From Sneathiella sp. P13V-1 (lineage in GTDB: Bacteria > Pseudomonadota > Alphaproteobacteria > Sneathiellales > Sneathiellaceae), in contig NZ_WYEU01000001.1 in NCBI RefSeq assembly GCF_015143595.1, positions 620,001 to 684,000 of the forward strand: a stretch of DNA of 64,000 nt, given 5' to 3'. Position numbers and translations under genes: made by a program. The notes below the pieces were generated by a model that did no database searches, was not told where the DNA came from, and saw only the letters and a program-made list of their open reading frames with translations. Positions 1 through 64,000 of the stretch are shown here, one piece after another. Each line of letters starts with the position of its first letter. The first letter of the stretch is position 1.

Positions 1-697
1 CGTCAGCCATGCTGGCCACCACACCCAGATCATGGGTAATCAACAAAATGGCCATCTTCAGTTTCTTTTGCAAAGACTGCATCAAATCCAGAATTTGCGC
101 CTGAATGGTCACATCAAGTGCGGTTGTTGGCTCATCAGCGATCAGTAATGCAGGATGGCAGATCATGGCCATGGCAATCATAGCACGTTGGCGAAGTCCG
201 CCTGAAAGCTCAAAGGGATATGTATCAATGGCGGCTTCAGGGTCCGGGAAGCCAACAAGGCGAAGCATATCAATAGTGAGCTCTCTGCCTTCTTCTTTTG
301 ATTTCTTGTGATGGAGGTGAAGGGCCTCAGAAATCTGATCCCCGATTGTGTGAAGCGGCGACAAAGATGTCATCGGTTCCTGGAAAATGATGGTAATCCG
401 GCCACCCCGGATTTCCCGCATTTCCCGGCTGTCGGGTTTTAACTTGGCAATGTCGTAGAAATTACCTGGCTTTTTGGGATCAAAAAACAGGATCTCGCCC
501 TTGGTAATATGGGCCGTCCTTGGCAAGATCGACATGATCGACTGACTGATCACGGATTTACCGGAACCGGACTCGCCCACCAATGCAACGGTTTTCCCTT
601 CAGGCACACGGAAACTGACGCCATCGACAGCTTTAACCGTTCCCTCCGGCACCCGGAATTCGACTTTCAAATCACGAACAAGCAACACGTTAGACAT
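1..697 (-). CDS. Peptide/nickel-type ABC transporter ATPase (OppD/DppD-like), 3' end outside window
   Basis: The N-terminal ~232 residues of a cytoplasmic ATPase that would power an oligopeptide- or nickel-type importer. Visible are Walker A GESGSGKS (about residues 42-49), a Q-loop in IIFQEPMTSLSP, the signature LSGGLRQR, Walker B LLIADEPTTALD and the switch His in LLITHD, all intact. The OppD/DppD family often has fused second copies or a C-terminal oligopeptide-binding region; that part lies beyond base 1. The ATG shares one base with the stop of the upstream membrane-protein gene (TGATG), so translation is probably coupled. No permease or binding protein is visible here, so the substrate is unknown. 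Confidence 0.9.
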   Translation of the reverse strand, partial: MSNVLLVRDLKVEFRVPEGTVKAVDGVSFRVPEGKTVALVGESGSGKSVISQSIMSILPRTAHITKGEILFFDPKKPGNFYDIAKLKPDSREMREIRGGRITIIFQEPMTSLSPLHTIGDQISEALHLHHKKSKEEGRELTIDMLRLVGFPDPEAAIDTYPFELSGGLRQRAMIAMAMICHPALLIADEPTTALDVTIQAQILDLMQSLQKKLKMAILLITHDLGVVASMAD

Positions 698-1212
698 CAG
701 TTACCCTCATACGCACTAAAGGTTCGCGCAGCGTCTTGAACACTGATATCAAGGGATTTGAGGTTTCTCGCGGTTGTTGCATCAAAGCTTACACCCGCCT
801 CCTTGGCCTTGATGGCACAAAGCCTCACCAGATCTTCAAAATCTGATATGGTGGATTCAAAGGTCAATCCAGTACCCCTCCCTTTTAACTTAAGTTGCAT
901 CCACCCCTTTTCTCCATCGCGCCGCGTCGAGAAATAGGAAAGCTTCAGCGCCTCAAGCGCCTCCCAATCAATGTTTTTCCCCTTCAGGCCTTCAACCGAA
1001 ATCCCGTCCGCTGAAACTTTAACTTTCATTTTTTTTCGAACGAGTGCTCTGCCCCCATAGGCAGCGAACATAATGGCCAAGCCTGCCAAGATATAGACAA
1101 TGACAGATGATGGCCTGAACAACAAGAGGGGAACAAGGCTAAACAGCATTCCAAGGGCGGATCGTGTGACATCCCGGACAATTTCTTTTGCCGGATATGC
1201 AAAAACTCTCAA
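697..1212 (-). CDS. Small membrane protein with a PH-like C-terminal domain, unknown function
   Basis: 171 residues. Two hydrophobic segments near the N-terminus (about residues 18-35 and 37-53) are followed by a basic stretch and a soluble region of short beta-strand-like segments (VKVSADGISVEG, WMQLKLKGRG) and a C-terminal helix. This resembles bacterial PH-like membrane proteins, but I recognise no named family. The start is a TTG preceded by a G-rich Shine-Dalgarno-like run. It lies 22 bases after the deacetylase gene and its stop overlaps the start of the ABC ATPase, so it belongs to the same operon. Its role is unknown; a membrane-associated accessory to the ABC importer or to the glycan genes is only a guess. 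Confidence 0.7.
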   Translation of the reverse strand: MRVFAYPAKEIVRDVTRSALGMLFSLVPLLLFRPSSVIVYILAGLAIMFAAYGGRALVRKKMKVKVSADGISVEGLKGKNIDWEALEALKLSYFSTRRDGEKGWMQLKLKGRGTGLTFESTISDFEDLVRLCAIKAKEAGVSFDATTARNLKSLDISVQDAARTFSAYEGN

Positions 1213-1234
1213 GGCAGCCCCCCCACTCTTGCCA

Positions 1235-2017
1235 TCAACCTATATCATCCGGCAATCCATCGATCAGGGACATGGCACCCGGATATGTCATCCATCTTAC
1301 AGAAGAATGACCATTTAGAAACGAAAACAGTTTAAACAGAATTTCCCATATGGCGTCATCATGTACCAAATGATGGGATAGGATCCCCGTGGGCTCAAAG
1401 GGATCAGCCGCGCCGGTTCTTTTTGCAATGAGATGCGACAAAACTTGATCCAGGATTTCTTCTTCAGGTAAAGCGCTTCGATGACCCCGCCAAAAGATTG
1501 GATCCACATGCGTGTTTATCAGCGCAACGCGATTACTTGATACCTTATCCGTTTTACGCGCCTTGTAGCTGGAGAGGCCAACAACCCCAATATCTCCAAG
1601 CCTTTCCGTCACAGCATCAGAAATACGGTTCCACGGCGGCACAAAAACGGGCAGGAATTTATCTTCAAACAAAGTCTGCATACGTGAAAGCCCGACCCCA
1701 ATATGATCCAACGCGTCTTCCACGCCCCGACTTTCAGGAAACTCCGATTTCTTTTCCCCGCCTTTGGCCTCGGATTGATGGGTAACCCCGTGTTGAACCA
1801 GCAGACATCCATCAAGGTCATCCGCAATATGCGGGTCAACCCGATCGGGAATGACAGCCAAAGTCAGGGGGATATCAAAATGAGATCTTAAGGCAATTAA
1901 TCGATCAAAAGCCGGGGTCGGTTCATTTAAATCATCGTCACGCCACCAGAAGGTCGCCTTCTTACCATCGGCTTCCCATTGATCCAGTTCTGCCTGCAAC
2001 TGATCCCAGCTTGCCAT
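1235..2017 (-). CDS. NodB-type polysaccharide deacetylase-like protein
   Basis: About 260 residues with the pattern of carbohydrate esterase family 4 proteins: an early acidic motif WWRDDD (catalytic/metal Asp), a His pair in QHGVTHQ (metal ligands) and a PPWNR segment matching the family's third motif. I see no signal peptide, so it probably acts in the cytoplasm. I chose the ATG that forms TAATG with the upstream glycosyltransferase stop; an in-frame GTG six codons upstream is possible but overlaps that gene more. The deacetylase sits between glycosyltransferases, which suggests it trims N-acetyl groups from a glycan intermediate. The substrate is not determinable from sequence. Confidence 0.8.
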   Translation of the reverse strand: MASWDQLQAELDQWEADGKKATFWWRDDDLNEPTPAFDRLIALRSHFDIPLTLAVIPDRVDPHIADDLDGCLLVQHGVTHQSEAKGGEKKSEFPESRGVEDALDHIGVGLSRMQTLFEDKFLPVFVPPWNRISDAVTERLGDIGVVGLSSYKARKTDKVSSNRVALINTHVDPIFWRGHRSALPEEEILDQVLSHLIAKRTGAADPFEPTGILSHHLVHDDAIWEILFKLFSFLNGHSSVRWMTYPGAMSLIDGLPDDIG

Positions 2018-3168
2018 TACCGCGCGCTCATCCACTCTTTTAAGAGATCAGCTGATTTCTCTGCGCCGTTCACATCAATCTCAGCAGATGATGGTGGTCC
2101 TGACAGTGCTTCATCTACCTTTTGAGCCAGCTTCTCCGGTGTCAGGCCATCTTCATCGGCGATATGTAAGACGCCACGCGACGCCAACAGCTCCGCCCGC
2201 ATGGTTTGTTCTGTCTCCACACCCCCGGCGTAAGGCACGATCACAGCTTTACATTTCGCATGAAGGATTTCCATGACGGTATTATAGCCGCCCTGACTGA
2301 TAGAAAGATCACAATTCATCAAAAGGGTCGTGAAATCGCGTCGCGCGCGCTCAACCACCACGCCTTCCGGTGCCATGGATTGCAACTCATCAAATTTCTG
2401 AGCCTCCACAGTGGCACCCACCATCATGCGCCACGTTCTGTCGGAAGCCTGACTTAACTCTCTCGCCTGCATTGCGGTTTTCAACAGCGCTTCACCAACG
2501 GCACCGCCGCCGCTGGATACAATAACTTCACCTTCACCCGGGGCGTCACCCCCGCCTTTCACTCCGGTACGATCCACCACATATCCGGTATATGTGATCA
2601 GATCTTTAATGGCTTCGGTATGAGGGAAGGTCCGATCCAGGGAAATAAGGTCCGGATCACCATGAACCATGACATGATCAAAATATTTGCGAACCAGCGC
2701 CAACATTTCGTCATTGCGACCTGGTTTTGTCTGCGCCACCAGAATGTCACGGACAGACGAGATAATCAGTGGCTTATCTGGATCCGATTTCGCAGCCTCC
2801 AAAAGCGGGAGTAATTCAAACCGCATTTGTCGGCGACCAAAGGGGAAAAGCTCTGTGATCAGGATGTGAGGCTGAACATCTTTATAGATGTCGAGCAAAC
2901 GACCCGCACGCATATCGCGCCAGCCATCGTCAATTTCCTGTCCGTCTTCATCCACAAGTTTCTTGAAAAACAGGTCTGTGGCGCGGGTAGCCGGAAGCTG
3001 AACCAGATCTGCGCCGCCCAAATCAATATCAATGGGATGACCACCGGAGACAACCGTAACATCAAACCCGGCGCGCACAAGATTTCTGGACAAGGTGGCA
3101 GTTCGGCGTAAATGCCCAATCCCGAGAAGATGCTGAACATAAAAGAGAATGCGATACGGTTCCGCCAT
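2017..3168 (-). CDS. MurG-like GT-B glycosyltransferase
   Basis: 383 residues with two Rossmann-like halves. The N-terminal half begins RILFYVQHLLGIGHLRR, a Gly/His-rich loop as in UDP-sugar GT-B enzymes such as MurG. The C-terminal half has a sugar-nucleotide binding region with SQGGYNTVMEIL, comparable to the GGxxT/E motif of MurG, and VPYAGGVETEQ. It probably transfers a sugar from a nucleotide donor onto a lipid or glycan acceptor at the inner membrane. It is not MurG itself: the local context lacks mur/fts genes and length and details differ. The stop overlaps the deacetylase start by one base, and the phosphatase gene ends one base upstream. Confidence 0.8.
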   Translation of the reverse strand: MAEPYRILFYVQHLLGIGHLRRTATLSRNLVRAGFDVTVVSGGHPIDIDLGGADLVQLPATRATDLFFKKLVDEDGQEIDDGWRDMRAGRLLDIYKDVQPHILITELFPFGRRQMRFELLPLLEAAKSDPDKPLIISSVRDILVAQTKPGRNDEMLALVRKYFDHVMVHGDPDLISLDRTFPHTEAIKDLITYTGYVVDRTGVKGGGDAPGEGEVIVSSGGGAVGEALLKTAMQARELSQASDRTWRMMVGATVEAQKFDELQSMAPEGVVVERARRDFTTLLMNCDLSISQGGYNTVMEILHAKCKAVIVPYAGGVETEQTMRAELLASRGVLHIADEDGLTPEKLAQKVDEALSGPPSSAEIDVNGAEKSADLLKEWMSAR

Positions 3169-3169
3169 C

Positions 3170-3754
3170 TTAAGCCTTGCTTTCCAGTTTGATATTCACT
3201 TGTTCGGGATGCGGATGACCCTTTTCATCAATCATAAAAAGGTGGGCCGTCCCCCAATCAAACGCCACAGGAGCTTTGTCCGTCATATCCCAATTATACG
3301 CAAGTGATTTAAGTGCTCGGATCACGCCTTTATGGGTAACCACGATGGAGGGTTCTTGCAGGTTTTTTAAGAAAGGGATCAATCTTTCCTGTACTTCTGC
3401 CGGACTTTCACCACCATTTGGCTTCATATGGCGACCGCGGGCTTCATTTTCTGCCATGGTGGCCCCGTATTTTTCGCGAAGCTCCCGAATGGTGAAGCCT
3501 TCCCAATCCCCAAAATTCATCTCAATCAATTCTTGCGCAACTTCATGATCTTCCCCACCTAACAGTTCAGCCGTTTGACGTGCACGTTTCAAGGGGCTCG
3601 CATACCACTTAAATCCATCAAACCGCTCAGGTAGGGACGCCGCCCTCATTTCCGAAATACCAATCTCGGACAAAGGAATATCGGTCCGGCCTTGCAGCTT
3701 CTTCTGCAAATTCCATTCGGTTTTCCCGTGCCGAATGACAAGTAGGGGGATCAT
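3170..3754 (-). CDS. Histidine phosphatase family protein (phosphoglycerate mutase-like)
   Basis: 194 residues. The N-terminus reads LLVIRHGKTEWN, the RHG phospho-acceptor motif of the histidine phosphatase superfamily, followed by the family's LxGRTDIPLSEIG segment, an acidic residue in MNFGDWEG and the second catalytic His in VVTHKG. This composition resembles the cobalamin phosphatase CobC and PhoE types, but there is no cobalamin gene nearby. Embedded in a glycosyltransferase operon, it may dephosphorylate a sugar-phosphate intermediate (inference). Its ATG overlaps the upstream glycosyltransferase stop by four bases (ATGA). Confidence 0.88.
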   Translation of the reverse strand: MIPLLVIRHGKTEWNLQKKLQGRTDIPLSEIGISEMRAASLPERFDGFKWYASPLKRARQTAELLGGEDHEVAQELIEMNFGDWEGFTIRELREKYGATMAENEARGRHMKPNGGESPAEVQERLIPFLKNLQEPSIVVTHKGVIRALKSLAYNWDMTDKAPVAFDWGTAHLFMIDEKGHPHPEQVNIKLESKA

Positions 3755-4872
3755 TTAACATCCTCTTTCATATAATCGCTTAAGCGATCTGCGGCGGCTT
3801 GCAGACTTCTCTCTTTCGCCACAAAATCTATGGCAGACTTCAACATCTGCTCCCGCAATTCCTGATCATCCAGCGCCTGCCTAATCGCGGAAGCAAGAGC
3901 CGCTATATCATCGGGATCCACCAATATCCCACTTTCACCATCCGCGACGACATCCGGGACTCCGCGGACACGACACGCAATAGAAGGCAACCCACTTCGG
4001 GCTGCCTCAAGGAACGCCATCCCAAAGGCTTCACCTACGGCAGGCCAAACATATAGATCTGCGAATGAGTACAGACTGACCAGTTCCGCCTCAGTTCGGC
4101 GGCCGAGGAAATGGACGCGACTTTCCATTCCTTGAAACAGTTCCCTGATTTCACTTTCTTTTGGACCGTCCCCAACAATCAATAACTGCCAATCATCCCC
4201 TCCGATCAAGGGCAACGTTTTTGACAGTTGCGCAAAGGATTTGAACTTATCGCCGCCTCTTAGCATCCCAACAGACAAAAGGCTCATTCGGTCTAATCGG
4301 CCGCCCGCGTCCAGAACCATAGCGGCCGCGTCCCCTTGCCCATCCGGCTTGGTTTCAATAAAGGGAGGGAAATGAATAAGATGTTTCGGATCCGATACAA
4401 GCTGACCAAGACACGCCCCATCCAACCTGGTCATATGGAAAACACGTGTAGCCTTTTTTATGGCGTTTGCCGCAGCTTTATAACCGCTGGCCCATCTTCC
4501 ATTTTCCTGTTTAGGGGCATGACTTGCCTCAGCGATATAGTAGGGAATATCCAGCGCTTCCGCCACTAAAGGTCCGATCCAGTCCGGTGCCTTGTGATAA
4601 ACATGATAGGTAAAGAAAAGATCCGGCCATGCCTCTTTTGGCTGGTTGCGGTAATTTTCGACTATTCGATGAGCTTCTGCCTCACCTTCTCGCTTTAGGC
4701 GAACTTGCTGGGTCGGATCACCGGCTTTATCGAAACTTCGAAACTCGCTGATGAGCTCTACTTTCGCCCCTGCCCTCTCCAATGCCGCCATAAACAACCG
4801 TGCCATCCGCCGATCCCCGGAAGGGGTCGGGTTGTTCGGTGACTTCATGGGGGCGTAGAAGGCTGTTTTCAC
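3751..4872 (-). CDS. GT4-family glycosyltransferase
   Basis: 373 residues. The C-terminal half has the GT4 hallmarks: LLSVGMLRGGDKF at the start of the donor-binding domain, LLIVGDGPKE, VHFLGRR, and the E-x7-E region GEAFGMAFLEAARSGLPSIA followed by GVPDVV. The N-terminal half begins KTAFYAPMKSPNNPTPSGDRR, an acceptor-domain start. It is a retaining GT-B glycosyltransferase acting at the cytoplasmic face. The start is GTG, overlapping the stop of the upstream GT by four bases (GTGA); its own stop overlaps the phosphatase start. The donor sugar cannot be predicted. Confidence 0.88.
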   Translation of the reverse strand: MKTAFYAPMKSPNNPTPSGDRRMARLFMAALERAGAKVELISEFRSFDKAGDPTQQVRLKREGEAEAHRIVENYRNQPKEAWPDLFFTYHVYHKAPDWIGPLVAEALDIPYYIAEASHAPKQENGRWASGYKAAANAIKKATRVFHMTRLDGACLGQLVSDPKHLIHFPPFIETKPDGQGDAAAMVLDAGGRLDRMSLLSVGMLRGGDKFKSFAQLSKTLPLIGGDDWQLLIVGDGPKESEIRELFQGMESRVHFLGRRTEAELVSLYSFADLYVWPAVGEAFGMAFLEAARSGLPSIACRVRGVPDVVADGESGILVDPDDIAALASAIRQALDDQELREQMLKSAIDFVAKERSLQAAADRLSDYMKEDVK

Positions 4873-6113
4873 GCAAGATCCTTTTCAAACTGGGCCGCGA
4901 GTTTCTCAATCCAATGATCCGCGCCAAACTCTGACCGCAGCTTTTGATCTCCGGCATCACTTAGAGTCTGGCGCAATTGGGGATTGGTTATAAGATCTTC
5001 AAGCCCGCGCGCCAGCGCTTCAGGGTCACGTTCCGAAACCAGTAATCCTGTTTCACCATTATTGATCAGTTCAGGAATGGCCGATACCGCCGTGGAAAGC
5101 GCCGCGGCTTTTTGGCTTTGCGCTTCCATCAGCACATTTGGTAACCCGTCACGATCCCCATCTTCTGCAATACGGCTGGCCAAGGTAAAAATATCCGCTG
5201 CCTGCAGATGCTCCAGAACAAATTTCTGGGACTGGGCGCCGTGCCAACTGATTTTGTCGGTGAGATCTAGTTTTTCAGCTTGCGCTTTCAATTCATCCAG
5301 CAGCGGACCGCCGCCAATATGTTCGAAATGCCAACTTAAGTCAGATGGTAATTTCGCCAACGCGATGAGCAGATCATCATAGCCTTTTTTGATCACCGCC
5401 CTTCCCACAGAAACGATTTTCACAGGATCATTCAAATCATCCCCGTTACGGGTATGTTTTTTGCCTTCCATTACGGGAAAACGATCCAGATCCAGTCCGT
5501 GATAAAGCAGGGATACTTTTTCCGGATTAGAGGCCAGTTTCTTCAAATGGGCCACATTAAATGCGGTACAGGTGACAAGCCAGGAAACATCCTCCAGTTT
5601 TTCGGACAACTCCCAATCGGGGGATGTATAGATATCCTTGGCATGGGCAGAACAGGACCACGGGATATCCCGGATCATCGCCGCATAACGCGCCACAGAG
5701 GCAGGGGTATGCAGAAAATGCGCATAAATCTCGGCTGTGCCTTCTGGAAGTTCTGCCGCCAACACCATTGCCTGACCAAAGCGGCGTACCCGGTTTCGGG
5801 TGGTATCTCTTTTTAAATCCTGCTGCCAAACGGCAAATGCCTTCGCATACCCCCTGAACTTCCGTGCTTTTTTCCACGCGTAATAAACGCGGGCGGGTTC
5901 GTCATGAAGATATTCCGGCAGATAATTTACAGGTGCCGTAATTTCATCATGTATGGGATGCGTCTTTTTGTCTGTTGGATGGCGAAGTGAAATAAAGTGC
6001 AGACTAAATCCGCGCTTTTGCAGCGCCAGCAATTCCTGAGCGATAAAAGTTTCGGAAAGGCGAGGGTATCCTTTAAGAATAACCGTTATGACCTTGGATG
6101 ATAATTGTGTCAC
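4869..6113 (-). CDS. GT4-family glycosyltransferase, first gene of the minus-strand glycan operon
   Basis: About 414 residues from the GTG chosen here, which has GGAAGG roughly ten bases upstream; a TTG ten codons earlier would give 424 residues. The N-terminus VILKGYPRLSETFIAQE is typical of WcaL/exopolysaccharide-type GT4 enzymes, and the C-terminal half has IVSVGRAVIKKGYDDLL, HIGGGPLLDEL and a DGLPNVLMEAQ acidic region followed by ISAIPELINNGETGLLV. It probably adds a sugar to a surface polysaccharide precursor in the cytoplasm. It is the most upstream gene of the operon and diverges from the ABC-like gene across a 227-base gap. Confidence 0.88.
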   Translation of the reverse strand: MTQLSSKVITVILKGYPRLSETFIAQELLALQKRGFSLHFISLRHPTDKKTHPIHDEITAPVNYLPEYLHDEPARVYYAWKKARKFRGYAKAFAVWQQDLKRDTTRNRVRRFGQAMVLAAELPEGTAEIYAHFLHTPASVARYAAMIRDIPWSCSAHAKDIYTSPDWELSEKLEDVSWLVTCTAFNVAHLKKLASNPEKVSLLYHGLDLDRFPVMEGKKHTRNGDDLNDPVKIVSVGRAVIKKGYDDLLIALAKLPSDLSWHFEHIGGGPLLDELKAQAEKLDLTDKISWHGAQSQKFVLEHLQAADIFTLASRIAEDGDRDGLPNVLMEAQSQKAAALSTAVSAIPELINNGETGLLVSERDPEALARGLEDLITNPQLRQTLSDAGDQKLRSEFGADHWIEKLAAQFEKDLA

Positions 6114-6340
6114 CAATTGCAAACCTTCCCAGAAAATAGACAAGGCTATTTGTTAAGGGCTAAGGCCCAGAAATTCAACCGCCATCTTGATCCCGGCCCG
6201 CCAGCTTAATCGTTTTTATCTTCACATGTATAAGCGATTACAAAATTGCCCCTTGCGAATTTCACGAAAAAAATGGAAAACTAAAGAAATAGAAGGGGTT
6301 CTAATAAAATTCACTGGGGCAGAGGGGCTGCGCACAAGGC
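6114..6340. promoter_or_regulatory. Divergent intergenic region between the glycan operon and the ABC-like operon
   Basis: A 227-base gap with no convincing gene. It must hold promoters for both operons. On the minus strand a TTGAAT (complement of 6173-6178) lies 17 bases before TAACAA, a weak sigma-70 candidate leading to the glycosyltransferase GTG. The plus-strand half (about 6200-6310) is AT-rich; I see no strong palindrome. The two operons may be co-regulated through this gap, but no binding site is evident. Confidence 0.4.
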
Positions 6341-8998
6341 ATGGAACACAGTATTTACAAATACATACTGCGTCACAGTAAGAAGCAGCAGATTATCCTC
6401 ACCTTGATGTCATGCGCATCATTCCCGTTCCTCTATTACTATCTTGAACTCCCCAAAATCATCATTGACCAGGCTATTCAGGCGAAAGACATCATCTTCC
6501 CTGTTGAAATTATGGGTTTCGCCATTGATCAGCAGGAATTTCTATTTGTCTCAGTCGCGGCCTTTCTGCTTCTGGTGATCATCAACCAGAGCTTTAAATA
6601 TATGATCAATGTCTATCAGGGGATCACAGGGGAGCGAATGCTCCGCCGTTTGAGATTTGAACTTTATAGTCGCATCCTGCGCTTCCCACTGCCGACATTT
6701 AAAAAGAAAAGCTCAGGCGAGATCATTCCGATGATCACCGCCGAAGTGGAGCCATTGGGCGGGTTTATCGGCGAAGCCTTTGCGCTCCCTGCATTTCAGG
6801 GGGGGTATCTGATCGTTATCATGGGCTTCCTGCTTGTCCAAAATGTCTATATGGCATTAGCTGCGATCGCCCTCTACCCACTACAGGCGTATTTTATCCC
6901 CAAACTGCAACGCAAAGTGAACCTGCTCGGGAAAGAACGTGTACAGAGGGTTCGTGTTCTTTCGGATAAAATTGGAGAAACCGTTGCCGGTGTGCAAGAT
7001 ATTCACGCCCATGACGCTTCCAACTATCTGCGGGCTGGGTTTACCCGTCAGTTGGGCCGCATCTACTATGTGCGCTATCGTATTTACTTGCTCAAATTCA
7101 TCATCAAGTTCCTGAATAACTTCATTCAGCAATTGGGTCCGTTCTTCTTCTATGCCATCGGTGGCACCATGGTCATCGCGGGCGATCTGGAAATTGGTAC
7201 ATTGGTAGCGGCAATTTCCGCGCATAAGGAAATGGCTGCCCCTTGGAAAGAACTCCTCGCCTATTATCAACGCCGTGAAGATGCCCGCATCAAATACGAA
7301 CAGGTTGTTGAACAGTTTGAACCAGCTGGCATTCGTTCCGATGATTATCAAATGGATGAACCTGATCCGCTTCCAAAATTAGAAGGTGAAGTGGTCGCCT
7401 CCAATCTGGTGCTGGCGGATGATACGGGATCTGCACAACTGGAAGGACTTAACCTCCGCTTCAATATGAACGAAAAACTGGCCATCGTCGGTCCTGCGGG
7501 ATCTGGCCGGGATGCGCTCAGCCGTGTCCTCTCTCGTCTTGTGGATCCTGACCGCGGGCAGTTAAAAGCGGGAAGTGTTGATCTTTTAAGTGCACCGGAA
7601 TCTGTTGTGGGTCGCCGCATCGCTTATGTTGGCCAGACAGGATATATCTTTAACGCAACCCTTGGTGAAAACCTGTTGTTCAGCTTGAAGCATCGTCCGC
7701 TTCACGATCTGCAGAACACGGATGACATGGAAGATGATAAAGAATTTTTTGAGAAGGAAAAAATAGAAATCCCACTTACCGGTAATAGTGAGTTTGATTT
7801 CGACAAGGACTGGATCGACTACGAGGGAGCAGGCGTTAGCAACCGCGAGGAATTGGATGCCCGTGCCATAGATGTTTTGGAAATGGTCGGCCTTGGAGAT
7901 GATGTCTATCAACTTGGTCTTCGAAGCACCGTGGATACGGCCCACGATCCATATACAGCCGACCATATTTTGCGGGCACGGCTTCGTTTCTTTGAAAAGC
8001 TGGAAGCGGATCCAACCTTGAAGGATCTGGTGGAGGCGTTCGATCAAAATAAATACAACACCAACGCCACTTTGGGTGAAAATCTGCTATTTGGAACCCC
8101 TGTTGATGGCAGCTTCGACATGGAGCGCCTCGCAGAGAACTCCTACGTTCAAAAGGTGATCGAGGAAGCAGACCTCACCAACACTTTTGTGAAAATGGGA
8201 TATCAGGTCGCCACCTTGATGGTGGAACTGTTCGCCGACCTGCCGCCTGATCATGAGTTTTTCCAGCTATACAGCTTTATCTCCTCAGACGAGCTGCCCG
8301 ATTATCAGGCAATCCTGAGCCGTGTGGACCAAGATCATCTGGAACAGTTACGTGAAGAAGACAAACTTCGCTTTATGTCCCTGCCGTTCAAAGTAATCCC
8401 CTCCCGACATCGTCTTGGTGTGATTACCGAAGATATTCAGGCAAAAATTGTAGAGGCCCGGCACAAGTTTGTGGAAAACCTTCCCAACAGCCTGAAAGGC
8501 CACATTGAGTTCTTTGATCCCGCCGCCTACAACGCTGCCGCAAACATTCAGGATAATATCCTGTTTGGTAAAGTGGCCTACGGCTATGCGCAAGCAGTAG
8601 AGCGGATCGGCACTCTTCTGTCTGAGGTGGTCCGGGAAATGGATTTGAAACGCGCTATCTTGAAAGTGGGCCTCAGCTTCCCTGTAGGTTCCGGCGGAGC
8701 GCGGCTCAACGAAAATCAGCGTCAGAAACTGTGTATCGCCCGTGCGATTATCAAACGCCCTGACATGTTGATTATGAATCAGGCGACAGCTTCTTTCGAC
8801 CATAAGACACAGTTTCATATTCTTGAAAATGTTTTGGCCGAATTTGAAGAACGTACTGTTGTTTGGTCATTGGAGAAAACGGATATGGCCTATCTGTTCG
8901 ATAAAGTTGCTGTTATTGCCGGCGGCACCGTCGAGGATATCGGCAGTTACGAACATATCCATACCAATAACGAACAATTTAAGGCTTTAAGCGCCTGA
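6341..8998 (+). CDS. ABC-exporter-like protein with degenerate ATPase motifs and a triplicated helical insert
   Basis: 885 residues. Residues ~1-310 form an ABC type-I exporter membrane domain (hydrophobic segments near 18-35, 66-86, 150-180, 265-290; coupling motif near GVQDIHAHDAS). A nucleotide-binding domain follows from ~350, but every catalytic motif is altered: Walker A is GPAGSGRD (384-391, Lys to Arg, Ser to Asp), the signature LSGGQ is LNENQ (789-793), Walker B ends MNQ rather than DE (812-814), and the switch His region reads VVWSLEK. About 280 extra residues separate Q-loop (Q432) and signature, containing further copies of the post-Q-loop motif (438-447, 575-585, 734-743). Likely a pseudo-ATPase transporter or a regulated scaffold; function unknown. 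ATG start, followed 21 bases later by a cyclic-nucleotide-binding gene. Confidence 0.85.
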   Translation: MEHSIYKYILRHSKKQQIILTLMSCASFPFLYYYLELPKIIIDQAIQAKDIIFPVEIMGFAIDQQEFLFVSVAAFLLLVIINQSFKYMINVYQGITGERMLRRLRFELYSRILRFPLPTFKKKSSGEIIPMITAEVEPLGGFIGEAFALPAFQGGYLIVIMGFLLVQNVYMALAAIALYPLQAYFIPKLQRKVNLLGKERVQRVRVLSDKIGETVAGVQDIHAHDASNYLRAGFTRQLGRIYYVRYRIYLLKFIIKFLNNFIQQLGPFFFYAIGGTMVIAGDLEIGTLVAAISAHKEMAAPWKELLAYYQRREDARIKYEQVVEQFEPAGIRSDDYQMDEPDPLPKLEGEVVASNLVLADDTGSAQLEGLNLRFNMNEKLAIVGPAGSGRDALSRVLSRLVDPDRGQLKAGSVDLLSAPESVVGRRIAYVGQTGYIFNATLGENLLFSLKHRPLHDLQNTDDMEDDKEFFEKEKIEIPLTGNSEFDFDKDWIDYEGAGVSNREELDARAIDVLEMVGLGDDVYQLGLRSTVDTAHDPYTADHILRARLRFFEKLEADPTLKDLVEAFDQNKYNTNATLGENLLFGTPVDGSFDMERLAENSYVQKVIEEADLTNTFVKMGYQVATLMVELFADLPPDHEFFQLYSFISSDELPDYQAILSRVDQDHLEQLREEDKLRFMSLPFKVIPSRHRLGVITEDIQAKIVEARHKFVENLPNSLKGHIEFFDPAAYNAAANIQDNILFGKVAYGYAQAVERIGTLLSEVVREMDLKRAILKVGLSFPVGSGGARLNENQRQKLCIARAIIKRPDMLIMNQATASFDHKTQFHILENVLAEFEERTVVWSLEKTDMAYLFDKVAVIAGGTVEDIGSYEHIHTNNEQFKALSA

Positions 8999-9019
8999 TG
9001 AAGAAGAAATAGGAGTGGA

Positions 9020-9493
9020 ATGGTGAGCCTGAAGGAAGAGGTAGAAACCCTGCGACAGATCCCACTTTTCGCAAAAGTGGATCCAACCAAGGTTAAGTTG
9101 CTGGCTTTTACGTCCGAGCGTGTCACATATCAGCCCGGACAGATCGTCTGTCAGCAAGGTGAAATGGGAGATGCCGCCTATGTGATCATAAACGGTGAGG
9201 CACAGGTCCTAATCGACACACCATCCGGTCAGATCAATGTTGCAACCATGAAGAAAAATGACGTCGTTGGTGAAATTGCAATCCTGATCAACATTCCACG
9301 TACCGCCACAATTCGGGCGGAAAGTGAGCTTATAACGTTACGCATTACAAAGGATCACTTCCTCAGCACATTGTCAGAGTTTCCTGAAATTTCTGTGGAA
9401 ATGATGCGGGTGCTGGCAGAGAGATTGGTGCGAACGACGGATGAGCTTCAAAAAGCAAAAGAACAACTTCAGAATGCAGGGCTCACTGATTAA
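9020..9493 (+). CDS. Cyclic-nucleotide-binding domain protein (no DNA-binding domain)
   Basis: 157 residues, essentially a single CAP-type cNMP-binding barrel. It begins with the helix ETLRQIPLFAKVDPTKVKLL, then the beta-barrel with GEMGDAAYVIINGEAQV and a phosphate-binding cassette VVGEIAILINIPRTATIRA that retains the Glu and Arg expected to contact the cyclic nucleotide. A C-terminal helix LAERLVRTTDELQKAKEQL follows. There is no helix-turn-helix, so it is not a Crp-type regulator; it probably acts by protein-protein contact. It lies 21 bases after the ABC-like gene with a GGAGTGG ribosome site and probably modulates that protein (inference). Confidence 0.88.
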   Translation: MVSLKEEVETLRQIPLFAKVDPTKVKLLAFTSERVTYQPGQIVCQQGEMGDAAYVIINGEAQVLIDTPSGQINVATMKKNDVVGEIAILINIPRTATIRAESELITLRITKDHFLSTLSEFPEISVEMMRVLAERLVRTTDELQKAKEQLQNAGLTD

Positions 9494-9520
9494 GCCCTCA
9501 ACAAATCACGAGTAAGGTAA

Positions 9521-10840
9521 ATGGTCCGCCAGTTTCTGGAGTCGTTGCAGGTCTATCTGGACCGACGCGTTATCACAATCCTGCTTTTGGGATTTTCTTC
9601 TGGCCTGCCATTGGCGCTCACGGGGACCACCCTGTCCCTATGGCTTCGTGAGGAAGGGATTACCCTGACTTCCATTGGTTTATTTGCCAATGTGGCAACG
9701 CCATATGCGCTTAAATTCATCTGGTCGCCCCTTGTGGACAAAATGCCGATCCCGCTGTTCAGCCGTTTTCTCGGACGGCGGCGTGGCTGGCTGATATTCA
9801 CACAAATCTGTCTGATCCTGTCCATCTTGGGACTTGGGGCAAGCAATCCGAATATCAGCATTGAAATGACGGCACTGTTTGCCTTTCTGGTTGCCTTTTC
9901 ATCTGCCAGTCAGGATATCGTTATTGACGCCTACCGCGTTGAAATATCGGACGAGAAAACCATGGCAGCGGGGGCTGCGGCCATTGTCTTTGGCTACCGT
10001 ATCGGCATGTTGGCCTCTGGTGCGGGCGCACTTTACCTTGCGTCCTCCGTCAGTTGGCAAATGACCTATAGCATTATGGCCGGTCTTATCTTTATAGGCA
10101 TTCTCACCGTTCTGTTTAACCGCGAACCAGAAAAAGCTGGTGCTCCCGAGCCCCAAGAAAACATGGTGGGTGCAAGCGCGTTGGAAAAAGCTGGTTATTG
10201 GCTGAAAGAAGCCGTTTATGACCCGCTTGCGGAGTTTTTCAAGCGTCCTGGCTGGGTGCCCATCCTGCTTTTTGTGATGCTCTACAAATTCGGGGATAGC
10301 CTTGCCGGGGTGATGAGCACACCCTTCTTTTACGATCTTGGCTTCACAAAAATTGAACTTGCCAATGTCAGTAAGATCTATGGAACCGCCGCGACCTTTA
10401 TCGGGCTGGCCCTCGGCGGTTGGTTGATGGCGGCGACAGGCCTATACCGCACTTTATGGATTTGCGGCTTTCTTCAACTGGGATCCAACTTGATGTTTGC
10501 GGGTCAGGCCATGGCGGGCAACGATATTGTTTTTCTGGCGGCAACCGTTGGCATTGAAAATCTGGCAGGCGGTATGGGAACCGCTGCATTTGTGGCCTAT
10601 CTATCCAGCCTTTGTAATATCAGCTACACCGCGACGCAATATGCCCTTCTGTCATCCTTTATGGCAACGGCGCGGATCTGGTTTTCTTCCCCCGGTGGGT
10701 TTCTGGCGGAACAAACAGGCTGGATCACATTTTTTATCCTGACAACGCTAGCGGCTGTTCCCGGTCTGGTGTTATTATGGTGGCTCACGCGGAAATCCAG
10801 TGAAACGCGCCCGGAAGAGGCGCGGGCTAGCGCCAATTAA
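9521..10840 (+). CDS. AmpG-family MFS transporter (muropeptide permease-like)
   Basis: 439 residues and about 12-14 hydrophobic segments. The N-terminal region ILLLGFSSGLPLALTG and TPYALKFIWSPLVDK is the AmpG family pattern; AmpG proteins import anhydromuropeptides from periplasm to cytoplasm for cell-wall recycling. The loop FSRFLGRRRGWLI corresponds to the MFS motif between helices 2 and 3. It is a strong family assignment but the substrate is not proven; paralogues in this family may carry other glycopeptides or siderophore-like molecules. No ampD, nagZ or beta-lactamase gene is nearby. Gap of 27 bases from the cNMP gene and 31 bases to the acyl-CoA ligase. Confidence 0.85.
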   Translation: MVRQFLESLQVYLDRRVITILLLGFSSGLPLALTGTTLSLWLREEGITLTSIGLFANVATPYALKFIWSPLVDKMPIPLFSRFLGRRRGWLIFTQICLILSILGLGASNPNISIEMTALFAFLVAFSSASQDIVIDAYRVEISDEKTMAAGAAAIVFGYRIGMLASGAGALYLASSVSWQMTYSIMAGLIFIGILTVLFNREPEKAGAPEPQENMVGASALEKAGYWLKEAVYDPLAEFFKRPGWVPILLFVMLYKFGDSLAGVMSTPFFYDLGFTKIELANVSKIYGTAATFIGLALGGWLMAATGLYRTLWICGFLQLGSNLMFAGQAMAGNDIVFLAATVGIENLAGGMGTAAFVAYLSSLCNISYTATQYALLSSFMATARIWFSSPGGFLAEQTGWITFFILTTLAAVPGLVLLWWLTRKSSETRPEEARASAN

Positions 10841-10871
10841 AAAAACACCGAAAAAGGTGTAGGGAGACGTT

Positions 10872-12386
10872 ATGAATATCGCCAATCTATTGGTACGCAC
10901 CGCCCAAAGCCATGCGGGTCAACCAGCCTTGGCTCATGGGACCGAGACGGTTGCGACATACAGAGAATTTGCAAATAAGGCTGCGTCACTGGGCGCTGGC
11001 CTTATGCAACAATATGGGTTGCAAAAAGGGGATCGCGTCGCCCTGATTATGAAAAACCATCCCGAATACTGGATCAGTCTTTTTGCAGTTTGGCATGCGG
11101 GCCTGACCGCAGTGCCTGTAAACGCGAAACTTCATATCAGTGAATTTACCTACATTCTTGAAAATTCAGGGGCAAAGCTGGCTATTGCCACGCCTGAACT
11201 GGCAAAGGAACTGACCGAAGGGCAGGATCTGGCCCCGGTATTGAGCATTTCGGATGCCAATTACGCGGATCTTAAAAACGCGGCACCAATTCCAATGGTG
11301 GATATGGCACCTGATGACTTGGCGTGGCTGTTTTATACCTCCGGCACAACGGGAAAACCAAAAGGCGCCATGCTGAGCCATCGCAATTTGCTCTGCGCTA
11401 TTTTAAGTTATTTTGCCGATGTGTCGTCACATGAGCCGGGGGACTGCATCATTCACGCCGCGCCGCAAACTCATGGCTCTGGTCTTTATGGCCTTCCCCT
11501 TATTGCCAAAGGCGGCATTCAGGTCACCCCGTTAAGCGGCGGGTTCGAGCCGGCGGAAACGCTGGAATTGATTGCGCATCATAAAAACTGCTGCTTCTTC
11601 TTTGCCCCCACCATGGTGCACCGCCTGATCGGTGCAGAAGAATTTAAAAGCGCGGATACCAGCAATATCAAGCTGATCGTTTATGGCGGGGGGCCTATGT
11701 ATGAAGCGGATATCCGAAAAGCCCTCGATGCCATTGGCCCAAAATTCTGCCAGATATATGGGCAAGGTGAAGCGCCCATGACCATCACGGTTCTCACCCA
11801 GCATGAACTGGCAACCGGTGGTGATCATCCAAACCGGTCAGAACGGCTTGCCTCTGTCGGGGTGGAGCGAACAGATGTGGAGGTTTGCATTCGCCGTGAA
11901 GACGGCACCCCTTGCGATCTTGATGAAATCGGGGAAATTACCGTTCGCGGCGATGTGGTGATGCTGGGATACTGGCAAAATGAAGAAGCCACGAACAATA
12001 CGTTAAAGGATGGCTGGCTTTGGACCGGTGACATGGGGGCTAAAGATCAGGATGGCTTCATCACCTTAAAAGACAGATCCAAGGACCTGATCATTTCGGG
12101 TGGCACTAATATCTACCCCCGTGAAATAGAGGAAGTCCTTCTCACTCATCCGGATGTTGCGGAAGTATCGGTCATCGGACGCCATCATGCCGACTGGGGG
12201 GAAGAGGTAATCGCCTTTGTTGTGCCAAATGGCGATGTGCCGTCCATAGAAACACTGGACGCCCATTGTCTTGAGCATATGGCCCGCTTCAAACGCCCCA
12301 AGGAGTATTTCATTCGGGAAAGCCTGCCAAAGAATAACTATGGTAAGGTTCTGAAAACGGAACTCCGTAAAGAGTTTGAAAACTGA
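10872..12386 (+). CDS. AMP-dependent acyl-CoA synthetase/ligase
   Basis: 504 residues of the ANL superfamily, which activates carboxylic acids as acyl-AMP and then acyl-CoA. Visible are the P-loop-like motif LFYTSGTTGKPKGAML, the A5-type region IYGQGEAPMTITVL, the A7 Asp in GWLWTGDMG, the hinge region KDRSKDLIISGGTNIYP and the catalytic Lys near PKNNYGKVLK. The length fits medium/long-chain or aryl-CoA ligases; substrate unknown. GAGACG acts as ribosome site. It ends the operon with the ABC-like, cNMP and AmpG-like genes. Its TGA abuts the stop of the convergent GNAT gene, forming TGATCA. Confidence 0.9.
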   Translation: MNIANLLVRTAQSHAGQPALAHGTETVATYREFANKAASLGAGLMQQYGLQKGDRVALIMKNHPEYWISLFAVWHAGLTAVPVNAKLHISEFTYILENSGAKLAIATPELAKELTEGQDLAPVLSISDANYADLKNAAPIPMVDMAPDDLAWLFYTSGTTGKPKGAMLSHRNLLCAILSYFADVSSHEPGDCIIHAAPQTHGSGLYGLPLIAKGGIQVTPLSGGFEPAETLELIAHHKNCCFFFAPTMVHRLIGAEEFKSADTSNIKLIVYGGGPMYEADIRKALDAIGPKFCQIYGQGEAPMTITVLTQHELATGGDHPNRSERLASVGVERTDVEVCIRREDGTPCDLDEIGEITVRGDVVMLGYWQNEEATNNTLKDGWLWTGDMGAKDQDGFITLKDRSKDLIISGGTNIYPREIEEVLLTHPDVAEVSVIGRHHADWGEEVIAFVVPNGDVPSIETLDAHCLEHMARFKRPKEYFIRESLPKNNYGKVLKTELRKEFEN

Positions 12387-12980
12387 TCAGCGGGTTTTGT
12401 CCCGCTGAAAAGTAAGATGGGTTTTGACCGTCGGCCATTCATGAGCAAGGATGCTATACACGCACGTATCCCGAAGGCTGCCATCTGGCATCATCTTGTG
12501 ACTACGTAAAATCCCGTCCAGTTTTGCGCCCAGCCGTTCAATGGCCGCACGGCTTTGACGGTTCATAAAGTGGGTGCAAAATTCAACGGCGTTGCAGTTA
12601 AATTCCTCAAAAGCATGGGTGAGCAGCATCAATTTACAGCGGGTGTTAAACCCACCCCGCTGCACTGATTTCCGATACCATGTGGACCCGATTTCAAGGC
12701 GGCGATTAGCCTCATCAATATTCATGTAAGTGGTCATGCCTACGGCTTTGCCAGATGCATTATCAACAATAGCAAAAGGACACATGCTGCCCGCCTTCTG
12801 AAGATCCAGCCGTCTGCTGATTTCTGCCCCCATATCCTCAGGTTTTGGCACCGTTGTATACCAAAGCTTCCAAAGTTCCCCATCCTCAGAAGCCTCTTTT
12901 AAGTCCGCTTCATGATCAGAGGACAAAGGAACCAGAGAGACAATTTCATCTCTCAACGTAATTGGATCTGCATACGCCAT
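12387..12980 (-). CDS. GNAT-family N-acetyltransferase (RimJ/RimL-type)
   Basis: 197 residues. The arrangement (ITLRDEIVSLVPLSSDH at the start, EIGSTWYRKSVQRGGFNTRCKLML in the acetyl-CoA-binding core, NAVEFCTHFMNRQSRAAIERLGAK near the C-terminus) is the RimJ/RimL GNAT layout, with the NxxSxxAIExLG element that ends the fold. It should transfer an acetyl group from acetyl-CoA to an amine of a protein or small molecule; the substrate is unknown. It is convergent with the acyl-CoA ligase and stands alone on the minus strand, 140 bases downstream of maeB, beyond the maeB terminator. Confidence 0.85.
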   Translation of the reverse strand: MAYADPITLRDEIVSLVPLSSDHEADLKEASEDGELWKLWYTTVPKPEDMGAEISRRLDLQKAGSMCPFAIVDNASGKAVGMTTYMNIDEANRRLEIGSTWYRKSVQRGGFNTRCKLMLLTHAFEEFNCNAVEFCTHFMNRQSRAAIERLGAKLDGILRSHKMMPDGSLRDTCVYSILAHEWPTVKTHLTFQRDKTR

Positions 12981-13070
12981 TTATTACATCCACAACAATA
13001 TCAGTATGAAAAGGATGTAGCCAAATATTGGTCCCATCAAAAGAGCCAATTCCTACAATCATACAGAACC

Positions 13071-13099
13071 AAAAAAGGCCGCCCAAAGGGCAGCCTTTT
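13071..13099 (-). terminator. Rho-independent terminator after maeB
   Basis: Read on the minus strand, a GC-rich hairpin (AAAAGGCTGCCC, loop TTT, GGGCGGCCTTTT, one G-U pair) is followed by a run of T. It lies about 20 bases after the maeB stop codon. Confidence 0.8.
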
Positions 13100-13120
13100 C
13101 ATAGGATATATTGATCTGAC

Positions 13121-15385
13121 TTACCGGCCAGCTTCGTGCGCGGCAAGAGCGGCCATGTTGACCAGTTCGGATACGGTCGCCCCGATAGGAACGATTTGAA
13201 CGGGTTTGCTGAGGCCCACCATCAGTGGTCCGATAACTTCCGTCTCTCCCAGAACAGGCATCAATTTAGATGTGATATGGGCAGAGTGAAGGCCTGGCAT
13301 AATCAGAACGTTGGCTGGGCCGGATAGGCGGCAGAAAGGATAAAGCGCCATGATGTCCGGGTTCAGCGCCACATCTGCGGACATTTCACCATCATATTCA
13401 AAATCCAGCTCTTCCTGATCCAGAAGGCGAACAGCTTCACGAACCTGTTCAGACGTTTCATGGGCCGGGTTGCCAAAGTTGGAATATGACAGAAGGGCCA
13501 CACGTGGCTCATGGCCCAAACGGCGGGCCACTTCTGCGGTCTGTTTGGTGATCGCGACCAGATCTTTTGCATCAGGAAGCGTTGTGACGGCGGTGTCACC
13601 GATAAACACGGTACGGTCACGTCCTACGGCGATGGAAACGCCGATAGGCTGCTGATCTTCCTTAGCATCCACAACCTTGCTGACTTCCTTAAAGGAGACA
13701 GAGAAACGGCGGGTCACACCGGTGACCATGGCATCCGCATCCCCCATGGCGACCATGCAGGATCCGAAAATATTCCGATCCCGGTTCGCAAGGCGCACAC
13801 AATCACGGTAGAGGTAGCCTTTGCGTTGCAAGCGGCTATAGAGGAAGTCGTGATATTTCTCGCGATCTTCCATTTCGCGAGCATTGTAAATCTCGATCCC
13901 TTCAGGAAGCTCAATACCAATATTTTCGACAGTTTCCTGAATAAATTCTTCCCGGCCAATAAGAACCGGAATGCCGTAACCTGCCTTCTTAAATTCAAGG
14001 GCCGCACGGATCACTTTTTCTTCTTCGCCTTCCGCAAAAACAACCCGGCGTGGGTTCGCGCGAACCTCATCCATGATCAACTGCAGGGAACCGGCTGTAG
14101 GATCAAGACGGGCGCGGAGTTCATTGCGATATGCTGTCTCGTCAATGATCGGACGGCGGGCAACGCCTGTTTCCATGGCTGCTTTCGCAACAGCTGTTGG
14201 AACGTGGCTGATAAGACGTGGATCGAACGGCACAGGGATGATGTAATCCGGACCATAAACCGGGCGATTTCCTTTGTAGGCGGCCGCCACTTCGTCCGGC
14301 ACATCTTCACGGGCGAGCTCTGCCAAGGCTTCAGCTGCCGCGATTTTCATTTCCTCGTTGATGGTTGTTGCCCGAACATCCAACGCTCCGCGGAAGATGT
14401 ATGGGAAACCCAGAACATTGTTCACCTGATTTGGGAAATCCGAACGACCTGTTGCCACAATGGCATCACCGCGCACATCTGCGATATCTTCGGGACGAAT
14501 TTCAGGATCCGGGTTCGCCATGGCAAAGATAATTGGCTTCGCCGCCATATCTTTGACCATCTGCTTGGTCACCGCGCCCTTAACGGACAGTCCAAGGAAG
14601 ATATCCGCACCCACCATGGCTTCTTCCAAAGTTCGGGCTTCTGTTTCCACGGCATGGGCAGATTTCCACTGGTTCATACCCTCTTCACGGCCTTTGTAGA
14701 TCACACCTTTTGTGTCACACAGGATCGCGTTGTTGTGGGGCAGACCCATTGCCTTGATAAGCTCAAGACAGGCAATCGCCGCGGCACCAGCACCGTTTAC
14801 AACAACCTTCACATCCTTCATATTCCGGCCGGTAAGGTCGAGCGCATTAATCACACCTGCCGCACAGATGATTGCCGTACCATGCTGATCATCATGGAAC
14901 ACAGGAATGTCCATAATTTCACGAAGGCGCTGTTCAATAATGAAGCATTCCGGCGCCTTGATGTCTTCCAGGTTGATGCCACCAAAACTTGGCCCCATGA
15001 ACTTCACGGCATTGATGAACTCATCCACATCTTCAGTATCAAGTTCCAGATCAAAACAGTCCAGATCCGCAAAGCGTTTAAACAGAACCGCCTTCCCTTC
15101 CATCACCGGCTTGGATCCAAGTGCACCGAGGTTACCAAGGCCTAGAACCGCTGTACCGTTGGAAATTACCGCAACGCGGTTACCTTTAGTGGTAAAATCA
15201 TAAACGGTGTCTGGATCTTCTGCGATCGCAAGACAAGGGGCCGCAACGCCGGGTGAATAGGCAAGAGATAGGTCCTGCTGGGTCGCAACAGCTTTGGTTG
15301 CAACAATTTCTAACTTACCGGGCTTACCCTGTGCATGATATCGCAGCGCTTCTTCATTATGGCTTGAATCCCGCGTATCGCTCAT
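13121..15385 (-). CDS. maeB: NADP-dependent malic enzyme with C-terminal phosphotransacetylase-like domain
   Basis: 754 residues, the usual size for MaeB. It oxidatively decarboxylates malate to pyruvate with NADP+, feeding pyruvate and NADPH. The malic enzyme part (about 1-430) shows SLAYSPGVAAPCL, TNGTAVLGLGNLGALGSKPV-like nucleotide region (here ISNGTAVLGLG), the metal-binding ECFIIEQRL/FHDDQHGTA segment and VVNGAGAAAIACLEL (NADP Rossmann loop). The remaining ~320 residues are a phosphate acetyl/butyryl-transferase-like domain (RRVVFAEGEEEKVIRAA, VALLSYSNFGNP), considered regulatory in this family. ATG start with GAGGAAA upstream. Monocistronic, divergent from mutS, with its own terminator. 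Confidence 0.96.
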   Translation of the reverse strand: MSDTRDSSHNEEALRYHAQGKPGKLEIVATKAVATQQDLSLAYSPGVAAPCLAIAEDPDTVYDFTTKGNRVAVISNGTAVLGLGNLGALGSKPVMEGKAVLFKRFADLDCFDLELDTEDVDEFINAVKFMGPSFGGINLEDIKAPECFIIEQRLREIMDIPVFHDDQHGTAIICAAGVINALDLTGRNMKDVKVVVNGAGAAAIACLELIKAMGLPHNNAILCDTKGVIYKGREEGMNQWKSAHAVETEARTLEEAMVGADIFLGLSVKGAVTKQMVKDMAAKPIIFAMANPDPEIRPEDIADVRGDAIVATGRSDFPNQVNNVLGFPYIFRGALDVRATTINEEMKIAAAEALAELAREDVPDEVAAAYKGNRPVYGPDYIIPVPFDPRLISHVPTAVAKAAMETGVARRPIIDETAYRNELRARLDPTAGSLQLIMDEVRANPRRVVFAEGEEEKVIRAALEFKKAGYGIPVLIGREEFIQETVENIGIELPEGIEIYNAREMEDREKYHDFLYSRLQRKGYLYRDCVRLANRDRNIFGSCMVAMGDADAMVTGVTRRFSVSFKEVSKVVDAKEDQQPIGVSIAVGRDRTVFIGDTAVTTLPDAKDLVAITKQTAEVARRLGHEPRVALLSYSNFGNPAHETSEQVREAVRLLDQEELDFEYDGEMSADVALNPDIMALYPFCRLSGPANVLIMPGLHSAHITSKLMPVLGETEVIGPLMVGLSKPVQIVPIGATVSELVNMAALAAHEAGR

Positions 15386-15490
15386 CTCACTGTTTCCTCA
15401 AAATCGTCTTTACTTTTTTTGCGCCTCGCCGCCCTAAATTTTCCTGTTAAAAGGTGTTGGCAAAACTGGCGGCTATGATAGTTTTCCTTC

Positions 15491-18160
15491 ATGCCTACAG
15501 TAGTCAAAACAAAGTCGCAACAGAATAAGTCGGTTACCCCAATGATGGCCCAGTTTCTGGCCATTAAGGAGCAGCATCAGGATAGCCTGCTCTTTTACCG
15601 GATGGGTGATTTTTACGAGCTGTTTTTCGACGATGCGGTGAAAGCCGCTGCCGCCCTTGATATCGCCCTCACTAAACGCGGTAAGCACGAGGGAGAGGAC
15701 ATCCCCATGTGCGGCGTACCCGTTCATTCCGCTGAAGGGTATCTTTTGCGCCTTATCAGGCGAGGCTTTCGTGTTGCTGTTGCAGAACAGACAGAAAGTC
15801 CGGCGGAAGCCAAAAAACGGGGCAGTAAATCCGTTGTCGCCCGTGATGTGGTCCGGCTTGTCACCCCCGGTACCATTACAGAAGACAGCCTTCTGGATGC
15901 ACGCAGTCACAACTTTCTGGTGGCGATCTCTCGCGGGGGACAAAATTACGCGCTCGCATGGGCGGATATGTCCACAGGTGAGTTTATGTGCAGCACCGCA
16001 ACACAGGATTCTCTTGGGGCACAGCTTTCCCGCCTGAACCCTGGTGAAGTGATTATTCCAGATCGCTGGATGGATGATCCTGCCATGGAAAACCTTGTGG
16101 ATGAGTGGGATTCGGTTCTAACGCCATTGCCATCTGCGCGGTTTGACAGTCAAAATGGCGAGAAACGACTTAAAACTTTATTTGAGGTTTCTGCCCTTGA
16201 TGCTTTTGGTCAGTTCAGCCGACCTGAGCTTGCCGCTGCAGGTGCCCTTGTCGATTATGTGGAGCTCACCCAAAAGGGTAAATTCCCCCATATCAAACCA
16301 CCCCTGCAGCAGGCGGCAGATGATGTTATGTCTATTGATGGCGCGACCCGACGCAATTTGGAACTGACCCGCACCATGAGTGGAGACCGCCAAGGAAGCC
16401 TTCTTGCGACCATTGACCGAACCATTACCGGAGCTGGCGCACGTAAACTCGGCGCGGATATTTCCAGCCCCTTAACCGGGGTCGAAGCCATTCACCATCG
16501 TCTCAACATGACGGACTATTTCCATCAGGATGATCGCCGACGCGAGGCTTTGCGCGACATTTTGCGCCGCTGTCCCGATATGGAACGGGCGCTAAATCGT
16601 TTGGCCTTAGGCCGGGGTGGCCCACGTGACATGGCCGCCATTCGGGATGGCTTGTCAGAAACCGCCAACCTTCGCGCAACTTTGGATACCGCCAATATCA
16701 GCGATGATGTCAGCGGCATTCATGAAGCAGCTGAGCATCTGGGCCTTCACGCAGAGCTGGTAGACGAACTCACCCGTGCCCTTGCAGGTGATCTGCCGCT
16801 TCTTCCCCGTGATGGCGGGTTTATCGCAACCGGATATCGCCCAGATCTGGATGAGATGAAGACTTTGCGTGACGAAAGCCGTCGTCATATTGCAAACCTT
16901 CAAGCCAAATATTCAGAGTTGGCCAATGTGCCCTCCCTGAAGATCAAACATAACAATGTGCTGGGATATTTTATCGAGGTAACACCCCGCTTTGCAGACA
17001 ATATGGGCGAAGACTTCATCCATCGCCAAACCATGGCCAATGCTATTCGCTATAGCACGGTGGAACTTGGAGAACTGGAAGATAAAATCTCCCGCGCGGC
17101 AGATCGCGCGCTTGCGTTGGAGCAAGAGCTTTTCACCGAACTTCAGGAAATGATCCTTGGGCGCGGCACCGCCATCTTGGAAGCCGCAGAAGCAATGGCC
17201 ACACTGGATGTGGCAGCAAGCCATGCTGATCTTGCAAAAGATCTGAATTACACTCGCCCTGTTGTGGATGACAGCCTTGAATTTGAAATTAAGGGCGGCC
17301 GCCATCCAGTCGTCGAAGCGGCGCTTAAATCCAACGCCGATGGGGCCTTTGTCGCCAATGATTGTGTCTTGAATAGTGAAAACCGGCTTTGGCTGCTCAC
17401 CGGTCCAAACATGGCCGGTAAAAGTACGTTCCTCCGTCAAAATGCATTGATCACGATCTTAGCGCAAATTGGCAGTTACGTGCCTGCGGAACATGCCCAT
17501 ATCGGTGTTGTAGACCAACTTTTCAGTCGCGTGGGCGCCGCAGACGATCTGGCACGCGGAAGGTCTACCTTTATGGTGGAAATGGTGGAAACCGCCACAA
17601 TCCTTAATCAGGCGGGCGCGCGCGCCCTTGTTATTCTGGATGAGATCGGGCGCGGTACCGCAACTTTTGACGGCCTTTCCATTGCGTGGGCAACCGTTGA
17701 GCATTTGCATGACATCAATTCATGCCGCGGCCTCTTTGCGACACACTATCATGAACTCACCGCCCTCTCCGGTAAATTGGGGGGTCTTTCCAACCACAGT
17801 CTGAAAGTGCGTGAATGGAAAGGGGATGTGATTTTCCTGCATGAAGTGGGGCCAGGGTCCGCGGATCGATCCTACGGTATTCAGGTGGCGAAACTGGCCG
17901 GTCTTCCAAAGGCCGTGGTCACCCGCGCAGAAGATGTTCTTCATCATCTGGAAGAGAAAGATCAGAAAAACGCCAAGGCAAAACTGGTGGATGATCTGCC
18001 TCTCTTTGCGACGGTGGTTGAAGAAACCGCACGAGAGGAAGCCGTAGCAGCCCCATCTGAAATGGAAGTTCGAATTTCAGAGATAAATGTGGATGATCTC
18101 ACCCCCCGTGAAGCCCATGCCCTTCTTTATGATTTGAAAGGGATGCTGGGCGAAGATTAG
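15491..18160 (+). CDS. mutS: DNA mismatch repair protein MutS
   Basis: 889 residues. The mismatch-recognition domain contains the Phe-X-Glu motif ([10 protein letters not shown]), followed by connector, lever/clamp and ATPase domains. Walker A is GPNMAGKS (about 638-645), with the ABC-type signature region [11 protein letters not shown] and Walker [17 protein letters not shown], and the C-terminal dimerisation tail. It binds base mismatches and small loops in DNA and recruits MutL. ATG start 105 bases from the divergent maeB start; the first ~15 residues before [12 protein letters not shown] are variable, so a slightly later start is possible. In several alphaproteobacteria mutS neighbours glnD and murJ, as here. 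Confidence 0.97.
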
Positions 18161-18249
18161 AAGAACAGGTGACAAAAGCATATGACATCGCTACTCTCAG
18201 CTCGTTCCAAATAACCAACTAATAAAAAACGAACTAGGGGAGCGATTTC

Positions 18250-19020
18250 ATGTTCGATCTTTCAGGTAAAAATGTCCTGATCACCGGATCCAGTAAAGGT
18301 ATCGGTAAAGCAATTGCCCAACAGATGGCCCTTGCAGGTGCGAAAGTGACTATTTCCAGCCGTAAAGAAGATGTCTGTCAGCAAGTAGCTGATGAAATTA
18401 ACGCGAGCCTGCCAGAAGGTTCCTCAGGCGGTGCTGTTGTAATTCCATGTAACATCAACAGCAAAGAATCCCTGCAAAATCTGGTGGATGAAACCCACAA
18501 ACAACTGGGTCAGATTGATGTGCTGGTTTGTAACGCCGCGCTAAACCCGTACTTTGGTCCATCGGCTGGCATTCCAGATGAAGCGTTCGACAAAATCATG
18601 TCTGCCAACATCAAATCCAATCACTGGCTCTGCAACATGGTGCTGCCCGAAATGCAGGAACGTAAAGACGGCTCTATCGTCATTGTTTCTTCCATCGGTG
18701 GTCTTCGCGGATCTAAAGAACTGGGCGCCTATAGCATTTCCAAAGCCGCTGATATGCAGCTTGTACGGAACCTGGCCGTTGAATATGGACCAGACAACAT
18801 CCGTGTAAATGCCATTGCGCCGGGTCTGATCCGCACTGATTTTGCCCGCGCGCTATGGGAAAATCCGGAAATCTTGAAACGGGCCACATCTCGTGCACCA
18901 CTTCAACGTATCGGGGAGCCTGAGGAAATTGCTGGTGTTGCTGTACTCATGGCATCAAAAGCTGGAACATTCCTCACCGGTCAAACCATCACGGTTGATG
19001 GGGGTCAGACGATCACTTGA
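18250..19020 (+). CDS. SDR-family NAD(P)-dependent oxidoreductase
   Basis: 256 residues, classical short-chain dehydrogenase/reductase. The Rossmann loop is TGSSKGIGKAIA, then the NAA-type motif VCNAALNP, the catalytic Ser in VIVSSIGG, Tyr and Lys in YSISKA, and the C-terminal GQTITVDGGQTI usual for FabG-like enzymes. It reduces or oxidises a carbonyl/alcohol with NAD(P)H; the substrate is unknown and it need not be FabG. A run AGGGGAGCG precedes the ATG. It stands alone between mutS and a shared bidirectional terminator. Confidence 0.9.
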   Translation: MFDLSGKNVLITGSSKGIGKAIAQQMALAGAKVTISSRKEDVCQQVADEINASLPEGSSGGAVVIPCNINSKESLQNLVDETHKQLGQIDVLVCNAALNPYFGPSAGIPDEAFDKIMSANIKSNHWLCNMVLPEMQERKDGSIVIVSSIGGLRGSKELGAYSISKAADMQLVRNLAVEYGPDNIRVNAIAPGLIRTDFARALWENPEILKRATSRAPLQRIGEPEEIAGVAVLMASKAGTFLTGQTITVDGGQTIT

Positions 19021-19042
19021 TCAATTGAGAGTAATTTATTTG

Positions 19043-19071
19043 AAAAAGGCTCGCTCAAGCGGGCCTTTTTT
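19043..19071. terminator. Bidirectional terminator between the SDR gene and the lysE-type gene
   Basis: AAAAAGGCTCGC, loop TCAA, then GCGGGCCTTTTTT: a GC stem with one G-U pair, flanked by A and T runs so it can act in both directions. The stop codon of the minus-strand exporter gene lies inside the T run. Confidence 0.85.
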
Positions 19072-19687
19072 AGATGATGCGCGCTATCAGATGCCACGCA
19101 ACAACCAGCATCATGACCCCAACCAAAGTATCGAGAACCCGCGCGGCACTTGGGCGACCCAGAATAGGGCTCATAAAGAGCGCCCCATATCCCAGGGCGA
19201 AAAACCAGACAAAAGACATGATCACAGCACCGCTTATGAAGTAATAGCGAAGCTGCAATTCATAAGTTCCGGCAATGCCCCCAAGCATGACAACCGTATC
19301 CAGATAGACATGCGGATTTAGAAGACTAAAGGCGATAGTCATCATGGCCGCTTTTTTCGCGCTGCTGGTAACCGGCTCCCCTTCCCCTGTAGAGACAGGT
19401 TTTGCCTGTATGGCCCGCCAAAAGGAAAGCCCGCCGAAGACAAGCAGGAAGGCAATACCGCCATAGGTCACATACTCAACCGTATCAGGATAAAGATCAA
19501 TCAAACTTCCAAGTCCCAATGCGCCCGCAATGATCAAGGACGCATCCAGAACAGAGCTTAACAAACAGACCACAAAAACCTGATCTTTCGCCACGCCTTG
19601 GCGCAGAACGAACATATTCTGCGCGCCAATGGCGATGATCAGCGCGCCACCAAGCAGTAGTCCGTTTATAAAAGCGGTCGTTTCCAT
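19070..19687 (-). CDS. LysE/ArgO-family amino acid exporter
   Basis: 205 residues with about six hydrophobic segments. The N-terminus FINGLLLGGALIIAIGAQN matches the LysE/ArgO family consensus (GxxLGxxLIxxIGAQNxFVLRQG), and NPHVYLDTVVMLGG is the family's central motif. These inner-membrane proteins export basic amino acids such as lysine or arginine. The start is ATG. It is divergent from glnD with about 130 bases between the two coding starts. No LysG/ArgP-type regulator is adjacent. Which amino acid is exported cannot be told; ArgO-like is favoured by the IGAQNMFVLRQG form. Confidence 0.9.
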   Translation of the reverse strand: METTAFINGLLLGGALIIAIGAQNMFVLRQGVAKDQVFVVCLLSSVLDASLIIAGALGLGSLIDLYPDTVEYVTYGGIAFLLVFGGLSFWRAIQAKPVSTGEGEPVTSSAKKAAMMTIAFSLLNPHVYLDTVVMLGGIAGTYELQLRYYFISGAVIMSFVWFFALGYGALFMSPILGRPSAARVLDTLVGVMMLVVAWHLIARII

Positions 19688-19727
19688 GGAAGGTTCAGTA
19701 TATCTCTTGAAATAAGGTGAGAAGTGT

Positions 19728-19758
19728 TTGCGGAAAGGGCATTTTTCTGTGCTATATT
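19728..19758 (+). promoter_or_regulatory. Candidate sigma-70 promoter for glnD
   Basis: TTGCGG at 19728-19733 and TATATT at 19753-19758 with a 19-base spacer, about 58 bases upstream of the glnD ATG. The spacer is longer than ideal, so the call is tentative. Confidence 0.3.
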
Positions 19759-19815
19759 CGCACCATATGGGACAATAAACACGAACGCAAGATTAACAGA
19801 GCGGACCGCGAGTAC

Positions 19816-22614
19816 ATGGAAAAAATACCCAATCGCCGGGAAATCATCGACAGAAAAAGCCTGATGGCGGAACTGGCCACATTGTCCCAGGAATTCAAGC
19901 CCGACAGTTTCGAATTTCGAAATGCCCTGCTGAAAAAACTGAAAGAGGTTTACGCAAGCGGACGGGAAGTCGTGAAGGGTCGCTTCTTTGCGACCAATAA
20001 AGGCCGCCCCTCCATGCATGCGGAAGCGTTCTTGGTGGATCAGATCATTCGTGCCATTTATGACGTGGCGACTGAGATGGTCTATCCACTGAACAACCCA
20101 ACACCTGAAGAAAAACTGTCCCTGATGGCTGTTGGTGGCTATGGACGCGGTGAATTGGCCCCACAGTCTGATGTGGATCTTTTGTTCCTGTTTCCCTACA
20201 AGCAAACCTCCTGGTCCGAACAGATCATTGAATATTGCCTGTATATGCTGTGGGATCTGGGTCTGAAAGTGGGCCATTCCACCCGTAACCCGGATGAATG
20301 CGTTCGTCTTGCCAAGAAAGACATCACCATCCAGACGGCATTGCTGGAAGCGCGATATCTCTGGGGGGATCAGGAACTCGCGAATAACATGCGCTCCAAG
20401 TTTCACAATGATATTCTGGAGGCACAAGGCAGTAATCGCGCGTTCATTGACGCCAAATTACAGGAGCGGGATGATCGGCACTCTCGCTTTGGTAATTCCC
20501 GTTATGTGGTAGAACCCAATATGAAAGAAGGCAAAGGGGGCCTGCGTGATATCCAGACCCTGTTCTGGATTGCCAAATTTGTCTACCGGACAACTGAAGT
20601 TTCAGAACTGGTTGCCAAGGGCGTATTTACGGACTCAGAACGCCGTCGCTTTACCAAAGCGTCCAACTTTCTTCGAACCGTTCGCTGCCACTTGCATTAC
20701 CTGACGAACCGCCCGGAAGAGCGCCTCACCTTTGATGTGCAAGCGGAACTCGCCCATCGTTTGGGATATAAGGACCATGCAGGCACCCGCGGTGTTGAAC
20801 GCTTTATGAAACACTATTTCCTTGTGGCGAAGGATGTGGGGGATCTCACCCGGATTTTCTGCGCAAATCTGGAAGCACAGCAACAAAAGAAAAGCCGTAT
20901 TCCTATCCCGACGTTCGGTTTGTTAAAACGGAAATTGGATGGTTTTCAAGTTGATGCGGGGCGTCTCAATATCAACTCGGAAGATGACTTCAAGGAAGAT
21001 CCGCTTAAATTTCTGGGGCTGTTCCATCTGGCGCAAAAAAAGGATCTGGACGTTCACCCCAACGCTTTGCGAATTATTCGCCGCCAGTTGAAGGATGTGA
21101 ACAAAAACCTTCGGAACGATCCGGAGGCCAATCGCCTTTTTCTGGAAATGCTCACAAGTAAGAAAGACCCGGAAACCACTCTTCGCCGCTTAAGTGAGGC
21201 GGGTGTGCTTGGCAAATTTATTCCAGATTTTGGTCGCGTAGTCGCACAAATGCAGCATGACATGTATCATGTCTATACGGTGGATGAGCATACCATTCGG
21301 GCAATTGGCATCCTGACCCAAATCGAAGAGGGTCATCTGGAAGAAGAACACCCCTTAAGCCATCGCCTGCTGCCTAAGGTTCTCTCCCGCACAGTTCTAT
21401 ATGTAGCGGTTCTTCTACATGATATTGCCAAAGGGCGGGGTGGTGATCATTCCGTATTGGGGGCGGAAGTTGCAGAAAAACTCTGTCCGCGCTTGGGGCT
21501 TAGCCCATCGGAAACAGAAACCGTAGCATGGTTGGTAAGGTATCATCTGTTGATGAGCAATACAGCCTTCAAACGTGATCTCTCAGACCCTAAAACCATC
21601 GAAGATTTTGCCCAAATCGTACAAAGCCCTGATCGGTTGATGCTTCTTCTTATTCTGACTGTTGTGGATATCCGCGCAGTGGGCCCAAACGTCTGGAACG
21701 GTTGGAAAGGACAGCTTCTGCGCGAACTTTATCATGCTGCAGAAAGCGCTCTTACCGGCGGTCATATTTCAGAAGGGCGCGCCGCACGAGCCCGTCACCA
21801 TCAAGAAGATCTGCGGGATGAACTAAAAGACTGGCCAACTGAGAAGATTGATGCACACCTTGAGAAATTCTATGAATCCTATTGGGTATCCAACAATCTG
21901 AACACTCATAAAGCGCATGCCGAACTAATCAAAAAAGCTGAAGAAAGCGGCGATAAATTAGTCATTCATGCTGAGAGCGACCCTTTCAGATCCATTACTG
22001 AAGTCACCGTTTATACAGCTGACCACCCGGGTCTTTTCGCCCGTATTGCCGCAGCTATGTCCCTTTCTGGTGCGAACATTGTGGATGCGAAAATCCACAC
22101 AACAACAGATGGGATGGCCTTGGACACCTTCTTCATTCAGGACAGCGAAGGGGATGTTTACGATCAGGGCGGACGCATGTCCAAATTGCGCGAAGTGATC
22201 GAAGCGACGCTCAGTGGTGAAATTCGAACCCATAAAGAACTGGATAAACGCGAACAGTCCAACATTCCAAACCGGACAAAAGTGTTTATCGCTCAGCCAT
22301 CTGTTCTGGTGAATAATGAAGCCTCCAACATTCATACGGTAATTGAAGTGCGAGGCCGGGACCGGGTGGGGCTTCTGGCTAATGTAACCCGTGCGTTATT
22401 TGGCCTCTCACTCACCATTTCTTCTGCGCATATCTCCACCTTTGGCGAGCGGGTCGTGGACGTTTTCTACGTAAAAGACATGTTTGGCCTTAAAATCACC
22501 AATAAGGTGAAGATAAAGAACATTGAGGACAAAATCATGGAAGTTCTGGATACGCCAGAGGAACAGAAGAAAAAGGCGCGTTCAGCACTTAAAAAGAAAT
22601 CGCTGAAGGTATAG
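19816..22614 (+). CDS. glnD: Bifunctional uridylyltransferase/uridylyl-removing enzyme GlnD
   Basis: 932 residues from the ATG chosen here; an open frame continues 33 codons upstream but that part looks non-conserved and runs through a promoter-like element. GlnD senses glutamine and uridylylates or deuridylylates PII proteins to control nitrogen metabolism. Domains: nucleotidyltransferase with GGYGRGELAPQSDVD (about 107-121), a helical GlnE-like linker, an HD domain with VLLHDIAKGRGGDHS, and two C-terminal ACT domains starting VYTADHPGLFARIAAA and VRGRDRVGLLANVTRA. All key residues are present. Followed 25 bases later by murJ, a common alphaproteobacterial order. Confidence 0.97.
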   Translation: MEKIPNRREIIDRKSLMAELATLSQEFKPDSFEFRNALLKKLKEVYASGREVVKGRFFATNKGRPSMHAEAFLVDQIIRAIYDVATEMVYPLNNPTPEEKLSLMAVGGYGRGELAPQSDVDLLFLFPYKQTSWSEQIIEYCLYMLWDLGLKVGHSTRNPDECVRLAKKDITIQTALLEARYLWGDQELANNMRSKFHNDILEAQGSNRAFIDAKLQERDDRHSRFGNSRYVVEPNMKEGKGGLRDIQTLFWIAKFVYRTTEVSELVAKGVFTDSERRRFTKASNFLRTVRCHLHYLTNRPEERLTFDVQAELAHRLGYKDHAGTRGVERFMKHYFLVAKDVGDLTRIFCANLEAQQQKKSRIPIPTFGLLKRKLDGFQVDAGRLNINSEDDFKEDPLKFLGLFHLAQKKDLDVHPNALRIIRRQLKDVNKNLRNDPEANRLFLEMLTSKKDPETTLRRLSEAGVLGKFIPDFGRVVAQMQHDMYHVYTVDEHTIRAIGILTQIEEGHLEEEHPLSHRLLPKVLSRTVLYVAVLLHDIAKGRGGDHSVLGAEVAEKLCPRLGLSPSETETVAWLVRYHLLMSNTAFKRDLSDPKTIEDFAQIVQSPDRLMLLLILTVVDIRAVGPNVWNGWKGQLLRELYHAAESALTGGHISEGRAARARHHQEDLRDELKDWPTEKIDAHLEKFYESYWVSNNLNTHKAHAELIKKAEESGDKLVIHAESDPFRSITEVTVYTADHPGLFARIAAAMSLSGANIVDAKIHTTTDGMALDTFFIQDSEGDVYDQGGRMSKLREVIEATLSGEIRTHKELDKREQSNIPNRTKVFIAQPSVLVNNEASNIHTVIEVRGRDRVGLLANVTRALFGLSLTISSAHISTFGERVVDVFYVKDMFGLKITNKVKIKNIEDKIMEVLDTPEEQKKKARSALKKKSLKV

Positions 22615-22639
22615 GTGTACCAGCGGGAGAAGTGGGTCA

Positions 22640-24211
22640 TTGAGTCTTTTAAGATCGGTTGCCACGGTGGGTGGCTTCACCATGGCAAGCCGTGTACTTG
22701 GCTTTATTCGCGATATTCTGATCGCTACAGTTTTAGGTGCCGGTCCGGTCTCTGACGCCTTTTTTGTGGCTTTTCGCATCCCCAATATGTTCCGTCGCCT
22801 TGTGGCCGAAGGCGCTTTTTCCGCCGCTTTTGTTCCCCTGTTTGCCCGGCAACTGGAAGAAGGGGATGAAAAAACCGCACTGGAGTTTGCCTCCCATGCG
22901 CTTGCCTTCCTGACCGGATTTCTGTTTCTGTTTTCCGTCCTTTTCATGATCTTTATGCCGTTTCTGATGCAATATCTGGCACCGGGCTTTGAAGTTGGCG
23001 GAGATCGGTATGAACTGGCGGTTACCTATACACGGATAACCTTTCCCTATCTCACCGCGATGGCTGTCGTGGCCCTTTTGGGCGGGGTTTTGAACGCCTT
23101 CTATAAATTCGCGGCCATGTCAGCGGCGCCTATTCTGCTCAACATCATTCTGATAAGTGCCCTTTCGGTACAGCTTTATCAGCCCTTTACCGAAGCCGGA
23201 TTGATGTTGTCTATCGGGGTGGCGTTCGCCGGATTGGGGCAAGTGATTTATCTTGTCGTGGCCTGCAAGCGCGAAGGGGTGATGCCGCCGCTTCTCATCC
23301 CGCGTCTCACTGATAAAATTAAACGCCTCTTTAAATTGATGCTACCGGGCTTGCTTGGGGCTGGCGTTCTTCAGATCAATATTCTCGTGGGCACAATTAT
23401 CGCGTCATTACTGGCAACGGGATCCATTTCTTATCTTTATTATGCGGACCGGGTTTATCAATTGCCGCTGGGGGTAATCGGGATTGCTGTGGGAACTGCG
23501 CTCCTTCCCATGCTGACCCGGCAAATCAGATCAGGCAATGAGGGACCGGCCAATGACACACTCAATCGCGCGGTTGAACTATCCATGCTGTTCACAATCC
23601 CTGCAGCAGCAGCCCTGATGGCCATAGCAACCCCGATCGTACAGGTTCTGTTTGAACATGGCGCTTTTGACGAACAGGCCACGAAGACAACTGCCGAAGC
23701 GTTGATCGCTTTTTCAAGTGGACTGCCTGCCTATGTATTGACGAAAGTCTACGCCCCCGGCTTTTTTGCCCGTGAAGATACAACAACGCCTGTCATCATC
23801 GGCGTGATCGCCATGGTCATCAATATTGCACTGAGCCTTCTCCTCCTTGATCTCCTCGCTCATGTAGGGATCGCCCTTGCCACTTCCATCGCAGCGTGGG
23901 TCAACGCAGTGGTTCTCTTTTCCCTTCTCATTTTCAAAGGGCAGCATCGACCTGATCGGCGTTTACTAAAGCGTATCGCGGGCATGGTTTTGGCAGCCGC
24001 GGCAATGACGGCCTTGCTCTTATACCTCAACGCAGTTTTGCAGCCTCTGTTATCTGCCGATCTTCTTTCCAGCCGGATCTTGGGGCTCGCTATGCTTATC
24101 GCTGCTGGTGGTGGAATCTACGGCATTACTGCCGTCATTTTTGGGGCCGCACGTCTTTCAGACCTGAAATCCATGCTGAGACGCCGGACACCGAATAAAG
24201 ATCACGAATAA
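22640..24211 (+). CDS. murJ: Lipid II flippase MurJ
   Basis: 523 residues with about 14 hydrophobic segments, the MATE/MVF fold. The N-terminus LLRSVATVGGFTMASRVLGFIRD and GPVSDAFFVAFRIPNMFRRL are diagnostic of MurJ (MviN); the latter holds the conserved Asp and Arg residues of the central cavity. It flips lipid-linked peptidoglycan precursor across the inner membrane. The start is TTG with GGGAGAAGTGGG upstream. It lies 25 bases after glnD and probably shares its transcript; trpS follows 118 bases later. Confidence 0.96.
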   Translation: MSLLRSVATVGGFTMASRVLGFIRDILIATVLGAGPVSDAFFVAFRIPNMFRRLVAEGAFSAAFVPLFARQLEEGDEKTALEFASHALAFLTGFLFLFSVLFMIFMPFLMQYLAPGFEVGGDRYELAVTYTRITFPYLTAMAVVALLGGVLNAFYKFAAMSAAPILLNIILISALSVQLYQPFTEAGLMLSIGVAFAGLGQVIYLVVACKREGVMPPLLIPRLTDKIKRLFKLMLPGLLGAGVLQINILVGTIIASLLATGSISYLYYADRVYQLPLGVIGIAVGTALLPMLTRQIRSGNEGPANDTLNRAVELSMLFTIPAAAALMAIATPIVQVLFEHGAFDEQATKTTAEALIAFSSGLPAYVLTKVYAPGFFAREDTTTPVIIGVIAMVINIALSLLLLDLLAHVGIALATSIAAWVNAVVLFSLLIFKGQHRPDRRLLKRIAGMVLAAAAMTALLLYLNAVLQPLLSADLLSSRILGLAMLIAAGGGIYGITAVIFGAARLSDLKSMLRRRTPNKDHE

Positions 24212-24329
24212 TCGGTTGACGATAACTTCGCCCCTTGCCATAAGCTAGGCTCCCTTTAACTCCCGCCCGGACGGTTTGCATGTTGTGACCGGGGATCCGG
24301 GCTCGTGTCCAAAGCGTGAGGAGCGTTTT

Positions 24330-25328
24330 ATGTCTCGAATTTTCTCTGGCGTTCAGCCAACTGGTAACCTTCATCTTGGCAACTATCTGGGTGCTATCCG
24401 TAACTTCGTCCGTCTTCAGGATGATTACGAATGCATTTACTGTGCGGTGGATATGCACGCCATCACCGTATGGCAAGAACCAGAACAGTTGCGCAAAAAC
24501 ATCCGTGAGGTTGCCGCTGCCTATCTGGCATCCGGTGTCGATCCGAAAAAATCCATTATTTTTGCGCAAAGCAATGTTCATGCACATGCAGAACTTGCCT
24601 GGATCTTCAACTGTGTGGCACGTATTGGCTGGCTTAATCGCATGACCCAGTTCAAGGAGAAAGCGGGTAAAAATCGGGAAAATGCCTCCCTTGGCCTGTA
24701 CGCATACCCGTCCCTGATGGCGGCAGACATTCTTGTCTACAAGGCAACACATGTGCCTGTGGGTGAAGACCAAAAACAGCACCTGGAGTTGACACGCGAT
24801 ATTGCCCAGAAGTTCAATAATGATTTTGGTACCGAACTATTCCCAATGGTTGAACCTCTTATTTTTGGTGAAGCAACCCGTGTGATGTCCTTGCGTGATG
24901 GCACAAAAAAAATGTCCAAATCCGATCCAAGCGATTATTCCCGCATCACTTTGACAGATGGCAAGGATGAAGTGGCAAAGAAACTAAAGAAAGCAAGGAC
25001 AGATGCCGATCCATTGCCTGAAGAAGTGAAAGGCCTCGAAGACCGCCCGGAAGCAGCCAACCTTGTTGGCATTTACGCTGCCCTTGCGGATATGAGCAAA
25101 GAGGATGTCTTAAAAGAATATGCGGGATCGCAGTTTTCTGTCTTCAAACCTGCCCTTACTGAACTTGCCATGGAAAAGTTTGGTCCTATCGGTGATGAAA
25201 TGAAACGCCTGATGGCAGATCCAGGATATGTGGATGAGGTTCTGAAAGATGGTGCAGAACGCGCTGCGGCAATTGCCAACCCGATCATTCGCGAAGTTAA
25301 GGAAACAGTTGGTTTTCTGGTTTCCTAA
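24330..25328 (+). CDS. trpS: Tryptophanyl-tRNA synthetase
   Basis: 332 residues from the ATG that follows GAGGAG; the frame is open 18 codons further upstream but without family similarity. It charges tRNA-Trp. The class I signature HIGH-equivalent is in [14 protein letters not shown], the tryptophan pocket region includes [11 protein letters not shown] and [12 protein letters not shown], and the KMSKS motif is [10 protein letters not shown]. The C-terminal anticodon-binding helices end with [17 protein letters not shown]. Length agrees with bacterial TrpS (about 330). The order murJ-trpS is common in alphaproteobacteria. Confidence 0.97.
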
Positions 25329-25412
25329 ATGACCACGTTTTGGGGCGGAACTTGTAACCGTCCCAAAAAACACCTAAATCAATTGGGTAGATGGTAATAT
25401 GGGGCAGAAAAG

Positions 25413-26399
25413 ATGAGCGAAATCGGTACAGGTGGTCGAGGTAGCACCACCCGTGATATTGCAGGTAATATCGGTAATCTGTTTAGGGGACATATCGGCC
25501 GCATTCTGGCGGCTGTTGTTGGTTTCCTCTTTTTATATTTTGCTGTTGGCATGATCCTCATCCACAAAATTGATGACGATCTGAATTTTGCTCCCAACAC
25601 TCAGAACCTTGAAAAAAACGGTAGCCGGGCCGTTGAGGTTGTTGCAGGCCTTATTGACCGGGAAATTAATGACAACCGATGGACGGCCAACGATCCGTTC
25701 TTTATGCCCGCCACCCTCCTCGACAATATGCCGAACTATCAGCAGGGCATTGTCTCAGCCCTCGCCCGCTTCACTTTTGAACTGACCGATCAGATCGGCC
25801 GTACCCGCGGGTCCAGCCAGACCGATACGGATCTTCAAAATGCAGCAGGGCTTTTGCAATATTCTGGTACCGTCTGGAGTTGGGATCCGACCGTCTCCCT
25901 TCTACCTACAGCCGCCTCTGAAAAGCAGTATGAGAAAGCGCGCAAATCACTTGTTGCCTACAACAAGCGTCTGGCGGAGGGAAACGCGGTTTTTGAAAAA
26001 CGCGGCGACAACTTGCTCGCCACGTTGGACCGAATTGCTCTTGATATCGGCTCTTCCACTGCGGTAATTGATAGTCATATCGCGGAACACTCAGGTGCTT
26101 ATGTGGACTTTCAGGCTGATGATCTCTTCTATGGCTTCAAAGGTCAGGCCTATGCCTACTATATGATCTTAAAAGCGCTCTCCACGGATTTTGAAGGCCT
26201 GATCCGGGACCGTGAGCTCGGCAATGCCTGGGAGAAAATGCTGATAAGTTTCCGATCTGTCGTGGAGCTGGACCCATACGTCATTTCAAACGCCAAAAAT
26301 GACGGGCAACTATTCCCGAACCATCTTGCTGTTCAGGGATTCTATCTGTTGCGCGCCCGCACGCAGCTACGTGAGATCAGTAACATTCTCTTGAAATAG
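25413..26399 (+). CDS. DUF2333 family membrane-anchored protein
   Basis: 328 residues. A glycine-rich N-terminus is followed by one hydrophobic segment (about residues 29-52, RILAAVVGFLFLYFAVGMIL) and a soluble, presumably periplasmic domain. The segments WTANDPFFMPATLLDNMPN and QQGIVSALARFTFELTDQIG match what I recall of the DUF2333 family, found in alpha- and gammaproteobacteria. No enzyme motif is visible. It sits between trpS and a universal stress protein gene with 50-90-base gaps, all on the plus strand. The function is unknown. Confidence 0.8.
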   Translation: MSEIGTGGRGSTTRDIAGNIGNLFRGHIGRILAAVVGFLFLYFAVGMILIHKIDDDLNFAPNTQNLEKNGSRAVEVVAGLIDREINDNRWTANDPFFMPATLLDNMPNYQQGIVSALARFTFELTDQIGRTRGSSQTDTDLQNAAGLLQYSGTVWSWDPTVSLLPTAASEKQYEKARKSLVAYNKRLAEGNAVFEKRGDNLLATLDRIALDIGSSTAVIDSHIAEHSGAYVDFQADDLFYGFKGQAYAYYMILKALSTDFEGLIRDRELGNAWEKMLISFRSVVELDPYVISNAKNDGQLFPNHLAVQGFYLLRARTQLREISNILLK

Positions 26400-26450
26400 A
26401 CCCCCGTACAGTGGCAAAATGGGATATCGATAACAACTTTCGGAAACTTC

Positions 26451-26939
26451 ATGAGTAGTGAAGCCCAGGCCCCATCGAGACGAAACAAGTTTCTGGTTGT
26501 CGTAGATGACACACCGGAATGCCGTACCGCAATCCGCTTTGCCTGTCGTAGAGCATGGCATGTTGGGGGCGGCGTTATCCTTCTTCGGGTTATCGAGCCC
26601 CCTGATTTCCAACATTGGATGGGTGTTGAACAGGTCATGCGTGAAGAAGCGCGTGAAGCCGCCGAAGAGCTTTTACAAAGTCTTGCCGATGATATTAGTA
26701 AAGACACCAATCTGGTGCCTGAATTTGTTATCCGTGACGGCTATGTCAAAGATGAACTTATTGGTTTGATTGAAGAAGACCCGGATATTCGTATTTTGGT
26801 TTTGGCAGCCTCTCCTGATACGGGAGGGCCAGGGCCTCTTGTGAAAAGCCTTGTTGGAGAAATGTCAGGCACCTTCGCCATTCCAATTACGGTAGTCCCT
26901 GGCAACCTGACCGATCAACAATTGGACGCAGTTACCTAA
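26451..26939 (+). CDS. Universal stress protein family (UspA-like)
   Basis: 162 residues with a single Usp domain. It begins KFLVVVDDTPECRTAIRFAC, the first strand and Asp of the alpha/beta fold, and ends with the nucleotide-binding style segment GPGPLVKSLVGEMSGTFAIPITVVPG, close to the family G-2x-G-9x-G(S/T) pattern, so ATP binding is plausible. It is cytoplasmic and probably expressed under stress or growth arrest. Located 51 bases after the DUF2333 gene, an arrangement I have the impression recurs in alphaproteobacteria. Confidence 0.88.
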   Translation: MSSEAQAPSRRNKFLVVVDDTPECRTAIRFACRRAWHVGGGVILLRVIEPPDFQHWMGVEQVMREEAREAAEELLQSLADDISKDTNLVPEFVIRDGYVKDELIGLIEEDPDIRILVLAASPDTGGPGPLVKSLVGEMSGTFAIPITVVPGNLTDQQLDAVT

Positions 26940-27207
26940 TTCACGATTCGATAAAACAGGTAGTACAGCTTTGTGATCTAAATTCGCGCAAAGTTGTAAG
27001 CCTTTGACTCTTGATGAGAAAAATCAGCTTCTCAAGATAACTTGCAATTAACCTTTTGTTAGGACATAGTCGCCCTCCGCTGATCAAAGAATAGGTTGGA
27101 TCCGGCGGCAACATACTGTATATTGTAGTAAATGAGGATTCGTACACATTATCTGGTGACAATGACCACCGACTCGTTAAACGATAAATGTGCGGAATAT
27201 AACGGAA
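26940..27207. other. Intergenic region, no gene seen
   Basis: About 268 bases, more AT-rich than its surroundings, between the universal stress gene and the Bax-like gene. It presumably holds the promoter of the latter. I see short imperfect repeats only, no clear terminator and no credible small gene or RNA. Confidence 0.5.
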
Positions 27208-28251
27208 ATGCGTCAAATTAAACATGCGCTCAGGTCGAGCAAGGCCGCAACTGTGGTTGCAATGGTGGCCATCGGACTATATGCGCTGACAGAATTTGGG
27301 GATCATCCCTCTTATATGGCGGCGGCAAAATTGCCTGCCGGATCCACCTCTGCTGCTATCAGCAATGTTACTAATGAGGGCAAGTTTGACATTGGGGGTA
27401 TTCCAACACCTGCCCCGCGCCCGACAAGCCTTCCTGAGGTGGCGCAACCAGATCAACTTACCGTTCTTGCCATGTTGGGCAGTCTGGAAAATGCCTCCTT
27501 CAATTTGAGCGCAATCAGGGGCGGTACAGACGTTCCCCGTGTCTTTGTATCTGAACTACCAGTCGATATTCAGGATGTTGACCAGGTTAAACTGAAGAAA
27601 GACCTGTTTATCTCTGTGACACTTCCCTTGATCCTAGAAGTGAACGACAAAATCAGGCAGGAGCGCAATTCGCTCAAACATCTGATGAAGCTGCGCGCTG
27701 ACGGTCAAAGCTGGTCCGGCGAACAGATCGCCTGGGTAGGAGAGATTGCAGAGCGCTACAAGGGATCTATCACAAATCTTGAAGAACTGCTGACGCGCGT
27801 TGATATCATTCCAGTGTCATTGGCTCTTGCCCAAAGCATTGAAGAAAGTGGTTGGGGTACGTCTCGTTTTGCCCGTCTCGGCAATGCTCTTTATGGCCAA
27901 CGCGTCTGGGCAGAAGGAAAAGGTATTGTCCCCCATGAGCGGGCAGAAGGTGAAGCCTATGAAGTTCGCTCTTTTGGCAAACTTGGTAATTCAGTTGCCT
28001 CTTACGCGTTGAATCTGAACCGCCATGTCGCCTATGAAGGATTCCGTGAAGGTCGTGCCAGACTACGTGCCGCAGGACTGGAACCAAATGGGTACACACT
28101 TGCGGCCTCTTTGTTGTCTTATTCAGAGCGCGGTGAAGAATATGTTCAAACCCTGCGGATGCTGATGCGGGTGAATGATTTGAGCCAGTTTGACAATGCC
28201 AAACTGGCCCCGAAACAGGTTGCTCAGGCGTCCAGACTTTCCAGCAACTGA
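27208..28251 (+). CDS. Bax-like glucosaminidase-domain protein (peptidoglycan hydrolase)
   Basis: About 347 residues. The N-terminus is basic then hydrophobic (AATVVAMVAIGLYALTEF), a membrane anchor or signal sequence. The C-terminal half has the glucosaminidase/Bax pattern: PVSLALAQSIEESGWGTSRFA with the catalytic Glu, then NALYGQRVW and FGKLGNSVASYALNLNRHVAYEGFR. Such enzymes cut between GlcNAc and MurNAc in peptidoglycan in the periplasm. I prefer the ATG over an in-frame GTG six codons upstream because GCGGA precedes it. Its last 28 bases overlap the 3' end of the convergent aldolase gene. Confidence 0.85.
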   Translation: MRQIKHALRSSKAATVVAMVAIGLYALTEFGDHPSYMAAAKLPAGSTSAAISNVTNEGKFDIGGIPTPAPRPTSLPEVAQPDQLTVLAMLGSLENASFNLSAIRGGTDVPRVFVSELPVDIQDVDQVKLKKDLFISVTLPLILEVNDKIRQERNSLKHLMKLRADGQSWSGEQIAWVGEIAERYKGSITNLEELLTRVDIIPVSLALAQSIEESGWGTSRFARLGNALYGQRVWAEGKGIVPHERAEGEAYEVRSFGKLGNSVASYALNLNRHVAYEGFREGRARLRAAGLEPNGYTLAASLLSYSERGEEYVQTLRMLMRVNDLSQFDNAKLAPKQVAQASRLSSN

Positions 28252-28994
28252 TCCGCTGCGCTTTTCATCAACGATACATCTGATCCGCTCAAGATGAAAT
28301 CAAATCCATCTTTATACATCTGATTTGGACCTTCTTTAGCGCTCGCAATGCAGCCAAGCCATTTTCCAGTCGCCTTGATCCGGTCGCGAGCATTTTCAAA
28401 CTGCGCCTTTACTTCCGGATCTTCAAAGTCACCCAGTTTGCCAATACTTCCAGACAAATCATACGGGCCGATAAACAACATGTCCACACCATCAACGGCT
28501 GCAATTTCTTCGATATTCTGAACGGCTTCAGCTGTTTCAATCTGACAGATAATCATCATTTTATCTTCAAATTCAGCGCGATAAGCGTCCGTATCACGCC
28601 CGTAGGTAGCAAGACGTGCCGCGCCAAATCCAGCACCGCGCGTCCCATTTGGTGGATAACGGCAGGCATCTACTGCGGCTTTCGCTTCTGCAGCGGTATT
28701 AACGCAGGGGAACATGATCCCTTCCATACCCGCATCCAGCGCCCGCTTAACGGCCACAGGGTCGTTCGATGGTATGCGCATCAATATGCTGCTGTCGCCC
28801 ACAGAACGAATAGCCCGGTGCTGGTGGATGGCATCTGCCAGATTGCCGCCGCCATGTTCATGATCGATCATAATCGCGTCAAATCCGGCAGCACCCAGAA
28901 TTTCAGCCATATCCGCAGATCCGGTAAAACACCAGCAACCAGTTCCCTTTTTACCTGCTGCCAATTTGGCTTTCAGCCGTCCCATTTGTTTCAT
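28224..28994 (-). CDS. HpcH/HpaI family aldolase
   Basis: 256 residues. Class II pyruvate-dependent aldolase of the HpcH/HpaI/RhmA type, which splits 2-keto-3-deoxy acids to pyruvate and an aldehyde using a divalent metal. Visible are the metal/substrate motifs FDAIMIDHEHG, MFPCVNTAAEAKAAV, GTRGAGFGAARLA (arginine-containing substrate loop), ICQIETAEAV with the metal Glu, and DMLFIGPYDLSGSIG with the metal Asp. The natural substrate is unknown. ATG start; five bases downstream of the deacetylase stop on the same strand, so the two form an operon with the VanX-like gene. Confidence 0.9.
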   Translation of the reverse strand: MKQMGRLKAKLAAGKKGTGCWCFTGSADMAEILGAAGFDAIMIDHEHGGGNLADAIHQHRAIRSVGDSSILMRIPSNDPVAVKRALDAGMEGIMFPCVNTAAEAKAAVDACRYPPNGTRGAGFGAARLATYGRDTDAYRAEFEDKMMIICQIETAEAVQNIEEIAAVDGVDMLFIGPYDLSGSIGKLGDFEDPEVKAQFENARDRIKATGKWLGCIASAKEGPNQMYKDGFDFILSGSDVSLMKSAADQLLESLDA

Positions 28995-28999
28995 TTATT

Positions 29000-30040
29000 T
29001 TAGTTCCTTGGAATGTAGAAAAGGGTGCCGAACCAGCGGAAACGCTGATCTGGTCCCGGTAATGTGCAGTTGATACGACCGCGTCCGGGGCGGTAAGGTT
29101 TACGAAGTCTAACCTCGATGCGGTTCACCCCAACCCTGTTAATCGGTACCGTGCCGGAAGACGCATAACAATTGAGCTGGTTCAGATTGTCGTATTCTTC
29201 GTCCAGCGTAAAACCGAAATTGGGTGGGTTCCGTTTCAGGATTTTATCTTTCGGCACCACGTTGCGGACCCTAAGAGGCAATGCGTTCGCCGCAAGACGT
29301 AAGCGCCCAATATTGCCGTAGGTTTCATTCATCGTGAAACGGGGAAGCTCAAATCGGTCAAGAGAGCTGTAACTGACCCCTGAATGCTGACCGAAGGCCG
29401 CTTTAAACCCCATATCCTCGATCAGGTTTTTGATATCCAGACCATATTCACCGTAAGGGTAAGCGAAAATGCCTGGGACAAAGCCCAGATTAGTTTGAAA
29501 GGCTTCGTTGGCTTTTAAAAGATCCGCCCGTACCTTTTCCAGACTTAAAGCAGGCATATGAACATGCCCTGCCCCATGGTGCCCCACATACATATTCCCG
29601 CTAGCGACCATTTCCTTCAGGTCAGCCCAGCTCATATAGTCATTATTGCCGTCACCAAGCTGATTAGTCGATACGAACAGGGTGAAAGGAAAACCAGCGG
29701 CTTTGAGGCGTGGCCAGGCTTCTGTATAGACACTTTTATATCCGTCATCGATGGTGATCGCGACAGTTCTGTCTGGAAGCTCTTCCCCTGTGGTCAGGGC
29801 GTCGACGATTTTACCGAGCGGAAGAACTGTATATCCACCCGTTTTCAATTCCTGCAAATGCGCTTCAAACTGTTCCAGTTTGATGTTCGTGCTTGGATAT
29901 CTATCTTCACCAAATCGGTGATACATCAGGACATTCGCCCAATCGGCCGCCATGGCCACCGTTCCTGTCATAAGGCCGCTTGCAACAGCGCAAATGGCCA
30001 AGGCCCGTTTTACGAAACTGTTCTGTATAAGTTTACTCAT
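29000..30040 (-). CDS. Secreted polysaccharide deacetylase (CE4 family)
   Basis: 346 residues. The first ~31 residues (KRALAICAVASGLMTGTVAMAA) form a classic Sec signal peptide, so the protein is periplasmic or exported. The mature part starts ANVLMYHRFGEDRYP and carries the NodB motif VAITIDDGY (catalytic and metal Asp) and the His pair in GHHGAGHVH (metal ligands, with Gly in place of the usual Ser/Thr). FAYPYGEYG is motif 3. A C-terminal ~100-residue region is outside the core. It probably removes acetyl groups from peptidoglycan or an exopolysaccharide. Same operon as the dipeptidase upstream. Confidence 0.88.
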   Translation of the reverse strand: MSKLIQNSFVKRALAICAVASGLMTGTVAMAADWANVLMYHRFGEDRYPSTNIKLEQFEAHLQELKTGGYTVLPLGKIVDALTTGEELPDRTVAITIDDGYKSVYTEAWPRLKAAGFPFTLFVSTNQLGDGNNDYMSWADLKEMVASGNMYVGHHGAGHVHMPALSLEKVRADLLKANEAFQTNLGFVPGIFAYPYGEYGLDIKNLIEDMGFKAAFGQHSGVSYSSLDRFELPRFTMNETYGNIGRLRLAANALPLRVRNVVPKDKILKRNPPNFGFTLDEEYDNLNQLNCYASSGTVPINRVGVNRIEVRLRKPYRPGRGRINCTLPGPDQRFRWFGTLFYIPRN

Positions 30041-30049
30041 ATCTTCCTG

Positions 30050-30604
30050 CTAACCCATCATGTTCGTGCCAGCCGCCACATCGGACAGCGTTGGGTATCG
30101 ACGGGGTTTAAACAATTGATAGTGCCACCATTCATTCATGTAATGATCCCAGCCTGCGGCGGTCATGATCCCAAGCAAAATGGCTCTGTTTTTCTGAGCC
30201 TCCTTGGAAACTTCTGTCACGCCGTGATGGGAAAGCGGGGTCATGGCATCAAAATCCGTCCCCATTTCCAATTCTTCACCATTACCATCAATTAGTGTCA
30301 AATCAATGGCGGCCCCGCGCGCGTGAGGAGAGCCACTTGTTGGTGGTGCCAGATATGTTGGATTTGGTGTATGGTCCCACAAAGCCTGCACGGCTTCGGT
30401 TGGTCGAAACCCATCGAAAAGTTTAAACCGATATCCGATGGCCCCGGCAAGTTCTATGGCCGTTTCAAGTTTGTCGGCCGCCTCTACATTCAGAAAACAG
30501 GCCCCGCGCGCATAGATAGGCACCCCAGTAAAATTATTTTCTGACGCGTAGCGAATATCAATCTCAACATCAAATTCTGATGTTGTAATTTCGACAAGCT
30601 CCAT
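30050..30604 (-). CDS. M15-family D-alanyl-D-alanine dipeptidase (VanX/DdpX-like)
   Basis: 184 residues from the ATG preceded by AAGAGG; the frame is open 16 codons further. The pattern DIRYASENNFTG, FKLFDGFRPTEAVQALW, the zinc motif SPHARGAAIDLTL (His and Asp) and the second site MNEWWHYQLF (Glu, His) are all VanX-type. VanX cleaves D-Ala-D-Ala; in Gram-negatives such enzymes recycle or degrade cell-wall dipeptide. No signal peptide is visible, so cytoplasmic action is likely. It neighbours a periplasmic deacetylase and a Bax-like hydrolase, which together point to cell-wall metabolism. Confidence 0.9.
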   Translation of the reverse strand: MELVEITTSEFDVEIDIRYASENNFTGVPIYARGACFLNVEAADKLETAIELAGAIGYRFKLFDGFRPTEAVQALWDHTPNPTYLAPPTSGSPHARGAAIDLTLIDGNGEELEMGTDFDAMTPLSHHGVTEVSKEAQKNRAILLGIMTAAGWDHYMNEWWHYQLFKPRRYPTLSDVAAGTNMMG

Positions 30605-30706
30605 ACCCGTAAAAGACCTCTTAAATTTCCCTGATTGGAATAATCCAGACAAGAATTAAACTTTATGCTATGGCGTAGCCACTTTTTTAACGGAGCCTAC
30701 AAGGAC

Positions 30707-31420
30707 ATGACAGAGAAGGCAATCAAGATACTGGCTATGGACACCGCTCTGGATGCCTGTTCCGTGGCAATCCTGCACGGTAATACTGTACTTGCCGCCT
30801 CTTTCGAGAAACGCAAAAGAGGTCATGCCGAAACTCTTCTTCCTCTCATCAAGTCTTTGATGAATGAGGCAGGCCTTCAATTTTCAGATCTTGATATGCT
30901 GGCAACAACCGTTGGCCCCGGAACCTTTACCGGACTTCGCATCGGGCTAGCCGCGGCCCGCGGGATCTCATTGGCCTCCGGCCGGCCCTGTGTGGGCATC
31001 ACAACTCTTGAAGCTCTTGCGGCCTCTGTCCCGGAAGATCTGGCAAGAGGCCGCACCATTCTGGCATCGGCCGATGCGCGCCGAAAAGAAGTTTATATGC
31101 AGCTTTTCCAAGCTAAAACGCTTGCCACTGTGTCAGAAGCAAAAGCCGCTCCTTTGGATCAGGTGCGGTCCTTACTTCCCGATACCCCGATTTTAGCTGT
31201 GGGCGGCGGCAGCCAGATCCTGAAAGACGCAGGTCAATTTGATGGGATTGACGTGGACATACCTGATCTGGAGACAAATCCGGACGCCCGCATTGTAGCA
31301 AAACTGGCCATTGAAAAAGGAATACCATCTGAGCCTTTTATTCCGCCAGCCCCCCTTTACCTTCGTGCGCCGGACGCCAAATTGCCGGGTGGCATTAATC
31401 CCGCCGACATAAAGCCCTGA
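30707..31420 (+). CDS. tsaB: tRNA threonylcarbamoyladenosine biosynthesis protein TsaB
   Basis: 237 residues from the ATG preceded by ACAAGGA. ASKHA fold: ILAMDTALDACSVAILHG at the start and TTVGPGTFTGLRIGLAAARG, the diagnostic TsaB motif. TsaB partners with TsaD and TsaE to form t6A37 in ANN-decoding tRNAs. The C-terminal half is shortened relative to TsaD and lacks metal ligands, as expected of TsaB. It is divergent from the dipeptidase gene and lies three bases upstream of rimI, a widespread pairing. Confidence 0.95.
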   Translation: MTEKAIKILAMDTALDACSVAILHGNTVLAASFEKRKRGHAETLLPLIKSLMNEAGLQFSDLDMLATTVGPGTFTGLRIGLAAARGISLASGRPCVGITTLEALAASVPEDLARGRTILASADARRKEVYMQLFQAKTLATVSEAKAAPLDQVRSLLPDTPILAVGGGSQILKDAGQFDGIDVDIPDLETNPDARIVAKLAIEKGIPSEPFIPPAPLYLRAPDAKLPGGINPADIKP

Positions 31421-31423
31421 CCC

Positions 31424-31885
31424 ATGACAGATCCGGAAATTGCTTTTTTTGAAGACGCCACAGCCGCAAGTGTCATGGCGGTTTTGCACAAACAGTGTTT
31501 CGATAAAAACTGGAGTGAGGAAGAATTCGGCAAACTCTTGGCGCTACCAGGTGTATTTTGCCATATCCTTTCGCTTAACGGGCAACCTTGCGGCTTTTCA
31601 CTTTGCAACAACTCCGGGGAGGAAGCGGAAATCTTAACGATCTGCATCTTGCCAGATTGCAGAGGGCGAGCCCTTGGTGACTGCCTTTTAAGTACAGACA
31701 TTGAACACTTGCGCGCCTCCAACTGCCCGCGCCTTTTCCTTGAAGTCGCTGAAAATAATGTCTCTGCAAGACGCTTGTACGAGAAATCCGGGTTCAAGAA
31801 AATTGGCATCCGTCGCAACTATTATCTGGTGGGGGAACAAAAAATTGATGCTCTCGTGCTTGAAAAAAACTTAAACGAGATATAG
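31424..31885 (+). CDS. rimI: Ribosomal protein S18 alanine N-acetyltransferase RimI-like GNAT
   Basis: 153 residues with the RimI layout: LHKQCFDKNWSEEEFGKLL near the start, the acetyl-CoA loop CILPDCRGRALGDCLL, FLEVAENNVSARRLYEKSGF and a C-terminal YYLV(G)EQKIDALVLEK. The catalytic Glu/Tyr region is in place. Known RimI acetylates the N-terminal Ala of S18, sometimes other proteins. Three bases after tsaB, the usual operon. The core loop reads CRGRALG where many have R/QGRGIG, still a valid variant. Confidence 0.92.
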   Translation: MTDPEIAFFEDATAASVMAVLHKQCFDKNWSEEEFGKLLALPGVFCHILSLNGQPCGFSLCNNSGEEAEILTICILPDCRGRALGDCLLSTDIEHLRASNCPRLFLEVAENNVSARRLYEKSGFKKIGIRRNYYLVGEQKIDALVLEKNLNEI

Positions 31886-32107
31886 GTCTCTTAGGAAGAC
31901 GCGAAGCCAAATAATTTAGGCGCTTTGCGCATCTTTCGCAAACTGCCTGTAAATTGATTTCAAGGTAATTTAAAGAACAGACTAAATAGAGTTTGAAGAA
32001 ATAAATTCATCTATTTCAGACATATCACTTTATCTTACAGAAATATTGCACATATTATTTGCATACATTATAAGGCACCAAGTTATTTGATGGAGGACTG
32101 GATTAAA
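31886..32107 (+). promoter_or_regulatory. AT-rich upstream region of the mucR-type gene
   Basis: About 220 bases, strongly AT-rich from 31970 to 32080, with repeated short A/T tracts. MucR/Ros proteins prefer AT-rich DNA and autoregulate, so autoregulation here is plausible. I find no unambiguous sigma-70 promoter and no terminator for rimI. Confidence 0.4.
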
Positions 32108-32524
32108 GTGTCTGATAAGATTGAGAAAATGGAACTGTTGGCCTTGACCACAGATATCGTGACTTCACATCTGTCACGTAACACCATGGAGACATCTGAA
32201 ATTTCCAGTCTAATCCGTGAAGTGTATGCCACACTCGCCAATGTTGGAACTGCGGAACCTGTCAGTGATCGACCTCAACCCGCCATTTCCGTCCGCAAAT
32301 CAGTGCAACCTGATTACATCATTTGTCTGGAAGACGGCAAAAAGCTGAAGATGCTGAAGCGGCATCTGAAAACGGCTTATAACATGACACCAGAAGAATA
32401 TCGTCAGCGCTGGGGATTGCCTTCCGACTATCCGATGGTTGCCCCCAATTACGCCAGCCAGCGTAGAAACCTTGCCAAGAAGATCGGTCTTGGAACCAAA
32501 CGCAAGAAAGCAGCTGCAAGCTAA
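32108..32524 (+). CDS. MucR/Ros-family transcriptional regulator
   Basis: 138 residues from a GTG that has GGAGG eleven bases upstream; an ATG six codons earlier lacks a ribosome site because the GGAGG lies inside it. The N-terminal helix MELLALTTDIVTSHLSRN and the C-terminal zinc-finger-like domain (DYIICLEDGKKLKMLKRHL, MTPEEYRQRWGLPSDYPMVAPNYA) are the Ros/MucR hallmarks. The usual C2H2 Cys pair is reduced here to one Cys (in IICLEDG), a known variation. These alphaproteobacterial regulators bind AT-rich promoters and control surface polysaccharide, motility and cell-cycle genes. Confidence 0.92.
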   Translation: MSDKIEKMELLALTTDIVTSHLSRNTMETSEISSLIREVYATLANVGTAEPVSDRPQPAISVRKSVQPDYIICLEDGKKLKMLKRHLKTAYNMTPEEYRQRWGLPSDYPMVAPNYASQRRNLAKKIGLGTKRKKAAAS

Positions 32525-32608
32525 CGTTAATTCACTGGCGAGCGCGCCCGGAATTGAGTAAACTGGCGCCGGTGCAGGATCAACGGGTAGAGAATTAAAG
32601 GGGCGTAT

Positions 32609-33097
32609 ATGTCTTCCAAACTGGAACAACTTTGCATTGACAAAGGACTACGCATGACCGGTCAACGCCGCGTAATTGCACAGGTTTTATCGGATTCCAA
32701 AGATCATCCGGATGTGGAACTTGTGTATAAACGGGCGTCCGAAGTTGACGACACTATCAGCATCTCCACCGTATATCGCACCGTACGTATGTTCGAAGAG
32801 AACGGTATTCTGGAACGCCATGATTTTGGCGATGGGCGCGCGCGCTATGAAGAGGTGTCTGACGAACATCACGACCACCTCATCAATGTGGAAACTGGTC
32901 AGGTCATCGAGTTTACGAACAGTGAAATCGAAGAGTTGCAGCGTGTAATCGCTGAAAAATTGGGCTTCGAGCTGATCGACCATCGCCTGGAGCTTTACGG
33001 CAAACCCATTAAAGGGGCAGCGATAAACCAAAAGCCTGACCCGGAAGAATCTGTTGTTAAAATAAACCAGACTTCGTTACACAGTAGAGAACACTAG
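32609..33097 (+). CDS. fur: Fur/Mur-family metal-responsive regulator
   Basis: 162 residues. N-terminal winged helix with MTGQRRVIAQVL and SISTVYRTVRMFEE, then the dimerisation domain with the metal site SDEHHDHLINV. Typical Fur has HHDHLICxxC; here the Cys pair of the structural zinc site is replaced by Asn-Val-Glu-Thr, as in alphaproteobacterial Fur/Mur, which often senses manganese. Another Fur-superfamily gene (irr) lies at 53.2 kb. GGGGCG precedes the ATG by a short gap. The metal it senses cannot be determined from sequence. Confidence 0.93.
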   Translation: MSSKLEQLCIDKGLRMTGQRRVIAQVLSDSKDHPDVELVYKRASEVDDTISISTVYRTVRMFEENGILERHDFGDGRARYEEVSDEHHDHLINVETGQVIEFTNSEIEELQRVIAEKLGFELIDHRLELYGKPIKGAAINQKPDPEESVVKINQTSLHSREH

Positions 33098-33124
33098 TTC
33101 TTGTTAAATGGATTTCTTTTGTAA

Positions 33125-33910
33125 ATGACGGCCCTTCGTTCAAGTTTTGTTATCCTGCTCATCTTCTTGTGGGCAGGAATCTTGGTCCTGCCTCAACTTG
33201 TTGTGCTGGGTGTTATACCGAGCAAGCGCTATAGCTTGCCGCAACTTTTCCACAAAGGCCTTTGCCGTCTTTTACGTGTCCGCGTGGAGATCCAGGGAAC
33301 AATCAGCGACATTCATCCCACCCTTTTTGTGATCAACCACATCTCGTGGCTGGATATTCCGGTTGTGGGCAAAGCCATGAAAGGGAGCTTTGTTGCCAAG
33401 CAGGAAGTGAAGGGTTACCCCCTTATTGGCTGGCTCGCGAAATTGCAGCAAACCATCTTCATTGCAAGAACGCGCCCTTCGGTCCGAAATCACAAAGATG
33501 GAATGCAGGAACATCTGGAACAGGGGGACAGTATCTTCCTTTTTCCTGAAGGAACGTCTTCTAATGGCCTTGTCTTACAGGATTTCAAAAGCGCCTATTT
33601 TGCCCTTGCCGAAGGATATGATGGACACGGACCGTTGAACGTTCAGCCGGTTACCCTCGCCTACAGCAAAATGGATAACCTCCTCATGAGCCGTGGCATC
33701 ATGAAATTGGTGGCCTGGGTTGGCGACGAAGAGCTTCTGGGGCATGTGTGGAATTTCCTGAACGCGGGCCGCGTGACAGCGGAACTTCGATTTCACGAGC
33801 CGGTCACAATTGACCAGTATGATTCTCGTAAAGACATGGCAGCAGATTGTCAGCGGAAGATTGCACGGGGATTATCCCGCGCTTTGACCGCCAGACCCGA
33901 GCCAACTTAA
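33125..33910 (+). CDS. plsC: 1-acyl-sn-glycerol-3-phosphate acyltransferase (PlsC-like)
   Basis: 261 residues. An N-terminal hydrophobic helix (FVILLIFLWAGILVLPQLVVL) anchors it in the inner membrane. Acyltransferase motifs: NHISWLD (catalytic HX4D), AKQEVKGYPLIGWL, IFIARTR and FPEGTSSNG (motif III). It acylates lysophosphatidic acid to phosphatidic acid in phospholipid synthesis; some homologues make ornithine lipids (OlsA), and that cannot be excluded. Start ATG, 27 bases after fur. Order fur-plsC-miaB is typical of alphaproteobacteria. Confidence 0.9.
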   Translation: MTALRSSFVILLIFLWAGILVLPQLVVLGVIPSKRYSLPQLFHKGLCRLLRVRVEIQGTISDIHPTLFVINHISWLDIPVVGKAMKGSFVAKQEVKGYPLIGWLAKLQQTIFIARTRPSVRNHKDGMQEHLEQGDSIFLFPEGTSSNGLVLQDFKSAYFALAEGYDGHGPLNVQPVTLAYSKMDNLLMSRGIMKLVAWVGDEELLGHVWNFLNAGRVTAELRFHEPVTIDQYDSRKDMAADCQRKIARGLSRALTARPEPT

Positions 33911-34048
33911 GAGAATATCAGGGTTTCTTTGACTTTTTTCATCATTGGCTTCATTCTGGAATAAATATCTGATATGAAGCCCCGCTTTAGGTATTAATAC
34001 AGGGCTCACACGTTGTGATCCCAAGTTTTAAGTGGTCTGCGAGGACGA

Positions 34049-35410
34049 GTGACCAAACAGCTTTATATTTCAACATACGGATGTCAGATGAATGTCTATG
34101 ACTCTGCCCGTATGGCCGACATTCTCTCTCCGCTGGGTTACCAGCTTACTACCGATCCAAACTCTGCGGATATGGCAATCCTCAACACATGCCACATTCG
34201 TGAGAAGGCCTCTGAGAAAACCTTTTCAGAGCTTGGACGCCTGCGCAACATGCGCAAATCCAAGGAAGAAGCAGGCAACGGAGAAATGGTGATTGCGGTT
34301 GCCGGATGTGTGGCACAGGCTGAAGGTGCGGAAATTATGAAACGCGCCCCATATGTGGATATGGTATTTGGCCCGCAGTCCTATCACAAACTCCCTCAGA
34401 TGCTGGCGGAAGCCACGCGCCAAAGCGGCGGTGTTCTGGACACAGATTTTCCGGTTGATGCCAAATTCGACCATCTGCCAAAAGAAGCCATCGACAAGAA
34501 CTTAAGCGCTTTCCTGACGGTTCAGGAAGGATGCGATAAGTTCTGTGCTTTCTGCGTTGTGCCTTATACACGCGGTGCGGAGTTTTCCCGCACGGTCGAT
34601 GAAATCATCGATGAAGCCAAGCGGATGATTGACGGCGGTACGCGCGAAATCACGCTGCTTGGACAAAATGTAAATGCCTATCACGGTCTTGATGCAGAAG
34701 GCGAAAGCCAGACGTTAGCGGAACTGATTTACCGCTTGTCTGAGCTGAAGGACCTTCAGCGTCTCCGATATACAACATCGCACCCACTGGAAATGACAGA
34801 AGATCTTTGTCAGGCCCATCGGGATGTGGACATTTTGATGCCTTACCTGCATTTGCCGGTTCAGGCGGGTTCCGATCGTATTCTGGAGGCCATGAACCGC
34901 CGCCATACTGGGGATGAATATCGCCGCATCATTGAAAAATTGCGGAGTTATCGTCCAGATCTGGCCTTGTCTGGTGATTTTATCGTGGGCTTCCCGGGAG
35001 AAACCGACGCGGAATTTGAAGACACCATGCAGCTGATCCGTGATGTGAATTACGCGCAGGCCTACAGTTTCAAATATAGCCCGCGCCCAGGCACCCCAGC
35101 GGCGGCGTTAGAAAGTCAGATGATCGCGGAAGAGGTCAAATCAGAACGTCTTGCCCGCCTTCAGGCCCTGCTGAACGAGCAACAACTCGCGTTTAACAAA
35201 TCATTTGAGGGGAAAACCGTTCCTATCCTGCTGGAGCGGGAAGGTAAACGGGAAGGTCAACTCATCGGCCGCAGTCCCTACATGCAATCAGTATATGTAC
35301 AATCACCACCGCATCGGATCGGCCGTATTGCCGAGGTTATTGTCGAAGAAGGCAATGCAAACTCCTTACGCGGTAAGCTGAAACCCGGCAGCGAACAGGA
35401 CGCTGCCTGA
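34049..35410 (+). CDS. miaB: tRNA-2-methylthio-N6-isopentenyladenosine synthase MiaB
   Basis: 453 residues, a radical-SAM methylthiotransferase. The UPF0004 domain starts [14 protein letters not shown] and contributes cysteines in NTCHIREKA and VAGCVAQ for one 4Fe-4S cluster; the radical-SAM motif is [17 protein letters not shown] (CX3CX2C). The C-terminal TRAM domain covers about 380-445. It methylthiolates i6A37 in tRNA. Start is GTG in GAGGACGAGTG. It opens the block miaB-phoH-ybeY-tlyC-lnt. Confidence 0.97.
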
Positions 35411-35424
35411 CATCTGGAGAGAAA

Positions 35425-36501
35425 GTGCCCAACCCGTCGAAAGAGAAAACCAAAGCTCAGAACAGCAAAAAGAGCAATACAACGGTTGTTGAATTTGAAG
35501 ACAACCACCTTCTCGCCCAGTTGGTCGGCGAACATGATCGACATCTGGCCCGTATTGAGCAGGGACTCGAGGTTTCTGTAACCCCGCGGGGAAATAAAAT
35601 GGCTATCGACGGCCCGGCACACGCGCGAAAAGCGGCGTCTCATGTGATGCGGGATTTATACGCACGCCTTGAAAAAGGTTTTGATGTGACCGAAGGCGAA
35701 GTTGACGCCGCCATGCGAATGGCGGAAGACCTTGTTGAAGGCGAAAGTCCAACTGCATCCGTTGCCAAAACCGACGACATGATCGTCACCAAACGGCGCC
35801 GGATCACTCCAAGATCAACCAATCAGAAAGTCTACGTCAACGCGCTTCGGACCAACGAACTTGTCTTTGGTCTGGGGCCGGCTGGTACCGGTAAAACATA
35901 TCTGGCCGTGGCGAATGCCGTCTCCATGCTCATCAATGGACAAGTTGACCGCATTATCCTTGCCCGCCCAGCGGTTGAGGCAGGTGAAAAACTTGGCTTC
36001 CTGCCCGGCGATATGCGGGACAAGATCGACCCGTATCTGCGCCCACTCTATGATGCACTTTATGACATGCTGCCGGCAGAAGAGGTGGTGAAGCGCCTTG
36101 AGAACGGCGAAATCGAAGTGGCCGCCCTTGCCTTCATGCGCGGACGGACGCTTGCAAATTCAGCGATTATTCTGGATGAGGCGCAAAACACGACCCCAGT
36201 TCAAATGAAAATGCTGCTCACCCGCATGGGTGAAAATTCCAGCATGGCCGTTACGGGTGACTTGTCGCAGATTGACTTGCCACTTGGCGTGCCCTCTGGT
36301 CTTAAGGAAGCCGTGAAAATCCTCCGAGGTGTTAAAGGGATCGACATTATCGAATTTGGCGAAGCAGACGTTGTCCGCCATCCCTTGGTGACACGTATCG
36401 TCCGCGCTTATGGTGAACATGAGCGCGAGAAAAAGCTCAACCTTGAGGGCGCCGAAGAAACATCTGGCAGGCGCAGAGGAAGGAAAGCAAGTCGTGACTA
36501 A
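35425..36501 (+). CDS. phoH: PhoH-family ATPase
   Basis: 358 residues. The Walker A motif GPAGTGKT is at about 151-158, followed by DRIILARPAVEAGEKLGFLPGD and Walker B SAIILDEAQN, then MKMLLTRMG and VTGDLSQIDLP, all PhoH-type. PhoH2/YbeZ-like proteins are RNA-linked ATPases that work with the endonuclease YbeY. A basic tail (SGRRRGRKASRD) may bind RNA. GTG start 14 bases after miaB; its stop overlaps the ybeY start by eight bases, so translation of the partners is probably coupled. Confidence 0.95.
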   Translation: MPNPSKEKTKAQNSKKSNTTVVEFEDNHLLAQLVGEHDRHLARIEQGLEVSVTPRGNKMAIDGPAHARKAASHVMRDLYARLEKGFDVTEGEVDAAMRMAEDLVEGESPTASVAKTDDMIVTKRRRITPRSTNQKVYVNALRTNELVFGLGPAGTGKTYLAVANAVSMLINGQVDRIILARPAVEAGEKLGFLPGDMRDKIDPYLRPLYDALYDMLPAEEVVKRLENGEIEVAALAFMRGRTLANSAIILDEAQNTTPVQMKMLLTRMGENSSMAVTGDLSQIDLPLGVPSGLKEAVKILRGVKGIDIIEFGEADVVRHPLVTRIVRAYGEHEREKKLNLEGAEETSGRRRGRKASRD

Positions 36502-37090
36502 AGGCGAAGCTGCCAAACCGGACTGCGACATATCAGGCGAGAACACACACCGCCTGCCCCTTCCCTGTGACCTCATTCAGTCTTTCGAAGCTGAAAACTG
36601 GCCACTGGATGAAGATGATCTCAAAAACCTTGCAGATCGTCTTTTCAATCTGGCCCTTGCGTCTGTTCTGAACGAAGAGGTAGAGCTGGAAATTCCAGAG
36701 GCTACTTCTCTCGAAATCAGTCTTCTCTATACAGATGATGGACACATTCAGGAGCTAAACAGGGATTTTCGCGGCAAAGACAAGCCAACAAACGTTCTCT
36801 CCTTTCCTGACACCCCCTTGAGCAATGAAGCATTGGCGCAATCCGCCGCATGGCAAGAGCCTCTTTTCCTTGGAGACATTGCTATTGCAAAGGAAACGCT
36901 TATTCGCGAAGCCGAAGAACAGAGCAAGAGTTTCGAAGATCACCTCAGCCATTTACTCCTGCACGGGATCCTTCATCTGGTGGGATATGACCATATTGAA
37001 GATGACGAAGCAGAAGAAATGGAAGCGTTGGAGATAAAGCTTCTTGCAAAAATGGGGATCGACAACCCATATCAATCGGGTGATAGTTGA
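36494..37090 (+). CDS. ybeY: Endoribonuclease YbeY (rRNA maturation factor)
   Basis: 198 residues from the GTG overlapping the phoH stop, with AGGAAAG about seven bases upstream; an open frame extends further back but lies inside phoH. The zinc motif HLLLHGILHLVGYDH (H-x3-H-x5-H type) is intact, and ELNRDFRGKDKPTNVLSFP is the conserved substrate-groove segment. It is a single-strand endoribonuclease for 16S rRNA 3' processing and ribosome quality control. The N-terminal ~45 residues (with a DCDISGENTH region) are longer than in many homologues. Confidence 0.95.
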   Translation: MTKGEAAKPDCDISGENTHRLPLPCDLIQSFEAENWPLDEDDLKNLADRLFNLALASVLNEEVELEIPEATSLEISLLYTDDGHIQELNRDFRGKDKPTNVLSFPDTPLSNEALAQSAAWQEPLFLGDIAIAKETLIREAEEQSKSFEDHLSHLLLHGILHLVGYDHIEDDEAEEMEALEIKLLAKMGIDNPYQSGDS

Positions 37091-37112
37091 AAGATAACAT
37101 CAATATCCAATC

Positions 37113-38027
37113 ATGACTGACGATAGATCCAATTTAACAAACACAGATACGCCAGATTCCGATTCAGAAGAGAATACGGGTTTAATGAAGCGTATTGGAC
37201 AGGCCCTTGGCCTTTCATCCGAACCAGACAGCAGCGTCAGAACCGCCCTTTCTGAGCTTATCGAAGAGCATGATGATCGCGAGCAGCAGATTAACCCTGC
37301 CGAACGCGCCATGCTCACCAATATTCTGACGATCGGTAATCTCAGCATTCGCGATGTGATGATCCCCCGCGCCGATATCGAAGCTATTGACGCCAATCTG
37401 GATCTTGATCAGTTGGTTGCGCGATTTACAGAAACCAGCCATTCTCGCCTTCCTGTCTATGAGGAAAACCTCGATAATGTAATCGGGATGTTCCACATCA
37501 AGGACCTGATCAACTTCTGGAATCGGGATACAGATTATCGGTGGCAGAATTTCAAACGCGAACTTCTTTTTGTACCTCCCTCCATGTCTGTTCAGGATCT
37601 TCTTCTTAAAATGCGGGCAACACACATTCATATGGCCTGTGTGGTAGATGAATATGGCGGAATTGACGGTCTCGTCACCATTGAAGATCTGGTTGAAGAA
37701 ATCGTGGGCGACATTGAAGATGAGCATGATGAGCAGGAAGGCCCGCTGATCATTGTCTCCAGCAATGGCACCATTGAAGCGGATGCCCGCGCGCCCATTC
37801 CGGAACTAGAACAAATGCTGGAACTGGACCTGCTTCCCGAAGAAGAAGATGAGGAAGTTGACACCGTTGGCGGCCTTGTGTTCCAGATCGCGGGTCATAT
37901 CCCTGTCCGTGGTGAAATTATCCATCACCATGCCGGGCTGGATTTCGAAATCATTGACGCGGATCCGCGCAAAGTGAAGCGCGTCCGTATTCTTCGCGGA
38001 CCGGAATTGCTGATCGACGAGGAATAA
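37113..38027 (+). CDS. corC: Hemolysin-family CBS-domain protein (TlyC/CorC)
   Basis: 304 residues with no membrane segments. Layout: short N-terminal acidic part, two CBS domains (IRDVMIPRADIEAIDANLDL; PPSMSVQDLLLKMRATHIHMA with VDEYGGIDGLVTIEDLVEEIVGDI) and a CorC_HlyC/transporter-associated domain at the C-terminus (DTVGGLVFQIAGHIPVRGE). CorC-type proteins are linked to magnesium and cobalt efflux; actual haemolysis is doubtful. In this block it always lies between ybeY and lnt in related genomes, as here, with 22 and 4 base gaps. Confidence 0.92.
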   Translation: MTDDRSNLTNTDTPDSDSEENTGLMKRIGQALGLSSEPDSSVRTALSELIEEHDDREQQINPAERAMLTNILTIGNLSIRDVMIPRADIEAIDANLDLDQLVARFTETSHSRLPVYEENLDNVIGMFHIKDLINFWNRDTDYRWQNFKRELLFVPPSMSVQDLLLKMRATHIHMACVVDEYGGIDGLVTIEDLVEEIVGDIEDEHDEQEGPLIIVSSNGTIEADARAPIPELEQMLELDLLPEEEDEEVDTVGGLVFQIAGHIPVRGEIIHHHAGLDFEIIDADPRKVKRVRILRGPELLIDEE

Positions 38028-38031
38028 ACCT

Positions 38032-39603
38032 GTGCAAAACTGGCTCACGGAGCGCCCTTTCTGGCAAGTGTCGCTTCTCTCCTTTCTGCTTGGCTCGCTG
38101 TTGGCGGCAACCTTTGCGCCAGTTCACCTGATTTTTCTTCTGCCCCTCTGCTACAGTGGTTTACTGGTGTTGCTCGCGCGTGCCAAAACTGCAAAACAAG
38201 CCTTCTTTATTGGTTGGTGGTTTGGTTTCGGACAATTTGTGCTGGGGCTTTATTGGATTGGGGTCGCCTTTACCATTGATGCAAATGCCCATGCGGCACT
38301 GATACCGGTTCCAACGCTTCTGCTTCCTGCCTGCCTCGCAATTTTCAATGGCCTTGCAACCTACATCATCTACAAATCCCGCACCAGCGGGATAGCGCGG
38401 ATCCTCTTGTTCACCGCTGTATGGACAAGTCTGGAATATGTCCGTGGGCTTCTCTTCACCGGCTTCCCCTGGAATCTCGCGGGCTATAGCTGGGGTGGAA
38501 TGTTGGCAATGCTTCAGTGGACAGCTTATCTTGGAATTTATGGCCTGACTTTGCTGACCATTTTGATCAGCAGCATGCCAGCCTTGCTTGCCGATAACAC
38601 GCTTTCTCATCAGCAACGCCGTAGATATATCCTTCTGGATTGCGCCCTGCTCATCGTGCTCGTGGGGGCTGGTTTCTGGCGATTACAAGCTCCCGCACTT
38701 GATATGATGGCAAACACTGAAATTCGTGTTGTGCAACCCAACAATCCCCAGAAAGATAAATGGAAGGGGGATACTCGGTTCCAGCACCTTCGGAAATTGA
38801 TGGATATCAGTCAGTCTGAAGGCGGACAAAACCGCCACTGGATCTGGCCGGAAACAGCCTTGCCCTTTTTCATGACGACAGATGATCGCCTGCAAAACTA
38901 TTTGGCCCCGCGTCTACCGGTTGACAAAACTGTTATTACAGGTGCCCCTCGGCGCCACCCGACGGAGCGAAAATACTGGAACAGTGTTCAAGCCCTCGGT
39001 AGTGATGGTTCAATTCAAGGCGTTTATGACAAGCGTCATTTGCTGCCTTATGGGGAATATCTGCCGATTCGGGAGTTTTTCAAACAATCCGGTATCGCCT
39101 CCCTTATTCCGGTGCTTGATAACATGTCCGACTTCTCGTTTCCTGAACAGGATATGGCCAAAACCACTAACTATGGCAATCTGCCTCCTGCCCGAACCCT
39201 GATTTGCTATGAAGTTGCTTTCCCTTGGGAAGTCAGCGCCCCGGATCCCTTTGACTGGATTCTCAACGTCACCAACGATGCATGGTTTGGAAATACATCT
39301 GGTCCGCACCAGCACTTCGTCATCAGTCGCACCCGTGCCATAGAACAAGGGGTGAGCATGATCCGAAGCGCCAATAACGGAATATCAGCGATCATCGACG
39401 GTTATGGGCGAATTTTGCAAAAACGGTCCCCGACAGATGCTGGGCTTCTGGACAGTTCAATCCCCGCCCCTATCGAAGGCCGGACCGTTTACGCAAAGTA
39501 CGGAGAAAGCATTCCGATCACTCTGACATTTCTGGTATTTCTGTTCTCCAGCCTCCTGACCAAAAGGCGTATGACAACAACACTCAACCCAAGCAAGCAA
39601 TAA
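38032..39603 (+). CDS. lnt: Apolipoprotein N-acyltransferase
   Basis: 523 residues. The first ~200 residues hold about six to seven membrane helices, followed by a periplasmic nitrilase domain and a last helix at the C-terminus. The catalytic triad is in place: Glu274 in WPETALPF, Lys334 in YDKRHLLPYGEY and Cys392 in ICYEVAFPW. It adds the third acyl chain to the N-terminal Cys of lipoproteins. GTG start four bases after the corC-like stop. Followed by a regulator gene 93 bases later. Confidence 0.96.
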   Translation: MQNWLTERPFWQVSLLSFLLGSLLAATFAPVHLIFLLPLCYSGLLVLLARAKTAKQAFFIGWWFGFGQFVLGLYWIGVAFTIDANAHAALIPVPTLLLPACLAIFNGLATYIIYKSRTSGIARILLFTAVWTSLEYVRGLLFTGFPWNLAGYSWGGMLAMLQWTAYLGIYGLTLLTILISSMPALLADNTLSHQQRRRYILLDCALLIVLVGAGFWRLQAPALDMMANTEIRVVQPNNPQKDKWKGDTRFQHLRKLMDISQSEGGQNRHWIWPETALPFFMTTDDRLQNYLAPRLPVDKTVITGAPRRHPTERKYWNSVQALGSDGSIQGVYDKRHLLPYGEYLPIREFFKQSGIASLIPVLDNMSDFSFPEQDMAKTTNYGNLPPARTLICYEVAFPWEVSAPDPFDWILNVTNDAWFGNTSGPHQHFVISRTRAIEQGVSMIRSANNGISAIIDGYGRILQKRSPTDAGLLDSSIPAPIEGRTVYAKYGESIPITLTFLVFLFSSLLTKRRMTTTLNPSKQ

Positions 39604-39619
39604 AAAGGTTTTCAGACCC

Positions 39620-39639
39620 CTATTCGATGTTTAGAATAG
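39620..39639. repeat. Inverted repeat upstream of the XRE regulator
   Basis: CTATTC and GAATAG arms separated by eight bases, between lnt and the XRE gene. It could be an operator for the regulator or a weak hairpin; too short to be sure. Confidence 0.3.
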
Positions 39640-39696
39640 ACGAGTATCCTGCTTCAAAAGCGCAATTTGTTTCTACGAAATTAGAGGCCCGTCGAA

Positions 39697-40107
39697 ATGT
39701 CACATCATCCAGTAGACGTCTATGTGGGCAGCCGCATCAAACATCAACGGACGGTAAGTGGTATTAGCCAAGAAAAACTTGGTAGCGAACTCGGTCTTAC
39801 TTTTCAGCAAGTACAGAAATATGAAAAAGGCGCAAACCGTGTCGGCGCAAGCCGCCTTTTTCAGATTAGCAAGATATTGAATGTTTCGCCTGCCTTCTTC
39901 TTCGAAGGAATGCCCGAAGACCCAGTAAATGGATATTCACCGGGCATGGCTGAAGAATCCGCTGGTTTCGAGCATGACAATCTTTCCAAACGTGAAACAC
40001 TCGAACTGGTTCGTGCTTATTATAAGATAGACGATACTGACGTCAGGAAACGGATTTTTGATCTGATCAAGTCCATCGGCGGCCAAGAAGACGAAGGCGC
40101 CGAATAG
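39697..40107 (+). CDS. XRE-family helix-turn-helix regulator
   Basis: 136 residues. An HTH of the lambda-Cro type spans about 12-66 (RIKHQRTVSGISQEKLGSEL, then FQQVQKYEKGANRVGASRLF). The C-terminal half has a helical extension with ETLELVRAYYKIDDTDVRKR, common in a family of alphaproteobacterial regulators found next to metK. Target genes are unknown; proximity suggests metK or itself (inference). ATG start with GAGG upstream. It is followed by a 114-base gap containing a promoter candidate before metK. Confidence 0.9.
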   Translation: MSHHPVDVYVGSRIKHQRTVSGISQEKLGSELGLTFQQVQKYEKGANRVGASRLFQISKILNVSPAFFFEGMPEDPVNGYSPGMAEESAGFEHDNLSKRETLELVRAYYKIDDTDVRKRIFDLIKSIGGQEDEGAE

Positions 40108-40117
40108 GAAAACGGTC

Positions 40118-40145
40118 TTGACCTCAACCCATATCACAGTAAATT
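40118..40145 (+). promoter_or_regulatory. Candidate promoter of metK
   Basis: TTGACC at 40118-40123 and TAAATT at 40140-40145 with a 16-base spacer, about 75 bases upstream of the metK start. The leader that follows shows no SAM-II or SAM/SAH riboswitch pattern I can recognise. Confidence 0.4.
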
Positions 40146-40221
40146 GCGGGTTCGATTAATCAATTTGCGTAACCTGAGAAATGGTTAGCAGCAATCACTG
40201 ATAAGAAAGCTGAGGCCCACT

Positions 40222-41388
40222 GTGCCAATTTCCAATTATTTATTTACCAGCGAATCCGTATCTGAAGGTCATCCAGATAAGGTCTGTGACCGCATTTCAG
40301 ATTCAATCGTCGACCTCTATCTGGATGCGGACCCCTATGCCAGAGTTGCCTGTGAGACACTGACAACAACCAACAGGGTTGTTTTAGCAGGTGAAGTCCG
40401 TGGCCCCGGATCCATCACTAAAGAGCTGATTGAGGAAGCCGCCCGGGATGCCATTAAGGCAATTGGATACGAACAGGAAGGCTTTCACTGGAAAAATGCC
40501 GCTGTAGACATCTATCTGCATGAGCAATCAGCGGATATTGCTCAAGGTGTTGATGCCAGCGGCAACAAGGATGAAGGTGCGGGTGATCAGGGCATTATGT
40601 TTGGCTATGCGGTCAATGAAACCGACGTACTCATGCCAGCGCCGATTTATTATTCCCATAAAATCCTGCGCTCAATGGCGGAAGCCCGTCATTCTGGCGC
40701 TGAGACCATTTTTGGTCCAGATTCCAAAAGCCAGGTCACATTGGCCTATGAAAACGGAAAGCCGGTTCGCGCCACATCTGTTGTGGTATCTACCCAGCAT
40801 ATTGAAGGTGTAGAGCAGGATGAAATCCGTGAAACCGTCCGTAAATATGTTACTGAGACTTTACCTGAAGGCTGGATGTGCCCTGAAGATGAGTTCTATG
40901 TAAATCCAACAGGTAATTTTGTCATTGGCGGTCCTGATGGTGACGCGGGCCTTACGGGTCGTAAGATCATTGTGGACACTTATGGTGGTGCCGCACCACA
41001 TGGCGGCGGGGCTTTTTCCGGAAAAGATCCGACCAAGGTAGACCGATCTGCGGCCTATGCATCCCGCTATCTTGCCAAAAACGTAGTTGCGGCTGGACTT
41101 GCAGAAAAATGCTGCATTCAGGTTTCCTACGCCATTGGCGTTTCCAAGCCTTTGTCCCTGTATGTTGATCTTTACGGCACGGGCAATGTGGAAGAGGCAA
41201 AACTTGCTGGCATCCTCATGGAAGCCATGGATCTGAGCCCCCGCGGCATCCGTGAACATTTAGGCCTTAACAAACCTATCTACACACGCACAGCAGCATA
41301 TGGACATTTCGGTCGCGCTCCGACGGAAGACGGAGGTTTCTCCTGGGAGAAGCTGGATCTAGTGGATCAACTAAAGACTGCCTTCTAA
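40222..41388 (+). CDS. metK: S-adenosylmethionine synthetase
   Basis: 388 residues. It makes SAM from methionine and ATP. Diagnostic segments are [16 protein letters not shown] (ATP/metal site), [32 protein letters not shown] (the P-loop-like signature) and a conserved DRSAAY. Start is GTG with AAGCTGAGG upstream; length is typical (about 384-390). Located with trmB seventeen bases downstream; SAM supplied here is the methyl donor for TrmB. Confidence 0.97.
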
Positions 41389-41404
41389 ACAGGTATCATC
41401 AGGT

Positions 41405-42100
41405 ATGGAAGTAAGACAGAAACGTATCCTTTTCGGGCGCCGAAAAGGAAAACCCCTTCGCAAAAGTCAACAAATAGCTGTTGATGAACTTTTACCTGAG
41501 CTTGAGGTCAATCTGGACTGTGACCAAATTGACCTTGCAGCCCTTTTTGATGGAAAAGTTCAGGAATACTGGCTGGAAATCGGCTTTGGCGGCGGGGAGC
41601 ATCTTGCGTGGCAGGCGGAACATCATCCTGAGGCTGGTATCATCGGATGCGAGCCTTTTCTCAATGGTGTCGCCATGATGTTGATGAAGTTGCAGGAAAG
41701 CGGGGTGCGCAATGTGCGTGTCCATAACGAGGCAGCTGAACCTCTGATGGAAAAGATTGCAGATGCATCTCTGGACAAAGCGTTTCTACTATTTGCAGAT
41801 CCATGGCCCAAAACATCCCATCATAAAAGACGATTCGTCACCGACAAGAATATTACCGAACTCGCACGCATCTTAAAAGACGATGCGATTTTACGAATTG
41901 GCACCGACCATACGGACTATGGTGCATGGATCCTGCACCACTTCCTGCGATCAGACCAGTTCGAGTGGCTGGCTGAAAAGCCGCAGGATTGGCTAGTCCG
42001 GGGGGATGATTGGCCACAAACCCGCTATGAAGCGAAAGCAGTTCGGGAAGGACGCCGGTCCGTTTACTATCGATTCAGGCGCGTGCCACGTGGTTCGTAA
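41405..42100 (+). CDS. trmB: tRNA (guanine-N7-)-methyltransferase
   Basis: 231 residues. Class I methyltransferase with the SAM-binding loop LEIGFGGGEHLAWQ, then VRVHNEAAE and the catalytic FADPWPKTSHHKRRFV signature, the main hallmark of TrmB, which makes m7G46 in tRNA. A C-terminal tail (SVYYRFRRVPRGS) is usual for this family. Seventeen bases after metK, probably co-transcribed. ATG start with CAGG upstream. Confidence 0.96.
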   Translation: MEVRQKRILFGRRKGKPLRKSQQIAVDELLPELEVNLDCDQIDLAALFDGKVQEYWLEIGFGGGEHLAWQAEHHPEAGIIGCEPFLNGVAMMLMKLQESGVRNVRVHNEAAEPLMEKIADASLDKAFLLFADPWPKTSHHKRRFVTDKNITELARILKDDAILRIGTDHTDYGAWILHHFLRSDQFEWLAEKPQDWLVRGDDWPQTRYEAKAVREGRRSVYYRFRRVPRGS

Positions 42101-42124
42101 TTCCCTCACATTGCAAGAAAATGC

Positions 42125-42152
42125 TTGGCTTTAACGCCTCATCGTCTATTAT
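42125..42152 (+). promoter_or_regulatory. Candidate sigma-70 promoter of the rimP-nusA operon
   Basis: TTGGCT at 42125-42130 and TATTAT at 42147-42152 with a 16-base spacer, directly upstream of a ~95-base leader. The position, between trmB and the leader hairpin, fits the start of the rimP-nusA-infB transcript. Confidence 0.45.
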
Positions 42153-42200
42153 ATAGATAAATAGTTACTGTTACGTCAGATTAACATCTGGCTAGTTAGG

Positions 42201-42227
42201 ACAGTGGGCCTCTGGTCCGCTGTTTTT
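42201..42227 (+). promoter_or_regulatory. Terminator-like hairpin in the rimP leader
   Basis: Ten-base-pair stem (ACAGTGGGCC against GGTCCGCTGT, two G-U pairs, TCT loop) followed by a T run (TTTTT). Its position about 25 bases before rimP matches the rimP-leader element described in Gammaproteobacteria, where a similar GC stem plus U run sits. Equivalence is inferred; it could act as an attenuator of the nusA operon or as the trmB terminator. Confidence 0.6.
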
Positions 42228-42251
42228 GTTTATGGGGCATTTACTTTTTAA

Positions 42252-42764
42252 ATGCACATGAAAGAGGCACCATTGGACCCGACCGCTAAAATTGCAGAAA
42301 TGATTACGCCGACCCTTGCAGACCTTGGGTATGAGCTTGTTCGCGTAACCTTTAAAGGTGGCGATCATCAGTTATTGCAAATTATGGCCGAAAAAGAAGA
42401 TGGTACCATGACCGTTGAGGGATGCGAGGAAATCAGCCGCGCAGTATCTGTTCTTCTGGATGTGGAAGACCCGATTGCCGAAGCCTATGATTTGGAAGTG
42501 TCCTCCCCCGGAATTGATCGCCCTCTCACCCGTGAGAAGGATTTTGATCGCTGGGCTGGTTTTGAAGCAAAAGTTGAGTTACAGGAAGCGGTAGAGGGAC
42601 AGCGCAGATACCGCGGCAAACTTCTTGGAATGAAGGAGGGGATGATCCTTCTTCAGGAAAGCGCTGACAAGAAATGGGAACTGCCTTTCGCGGATCTTCG
42701 TAAGGCGAAACTGGTTTTAACAGATGAACTGATTGCTGCCTCTCAAGGTGGCAAAAAGTCCTGA
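42252..42764 (+). CDS. rimP: Ribosome maturation factor RimP
   Basis: 170 residues. N-terminal DUF150 alpha/beta domain: TPTLADLGYELVRVTFKGG, CEEISRAVSVLLDVEDPI and EVSSPGIDRPLTREKDFDRW, the diagnostic RimP motif, then an Sm-like C-terminal domain. It assists 30S subunit maturation. The start is uncertain: ATG here, ATG two codons later, or a TTG at residue 8 that has GAGG at a good distance. Head of the rimP-nusA operon. Confidence 0.93.
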   Translation: MHMKEAPLDPTAKIAEMITPTLADLGYELVRVTFKGGDHQLLQIMAEKEDGTMTVEGCEEISRAVSVLLDVEDPIAEAYDLEVSSPGIDRPLTREKDFDRWAGFEAKVELQEAVEGQRRYRGKLLGMKEGMILLQESADKKWELPFADLRKAKLVLTDELIAASQGGKKS

Positions 42765-42791
42765 ATGTCATAAAGTAGACGGAATAAAGAT

Positions 42792-44363
42792 ATGGAATCG
42801 GCCGCAAGCTTGAACCGACTGGAACTTCTGCAAATTGCAGATGCCGTTGCCAGGGAAAAACTGATTGACCGTGACATCGTTCTGGAAGCGATGGAAGAAG
42901 CTATCCAGAAAGCAGCCCGCGCAAAATACGGACATGAAAATGATATTCGTGCCCACATTCACCGCGGCACAGGTGAAATTACCCTGATGCGCGCCCGTGA
43001 GGTTGTTGAAGAAGTTGAAAATGAAGCGACACAGCTTACCCTTGAAGAAGCGCGTTATGAAAAACCAGACGCTGAAATGGGTGAGACACTTCTGGACCGT
43101 CTACCACCTCTGGATCTTGGCCGTATTGCCGCTCAGACTGCAAAACAGGTTATTGTCCAAAAAGTTCGTGAAGCTGAGCGCGAGCGCCAGTATCAGGAAT
43201 ATAAAGATCGCGTCGGCGGTGTCATCAATGGCATCGTCAAACGTGTTGAATATGGCAACGTAACCGTTGACCTTGGCAAAGCAGACGCCGTCGTTCGCCG
43301 TGATGAATTGCTGGCCCGTGAAAGTTTCCGTCAGGGCGATCGCATTCGTGCCTATATCTTTGATGTCCGCCGCGAACAGCGCGGACCGCAGATTTTCCTC
43401 TCACGCAGCCACCCGCAATTCATGGCAAAACTATTTGAGCAGGAAGTCCCGGAAATCTTTGAAGGCACGATCGAGATCAAGGCTGTTGCCCGCGATCCGG
43501 GAAGCCGTGCTAAAATCGCAGTAACCTCTTCGGATCCAAGTATCGATCCGGTGGGTGCCTGTGTTGGTATGCGAGGCTCGCGCGTGCAGGCCGTTGTAAA
43601 CGAACTGCAGGGCGAAAAAATTGACATCATTCAATGGTCCCCTGATCAGGCAAGCTTCATCGTAAACGCACTGGCACCTGCAGAAGTTGCCAAAGTTGTT
43701 CTTGATGAAGATGCAAACCGTATCGAAGTTGTTGTCCCTGATGATCAGCTGTCTCTGGCAATTGGTCGTCGTGGTCAGAATGTGCGTCTGGCAACACAAC
43801 TTTCCGGTTGGGATATCGACATTCTGACTGAGGAAGAGGAATCTAATCGTCGTCAGGCCGAGTTCACTGAACGCACTAAAGAGTTCATGGAATGCCTCGA
43901 TGTGGATGAAACCATCGCGCAGCTTCTGGCATCAGAAGGTTTCACATCCGTTGAGGAACTGACTTACGTCGATATCAGTGAAGTATCCACCATCGAAGGT
44001 TTCGATGAAGAGTTGGCCGAAGAAATTATCCGCCGCGCTCAGGATTACATCACAGCCATGCACTCTGAAATGGAAGCAAAACGTCAGGAACTTGGTGTGA
44101 CTGATGACATCGCCGCCATCGAAATCCTGACTCCACCAATGCTTGTTGCACTTGGTGAGGCAGGTGTGAAGGAACTGGATGATCTTGCCGACCTCTCAGG
44201 GGATGAGCTGACCAATGGTGAAGACGGTATTCTCCGTAACTTCAACATGGATCTGGACACTGCCAACGAAATGATCATGGCAGCGCGCGCTCATTGGTTT
44301 GAAGGTGAAGAAGGCGCTTCTGATGAAGGCGAAAATGCTTCCGACGAGGAAGAGAACGCCTAA
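42792..44363 (+). CDS. nusA: Transcription termination/antitermination factor NusA
   Basis: 523 residues. NusA N-terminal domain (about 1-130), S1 domain (GGVINGIVKRVEYGNVTVDL), KH domains with VGACVGMRGSRVQAVVNEL and LAIGRRGQNVRLA, and two C-terminal helical acidic repeats with a final acidic tail. It binds RNA polymerase and nascent RNA to control pausing, termination and antitermination. ATG start 27 bases after rimP. The coding end overlaps an open frame of ylxR, but its likely start lies beyond the stop. Confidence 0.97.
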   Translation: MESAASLNRLELLQIADAVAREKLIDRDIVLEAMEEAIQKAARAKYGHENDIRAHIHRGTGEITLMRAREVVEEVENEATQLTLEEARYEKPDAEMGETLLDRLPPLDLGRIAAQTAKQVIVQKVREAERERQYQEYKDRVGGVINGIVKRVEYGNVTVDLGKADAVVRRDELLARESFRQGDRIRAYIFDVRREQRGPQIFLSRSHPQFMAKLFEQEVPEIFEGTIEIKAVARDPGSRAKIAVTSSDPSIDPVGACVGMRGSRVQAVVNELQGEKIDIIQWSPDQASFIVNALAPAEVAKVVLDEDANRIEVVVPDDQLSLAIGRRGQNVRLATQLSGWDIDILTEEEESNRRQAEFTERTKEFMECLDVDETIAQLLASEGFTSVEELTYVDISEVSTIEGFDEELAEEIIRRAQDYITAMHSEMEAKRQELGVTDDIAAIEILTPPMLVALGEAGVKELDDLADLSGDELTNGEDGILRNFNMDLDTANEMIMAARAHWFEGEEGASDEGENASDEEENA

Positions 44364-44373
44364 CGGAAAGCAA

Positions 44374-44997
44374 ATGGTCAAAGATCGAGGGTTGAGTGAA
44401 CCGGAACGTAGGTGTATAGCCACAGGGCAGGTTTCAAAAAAAACGAACCTGATCAGATTTGTGGTTTCACCAGATGGTGAGTTGACCCTCGACTTGAAAG
44501 GTAAATTACCTGGCCGGGGTATTTGGCTCAGTTGCCAGCGAAGTAGTTTGGAAACCGCCCTTAAAAAAGGGTTGTTTTCTCGGGCGGCGCGGCAAAAGGT
44601 GAGTGTCCCGGAAGATCTGGAAAGCCGGATCGATGAAGGTCTCAAGGCTCAATGTCTGGGACTTTTGGGTCTGGCGAGACGAAGCGGTGATGCCATCGCG
44701 GGATTTGCCAAAGTTGAAGCAAATCTGCGCAAAGGTAAAGCCGGTTTGTTGTTGGCGGCCTCGGACGGGGCGCCGGACGGAAGAAATAAATTGCGATCAC
44801 TCGCAGGTTCCCTGCCAGTGATTGAGCTATTTGAGAGTAGCGAATTGAGTCAGGCACTGGGCCAGGAAAATGTGGTTCATGCCGTCCTGCCACGGCGGGG
44901 ATATACAGAGAAGTTTTTGATCGATGCCTCAAAGCTGAGTGGGTTTAGAGGTTTAGATGCTGAAGTGAAAGAACCGGGTCGGAGTAACGATGACTGA
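44374..44997 (+). CDS. RNA-binding protein, YlxR domain with L7Ae-like C-terminus
   Basis: 207 residues from the ATG preceded by ACGGAAAG, ten bases after nusA. N-terminal YlxR domain ([20 protein letters not shown], ending KLPGRGIWL), typical of DUF448 proteins; C-terminal half ([16 protein letters not shown]) resembles the L7Ae/L30e ribosomal-protein fold. Such fused proteins sit between nusA and infB in alphaproteobacteria. It probably binds RNA or ribosomes; exact role unclear. It overlaps infB by eight bases, so translation is coupled. Confidence 0.9.
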
Positions 44998-47662
44998 AAC
45001 AAACGACAAGGGCGGGCGTAAATCCTTAAGTCTGAACAAGCCTCTGGAGATGAAAAAAGCTCCGGGTGACAGCGGACAGGTACGTCAAAATATCAGCCAC
45101 GGTCGCTCCAAGACCGTTCAGGTTGAAGTGCGTAAGAAGCGCGGCGCACCGGCGGGACCGATGAAACCCGCAGTCAGCACAGCAGCTCCTTCTACCGTTG
45201 CACCAAAGAAAACACTAAGTGTGTCCAAGAAGTCAGCGGCGAAACCAGCGCAGGGTGGTCAGAACAAAGCGTCTGACAATCAGCTCCTGACGGATAATGA
45301 AAAAGCCAACCGTATGGCGGCTCTACAGCTTGCCAAGCAGCAACAGGAAAAAGATGCTGAAGAAGCAGCCGTTCGCGCGCAGGAAGAAGCACGCAAAGCT
45401 GCCGAAGAAGCGGAAGCTGCAAAATTGGCTGCGAAAGAAAAACGTCATCAGGAGCGGACGACCAAACGTCGCTCTCCTGAGGAGCGTCGCCGTGCGGAAG
45501 AAGAAGAAGCCAAGCGTCTGCTTGAAGAAGCAGAAGCGGCAAAAGAAGCGGAAGCCATTAAACACCGTGAAAAGCAGAAATCTGCACCGCAACCTGCCGA
45601 ACCCAAAAGAGAACAAAAACCAGCGGCCCGCACACAGCGTCCCGGCCCTGCGCAAACTCAGGAAGAGCCGGATCGTGCCGCAGCCGCCGCTCCTCGCAAG
45701 AAAACCAAAGGCAAACCTGCTGGTGGTGGCGAAGAACGCCCATCCCCGAGCCGTAGTCGCGTTGGTGATCAGCGCCGCCGTTCAGGCCGCCTGACCATTG
45801 GTGAAGCTCTTGATGATCGCGGACCAAAGCAACGTTCACTCGCTTCCGTTAAGCGTGCCCGTCGCAAGCAGATGGCGCAACCGGAAGAAGCACCGCAGAA
45901 AGTTTATCGCGAAGTAACCATTCCTGAAGTGATTTCTGTTCAGGAACTGGCGAACCGTATGACAGAGCGTTCTGTTGACGTGATTAAAGAGTTGATGAAA
46001 CTTGGTATCATGGCAACAGCGCAGCAGACAATTGACGCGGATACTGCGGAAATCGTTGTAGCTGAACTAGGTCACGCACCTAAACGTGTTGCCGCCTCTG
46101 ACGTTGAAATTGGTTTGGGTGGCGATGACGCGGACCCAGAAGGTAGCCTGATCCCACGTGCTCCTGTGGTAGCTGTGATGGGTCACGTTGACCATGGTAA
46201 GACTTCCTTGCTGGATGCCCTTCGCAAAACCGACGTTGCTGCAGGTGAGGCTGGCGGTATCACTCAGCATATCGGCGCCTATCAGGTTCAGCTGGCCTCT
46301 GGTGATCTGATCACCTTCCTGGACACACCTGGTCACGAAGCCTTTACAGCCATGCGTATGCGCAGCGCCAAGGTAACTGATCTTGTGATCCTGGTGGTTG
46401 CTGCTGACGATAGCGTTATGCCGCAAACCATTGAAGCCATCAAACACGCAAAAGCAGCGGAAGTACCGATCATTGTCGCGATCAACAAATGCGACAAACC
46501 AGGCGCAGACCCGAACAAGGTGCGTCAGGAACTTTTGCAACATGAGATCTTCGTTGAAGACATGGGTGGTGATGTCCTTTCCGTTGAAGTTTCCGCCCTG
46601 AAAGGGACGGGTCTTGATAAACTTCAGGAAGCGATCCTTCTGCAATCTGAAATCCTTGAGCTTCGGGCAAACCCCGAGCGCAGCGCGCAGGGTTCCGTTG
46701 TGGAAGCCAAGCTGGAAACAGGTCGTGGTATGGTCTCCACGGTTCTTGTTAAACGCGGCACGCTTCGCATTGGCGATAACTTCGTTGCAGGTACTGCCTA
46801 TGGTAAGGTTCGCGCCCTTCTTGACCACCATGGTCGCCCAACAGAAGAGGCCGGTCCATCTGTTCCTGTTGAGGTTCTGGGTATTCAGGGCACGCCAACA
46901 GCCGGTGATGAATTTGTCGTGACCGAGAGCGAAGCACAGGCAAAAGAAATTGCTGAATACCGCCTGCAGGTCGAGAAAGACAAGAAAGTTACTGCAACGG
47001 CTCGCGGCAGCATTGAACAGATGTTCTCTGCTATCAAAGAGGGTACTGCGGATGAACTTCCTGTTGTGATCAAGGCTGACGTAAACGGCTCCGCCGAAGC
47101 GATCGTCAACTCTCTTGAAAAACTGGCAACAGAAGAAGTGAAGGTAAATGTTCTTTACGCTGGTGTCGGCGGTATTACTGAATCTGATATCGCACTTGCC
47201 GCCGCTTCCAATGCCATGGTGATCGCGTTTAACACACGGGCCAACAAGCAGGCGAAAGAGGAAGCTGCGCAACAGGGTGTGGATATCCAGTATTACTCAG
47301 TGATCTACAACGTGATCGACGACATCAAAGCGATGCTGTCCGGTATGCTTGCGCCTACCTTGCGTGAAGACTTCCTGGGTTACGCTGAAATCCGTGAAGT
47401 CTTTAACATTACCAAAGTTGGTAAGATCGGTGGTTGTATGGTCACTGAGGGCGTTGTGAAACGTGGTGCGAAGGTTCGCCTGCTCCGTGACGATGTTGTA
47501 ATCCACGAAGGTACGCTTGCCACGCTCAAACGTTTCAAGGATGAAGTGAAGGATGTTAAATCCGGCATGGAATGTGGTATGGCCTTTGAAAATTACCACG
47601 ATATTCAGGTTGGTGATTTCATCGAATGCTTTGAAGTGGTCGAAGTTGCCCGCGAACTCTGA
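44990..47662 (+). CDS. infB: Translation initiation factor IF-2
   Basis: 890 residues. N-terminal ~330 residues are low-complexity, basic and Ala/Glu/Lys-rich (long helical stretch about 95-210), as in alphaproteobacterial IF2. The IF2-N domain ([20 protein letters not shown]) precedes the GTPase: GHVDHGKT at 398-405, DTPGHEAF (switch II) and [10 protein letters not shown], then domains II-IV at the C-terminus. It places initiator tRNA on the 30S subunit. Overlaps the previous gene by eight bases. Confidence 0.97.
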
Positions 47663-47691
47663 CCTGAAAACGGTAAATACTCGTAATTCTC

Positions 47692-47721
47692 AAGCGGGAG
47701 GGGCGTATGCTTCTCCCGTTT
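47692..47721 (+). promoter_or_regulatory. Hairpin between infB and rbfA
   Basis: AAGCGGGAG and CTCCCGTTT arms (one G-U pair) around a 12-base loop. No long T run follows, so it may be a processing or pausing hairpin rather than a strong terminator. Confidence 0.4.
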
Positions 47722-47746
47722 GTCTGTTGTGATCAAGGATAGCCCC

Positions 47747-48151
47747 ATGGCAAACCAAAAACGTTCCAGCAAAACAGCAAGCAAACGTCAACTTCGCGTT
47801 GGTGAACAGCTGCGCCATATCATCTCCGAAGTATTGGCGGAAGGTAACATTCACGACCCTGATCTCGTCGGGACTTCAGTGACTGTAACAGAAGTAAATC
47901 CAAGTCCGGATATGCGGAATGCAACCGTCTATGTCCTGCCGCTTGGTGGCCTTAACGAAGATATCATTATTAAGGCGCTGAACCGTACATCCGGCTTTAT
48001 CCAAAGCGAGATGGGCCGCCAGCTCACCATGAAATTCACCCCTCGCCTTTCCTTCAAGAAGGACGAATCCTTTGAGTATGGGGATCACATCGATGCCCTG
48101 ATCAGGGATATTCATAAAGATGACCCTGAGGAAACCTCAGAAGAAGGCTGA
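47747..48151 (+). CDS. rbfA: Ribosome-binding factor A
   Basis: 134 residues from the ATG preceded by AAGGA; the frame is open nine codons earlier. KH-type fold with RVGEQLRHIISEVLAEG at the start, VTEVNPSPDMRNATVYVLP and the C-terminal LSFKKDESFEYGDHIDALI, the usual RbfA pattern. It binds the 30S subunit during 16S processing and cold adaptation. 84 bases after infB, five before truB. Confidence 0.95.
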   Translation: MANQKRSSKTASKRQLRVGEQLRHIISEVLAEGNIHDPDLVGTSVTVTEVNPSPDMRNATVYVLPLGGLNEDIIIKALNRTSGFIQSEMGRQLTMKFTPRLSFKKDESFEYGDHIDALIRDIHKDDPEETSEEG

Positions 48152-48156
48152 TTAAC

Positions 48157-49053
48157 ATGGGACGTAAAAGACGCGGTATTCCCATTCACGGCTGGCTCAA
48201 TATTGACAAGGACGCGGGCCTAAGTTCCGCGGCCGTTGTGGGGGCTGTGCGCCGAATCACCAAAGCGCAAAAAGCGGGCCATGCAGGGACATTGGATCCC
48301 TTCGCTACTGGTGTCCTACCCATCGCCTTGGGGGAGGCTACAAAAACAGTTCCCTACCTTGTGGCGGATGAAAAAGAATATGGCTTCACTGCCCGCTTTG
48401 GTGAAGCGACCAATACGGATGATATTGAAGGAGAGATATGCGAGACCTCTGATCATCGTCCGTCAGATTCAGATATTGAAGCGATCCTGCCAAAATTTAC
48501 TGGAGTGATCACACAGATCCCTCCCGCCTATTCTGCCATCAAAATCAATGGTCAAAGGGCTTACAAACTGGCTCGTGAAGGCGAAGAAGTGGAAATGCCG
48601 GAGCGGCAGGTTACAATCCATGATCTGCGCTTTGAAGAACGGGTCGATGAGACCCATGCACGATTCTATGTGAGGTGCTCAAAAGGCACCTATATCCGGG
48701 CACTTGCGCGGGATATTGCGATTGCCCTCGGGACAGTGGCACACTTAACACAATTGCGCCGACTTTCAGTGGGGCCTTTTTCTGAAAAAAGTGCGATTTC
48801 ACTGGATAAACTGGAGCAGCTGTGGCAGTGTCCGGCAGATTTTGAGGACTTGCTTCCATTGACGACCGCGCTGGACGACATCCCGGCGGTGGCCATATCG
48901 GAAACTCAGGCAATTCGCGTGAGGCACGGCAATGACGTGGCGGTTTCAAATCACGCAGACGGAATGGTCTGCGCCATGGACGGGGAAGTCCCGCTCGCCA
49001 TTTGCAAAGTTGAAAATGGCATCGCGTTTCCTGTCCGCGTTTTTAATATTTAG
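48157..49053 (+). CDS. truB: tRNA pseudouridine-55 synthase TruB
   Basis: 298 residues. The catalytic Asp lies in [19 protein letters not shown], the TruB signature, followed by [12 protein letters not shown] and the RNA-binding segments [16 protein letters not shown] and [14 protein letters not shown]. It makes pseudouridine 55 in tRNA. The C-terminal PUA-like part is short. ATG start five bases after rbfA, with rpsO 17 bases downstream. Confidence 0.96.
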
Positions 49054-49070
49054 AAATTGGAGTTTACCCG

Positions 49071-49340
49071 ATGTCGATTACTGCTGAGAAAAAAGCGGAA
49101 CTGATCAAGGAATTTGCAACAAAAGAGGGAGACACCGGTTCTCCTGAAGTACAGATTGCGATCCTGTCAGAACGGATTAGCAACCTTACAGAACATTTCA
49201 AAGACCACAAAAAAGACAAGCACTCTCGTCGTGGTCTGCTGGCACTGGTGAGCAAGCGCCGCCGTCTGCTGGACTATCTGAAAGGTAACAGCGAAGAACG
49301 CTACCTGGACACAATTAAGCGTCTTGGTATTCGTAAGTAA
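49071..49340 (+). CDS. rpsO: Ribosomal protein S15
   Basis: 89 residues, exact family size. Segments [19 protein letters not shown] and [25 protein letters not shown] are the S15 signature. It binds 16S rRNA in the 30S platform, and in E. coli it represses its own mRNA. Followed by a 200-base structured leader and pnp, the classical rpsO-pnp order. Confidence 0.97.
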
Positions 49341-49540
49341 GCAGCGCTGTGTTGCCCCTATTTCGGGGACATAAAAATCCAACGCCGGAGTAGCTTCGGG
49401 GACATCCCCACGGCTTCCGGCGTTCGGTGATTCTGGAGTTCGCTCCAGAGGCAAGTAAGAGATTGGAATTTTCAGCAACACATAGGGTGTTGTCTATACG
49501 CGTGCGGACATAGGGTCCAAGCGCCTTGGAAGGAAGAAAA
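49341..49540 (+). promoter_or_regulatory. Structured rpsO-pnp intergenic leader with multiple hairpins
   Basis: At least three clear stems: (1) AACGCCGGA (49381-49389) with TCCGGCGTT (49416-49424), enclosing a shorter GGGG/CCCC stem; (2) CTGGAG-TTCG-CTCCAG at 49433-49448, a UUCG tetraloop hairpin; (3) CAACAC/GTGTTG at 49476-49492. A smaller CCCC/GGGG hairpin may lie near 49355. In E. coli the pnp leader is cut by RNase III and controlled by PNPase; a similar role here is an inference. Confidence 0.65.
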
Positions 49541-51655
49541 ATGTTTGAAGTACATCGCAAGGAAGTGATGTGGGGCGGCCGTCCGCTCGTAATGGAAACA
49601 GGGAAAATCGCGCGCCAGGCTGATGGTGCTGTATTGATTACCTATGGCGGTACACAGATCCTGTGTACAGCAGTTGCTGCAAAAGCAGAAAAGCCGGGAC
49701 AGGATTTCTTCCCGCTTACAGTAAACTATCAGGAAAAGGCGTATGCTGCGGGTAAAATCCCAGGCGGCTTCTTCAAACGCGAAGGACGTCCAACCGAAAA
49801 AGAAACTCTTGTCTCCCGCTTGATTGACCGTCCACTGCGTCCATCTTTCGTCAGCGGCTTCAAGAACGAAACACAAATCATTTGTACAGTGCTGGCACAT
49901 GATCTGGAAAATGATCCAGACGTGATCGCCCTGATCGGCGCATCCGCGGCTCTGACAATTTCCGGTATTCCATTCCTTGGCCCAGTTGGTGCGGCCCGTG
50001 TTGGTGTAATCGACGGCGAATATGTCCTCAACCCAACAATGGAACAGATGGAAAATACAGATCTGGATCTGGTTATCGCAGGTACAGGCGAAGCGGTTCT
50101 GATGATTGAATCAGAAGCAAACGAACTGTCCGAAGAAAAAATGCTCGGCGCTGTCATGTATGGCCACGAACAGTATCAGGCGGTTATCGATGCCATCATC
50201 GACCTGGCAGAGGCTTGTGCAAAAGAGCCTTGGGACTATCAGCCAGCTGAAGTTGATGCTGACCTTGCTGCACGCGTAAAAGCAGCTGCAGAAGCTGGTC
50301 TGTCCGAAGCCTACAAAGAGCAGGTTAAACAGACACGTGTTGAAAAAGTAAATGCTGCAAAAGAAGCCGCACTTGCAACACTGGAAGAAGATGAAGTTGA
50401 AGCCGCTGCTGGTATCTTGAAAAAGATCGAAAAGCAGATTGTTCGCGGCAACATCATTTCAACAGGCACACGTATCGATGGCCGTGACACAAAAACTGTC
50501 CGTCCGATTGTTGCTGAAGTTGGCTCTCTGCCTCGCAGCCACGGCTCTTCCCTGTTCACACGCGGTGAAACACAGGCTCTTGTTGTGACAACATTGGGTA
50601 CTGGTCAGGATGAGCAGATCGTTGATGCGCTTGAAGGCGAATATCGCGAAAACTTCATGCTGCACTACAACTTCCCTCCATATTCTGTAGGTGAAGCAGG
50701 TCGTGTGGGCTTTACAGGTCGTCGCGAAGTTGGTCACGGTAAATTGGCATGGCGTGCGGTTCACCCACTTCTGCCAACGAAAGAAGAGTTCCCTTACACA
50801 TTGCGTGTTGTTTCTGAAGTTACAGAATCAAACGGCTCCTCTTCCATGGCAACCGTTTGCGGTACCTCTCTGTCCCTGATGGATGCCGGTGTTCCTCTGA
50901 AACGTCCAGTTGCGGGTATCGCGATGGGTCTGATTTTGGAAGAAGACGGTCAGTTTGCAGTTCTTTCTGACATTCTGGGCGATGAAGATCATCTGGGTGA
51001 CATGGACTTTAAGGTGGCGGGTACTGAAGAAGGTATCACGTCCCTGCAGATGGACATTAAGATCTCAGGTATCACAGAAGAAATTATGCGTCAGGCACTT
51101 GCTCAGGCAACTGAAGGCCGTCTGCATATTCTGGGTGAAATGGCAAAAGCCATTGATGCTGCCCGTGACGGTGTTCGTGATGGTGCCCCACGCATCACAC
51201 AGATGACCGTTGCCAAAGACAAAATCCGCGACATCATTGGTACTGGCGGTAAAGTTATTCGCGAAATTTGCGAAACAACTGGCGCCAAGATCGATATCGA
51301 TGATGACGGTACTGTTAAAGTTGCGGCCACATCTACAGAAGCAGCGGATGCCGCTGTAAACTGGATTAAATCCATTGTGGATGATCCGGAAGTTGGCCAG
51401 ATCTACAACGGTAAAGTCGTAAAAGTTGTCGACTTTGGTGCTTTCGTGAATTTCTTCGGAAACCGTGACGGCCTGGTTCATATTTCTGAACTGGCACCGA
51501 AACGCGTTGCAAAAGTAACCGACATTGTAAATGAAGGTGACGAAGTTCGCGTTAAAGTCCTGGAAATTGACAACCGCGGCAAAGTTCGTTTGTCCATCAA
51601 GGCGGTTCAGGCCGAAGAAGGTGGATCTGACGAAGGCGAAGCTTCCGACGATTGA
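49541..51655 (+). CDS. pnp: Polyribonucleotide nucleotidyltransferase (PNPase)
   Basis: 704 residues from the ATG preceded by GGAAGGAAG; five extra codons are open upstream. Two RNase PH domains (first from [18 protein letters not shown]; second with [15 protein letters not shown] and the catalytic [15 protein letters not shown]), a helical domain between, then KH ([20 protein letters not shown]) and S1 ([19 protein letters not shown]) domains. It degrades RNA 3' to 5' by phosphorolysis and works in the degradosome. The acidic C-terminal tail is short. Confidence 0.98.
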
Positions 51656-51662
51656 TGATCTG

Positions 51663-51688
51663 CAGGGACGGATGAAAATCCGTCCCTG
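51663..51688 (+). terminator. Hairpin terminator after pnp
   Basis: Perfect ten-base-pair stem AGGGACGGAT/ATCCGTCCCT closed by a GAAA tetraloop (51664-51687, extended by one C-G pair). No long T run follows, so termination may be factor-dependent or the stem may serve as a 3' stability element. Confidence 0.65.
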
Positions 51689-51770
51689 TCATTACAGGCA
51701 TCTTGATGCTATGGTTAAGTCTCTATATGTCTTAGTCAGGGCATGAATTAAAAGTATTAGGGATTATCCG

Positions 51771-53168
51771 GTGAAATCACTCAACTCCATCGTAATGTCC
51801 GGGAAAGAAGTTCTTCCCCTCATCGAAGGCGGAAAAGGCATTGCCGTCTCTTCCGGTCAAAGTTCTGGCGCATGGGCGGCCGCTGGCGGTATCGCGACCT
51901 TTTCCGGGGTAAATGCAGACAGTTATGACGAAAATGGTGATGTGATCCCGCAAACCTATTCTGGTCGGACTCGTCGGGACCGCCACGAAGAACTGGTCGC
52001 TTACGGGATCCAGGGTGGTATCACCCAGGCCCAAATCTCTCATGATCTAGCAGGTGGCCAAGGTGCCATCCATATGAATGTTCTTTGGGAAATGGGCGGG
52101 GCTGAGCGCATTCTGCATGGTGTGCTGGAAGGCGCAAAAGGCCTGATCGACGGCATCACTTGTGGTGCGGGAATGCCATACCGCGTCGCCCAGATTGCCG
52201 CTGACTACAAAGTTCACTATTACCCAATTATTTCCTCTGCCCGCGCGTTTCGCGCCCTCTGGAAACGTGCCTATCACAAGTTTTCAGACTGGCTTGGCGG
52301 AGTTGTGTACGAAGATCCATGGCTAGCAGGTGGTCATAACGGTCTTAGCAATTCTGAAGATCCACTTCAGCCACAAGACCCTTACCCACGTATTGTGGAG
52401 TTACGGACCCTGATGAATTCCGTTGGCTTGGAAAACACACCTATTATTATGGCAGGTGGTGTGTGGGCTCTGGAAGAATGGGAACATTGGCTGGATAACC
52501 CGGAAGTTGGTCCGATTGCCTTCCAGTTTGGCACGCGCCCGCTTCTGACAAAAGAAAGCCCGATTTCCGACGCCTGGAAACAGAAACTTCTGACCCTGAA
52601 TGAGGGCGATGTTTTCCTCAATAAATTCAGCCCAACAGGCTTTTATTCCTCTGCTGTTCGAAACGAATTTCTACAAGAGTTGAAAGCACGGTCTGACCGT
52701 CAGGTAGCATTTTCCACAGAACCTGTGGGTGAGCATACTGAGGCCTTTAGCATGGGCGCACGTAAACGCGAGGTTTTCCTGACACCAGCTGACAGGGAAA
52801 ATGCTGAAAATTGGGTGGCGGAAGGTTATACCGAAGCCATGAAAACTCCTGATTCAACAATGATCTTTGTGGACAAGCCAAAAATGGCTGAAATTCGCAA
52901 AGACCAAGTGGATTGCATGGGTTGCCTTTCACATTGCAGTTTCTCTAACTGGGCTGAAGGTGAAAAGGGTAATACTGGTCGCAAAGCAGATCCACGCAGC
53001 TTCTGTATTCAGAAAACATTGCAGGACGCGATCCACACATCTGACATCAACCACAATTTGATGTTTGCGGGCCACGCTGCGTATCGTTTTGCAACAGATC
53101 CGTTCTATGCAAACGGCAATATTCCAACTGTTAAAGAGCTTGTTGACCGGATCATGACCGGTAAATAA
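51771..53168 (+). CDS. Nitronate monooxygenase-family flavoprotein with C-terminal cysteine cluster
   Basis: 465 residues, longer than the usual ~320-360 of nitronate monooxygenases. The TIM-barrel FMN part is recognised by KGIAVSSGQSSGAWAAAGGI, AGGQGAIHMNVLW and PIIMAGGVWALEEW, typical of the NPD/YrpB family. The C-terminal extension has C382, C385, C389 and C412 (CX2CX3CX22C), which could bind an Fe-S cluster or zinc. The family oxidises nitronates or reduces enones with FMN; the real substrate here is unknown. It precedes irr by 80 bases and may be tied to iron or redox stress. Confidence 0.8.
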   Translation: MKSLNSIVMSGKEVLPLIEGGKGIAVSSGQSSGAWAAAGGIATFSGVNADSYDENGDVIPQTYSGRTRRDRHEELVAYGIQGGITQAQISHDLAGGQGAIHMNVLWEMGGAERILHGVLEGAKGLIDGITCGAGMPYRVAQIAADYKVHYYPIISSARAFRALWKRAYHKFSDWLGGVVYEDPWLAGGHNGLSNSEDPLQPQDPYPRIVELRTLMNSVGLENTPIIMAGGVWALEEWEHWLDNPEVGPIAFQFGTRPLLTKESPISDAWKQKLLTLNEGDVFLNKFSPTGFYSSAVRNEFLQELKARSDRQVAFSTEPVGEHTEAFSMGARKREVFLTPADRENAENWVAEGYTEAMKTPDSTMIFVDKPKMAEIRKDQVDCMGCLSHCSFSNWAEGEKGNTGRKADPRSFCIQKTLQDAIHTSDINHNLMFAGHAAYRFATDPFYANGNIPTVKELVDRIMTGK

Positions 53169-53189
53169 AGCAGCTTTTCTCTCGCAGAT

Positions 53190-53235
53190 TTGAATTATTC
53201 CAGCTTTTACACTATATAAGGTTGGAATAATTTTT
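53190..53235 (+). promoter_or_regulatory. irr promoter bracketed by a 10-bp inverted repeat
   Basis: TTGAAT at 53190-53195 and TATATA at 53213-53218 with a 17-base spacer give a good sigma-70 promoter. The perfect inverted repeat AATTATTCCA (53193-53202) / TGGAATAATT (53223-53232) surrounds the -10 box, with arm centres 30 bases apart, followed by TTTTT. It may be an operator for autoregulation, or double as an AU-rich terminator for the gene upstream. Confidence 0.5.
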
Positions 53236-53251
53236 CTGTGAGCGTTGTGTG

Positions 53252-53698
53252 ATGACCGATTATCCCGCCAGAAAAGACGACCATCTGTCTTTACAAAAAG
53301 TGTTGGAATTGAAAATTCGTGATGCGGATTTACGTCCAACACGTCAGCGCCTTGCCTTGGCAGCCCTTCTGTTTGCTGAGGGAAATCGCCATATCACCGC
53401 AGAAATGTTGCATGGTGAAGCTATTGATGCCGGCGTGAAAATCTCACTTGCCACTATTTATAACAATCTGCATCAATTTACCGACGCCGGCCTTCTTCGT
53501 GAAGTTGTAGTCGATACGACCCGTTCCTATTTCGACACAAATGTCACGCCCCATCACCACTTCTTCCATGAAGAAGAGCTTCGCCTTCAAGACATCCCTG
53601 CGGGTGAGATTAAGCTGGAGAAACTTCCAGATCTTCCAGAAGGCTATGAGATATCTGACGTGGATGTCATAGTCAGACTTTCAAAGAAAAGAACCTGA
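53252..53698 (+). CDS. irr: Iron response regulator Irr (Fur superfamily)
   Basis: 148 residues from the ATG; a GTG one codon earlier is possible. N-terminal winged helix (LRPTRQRLALAALLFAEG, ISLATIYNNLHQFTDAG), then a dimer domain with the Irr-type HHHFFHEEE motif and a DVDVIVRL end. Irr controls iron, haem and Fe-S genes in alphaproteobacteria and is turned over via haem. The N-terminal haem regulatory Cys-Pro motif of the Bradyrhizobium protein is absent. A palindrome resembling its target ICE lies just downstream, before the rubrerythrin gene. Confidence 0.92.
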   Translation: MTDYPARKDDHLSLQKVLELKIRDADLRPTRQRLALAALLFAEGNRHITAEMLHGEAIDAGVKISLATIYNNLHQFTDAGLLREVVVDTTRSYFDTNVTPHHHFFHEEELRLQDIPAGEIKLEKLPDLPEGYEISDVDVIVRLSKKRT

Positions 53699-53714
53699 AG
53701 CACGGCTAATAGTT

Positions 53715-53733
53715 GTTTAGAAAAATTCTAAAC
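53715..53733. promoter_or_regulatory. ICE-like Irr operator upstream of rubrerythrin gene
   Basis: Perfect palindrome GTTTAGAA-AAA-TTCTAAAC (8-bp arms, 3-bp spacer). The TTAGAA/TTCTAA arms match what I recall of the iron control element bound by Irr. It lies between irr and the rubrerythrin gene, and ends three bases before the -35 box of the candidate promoter. Confidence 0.7.
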
Positions 53734-53735
53734 TA

Positions 53736-53763
53736 TTGACTCCCTCCTCATATAAGCTAAATT
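53736..53763 (+). promoter_or_regulatory. Candidate promoter of the rubrerythrin operon
   Basis: TTGACT at 53736-53741 and TAAATT at 53758-53763 with a 16-base spacer, immediately downstream of the ICE-like palindrome. This leaves a leader of about 54 bases before the rubrerythrin ATG. Confidence 0.45.
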
Positions 53764-53823
53764 TTATTTAGGGAAAAATGTTGTGTGGCATTTCCTGCCC
53801 ACGCAGAGCTAGAGGAGGATGCA

Positions 53824-54240
53824 ATGAGCCTAAAAGGAACTCAGACCGAACAGAATTTAAAAGACGCCTTTGCCGGAGAATCTCAGGCAAACCGCCGGTA
53901 CTTGTATTTCGCGCAAAAAGCGGACGTTGAGGGGTATAATGATGTTTCAACAGTCTTCCGCTCCACCGCGGAAGGGGAAACAGGTCATGCCCACGGCCAT
54001 TTGGAATATCTGGAAGAAGCGGGTGATCCTGCGACAGGAATGCCTATTGGCACAACATCCGACAATCTGAAAGCGGCCATTGCCGGGGAGACACATGAAT
54101 ATACGGATATGTATCCGGGAATGGCCAAAACCGCCCGCGAGGAAGGTTTTGATGAAATTGCCGATTGGTTCGAAACTTTGGCAAAAGCTGAAAAAAGTCA
54201 TGCTGGACGCTTCCAGAAGGCCTTGGACGAACTTGACTAG
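53824..54240 (+). CDS. Rubrerythrin-type ferritin-like diiron protein
   Basis: 138 residues from the ATG preceded by GAGGAGG. Ferritin-like four-helix bundle with two diiron half-sites: [18 protein letters not shown] and [16 protein letters not shown] in the first half, [19 protein letters not shown] and [12 protein letters not shown] in the second (Glu and His ligands). The C-terminal rubredoxin domain of classical rubrerythrin is missing. These proteins reduce peroxide or handle iron in the cytoplasm. It lies behind the ICE-like site and heads the operon with an Fe-S protein and a DUF3501 protein. Confidence 0.9.
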
Positions 54241-54254
54241 AACGTCCGGCATTT

Positions 54255-54282
54255 GAGAGGCATTTCCTCGGAGATGCCTCTC
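54255..54282 (+). promoter_or_regulatory. Hairpin between rubrerythrin and the Fe-S protein gene
   Basis: Perfect 9-bp stem GAGAGGCAT/ATGCCTCTC with a 10-base loop and no T run. It may set differential stability between the first and second genes of the operon. Confidence 0.5.
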
Positions 54283-54315
54283 CTAAATCTCATAACTAAT
54301 TAATGGACGGGCAAC

Positions 54316-55653
54316 ATGAGAGAAGGCAGCTTAGATGCCCCGACAAGGCATCCTATCGACTGGAACAATCCGGAATTTTACGACGAAGCCCTCCTCGACG
54401 AGGAGTTACGGCGCGTCTTTGACATCTGTCATGGTTGTAGACGTTGCTTCAACTTATGCGATTCATTCCCACGCCTATTCGACCTAGTGGATGAAGCACC
54501 GTCAGAGGAATTGGATACGGTCGATTCTAAAGACTTTAAGTCGGTTGTTGATGCCTGCACATTATGTGACATGTGTTTCCTGACGAAATGCCCATACGTA
54601 CCGCCCCATGAGTTTAATCTGGATTTCCCACATCTCATGCTACGCTACCGGGCTGTTGAGAAATCAAAAGGCGAAGATAAATTTATTCCCCGCCAACTTT
54701 CAAAAACAGACCGTAACGGAAATCTGGCGAAACATGTCGCCCCCATCGCAAATTGGGCAAGCAGCCGTGAGAATGGCGTGACCCGGGGTGTTATGGAAGC
54801 CACCTTGGGTATCCATAAAGACGCGGCTCTTCCCAAATATCATTCTAAAACTCTTGAACAACTGGCCGCAGAGAACGCGCTTACCGTCAATAAAGACGCT
54901 CCTGCCTACGGCCGAAAGGTAGCCATTTACGCCACCTGTTTTGGCAACTTCAACAATCCCGACATCGGCGAGGCAACCCGCAAAGTCCTTGCCCAAAACG
55001 GGGTTGAAAGTGAGGTTGTCTATCCTGGCTGCTGCGGAATGCCATTGCTGGAACAGGGAGATATCGCAAGCGTTGCAGAAAATGCCAAATCGGTTTCCAC
55101 AGAACTGTGCCAGTGGATCGACAAAGGCTATGACATTATCGCGCTCGTCTCCTCTTGCGCGTTGATGTTAAAGTTTGAATGGCCCCTCATCGTGCCAAAT
55201 CACGGAATGGTCGAAAAACTATCCCAAAATACTTTTGATGTGAGCGAATATATTGTTGATATCGCCAAAAAAGAAGGCATTGCAGAAGGGTTGGAGCCTT
55301 TGGACGGGCCCGTTTCCATGCATCTTGCCTGCCATGCGCGCGCGCAAAATATGGGGGCGAAAGGCGCGGAAATGCTGCGGTTGATCCCAAAAACCCGCGT
55401 CGCCATTGTGGAGCGTTGTTCAGGTCATGGTGGATCCTGGGGTATTATGAAAGAAAATTTCGAAACCGCCCTTAAAGTCGGTAAAGTTGCAGCTTCCAAC
55501 GCGTTAAAATCTGGCGCGCCTCATATTGCTTCTGAATGTCCCCTTGCGGCAGACCATCTATTGCAGGGAATTGAAAAACAGGATGCCGAAGCGGCAAAAT
55601 CAAGAACGGCCCATCATCCCATTCAACTCTTGGCCAAAGCTTATGGCCTCTAA
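54316..55653 (+). CDS. GlpC/heterodisulfide-reductase-like Fe-S protein
   Basis: 445 residues. Two 4Fe-4S motifs at the N-terminus, CHGCRRCFNLCDSFP and CTLCDMCFLTKCPYVPP (each CX2CX2CX3C), then CCG-type cysteine-rich regions: YPGCCGMPLLEQGD and the altered VERCSGHGGSWG, where the usual CCG reads CSG. This is the layout of GlpC and related electron-transfer subunits of membrane dehydrogenases, though no glpA/glpB or flavin subunit is near. It may take electrons to or from the rubrerythrin upstream (inference). ATG start, 75 bases after the rubrerythrin gene, with the DUF3501 gene 12 bases downstream. Confidence 0.85.
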   Translation: MREGSLDAPTRHPIDWNNPEFYDEALLDEELRRVFDICHGCRRCFNLCDSFPRLFDLVDEAPSEELDTVDSKDFKSVVDACTLCDMCFLTKCPYVPPHEFNLDFPHLMLRYRAVEKSKGEDKFIPRQLSKTDRNGNLAKHVAPIANWASSRENGVTRGVMEATLGIHKDAALPKYHSKTLEQLAAENALTVNKDAPAYGRKVAIYATCFGNFNNPDIGEATRKVLAQNGVESEVVYPGCCGMPLLEQGDIASVAENAKSVSTELCQWIDKGYDIIALVSSCALMLKFEWPLIVPNHGMVEKLSQNTFDVSEYIVDIAKKEGIAEGLEPLDGPVSMHLACHARAQNMGAKGAEMLRLIPKTRVAIVERCSGHGGSWGIMKENFETALKVGKVAASNALKSGAPHIASECPLAADHLLQGIEKQDAEAAKSRTAHHPIQLLAKAYGL

Positions 55654-55665
55654 GCGGAGCGTAGA

Positions 55666-56256
55666 ATGAGTACCCCCAAGCGTGAGATCACTCGTCAGGA
55701 TATTCTTGATATCGACGACTATATTAAAATCAGGAAAGAGAAGAAGACCGAACTGCTTGAGGTCAAGAAAAACCGCCGCGTTCCCATTGGTCCCTACACG
55801 ACTTTATATTTTGAAAATTACGACACTATGTGGTCGCAAATTCACGAAATGCTCTATATCGAGCGGGGTGGTGAAGAGCAGATTGCAGATGAGCTTAGCG
55901 CCTATGATCCTCTCGTACCCAAAGGGAGTGAGCTTGTGGCGACCTTTATGATCGAAATAAACGACCCGGTCATGCGCGCCCGGGAACTCTTGCGCCTGAC
56001 AAATATTGAAGAGAAAATCTATCTCTCTCTGGGTGGTCACAAGGTTTATGCAGTTCCAGAAGATGACGTGGAACGCACAACAGAAGATGGTAAGACATCC
56101 TCCATCCATTTCTTGCGTTTCCCACTAGGATCTGACGACATGTCGGCTCTCAGATCCCCTGATAGTGACGTAATGGCGGGGATTGAGCATGAAAATTACG
56201 GTCATGTGGCGATCTTGAACAACGCAACGAAAGAAGCTTTAGCGAAAGATCTCTGA
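55666..56256 (+). CDS. DUF3501 family protein
   Basis: 196 residues, no membrane helix or signal. Recognised from DILDIDDYIKIRKEKKTEL, RVPIGPYTTLYFENYDTMW and IHEMLYIERGG, typical of DUF3501 proteins, which co-occur with rubrerythrin and Fe-S protein genes in Proteobacteria. Mostly polar, alpha/beta looking, no catalytic motif that I can name. The function is unknown; context suggests a role in peroxide or iron stress. Twelve bases after the Fe-S gene; its stop is convergent with the SH3-protein gene. Confidence 0.85.
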   Translation: MSTPKREITRQDILDIDDYIKIRKEKKTELLEVKKNRRVPIGPYTTLYFENYDTMWSQIHEMLYIERGGEEQIADELSAYDPLVPKGSELVATFMIEINDPVMRARELLRLTNIEEKIYLSLGGHKVYAVPEDDVERTTEDGKTSSIHFLRFPLGSDDMSALRSPDSDVMAGIEHENYGHVAILNNATKEALAKDL

Positions 56257-56258
56257 CC

Positions 56259-56831
56259 TTAACGAACCTTCTCGTTTTCAAGAACCCCATAGAAATGTGA
56301 GGTCAGCATCCAGCCTTCATTGCCAGCGATATCGACCTTGCACCATGGCCCATCACATTCCAGAAGGCGCCCCTGCACACCCGGTTCCGCAAGCAAAAGA
56401 ACCGCGCTTTTCTTTTCCCGGTCCTCATACATCGGGCGCCTCTTTCCAGTCACCAGAATGGTCCGGCGGTTCGACAGCAGGCTTTTGTGGATCCAACCCG
56501 TGGCCCCATCCACATCCCGCACCTGACGCCAATGTTCATATTCTGCAATCACTTCCAACGGCCAGCCGCTTCGCACGAACACCCAGGAAATGGGATAACG
56601 TTTACCCGGCCCAACCCGCACATTGACCTCGTCGGATGACAAGGAGACAAAACGCGGGACTTTTCCGGCAGCTTGCGAAGACGGTATTTGGGCAAGGCCT
56701 GTAAAAAAGACCGAAACCAAGGCCAATGCGACACATTTTTTGAAAAAGGTTCTGAACAAGCTCTGCCCCGCCCATGATTTTATTGATGTGAATTGTCCAT
56801 CTTTATGCCAACTGGACCATATGATGGTCAA
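56259..56831 (-). CDS. Secreted SH3-domain protein
   Basis: 190 residues at the longest start (TTG). A signal peptide-like segment (CVALALVSVFFTGLAQIPSSQA) sits at about residues 33-54; a TTG at about residue 25 with GGGGC before it may be the true start. The mature part contains bacterial SH3 repeats (VSLSSDEVNVRVGPGKRYPI, WRQVRDVDGATGWIHKSLL, CKVDIAGNEGWMLTSHFYG), which bind cell-wall or glycan in periplasm. Function unknown. It neighbours, divergently, a 2-hydroxyacid dehydrogenase, a pairing common in alphaproteobacteria. Confidence 0.8.
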   Translation of the reverse strand: MTIIWSSWHKDGQFTSIKSWAGQSLFRTFFKKCVALALVSVFFTGLAQIPSSQAAGKVPRFVSLSSDEVNVRVGPGKRYPISWVFVRSGWPLEVIAEYEHWRQVRDVDGATGWIHKSLLSNRRTILVTGKRRPMYEDREKKSAVLLLAEPGVQGRLLECDGPWCKVDIAGNEGWMLTSHFYGVLENEKVR

Positions 56832-56944
56832 GACAGCAAAAAAAGTAAGCCAAAGCGCAAGCCGCTAATTGTCTCGGCGCGAGTGATCTGCTAGATATCT
56901 AAAGCGATTAAACGCTAGAAAATGCCCCGAACAGAGAGGCCAGT

Positions 56945-57940
56945 ATGTCAGAGTCGTCCAAGAAGAAACCTATTGTTGTTGTTACGCGCAAACTTCCTGA
57001 TGCGGTTGAAACCCGTATGATGGAGCTGTTTGACACGCGCTTGAATCATGACGACACGCCCATGACGCAAGCCGAGCTTGTTGAAGCGGTGAAAATTGCC
57101 GACGTTCTGGTCCCAACGGTAACCGACAAAATTGATCTGGGTGTTCTAAGTCAGGCCAACCCGAACCTGAAACTGATCGCAAGTTTCGGTACAGGTGTTG
57201 ACCATATTGATCTGGACACCGCCCGTCAGCGTGGCATCACTGTGACAAACACCCCGGGTGTTCTAACCGAAGATACAGCGGACATGACAATGGCCCTGAT
57301 TATGGCTGTACCGCGCCGCCTCACCGAAGGCGAACGCCTGATGCGCAGCGGCGATTGGGAAGGCTGGTCACCAACGGGGATGCTCGGTCACCGGATCTGG
57401 GGCAAGCGCCTTGGTATTGTGGGTATGGGCCGGATTGGTCAGGCAGTTGCCCGCCGTGCTAAAGCCTTTGGTCTGTCCATCCACTATCATAACCGTAACC
57501 GTGTAAATTCAGATGTTGAAGGTGAACTGGAAGCCACTTACTGGCAGAGCCTGGATCAGATGCTGGCCCGTATGGATATCATTTCCATCAACTGCCCGCA
57601 CACACCCGGCACATTCCACCTTCTGAACGCCCGTCGTCTGAAGCTGATGCAGAAGCATTCCTATATCGTCAACACTTCCCGTGGTGAAGTGGTGGATGAA
57701 AACGCACTGACACGCATGTTGATGAACGGTGATCTTGCCGGTGCTGGCCTTGACGTGTTTGAAAAAGAACCTGCGGTTAATCCGAAGCTTCTGAAACTGG
57801 ATAATGTTATCCTTCTGCCGCATATGGGCTCGGCCACAATTGAAGGCCGGATCGATATGGGCTCCAAGGTTATTATCAACATTAAGACATTTGTTGACGG
57901 CCACACCCCACCTGACCGGGTGCTGGCAGCCATGCTCTAA
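56945..57940 (+). CDS. D-2-hydroxyacid dehydrogenase (glyoxylate/hydroxypyruvate reductase type)
   Basis: 331 residues. NAD(P)-binding loop GIVGMGRIGQAVARRAKAFG, substrate/catalytic residues in NTSRGEVVDENAL (Arg), FEKEPAVNP (Glu) and LPHMGSAT (His) match D-glycerate/glyoxylate reductases such as GyaR. It reduces glyoxylate or hydroxypyruvate, or oxidises D-2-hydroxyacids, in the cytoplasm. ATG start; GGCCAGT upstream. The neighbouring SH3 gene diverges and the arfB gene follows 35 bases later behind a terminator. Confidence 0.92.
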   Translation: MSESSKKKPIVVVTRKLPDAVETRMMELFDTRLNHDDTPMTQAELVEAVKIADVLVPTVTDKIDLGVLSQANPNLKLIASFGTGVDHIDLDTARQRGITVTNTPGVLTEDTADMTMALIMAVPRRLTEGERLMRSGDWEGWSPTGMLGHRIWGKRLGIVGMGRIGQAVARRAKAFGLSIHYHNRNRVNSDVEGELEATYWQSLDQMLARMDIISINCPHTPGTFHLLNARRLKLMQKHSYIVNTSRGEVVDENALTRMLMNGDLAGAGLDVFEKEPAVNPKLLKLDNVILLPHMGSATIEGRIDMGSKVIINIKTFVDGHTPPDRVLAAML

Positions 57941-57944
57941 TCAC

Positions 57945-57970
57945 AAGGCCCGCAAATGCGGGCCTTTTTT
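57945..57970 (+). terminator. Rho-independent terminator after the dehydrogenase gene
   Basis: AAGGCCCGC-AAAT-GCGGGCCTT with TTTTTT: strong GC stem and T run. The arfB start lies only a few bases beyond it. Confidence 0.88.
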
Positions 57971-57975
57971 CCATC

Positions 57976-58401
57976 ATGATACAAATCACTCCCCACATAT
58001 TTATTCACGAAGATGAATTGATCGAAACCTTCGTTCGATCCTCCGGCCCTGGAGGGCAGAATGTGAACAAGGTAGAAACGGCGGTCCAACTGCGCTTTGA
58101 CGCAAAGGGCAGTCCAAATCTGCCGCGCCCGGTATTCTACCGCCTTCAAAAACTGGCGGGTCAGCGAATGACCAAGGACGGTGTCCTTATCATTAATGCC
58201 AGTGAATACCGCACACAGGATCGCAATCGTAAAGCCGCGCAGGACAGGCTGATCACCCTTATTCAACAAGCAACCATCGTCCCCAAAAAACGCCGCCCGA
58301 CAAAACCAACCTTCGCCAGTAAACAAAAGCGTTTGAAACAGAAATCCGAACGGAGTGAGGTCAAAAAGGGGCGTGGACGCATTTCAAGGTCAGATTATTA
58401 G
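57976..58401 (+). CDS. arfB: Alternative ribosome-rescue factor ArfB (peptidyl-tRNA hydrolase)
   Basis: 141 residues. The catalytic GGQ motif is in RSSGPGGQNVNKVET, within an RF-like domain, and a basic C-terminal tail (KQKRLKQKSERSEVKKGRGR) that enters the mRNA channel, as known for ArfB (YaeJ). It releases ribosomes stalled without a stop codon. The start ATG is directly after the terminator, so it is probably transcribed from its own promoter or by readthrough. Confidence 0.95.
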   Translation: MIQITPHIFIHEDELIETFVRSSGPGGQNVNKVETAVQLRFDAKGSPNLPRPVFYRLQKLAGQRMTKDGVLIINASEYRTQDRNRKAAQDRLITLIQQATIVPKKRRPTKPTFASKQKRLKQKSERSEVKKGRGRISRSDY

Positions 58402-58499
58402 TAGTTCCTTTAGTTGATAATTTATTCAAAGTTAATTCGAACTTAACAGATCTAACGTTATATTCGGTTTTACTCTCAGATTCTCTGTGAAAGTAAGAA

Positions 58500-59300
58500 A
58501 TGTATTTTGTCCTTTTCAAGAATGTTCTTTTGATACTTTTCGCCTTTGTTTTTTTGGGGGCAAGAACAGTCATCGCAGAGTCAAATAAGGAGAAAATTGC
58601 CCTCGTATATGCCAATAAATGGGCACCTATTTCCGCGGGCGACGAAGAACAGGTTAAGGGAATCCTGCCTGATTTGATGCATGAAATTCTACACATACGC
58701 ATGGGTCTTGATATTTCCCATTTGGGAAGGCCTTGGGGCCGGGCTCAACAGGATGTCGAAAGCGGAATTGCGGACGGTTTTATAACAACACCGACCAGTG
58801 CCAGGAAAATATACTCAAACCAATCAGAGCAAGATGTGCTCTACATACCTTTTCAGGCTTTTGTCCGAGCGAATAGTGAGGCCGAAGTCAGCCTTAAAGA
58901 AGGTAAGGCTTTGGATAAACTCCAGAATACGACCTTTTGTGATGTTCTTGGCAACAATTGGGCAGTGGAGTTTTACGGCGCAAGAAACATTGATTATCTG
59001 ACCGTTCCGTCAATCGATATCTGCCTGAAAATGCTCGATAAAGAACGCGCAGATGTTATCATTCACGCAAGCCCTGTTACGCAGCTTTTTATCAAGAAAC
59101 TAAAGCTGACAGATAGAATATCTATGATCCCGCATGTCTACAAAGAGAGTCCGAGATTTCCCCTCCTCATTTCCAAAAAATCAAACCTCGACCCAGAATT
59201 CTTGGACCATTTTGACAGCACGGTCTCTGAAATGAAGGATACGGGAGAATATGATCGGCTGCTCAATAACCTGATAAAACGGAACCTGGATCTCTTCTAG
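58500..59300 (+). CDS. Periplasmic solute-binding protein (family 3-like), orphan
   Basis: 266 residues. A signal peptide-like start (VLFKNVLLILFAFVFLGARTVIA) is followed by KEKIALVYANKWAPISAGDE, WGRAQQDVESGIADGFI and SARKIYSNQSEQ, as in transporter substrate-binding domain proteins. No permease or ATPase is adjacent. It could instead be a signalling or electron-transfer-linked binding protein. AT-rich upstream region (58402-58499) differs from neighbours. Substrate unknown. Confidence 0.75.
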   Translation: MYFVLFKNVLLILFAFVFLGARTVIAESNKEKIALVYANKWAPISAGDEEQVKGILPDLMHEILHIRMGLDISHLGRPWGRAQQDVESGIADGFITTPTSARKIYSNQSEQDVLYIPFQAFVRANSEAEVSLKEGKALDKLQNTTFCDVLGNNWAVEFYGARNIDYLTVPSIDICLKMLDKERADVIIHASPVTQLFIKKLKLTDRISMIPHVYKESPRFPLLISKKSNLDPEFLDHFDSTVSEMKDTGEYDRLLNNLIKRNLDLF

Positions 59301-59315
59301 GCTGAATTGAGCGAA

Positions 59316-59361
59316 CTCACTATTTCTAATTCGCTTGCAATACTCCCCTGAAAATAGTGAG
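59316..59361. repeat. 10-bp perfect inverted repeat between the binding-protein and DMT genes
   Basis: CTCACTATTT (59316-59325) and AAATAGTGAG (59352-59361), 26 bases apart. It might form a long-loop hairpin (terminator-like) or be an operator for the DMT gene downstream. Confidence 0.5.
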
Positions 59362-59402
59362 ATCAGGATCGGTCGTGGGCGCGTCCATCTGGAATTAAAT
59401 CA

Positions 59403-60266
59403 ATGCAAGACAACAACATTGCGAGAGCTATCTCCCTGACCACACTTGCCATGTTGGCTTTTGCGGCAAATTCTGTCCTTTGCCGCCTTGCCCTTGCAGA
59501 TAGCACAATAGACGCAGCCAGCTTTACCGCTGTTCGAACACTGTCAGGAGCAATAATTCTGCTGGTACTTTTTAGTTTTTCCGCTCAAGCACGCAAGACG
59601 CCAGCTCCCTTTAAACCCCGTATTTTCCAGATAATAAGCCTCATCGGCTACATGGTTTTCTTCTCGTTTGCCTATAACACTCTTGCAGCAGGTACTGGTG
59701 CCCTCATCCTGTTTGGTGCTGTTCAAATCACCATGTTTATGATCGCCCTAAAGCAAGGGGAGCATTTCCCGCCCCTCGCCTGGGCGGGGCTCGTTCTAGC
59801 CATTGGTGGCCTTGTCTATCTTGTCTCTCCGGGGTTGAGCGCGCCTGATCCGGTAGGTGCTGTTCTCATGGCAATTGCAGGGGTATCTTGGGGCGTTTAT
59901 TCACTGCTTGGACGCGGCACGGGTAACCCGCTTCAGTCCACCATGTCCAATTTTCTATATGCTGCACCTGTGACCATCCTTTTAGTTTTGATCATGATGG
60001 AAGACCTGCACGTCACCCCCTTTGGGATGATAATGGCTATTCTATCAGGTGCTCTTGCGTCCGGATGCGGATATGCCATTTGGTATGCCGCATTGAAAGG
60101 ACTTACGGCTAGCCGCGCCGCAACAGTTCAACTTACCGTTCCGGCCATTGCGGCCATCGGCGGTGCGTTTTTGTTATCCGAAGATATTACTTTCCGCCTT
60201 GCCATTGCTGGTATCGTTACATTAGGGGGTGTCGGGATCGTCCTTAGCCAGAAAATGAAGGCCTGA
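59403..60266 (+). CDS. DMT-superfamily (EamA) transporter
   Basis: 287 residues with about ten hydrophobic segments and two EamA repeats (first about 8-135, second about 145-280). Segments LAMLAFAANSVLCRLAL at the start and YAAPVTILLVLIMMEDL in the second half are typical. Such transporters export metabolites, amino acids or drugs; the substrate is unknown. ATG start, with GGAA ~9 bases upstream. Its stop is 12 bases from the convergent RND gene stop. Confidence 0.88.
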   Translation: MQDNNIARAISLTTLAMLAFAANSVLCRLALADSTIDAASFTAVRTLSGAIILLVLFSFSAQARKTPAPFKPRIFQIISLIGYMVFFSFAYNTLAAGTGALILFGAVQITMFMIALKQGEHFPPLAWAGLVLAIGGLVYLVSPGLSAPDPVGAVLMAIAGVSWGVYSLLGRGTGNPLQSTMSNFLYAAPVTILLVLIMMEDLHVTPFGMIMAILSGALASGCGYAIWYAALKGLTASRAATVQLTVPAIAAIGGAFLLSEDITFRLAIAGIVTLGGVGIVLSQKMKA

Positions 60267-60278
60267 TCCCGACTAACC

Positions 60279-63200
60279 TTATCCAGCTGCTGCCAAATCC
60301 CCTTTTTGGTATTTCACCCGATAGAACAACGCAAATAGTACCGGCACAACAATGAGTGTCAGGACAGTGGCGAAGCCAAGACCGAACATGATGGTCACCG
60401 CGAGCGGCGCAAAGAAAGCATCGGTGAGCAGCGGGATCAATCCAAGCACCGTTGTAATGGCCGCCAATGTCACGGGACGCAGACGACTTACCGCAGCGCG
60501 AAGGATCGCCTCTTTCATTTCCGTCTGCTCTTCTTCCACAAGGCGTTTAATTTCTTCCACGAGAACGATCCCATTTTTCAGCAACATTCCTGACAGGCTG
60601 AGGAAACCAAGCAAGGCTGTAAAACTGAACGGCTGGTTTAATAGAAGAAGACCAGAGCTCACCCCGATGATGGAAAGCGGCACAGTCAGCCACACCACAA
60701 GGGTTTGACGAACGGAGTTGAATAACAGAACCGTAATGGCCACCATCGCCAACACGCCAATAGGCACAAATTCAAACACGGCTTTGTTGGCATCTTGTTG
60801 GGCTTCATATTCACCGCCCCATTCAAGACGGTACCCCGGTGGCAATTCCAGCGCCTCAACCTTCTTACTGAGCTGATTGTAAAGTTCGAACGAGTTCACC
60901 CCGCTGTTTGGATCAGGATCCGCCCAGATCTGCACGGTCCGTTTCCGGTCCCGCCGCATAATCAACGGATCTTCCCAGCCCACATCAATTCGGCTCACCA
61001 CATCGTTGATGTTGACGTAGGTACTAAGCGCCGGACTGAAGATCTGGATGTCTTCCAGCTGCTGCACTTCTTTACGATCCTCAAGCGGAGGCTGGATCAG
61101 GATCGGAAGCAATGTAGACCCTTCACGATACAGCGCCACCTGAACACCCGACACATTCATACGAATGGCATTATTAAGATCCGTTTTAGAAATCCCCAAG
61201 CGACGAGCTTCTGCTTCCAAAAAGCGCGGATGTAGAACCTTCGCCCGCTCCCGCCAGTCATGGCGTACATTGATGGCATTGGGATTATCCAAAAACAGGT
61301 TACGCACCTGATCTGCAATCTCCCGAAGTTTGGCACTGTCCGGCCCACTTATGCGGGCCTCAATTTTCGCTTTGGTCGCGGGACCGATAAAGATCCGATC
61401 CGATTTTGAGAAGGCCTGCGGGGCTTCCTCTTTCAGGATTTTCTCTACCCACTCGCGGGTCGGCTGCACTTTGTCGTAAGAAGAAACTTCAATGATATAT
61501 TGACCGTAACTCGCATAGTTTTTTTCTAATGCGTATGTCAGCATAAAGCGTTCCGCACCGCGGCCCACTGTTGTGGTCACTTTTTTCACATCCGGGTTTT
61601 CAAGGATCCGTTTTTCAAATTTCTCCATATCCGCGGAAGTACTTCTGATGTCTGAACCTTCCGGCAGCCAGTAATCGACAGTAAAGACAGGCAATGTGGA
61701 AGGTGGGAAGAAGGCTTGGCTCACAAAGGTAAAGCCATAAATGGCACCAGCAAGGCCACCGATCATCACAATTGTAGACAACCATCTGAACCTCAGCGTG
61801 ATAAACAGAAATCCTTTATAGGCACGGTAAAAGACACCTTTGTAAGGGTCAATTTCTTCAGCTCCCTCTTCCTGCGCGTCTCCTTCTTTAAACATCATGC
61901 TCGCAAAGAAAGGGGTTAAGGTAATCGCCATCACCCAACTGATCATGAGGGAGAAGAGCAAGACCCAGAACAAAGACCCGGTAAACTCACCGGAGGCATC
62001 AGGGGACAATCCAATGGGCGCAAAAGCCGTTACAGAAATCACGGTTGCACCCAGCAAAGGCCATTTCGTCTGGGAGACAATAAGTTTTGCTGCCTCTACC
62101 CGGTTTAGGCCGCGTTTGATACCGATAAGGATCCCTTCGGCCACCACAATGGCGTTATCCACCAGCATCCCCAGCGCAATGATCAGCGCCCCCAATGAAA
62201 TACGGTGCAGATCAATGGCAAATAACTTCATGGCAATAAAGGTCGCCAGGATCGTGATCAGCAGAACAAGGCTCATCAGGATACCGGAACGCAACCCCAT
62301 AGAGACAAGTAGAACCACAATCACAATGGCAATGGCTTGACCCAGACTGATCACAAAATCACTGACGGATTGGTCCACTTGCGCAGGCTGATCATAAATC
62401 ACGCCGATTTCCATGCCGATAGGACGCGCATATTCCAGCGCTTCCAGCCGTTCATTAACGGCCTGACCGACTTCAACAACGTTCACACCGGTTGAAAAGG
62501 ACACACCCAATGTAAGAGCGGCTTCACCGTTGAAGCGATAAATATGGGACGGGGGATCCGAATATGTACGCTTCACATCTGCAACGTCAGACAGATAAAT
62601 GATCTTACCATTGGCCTGACCCAACATCAGATCACGAAGCTCACCTACACCGCTTCTGTCCTCAGCGCTTTCAATACGGATATATTCACTACCGACAAGG
62701 ATATTGCCGGCATCACTCACCAAATTCTGATTCTGCAACAAAGACGCCAGCATGGAAACCGACATGTTAAGCGCTGTCAATTTCGCACGGTTTACTTCCA
62801 GGACGATTTGTTCCGTCCGGCGACCACCCACGGCAACCTTGCCAACTCCCTCCACAAGAACCAACTCACGGCGAATATAATCCACATAATCAGCAAGCTC
62901 CTCATAGGAATATCCGGGCCCGGTCACCGCCATAAAGACGCCATACACGTCGCCAAAATCATCATTGATGATCGGGGCGTTTGCCCCCGGTGGAAGCCTT
63001 CCTTCCATATCCCGGATTTTGCGGCGCATTTCATCCCAGATCTGGGCAAGATCCGCTTTACGGTAGATGCTTTTCATCTCTACCTCTACCTGGGAACGGC
63101 CTGCAGAAGATATGGATTTGATATTGTCCACATATGGAAGTTGCTGCAGTGCGTTCTCAATGGGCAGCGTGACTTCCTCTTCCACCTCAACCGGGGATGC

Positions 63201-63359
63201 CCCAGGGTATGACGTGACGATCACAGACTGTTTAATCGTAAATTCCGGATCTTCAAGGCGCCCAAGTCCCAAAAAGGCAAGTATACCGCCGCCGATCAGG
63301 ATCAGCGTGATCATCCAACTGACGGTCGTGCGTTTGATGGAATATTCTGTAAGGTCCAT
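60279..63359 (-). CDS. RND-family efflux permease
   Basis: 1026 residues with 12 membrane helices and two large periplasmic domains, the AcrB/MexF layout. Proton-relay helix 4 has LGMLVDNAIVVAE where AcrB has two Asp residues (VDD); here only the first Asp remains, the second is Asn. The helix-10 Lys is present in LLKNGIVLVEE. It pumps hydrophobic or cationic compounds out of the cell with a periplasmic adaptor, which lies 14 bases upstream on the same strand; no outer-membrane channel gene is seen in the window. Substrate unknown. Confidence 0.92.
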   Translation of the reverse strand: MDLTEYSIKRTTVSWMITLILIGGGILAFLGLGRLEDPEFTIKQSVIVTSYPGASPVEVEEEVTLPIENALQQLPYVDNIKSISSAGRSQVEVEMKSIYRKADLAQIWDEMRRKIRDMEGRLPPGANAPIINDDFGDVYGVFMAVTGPGYSYEELADYVDYIRRELVLVEGVGKVAVGGRRTEQIVLEVNRAKLTALNMSVSMLASLLQNQNLVSDAGNILVGSEYIRIESAEDRSGVGELRDLMLGQANGKIIYLSDVADVKRTYSDPPSHIYRFNGEAALTLGVSFSTGVNVVEVGQAVNERLEALEYARPIGMEIGVIYDQPAQVDQSVSDFVISLGQAIAIVIVVLLVSMGLRSGILMSLVLLITILATFIAMKLFAIDLHRISLGALIIALGMLVDNAIVVAEGILIGIKRGLNRVEAAKLIVSQTKWPLLGATVISVTAFAPIGLSPDASGEFTGSLFWVLLFSLMISWVMAITLTPFFASMMFKEGDAQEEGAEEIDPYKGVFYRAYKGFLFITLRFRWLSTIVMIGGLAGAIYGFTFVSQAFFPPSTLPVFTVDYWLPEGSDIRSTSADMEKFEKRILENPDVKKVTTTVGRGAERFMLTYALEKNYASYGQYIIEVSSYDKVQPTREWVEKILKEEAPQAFSKSDRIFIGPATKAKIEARISGPDSAKLREIADQVRNLFLDNPNAINVRHDWRERAKVLHPRFLEAEARRLGISKTDLNNAIRMNVSGVQVALYREGSTLLPILIQPPLEDRKEVQQLEDIQIFSPALSTYVNINDVVSRIDVGWEDPLIMRRDRKRTVQIWADPDPNSGVNSFELYNQLSKKVEALELPPGYRLEWGGEYEAQQDANKAVFEFVPIGVLAMVAITVLLFNSVRQTLVVWLTVPLSIIGVSSGLLLLNQPFSFTALLGFLSLSGMLLKNGIVLVEEIKRLVEEEQTEMKEAILRAAVSRLRPVTLAAITTVLGLIPLLTDAFFAPLAVTIMFGLGFATVLTLIVVPVLFALFYRVKYQKGDLAAAG

Positions 63360-63373
63360 TTCTACACCCCGCC

Positions 63374-64000
63374 TTAAAGGCCACGTTCTTTAGGAAGGGC
63401 GCGGACGGTCTGACCTTCGCGAAGATAATCTACACCCGCAGCAATCACGCGGTTACCTTCAATCAACCCTTGTGAAATGAGCAACTGATCCCCTTCGATC
63501 CGCTTCACAGCAACCCGCGTTTTGGTCACCGTATTGTCCGACTTCACAAGCCAGACCCATGTTCCGCCATCTTTCTCAAACACGGCCTCTACAGGGACGC
63601 TGAGATCATTTTTCTGCTCTCCGATGATTTGGCTGACATCCACGATCACATTCACACTCATACCCGGCAGCGCGGTCAGGCCTGTCGGGATCGGCATGCT
63701 GACAACAACACGGAAAGACCGGGTCGACGCATCGGGGAGTGTTTCATGTTCCTTGTAATAGGCTTCAAATACCTGATCGGGGACAGAATCAAACTTCACA
63801 TGAACAAGGCCACCATTGGTGTTGCCTTCATTGACCCGAACCAGAAGGTCTTCCGGTACATTGAAGGCTACATCGATATTCTGGTTCCCTTGAAAAAGGA
63901 CAATGGTCTGTTTTGCCTGAACATTTTCGAAATTTTCAACAAGAATGCGGCTGACGATACCATCATAAGGGGCCACAAGACGCGTATATTGCAAATCATC
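63374..64000 (-). CDS. RND efflux periplasmic adaptor (HlyD/AcrA family), 5' end outside window
   Basis: About 208 C-terminal residues; the start lies beyond base 64000. It shows the lipoyl-barrel end YTRLVAPYDGIVSRILVENFENV, beta-barrel segments (FEAYYKEHETLPDASTRSFRV, PGMSVNVIVDVS) and a C-terminal membrane-proximal domain. It links the RND permease (14 bases downstream) to an outer-membrane channel. Same operon, adaptor first, the usual order. Signal or lipid anchor cannot be judged because the N-terminus is missing. Confidence 0.9.
   Translation of the reverse strand, partial: DDLQYTRLVAPYDGIVSRILVENFENVQAKQTIVLFQGNQNIDVAFNVPEDLLVRVNEGNTNGGLVHVKFDSVPDQVFEAYYKEHETLPDASTRSFRVVVSMPIPTGLTALPGMSVNVIVDVSQIIGEQKNDLSVPVEAVFEKDGGTWVWLVKSDNTVTKTRVAVKRIEGDQLLISQGLIEGNRVIAAGVDYLREGQTVRALPKERGL

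Follow-up and report, generated by a model that had tools for sequence, protein, structure and literature searches.

ABC transporters are defined by ATP binding and hydrolysis. In the MsbA, HepA and cyclic-glucan (CGT) type IV exporters a transmembrane domain (TMD) is combined with a nucleotide-binding domain (NBD), and the protein described here has the same architecture. However, unlike in these exporters, its ATPase motifs are all altered, its NBD is longer by about 285 residues and its pattern of conservation is inverted. Degenerate NBD motifs within an exporter fold are also found in TmrAB, TM287/288, TAP, CFTR and SUR. Heterodimers with one degenerate site keep one functional composite site, whereas the present protein lacks the Walker motifs as well as the signature, and, in contrast to heterodimeric exporters and SUR, it carries the docking element three times.

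SbmA/BacA transporters (SLiPTs) are proton-driven and have the ABC TMD fold without an NBD and without coupling helices (PMC13316013). They resemble the present family in having an exporter-fold TMD without a working ATPase; however, our protein keeps a folded NBD and conserved coupling-helix residues, and it sits with glycosyltransferases and a cyclic-nucleotide-binding (cNMP) protein. No sequence kinship between SbmA/BacA and the family was found. A link between a cNMP domain and an ABC exporter is shared with HetC-type exporters and TIGR03896 proteins. HetC-type exporters with a cyclic-nucleotide-binding domain from Nostoc are reported to contain a peptidase (PMC10986499), whereas the proteins studied here lack a peptidase domain and have an apparently dead ATPase. 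In the open-licence literature no published pseudo-ATPase exporter family of comparable kind was found.

The gene was found in a stretch of 64,000 nucleotides from Sneathiella sp. P13V-1 (the window; Table 1), whose 3.7-Mb host genome is alphaproteobacterial and Sneathiella-like. Pfam recognizes ABC_membrane at aa 70-293 of the 885-aa protein and a split ABC_tran domain, the first half of which covers aa 367-470. The AlphaFold2 model has a mean pLDDT of 86.9 and a pTM of 0.81, and its NBD is well folded, with pLDDT mostly >90. Foldseek returned type IV exporters as the best structural neighbours, with CGT among the top matches and SUR structures also matched, and by all three methods the TMD and NBD fold of a type IV exporter is present. 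When solved structures were searched by sequence, the 60 best matches listed were all ordinary ABC exporters. The best NCBIfam scores were 150 bits for HepA and 148 bits for MsbA, against cut-offs of 725 and 602, respectively.

Table 1. Features of the pseudo-ABC exporter gene and its neighbours (window positions).
Feature	Position	Strand	Basis
Pseudo-ABC exporter gene, 885 aa, ATG start	6341..8998	+	intact frame, Pfam, AF2
TMD, six-TM type IV exporter fold, aa 1-325	6341..7315	+	alignment, residue conservation
Degenerate NBD, N-terminal half up to first docking element, aa 350-449	7388..7687	+	Pfam, AF2, hhalign
Degenerate Walker A GPAGSGRD, aa 384-391 (Lys to Arg, Ser/Thr to Asp)	7490..7513	+	family alignment
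Docking-element copy 1 NATLGENLLFS, aa 438-448	7652..7684	+	hhalign to canonical NBDs
Extra segment of about 283 aa inside NBD, aa 450-732, not in canonical exporters	7688..8536	+	Pfam, hhalign
Docking-element copy 2 NATLGENLLFG, aa 575-585	8063..8095	+	hhalign vs copy 3, AF2 helix-strand pattern
Docking-element copy 3 AANIQDNILFG, aa 733-743, in register with signature	8537..8569	+	hhalign
Degenerate signature LNENQ, aa 789-793 (both Gly lost)	8705..8719	+	family alignment
Degenerate Walker B LIMNQ, aa 810-814 (Asp-Glu to Asn-Gln)	8768..8782	+	family alignment
Glu845 at switch-His position	8873..8875	+	family alignment
Cyclic-nucleotide-binding-domain protein, 157 aa, Glu85 and Arg94 conserved	9020..9493	+	Pfam, locus survey
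GT4 glycosyltransferase (EpsE/WcaL-like), divergent, conserved neighbour	4869..6143	-	locus survey
GT4 glycosyltransferase, conserved neighbour	3751..4872	-	locus survey
Histidine phosphatase (branch 1), cluster member	3170..3754	-	locus survey
GT28-like glycosyltransferase, cluster member	2017..3168	-	locus survey
Polysaccharide-deacetylase-like protein, cluster member	1235..2035	-	inspection; no Pfam match

An earlier note, made from the letters of this DNA alone, had described an intact frame, not in simple decay, in which every canonical ATPase motif is altered, and had raised the prospect of a conserved pseudo-ATPase transporter. These claims were borne out. The window protein has no GK[ST] in Walker A, no DE in Walker B, no LSGGQ and no switch His, and the frame is open across 885 codons (6341-8998, plus strand). 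The same motif pattern is conserved family-wide: none of 87 aligned homologues, which are 30-78% identical to the window protein, carries intact GKS, DE and LSGGQ together, which the earlier note had named as a refuting finding, and none has the complete motif set. In a curated alignment of 70 of these sequences, to which all further motif counts refer, Walker A follows the pattern GxxGSG[R/K][E/D], with Arg in 36 rows and Lys in 27, followed by Glu in 32 and Asp in 23. Judged from the alignment, this [R/K][E/D] preference is a conserved replacement and not random decay. GK[ST] was found in only 2 rows and the Walker B DE in 3, the Asp of the latter being replaced mostly by Asn (36) or Ser (19) and kept in 11. 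Pseudo-ATPase status of the whole family is strongly supported by these patterns.

One curated row, L090, has GKS and DE together, without LSGGQ and the switch His, and in the larger aligned set L085 likewise keeps GKS and DE with LSGGQ and the switch His gone. Both proteins (L090 4005-7193, L085 3941-7249) have a fused cNMP domain and may represent intermediate stages on the way to a dead ATPase. A more diverged subfamily from one genome family, f70 (L077 2934-5522, L078 2539-5586, L079 3956-6802), matches mainly from about aa 343 to 813, across the NBD and insert, and its motifs are more degenerate still.

Further genomic analysis revealed a match at E<=1e-25 in 134 of 385 sampled alphaproteobacterial genomes (about one third, counted per sampled genome and not per taxon name, and including a few TMD-only or weak matches). 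Outside Alphaproteobacteria, the genomes sampled across the phylum yielded no more than three matches, all weak or TMD-only. Open, full-length frames are present in more than 100 genomes. Between genome pairs the TMD is 0.70-0.90 identical, the NBD 0.42-0.65 and the insert 0.52-0.74, whereas in an MsbA-type control from the same pairs NBD identity (0.59-0.76) exceeds that of the TMD (0.40-0.71). In one example pair the MsbA-type protein gave 0.59 for the NBD against 0.40 for the TMD, while the pseudo-ABC protein gave 0.42 against 0.70. By these identities, TMD and NBD conservation is inverted relative to the MsbA-type exporter. Moreover, the invariant columns of the curated alignment fall in the TMD and insert and none in the ATPase motifs, and the least conserved columns include those of the NBD. 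As synonymous sites are saturated even in comparisons of congeners, dN/dS is given for computable segments only, and there it was far below 1: the TMD gave 0.02 and the N-terminal half of the NBD 0.06-0.17. One genome, G178, encodes three full-length paralogs (L083, L084 and G178:C1:3342876-3343832), at least two of them with a fused cNMP domain. In another member, L105, a 500-residue N-terminal extension without a Pfam match was trimmed, its frame being probably open by chance.

Within the TMD, the family-specific conserved charges are K86, E145, K252, K256 and K296-E297, and E135 and E137 are also conserved. Canonical exporters encoded in the same genome carry no more than scattered single residues of this set. 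The conserved acids lie mostly in the cytoplasmic half, an assignment that rests on sequence position, the AlphaFold2 models being monomers; an SbmA-like glutamate ladder is therefore not claimed. In full-length members R114, F115 and P116 of the coupling helix are nearly invariant, which suggests that the NBD still matters mechanically.

The earlier note had also stated that residual order and spacing still mark an ABC exporter. The exporter fold stands (Pfam, AlphaFold2), but the spacing does not: from the Q-loop (aa 432) to the signature (aa 789) there are 357 residues, where a canonical exporter from this genome has about 55. This surplus of about 285 residues contains two additional copies of the Q-loop-distal docking element, on which the earlier note was silent. 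The stretch 'TLGENLLFG' corresponds to part of the NBD surface on which, in ordinary exporters, the TMD coupling helices dock (the F508 region of CFTR). In profile-profile comparisons, whose two-profile E-values are indicative, copy 1 (aa 425-448) and copy 3 (aa 715-829) matched the canonical Q-loop/'TIxENIxxG' stretch with probabilities of 95.5 and 99.6, respectively. Copy 2 alone matched this stretch weakly (probability 11); from aa 566 it matched copy 3 with an hhalign probability of 96.9. The AlphaFold2 model places a short helix and a strand at every copy (441-449/450-455, 578-583/585-587 and 736-741/743-745). By these profile matches and this shared pattern, the pseudo-NBD carries three docking elements instead of one.

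Some relatives have no NBD at all. In one draft genome (G346, 91% complete) a syntenic ortholog (L132 2194-3231) ends after the TMD; its glycosyltransferase neighbours are kept and unrelated genes follow. A separate TMD-only clade (L074, L075, L076, L086 and L087; SH-aLRT 99) has a TM0-like helix and six TM helices, and several of its members adjoin a multicopper oxidase, CopB and P-type ATPase or other metal genes. Of the conserved TMD residues, L132 and the copper clade retain K86, E135, E137 (Asp in L132), E145 (D/E), K252, K256, N260 and K296-[D/E]297. A short TMD-only group of about 340-360 aa occurs in several alphaproteobacterial genomes (L088 3413-4444, L089 3071-4153) and keeps K86, E135, E137, E145, K252 and N260. 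Coupling-helix F115 is gone from all TMD-only proteins and P116 from most, and the helices are lost or shortened. The NBD-less relatives are thus similar to SbmA/BacA in the loss of coupling-helix residues, and the TM0-like helix of the copper-island proteins is similar to TM0 of SbmA. With a TMD-only model Foldseek gave low TM-scores of about 0.3-0.4, with SbmA at rank 38. In four of the clade members (L074 3929-5191, L075 3543-4817, L086 2932-4197, L076 2868-4091) the extra N-terminal helix carries two conserved His (H43 and H47 in L074), and their genes neighbour multicopper oxidases, CopB, heavy-metal P-type ATPase or cation efflux genes. The clade is possibly one of NBD-less exporter-fold proteins of copper resistance islands.

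The link to the downstream cyclic-nucleotide protein suggested in the earlier note extends through the family. Of 86 loci, 68 have the cNMP gene adjacent downstream and 8 have it fused to the C-terminus of the exporter; the remaining 10 include several at contig ends or with unclear frames. The predicted ligand residues of the cNMP protein are retained, the phosphate-binding Glu85 in 77 of 81 proteins and Arg94 in 80 of 81. G346, whose exporter ends after the TMD, has no detectable cNMP homologue. From the fusions and this single co-loss, the cNMP protein would act through the pseudo-NBD. On the other side of the gene, 65 loci had enough flank to look for the glycosyltransferase cluster: 46 of them carry it upstream in divergent orientation, and 19 lack it in the flank read.

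We propose, with a probability of about 0.6, that the family is a conserved transporter or flippase that needs no ATP and handles an envelope glycan or glycolipid, the dead NBD being retained as a docked, cNMP-linked regulatory module. As far as sequence allows, the observations fit a conserved type IV exporter-fold family with a dead NBD and the strongest selection on the TMD. Needing no ATP, the dimeric TMD would act as a transporter, flippase or facilitator, and its substrate, suggested by the neighbouring genes only, would be an envelope glycan or glycolipid from the linked enzymes. The dead NBD may still dock on the coupling helices and serve as a rigid module for regulation, which the cNMP protein could use to open the TMD or to lock it. 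More tentatively, and at somewhat below even odds, the family may be a second, independent evolutionary route from an ATP-driven exporter to an ATP-free transporter, caught midway: the dead ATPase would have become a cNMP-controlled lock with triplicated docking elements, and side branches, namely L132 in its unchanged gene context and the copper-island clade, would have discarded the NBD while retaining the TMD chemistry. An exporter family this widespread, devoid of the ATP chemistry but with its architecture, its TMD sequence and a cyclic-nucleotide partner retained, would show the conversion of a primary pump into something else, a question recently approached via SbmA. The family would be a direct test of the mechanical role of the NBD without ATP, and it suggests that the handling of envelope glycans or glycolipids in Alphaproteobacteria includes a cyclic-nucleotide-linked step not yet characterised. 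Its members would probably be labelled ATP-driven exporters by annotation pipelines.

Another way to account for a dead NBD beside an intact and conserved cNMP site, adjacent or fused, is a non-transporting scaffold or sensor. Like SUR in the KATP channel, such a protein would organise or gate the linked glycosyltransferases on cyclic nucleotide and move no substrate, and the linkage to these enzymes and the SUR structures among the Foldseek matches agree with it. However, the most conserved part of the protein is the TMD and not the NBD or the cNMP interface, and TMD-only relatives persist without an NBD and, in G346, also without the cNMP protein. The scaffold or sensor is therefore considered unlikely. 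Relatives without an NBD speak rather for a facilitator or transporter based on the TMD, in which the dead NBD would be a regulatory module.

It was also considered that the [R/K][E/D] Walker A might bind nucleotide without hydrolysis, leaving a nucleotide-gated switch. Several residues that such weak or altered nucleotide use would draw on are retained, among them the P-loop glycine G389 (64/70), the D-loop Asp D820 (59/70), the Walker A Lys (27/70) and the catalytic Glu (31/70), and His is found at the switch position in 18/70; GKS and DE are kept in L090 and L085. Against this, an acid replaces the Mg-coordinating Ser/Thr after the Walker A Lys/Arg in 55/70 rows, the signature GG is missing from 70/70, the Walker B Asp is lost in 59/70, and the least conserved columns include those of the NBD, which makes a nucleotide switch improbable.

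Type IV exporters are obligate dimers in which degenerate halves are common, and the protein could in principle be the inert half of a heterodimer whose active half is encoded elsewhere. The genome has more than 100 ABC_tran matches from which a partner could come, and full-length members conserve the coupling-helix residues. However, with no usable Walker A, Walker B or signature, both composite sites would be incomplete; moreover, no canonical exporter half with intact motifs was found adjacent to the gene in 86 loci, and TMD-only relatives exist. An inert half is therefore improbable. Lastly, a decaying gene or sequencing artefact, which the many altered catalytic motifs might suggest, is ruled out by the conservation data, the low dN, the full-length frames in over 100 genomes, the consistent replacement residues and the high-confidence AlphaFold2 fold.

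Other neighbours of the gene were also recorded. At three loci (L133, L093 and L129) the canonical ABC neighbours are importer-type ATPases. Two of these (L133 1545-3668, L093 6620-8872) have two ABC and oligo_HPY domains and are YejF-like by layout. In Sneathiella the gene after the cNMP gene (window 9521-10840) encodes an AmpG-type muropeptide permease (TIGR00901, 511 bits). AmpG and YejBEF are alternatives for muropeptide import in Alphaproteobacteria (PMC9790009), and a link of the pseudo-ABC family to peptidoglycan recycling is conceivable.
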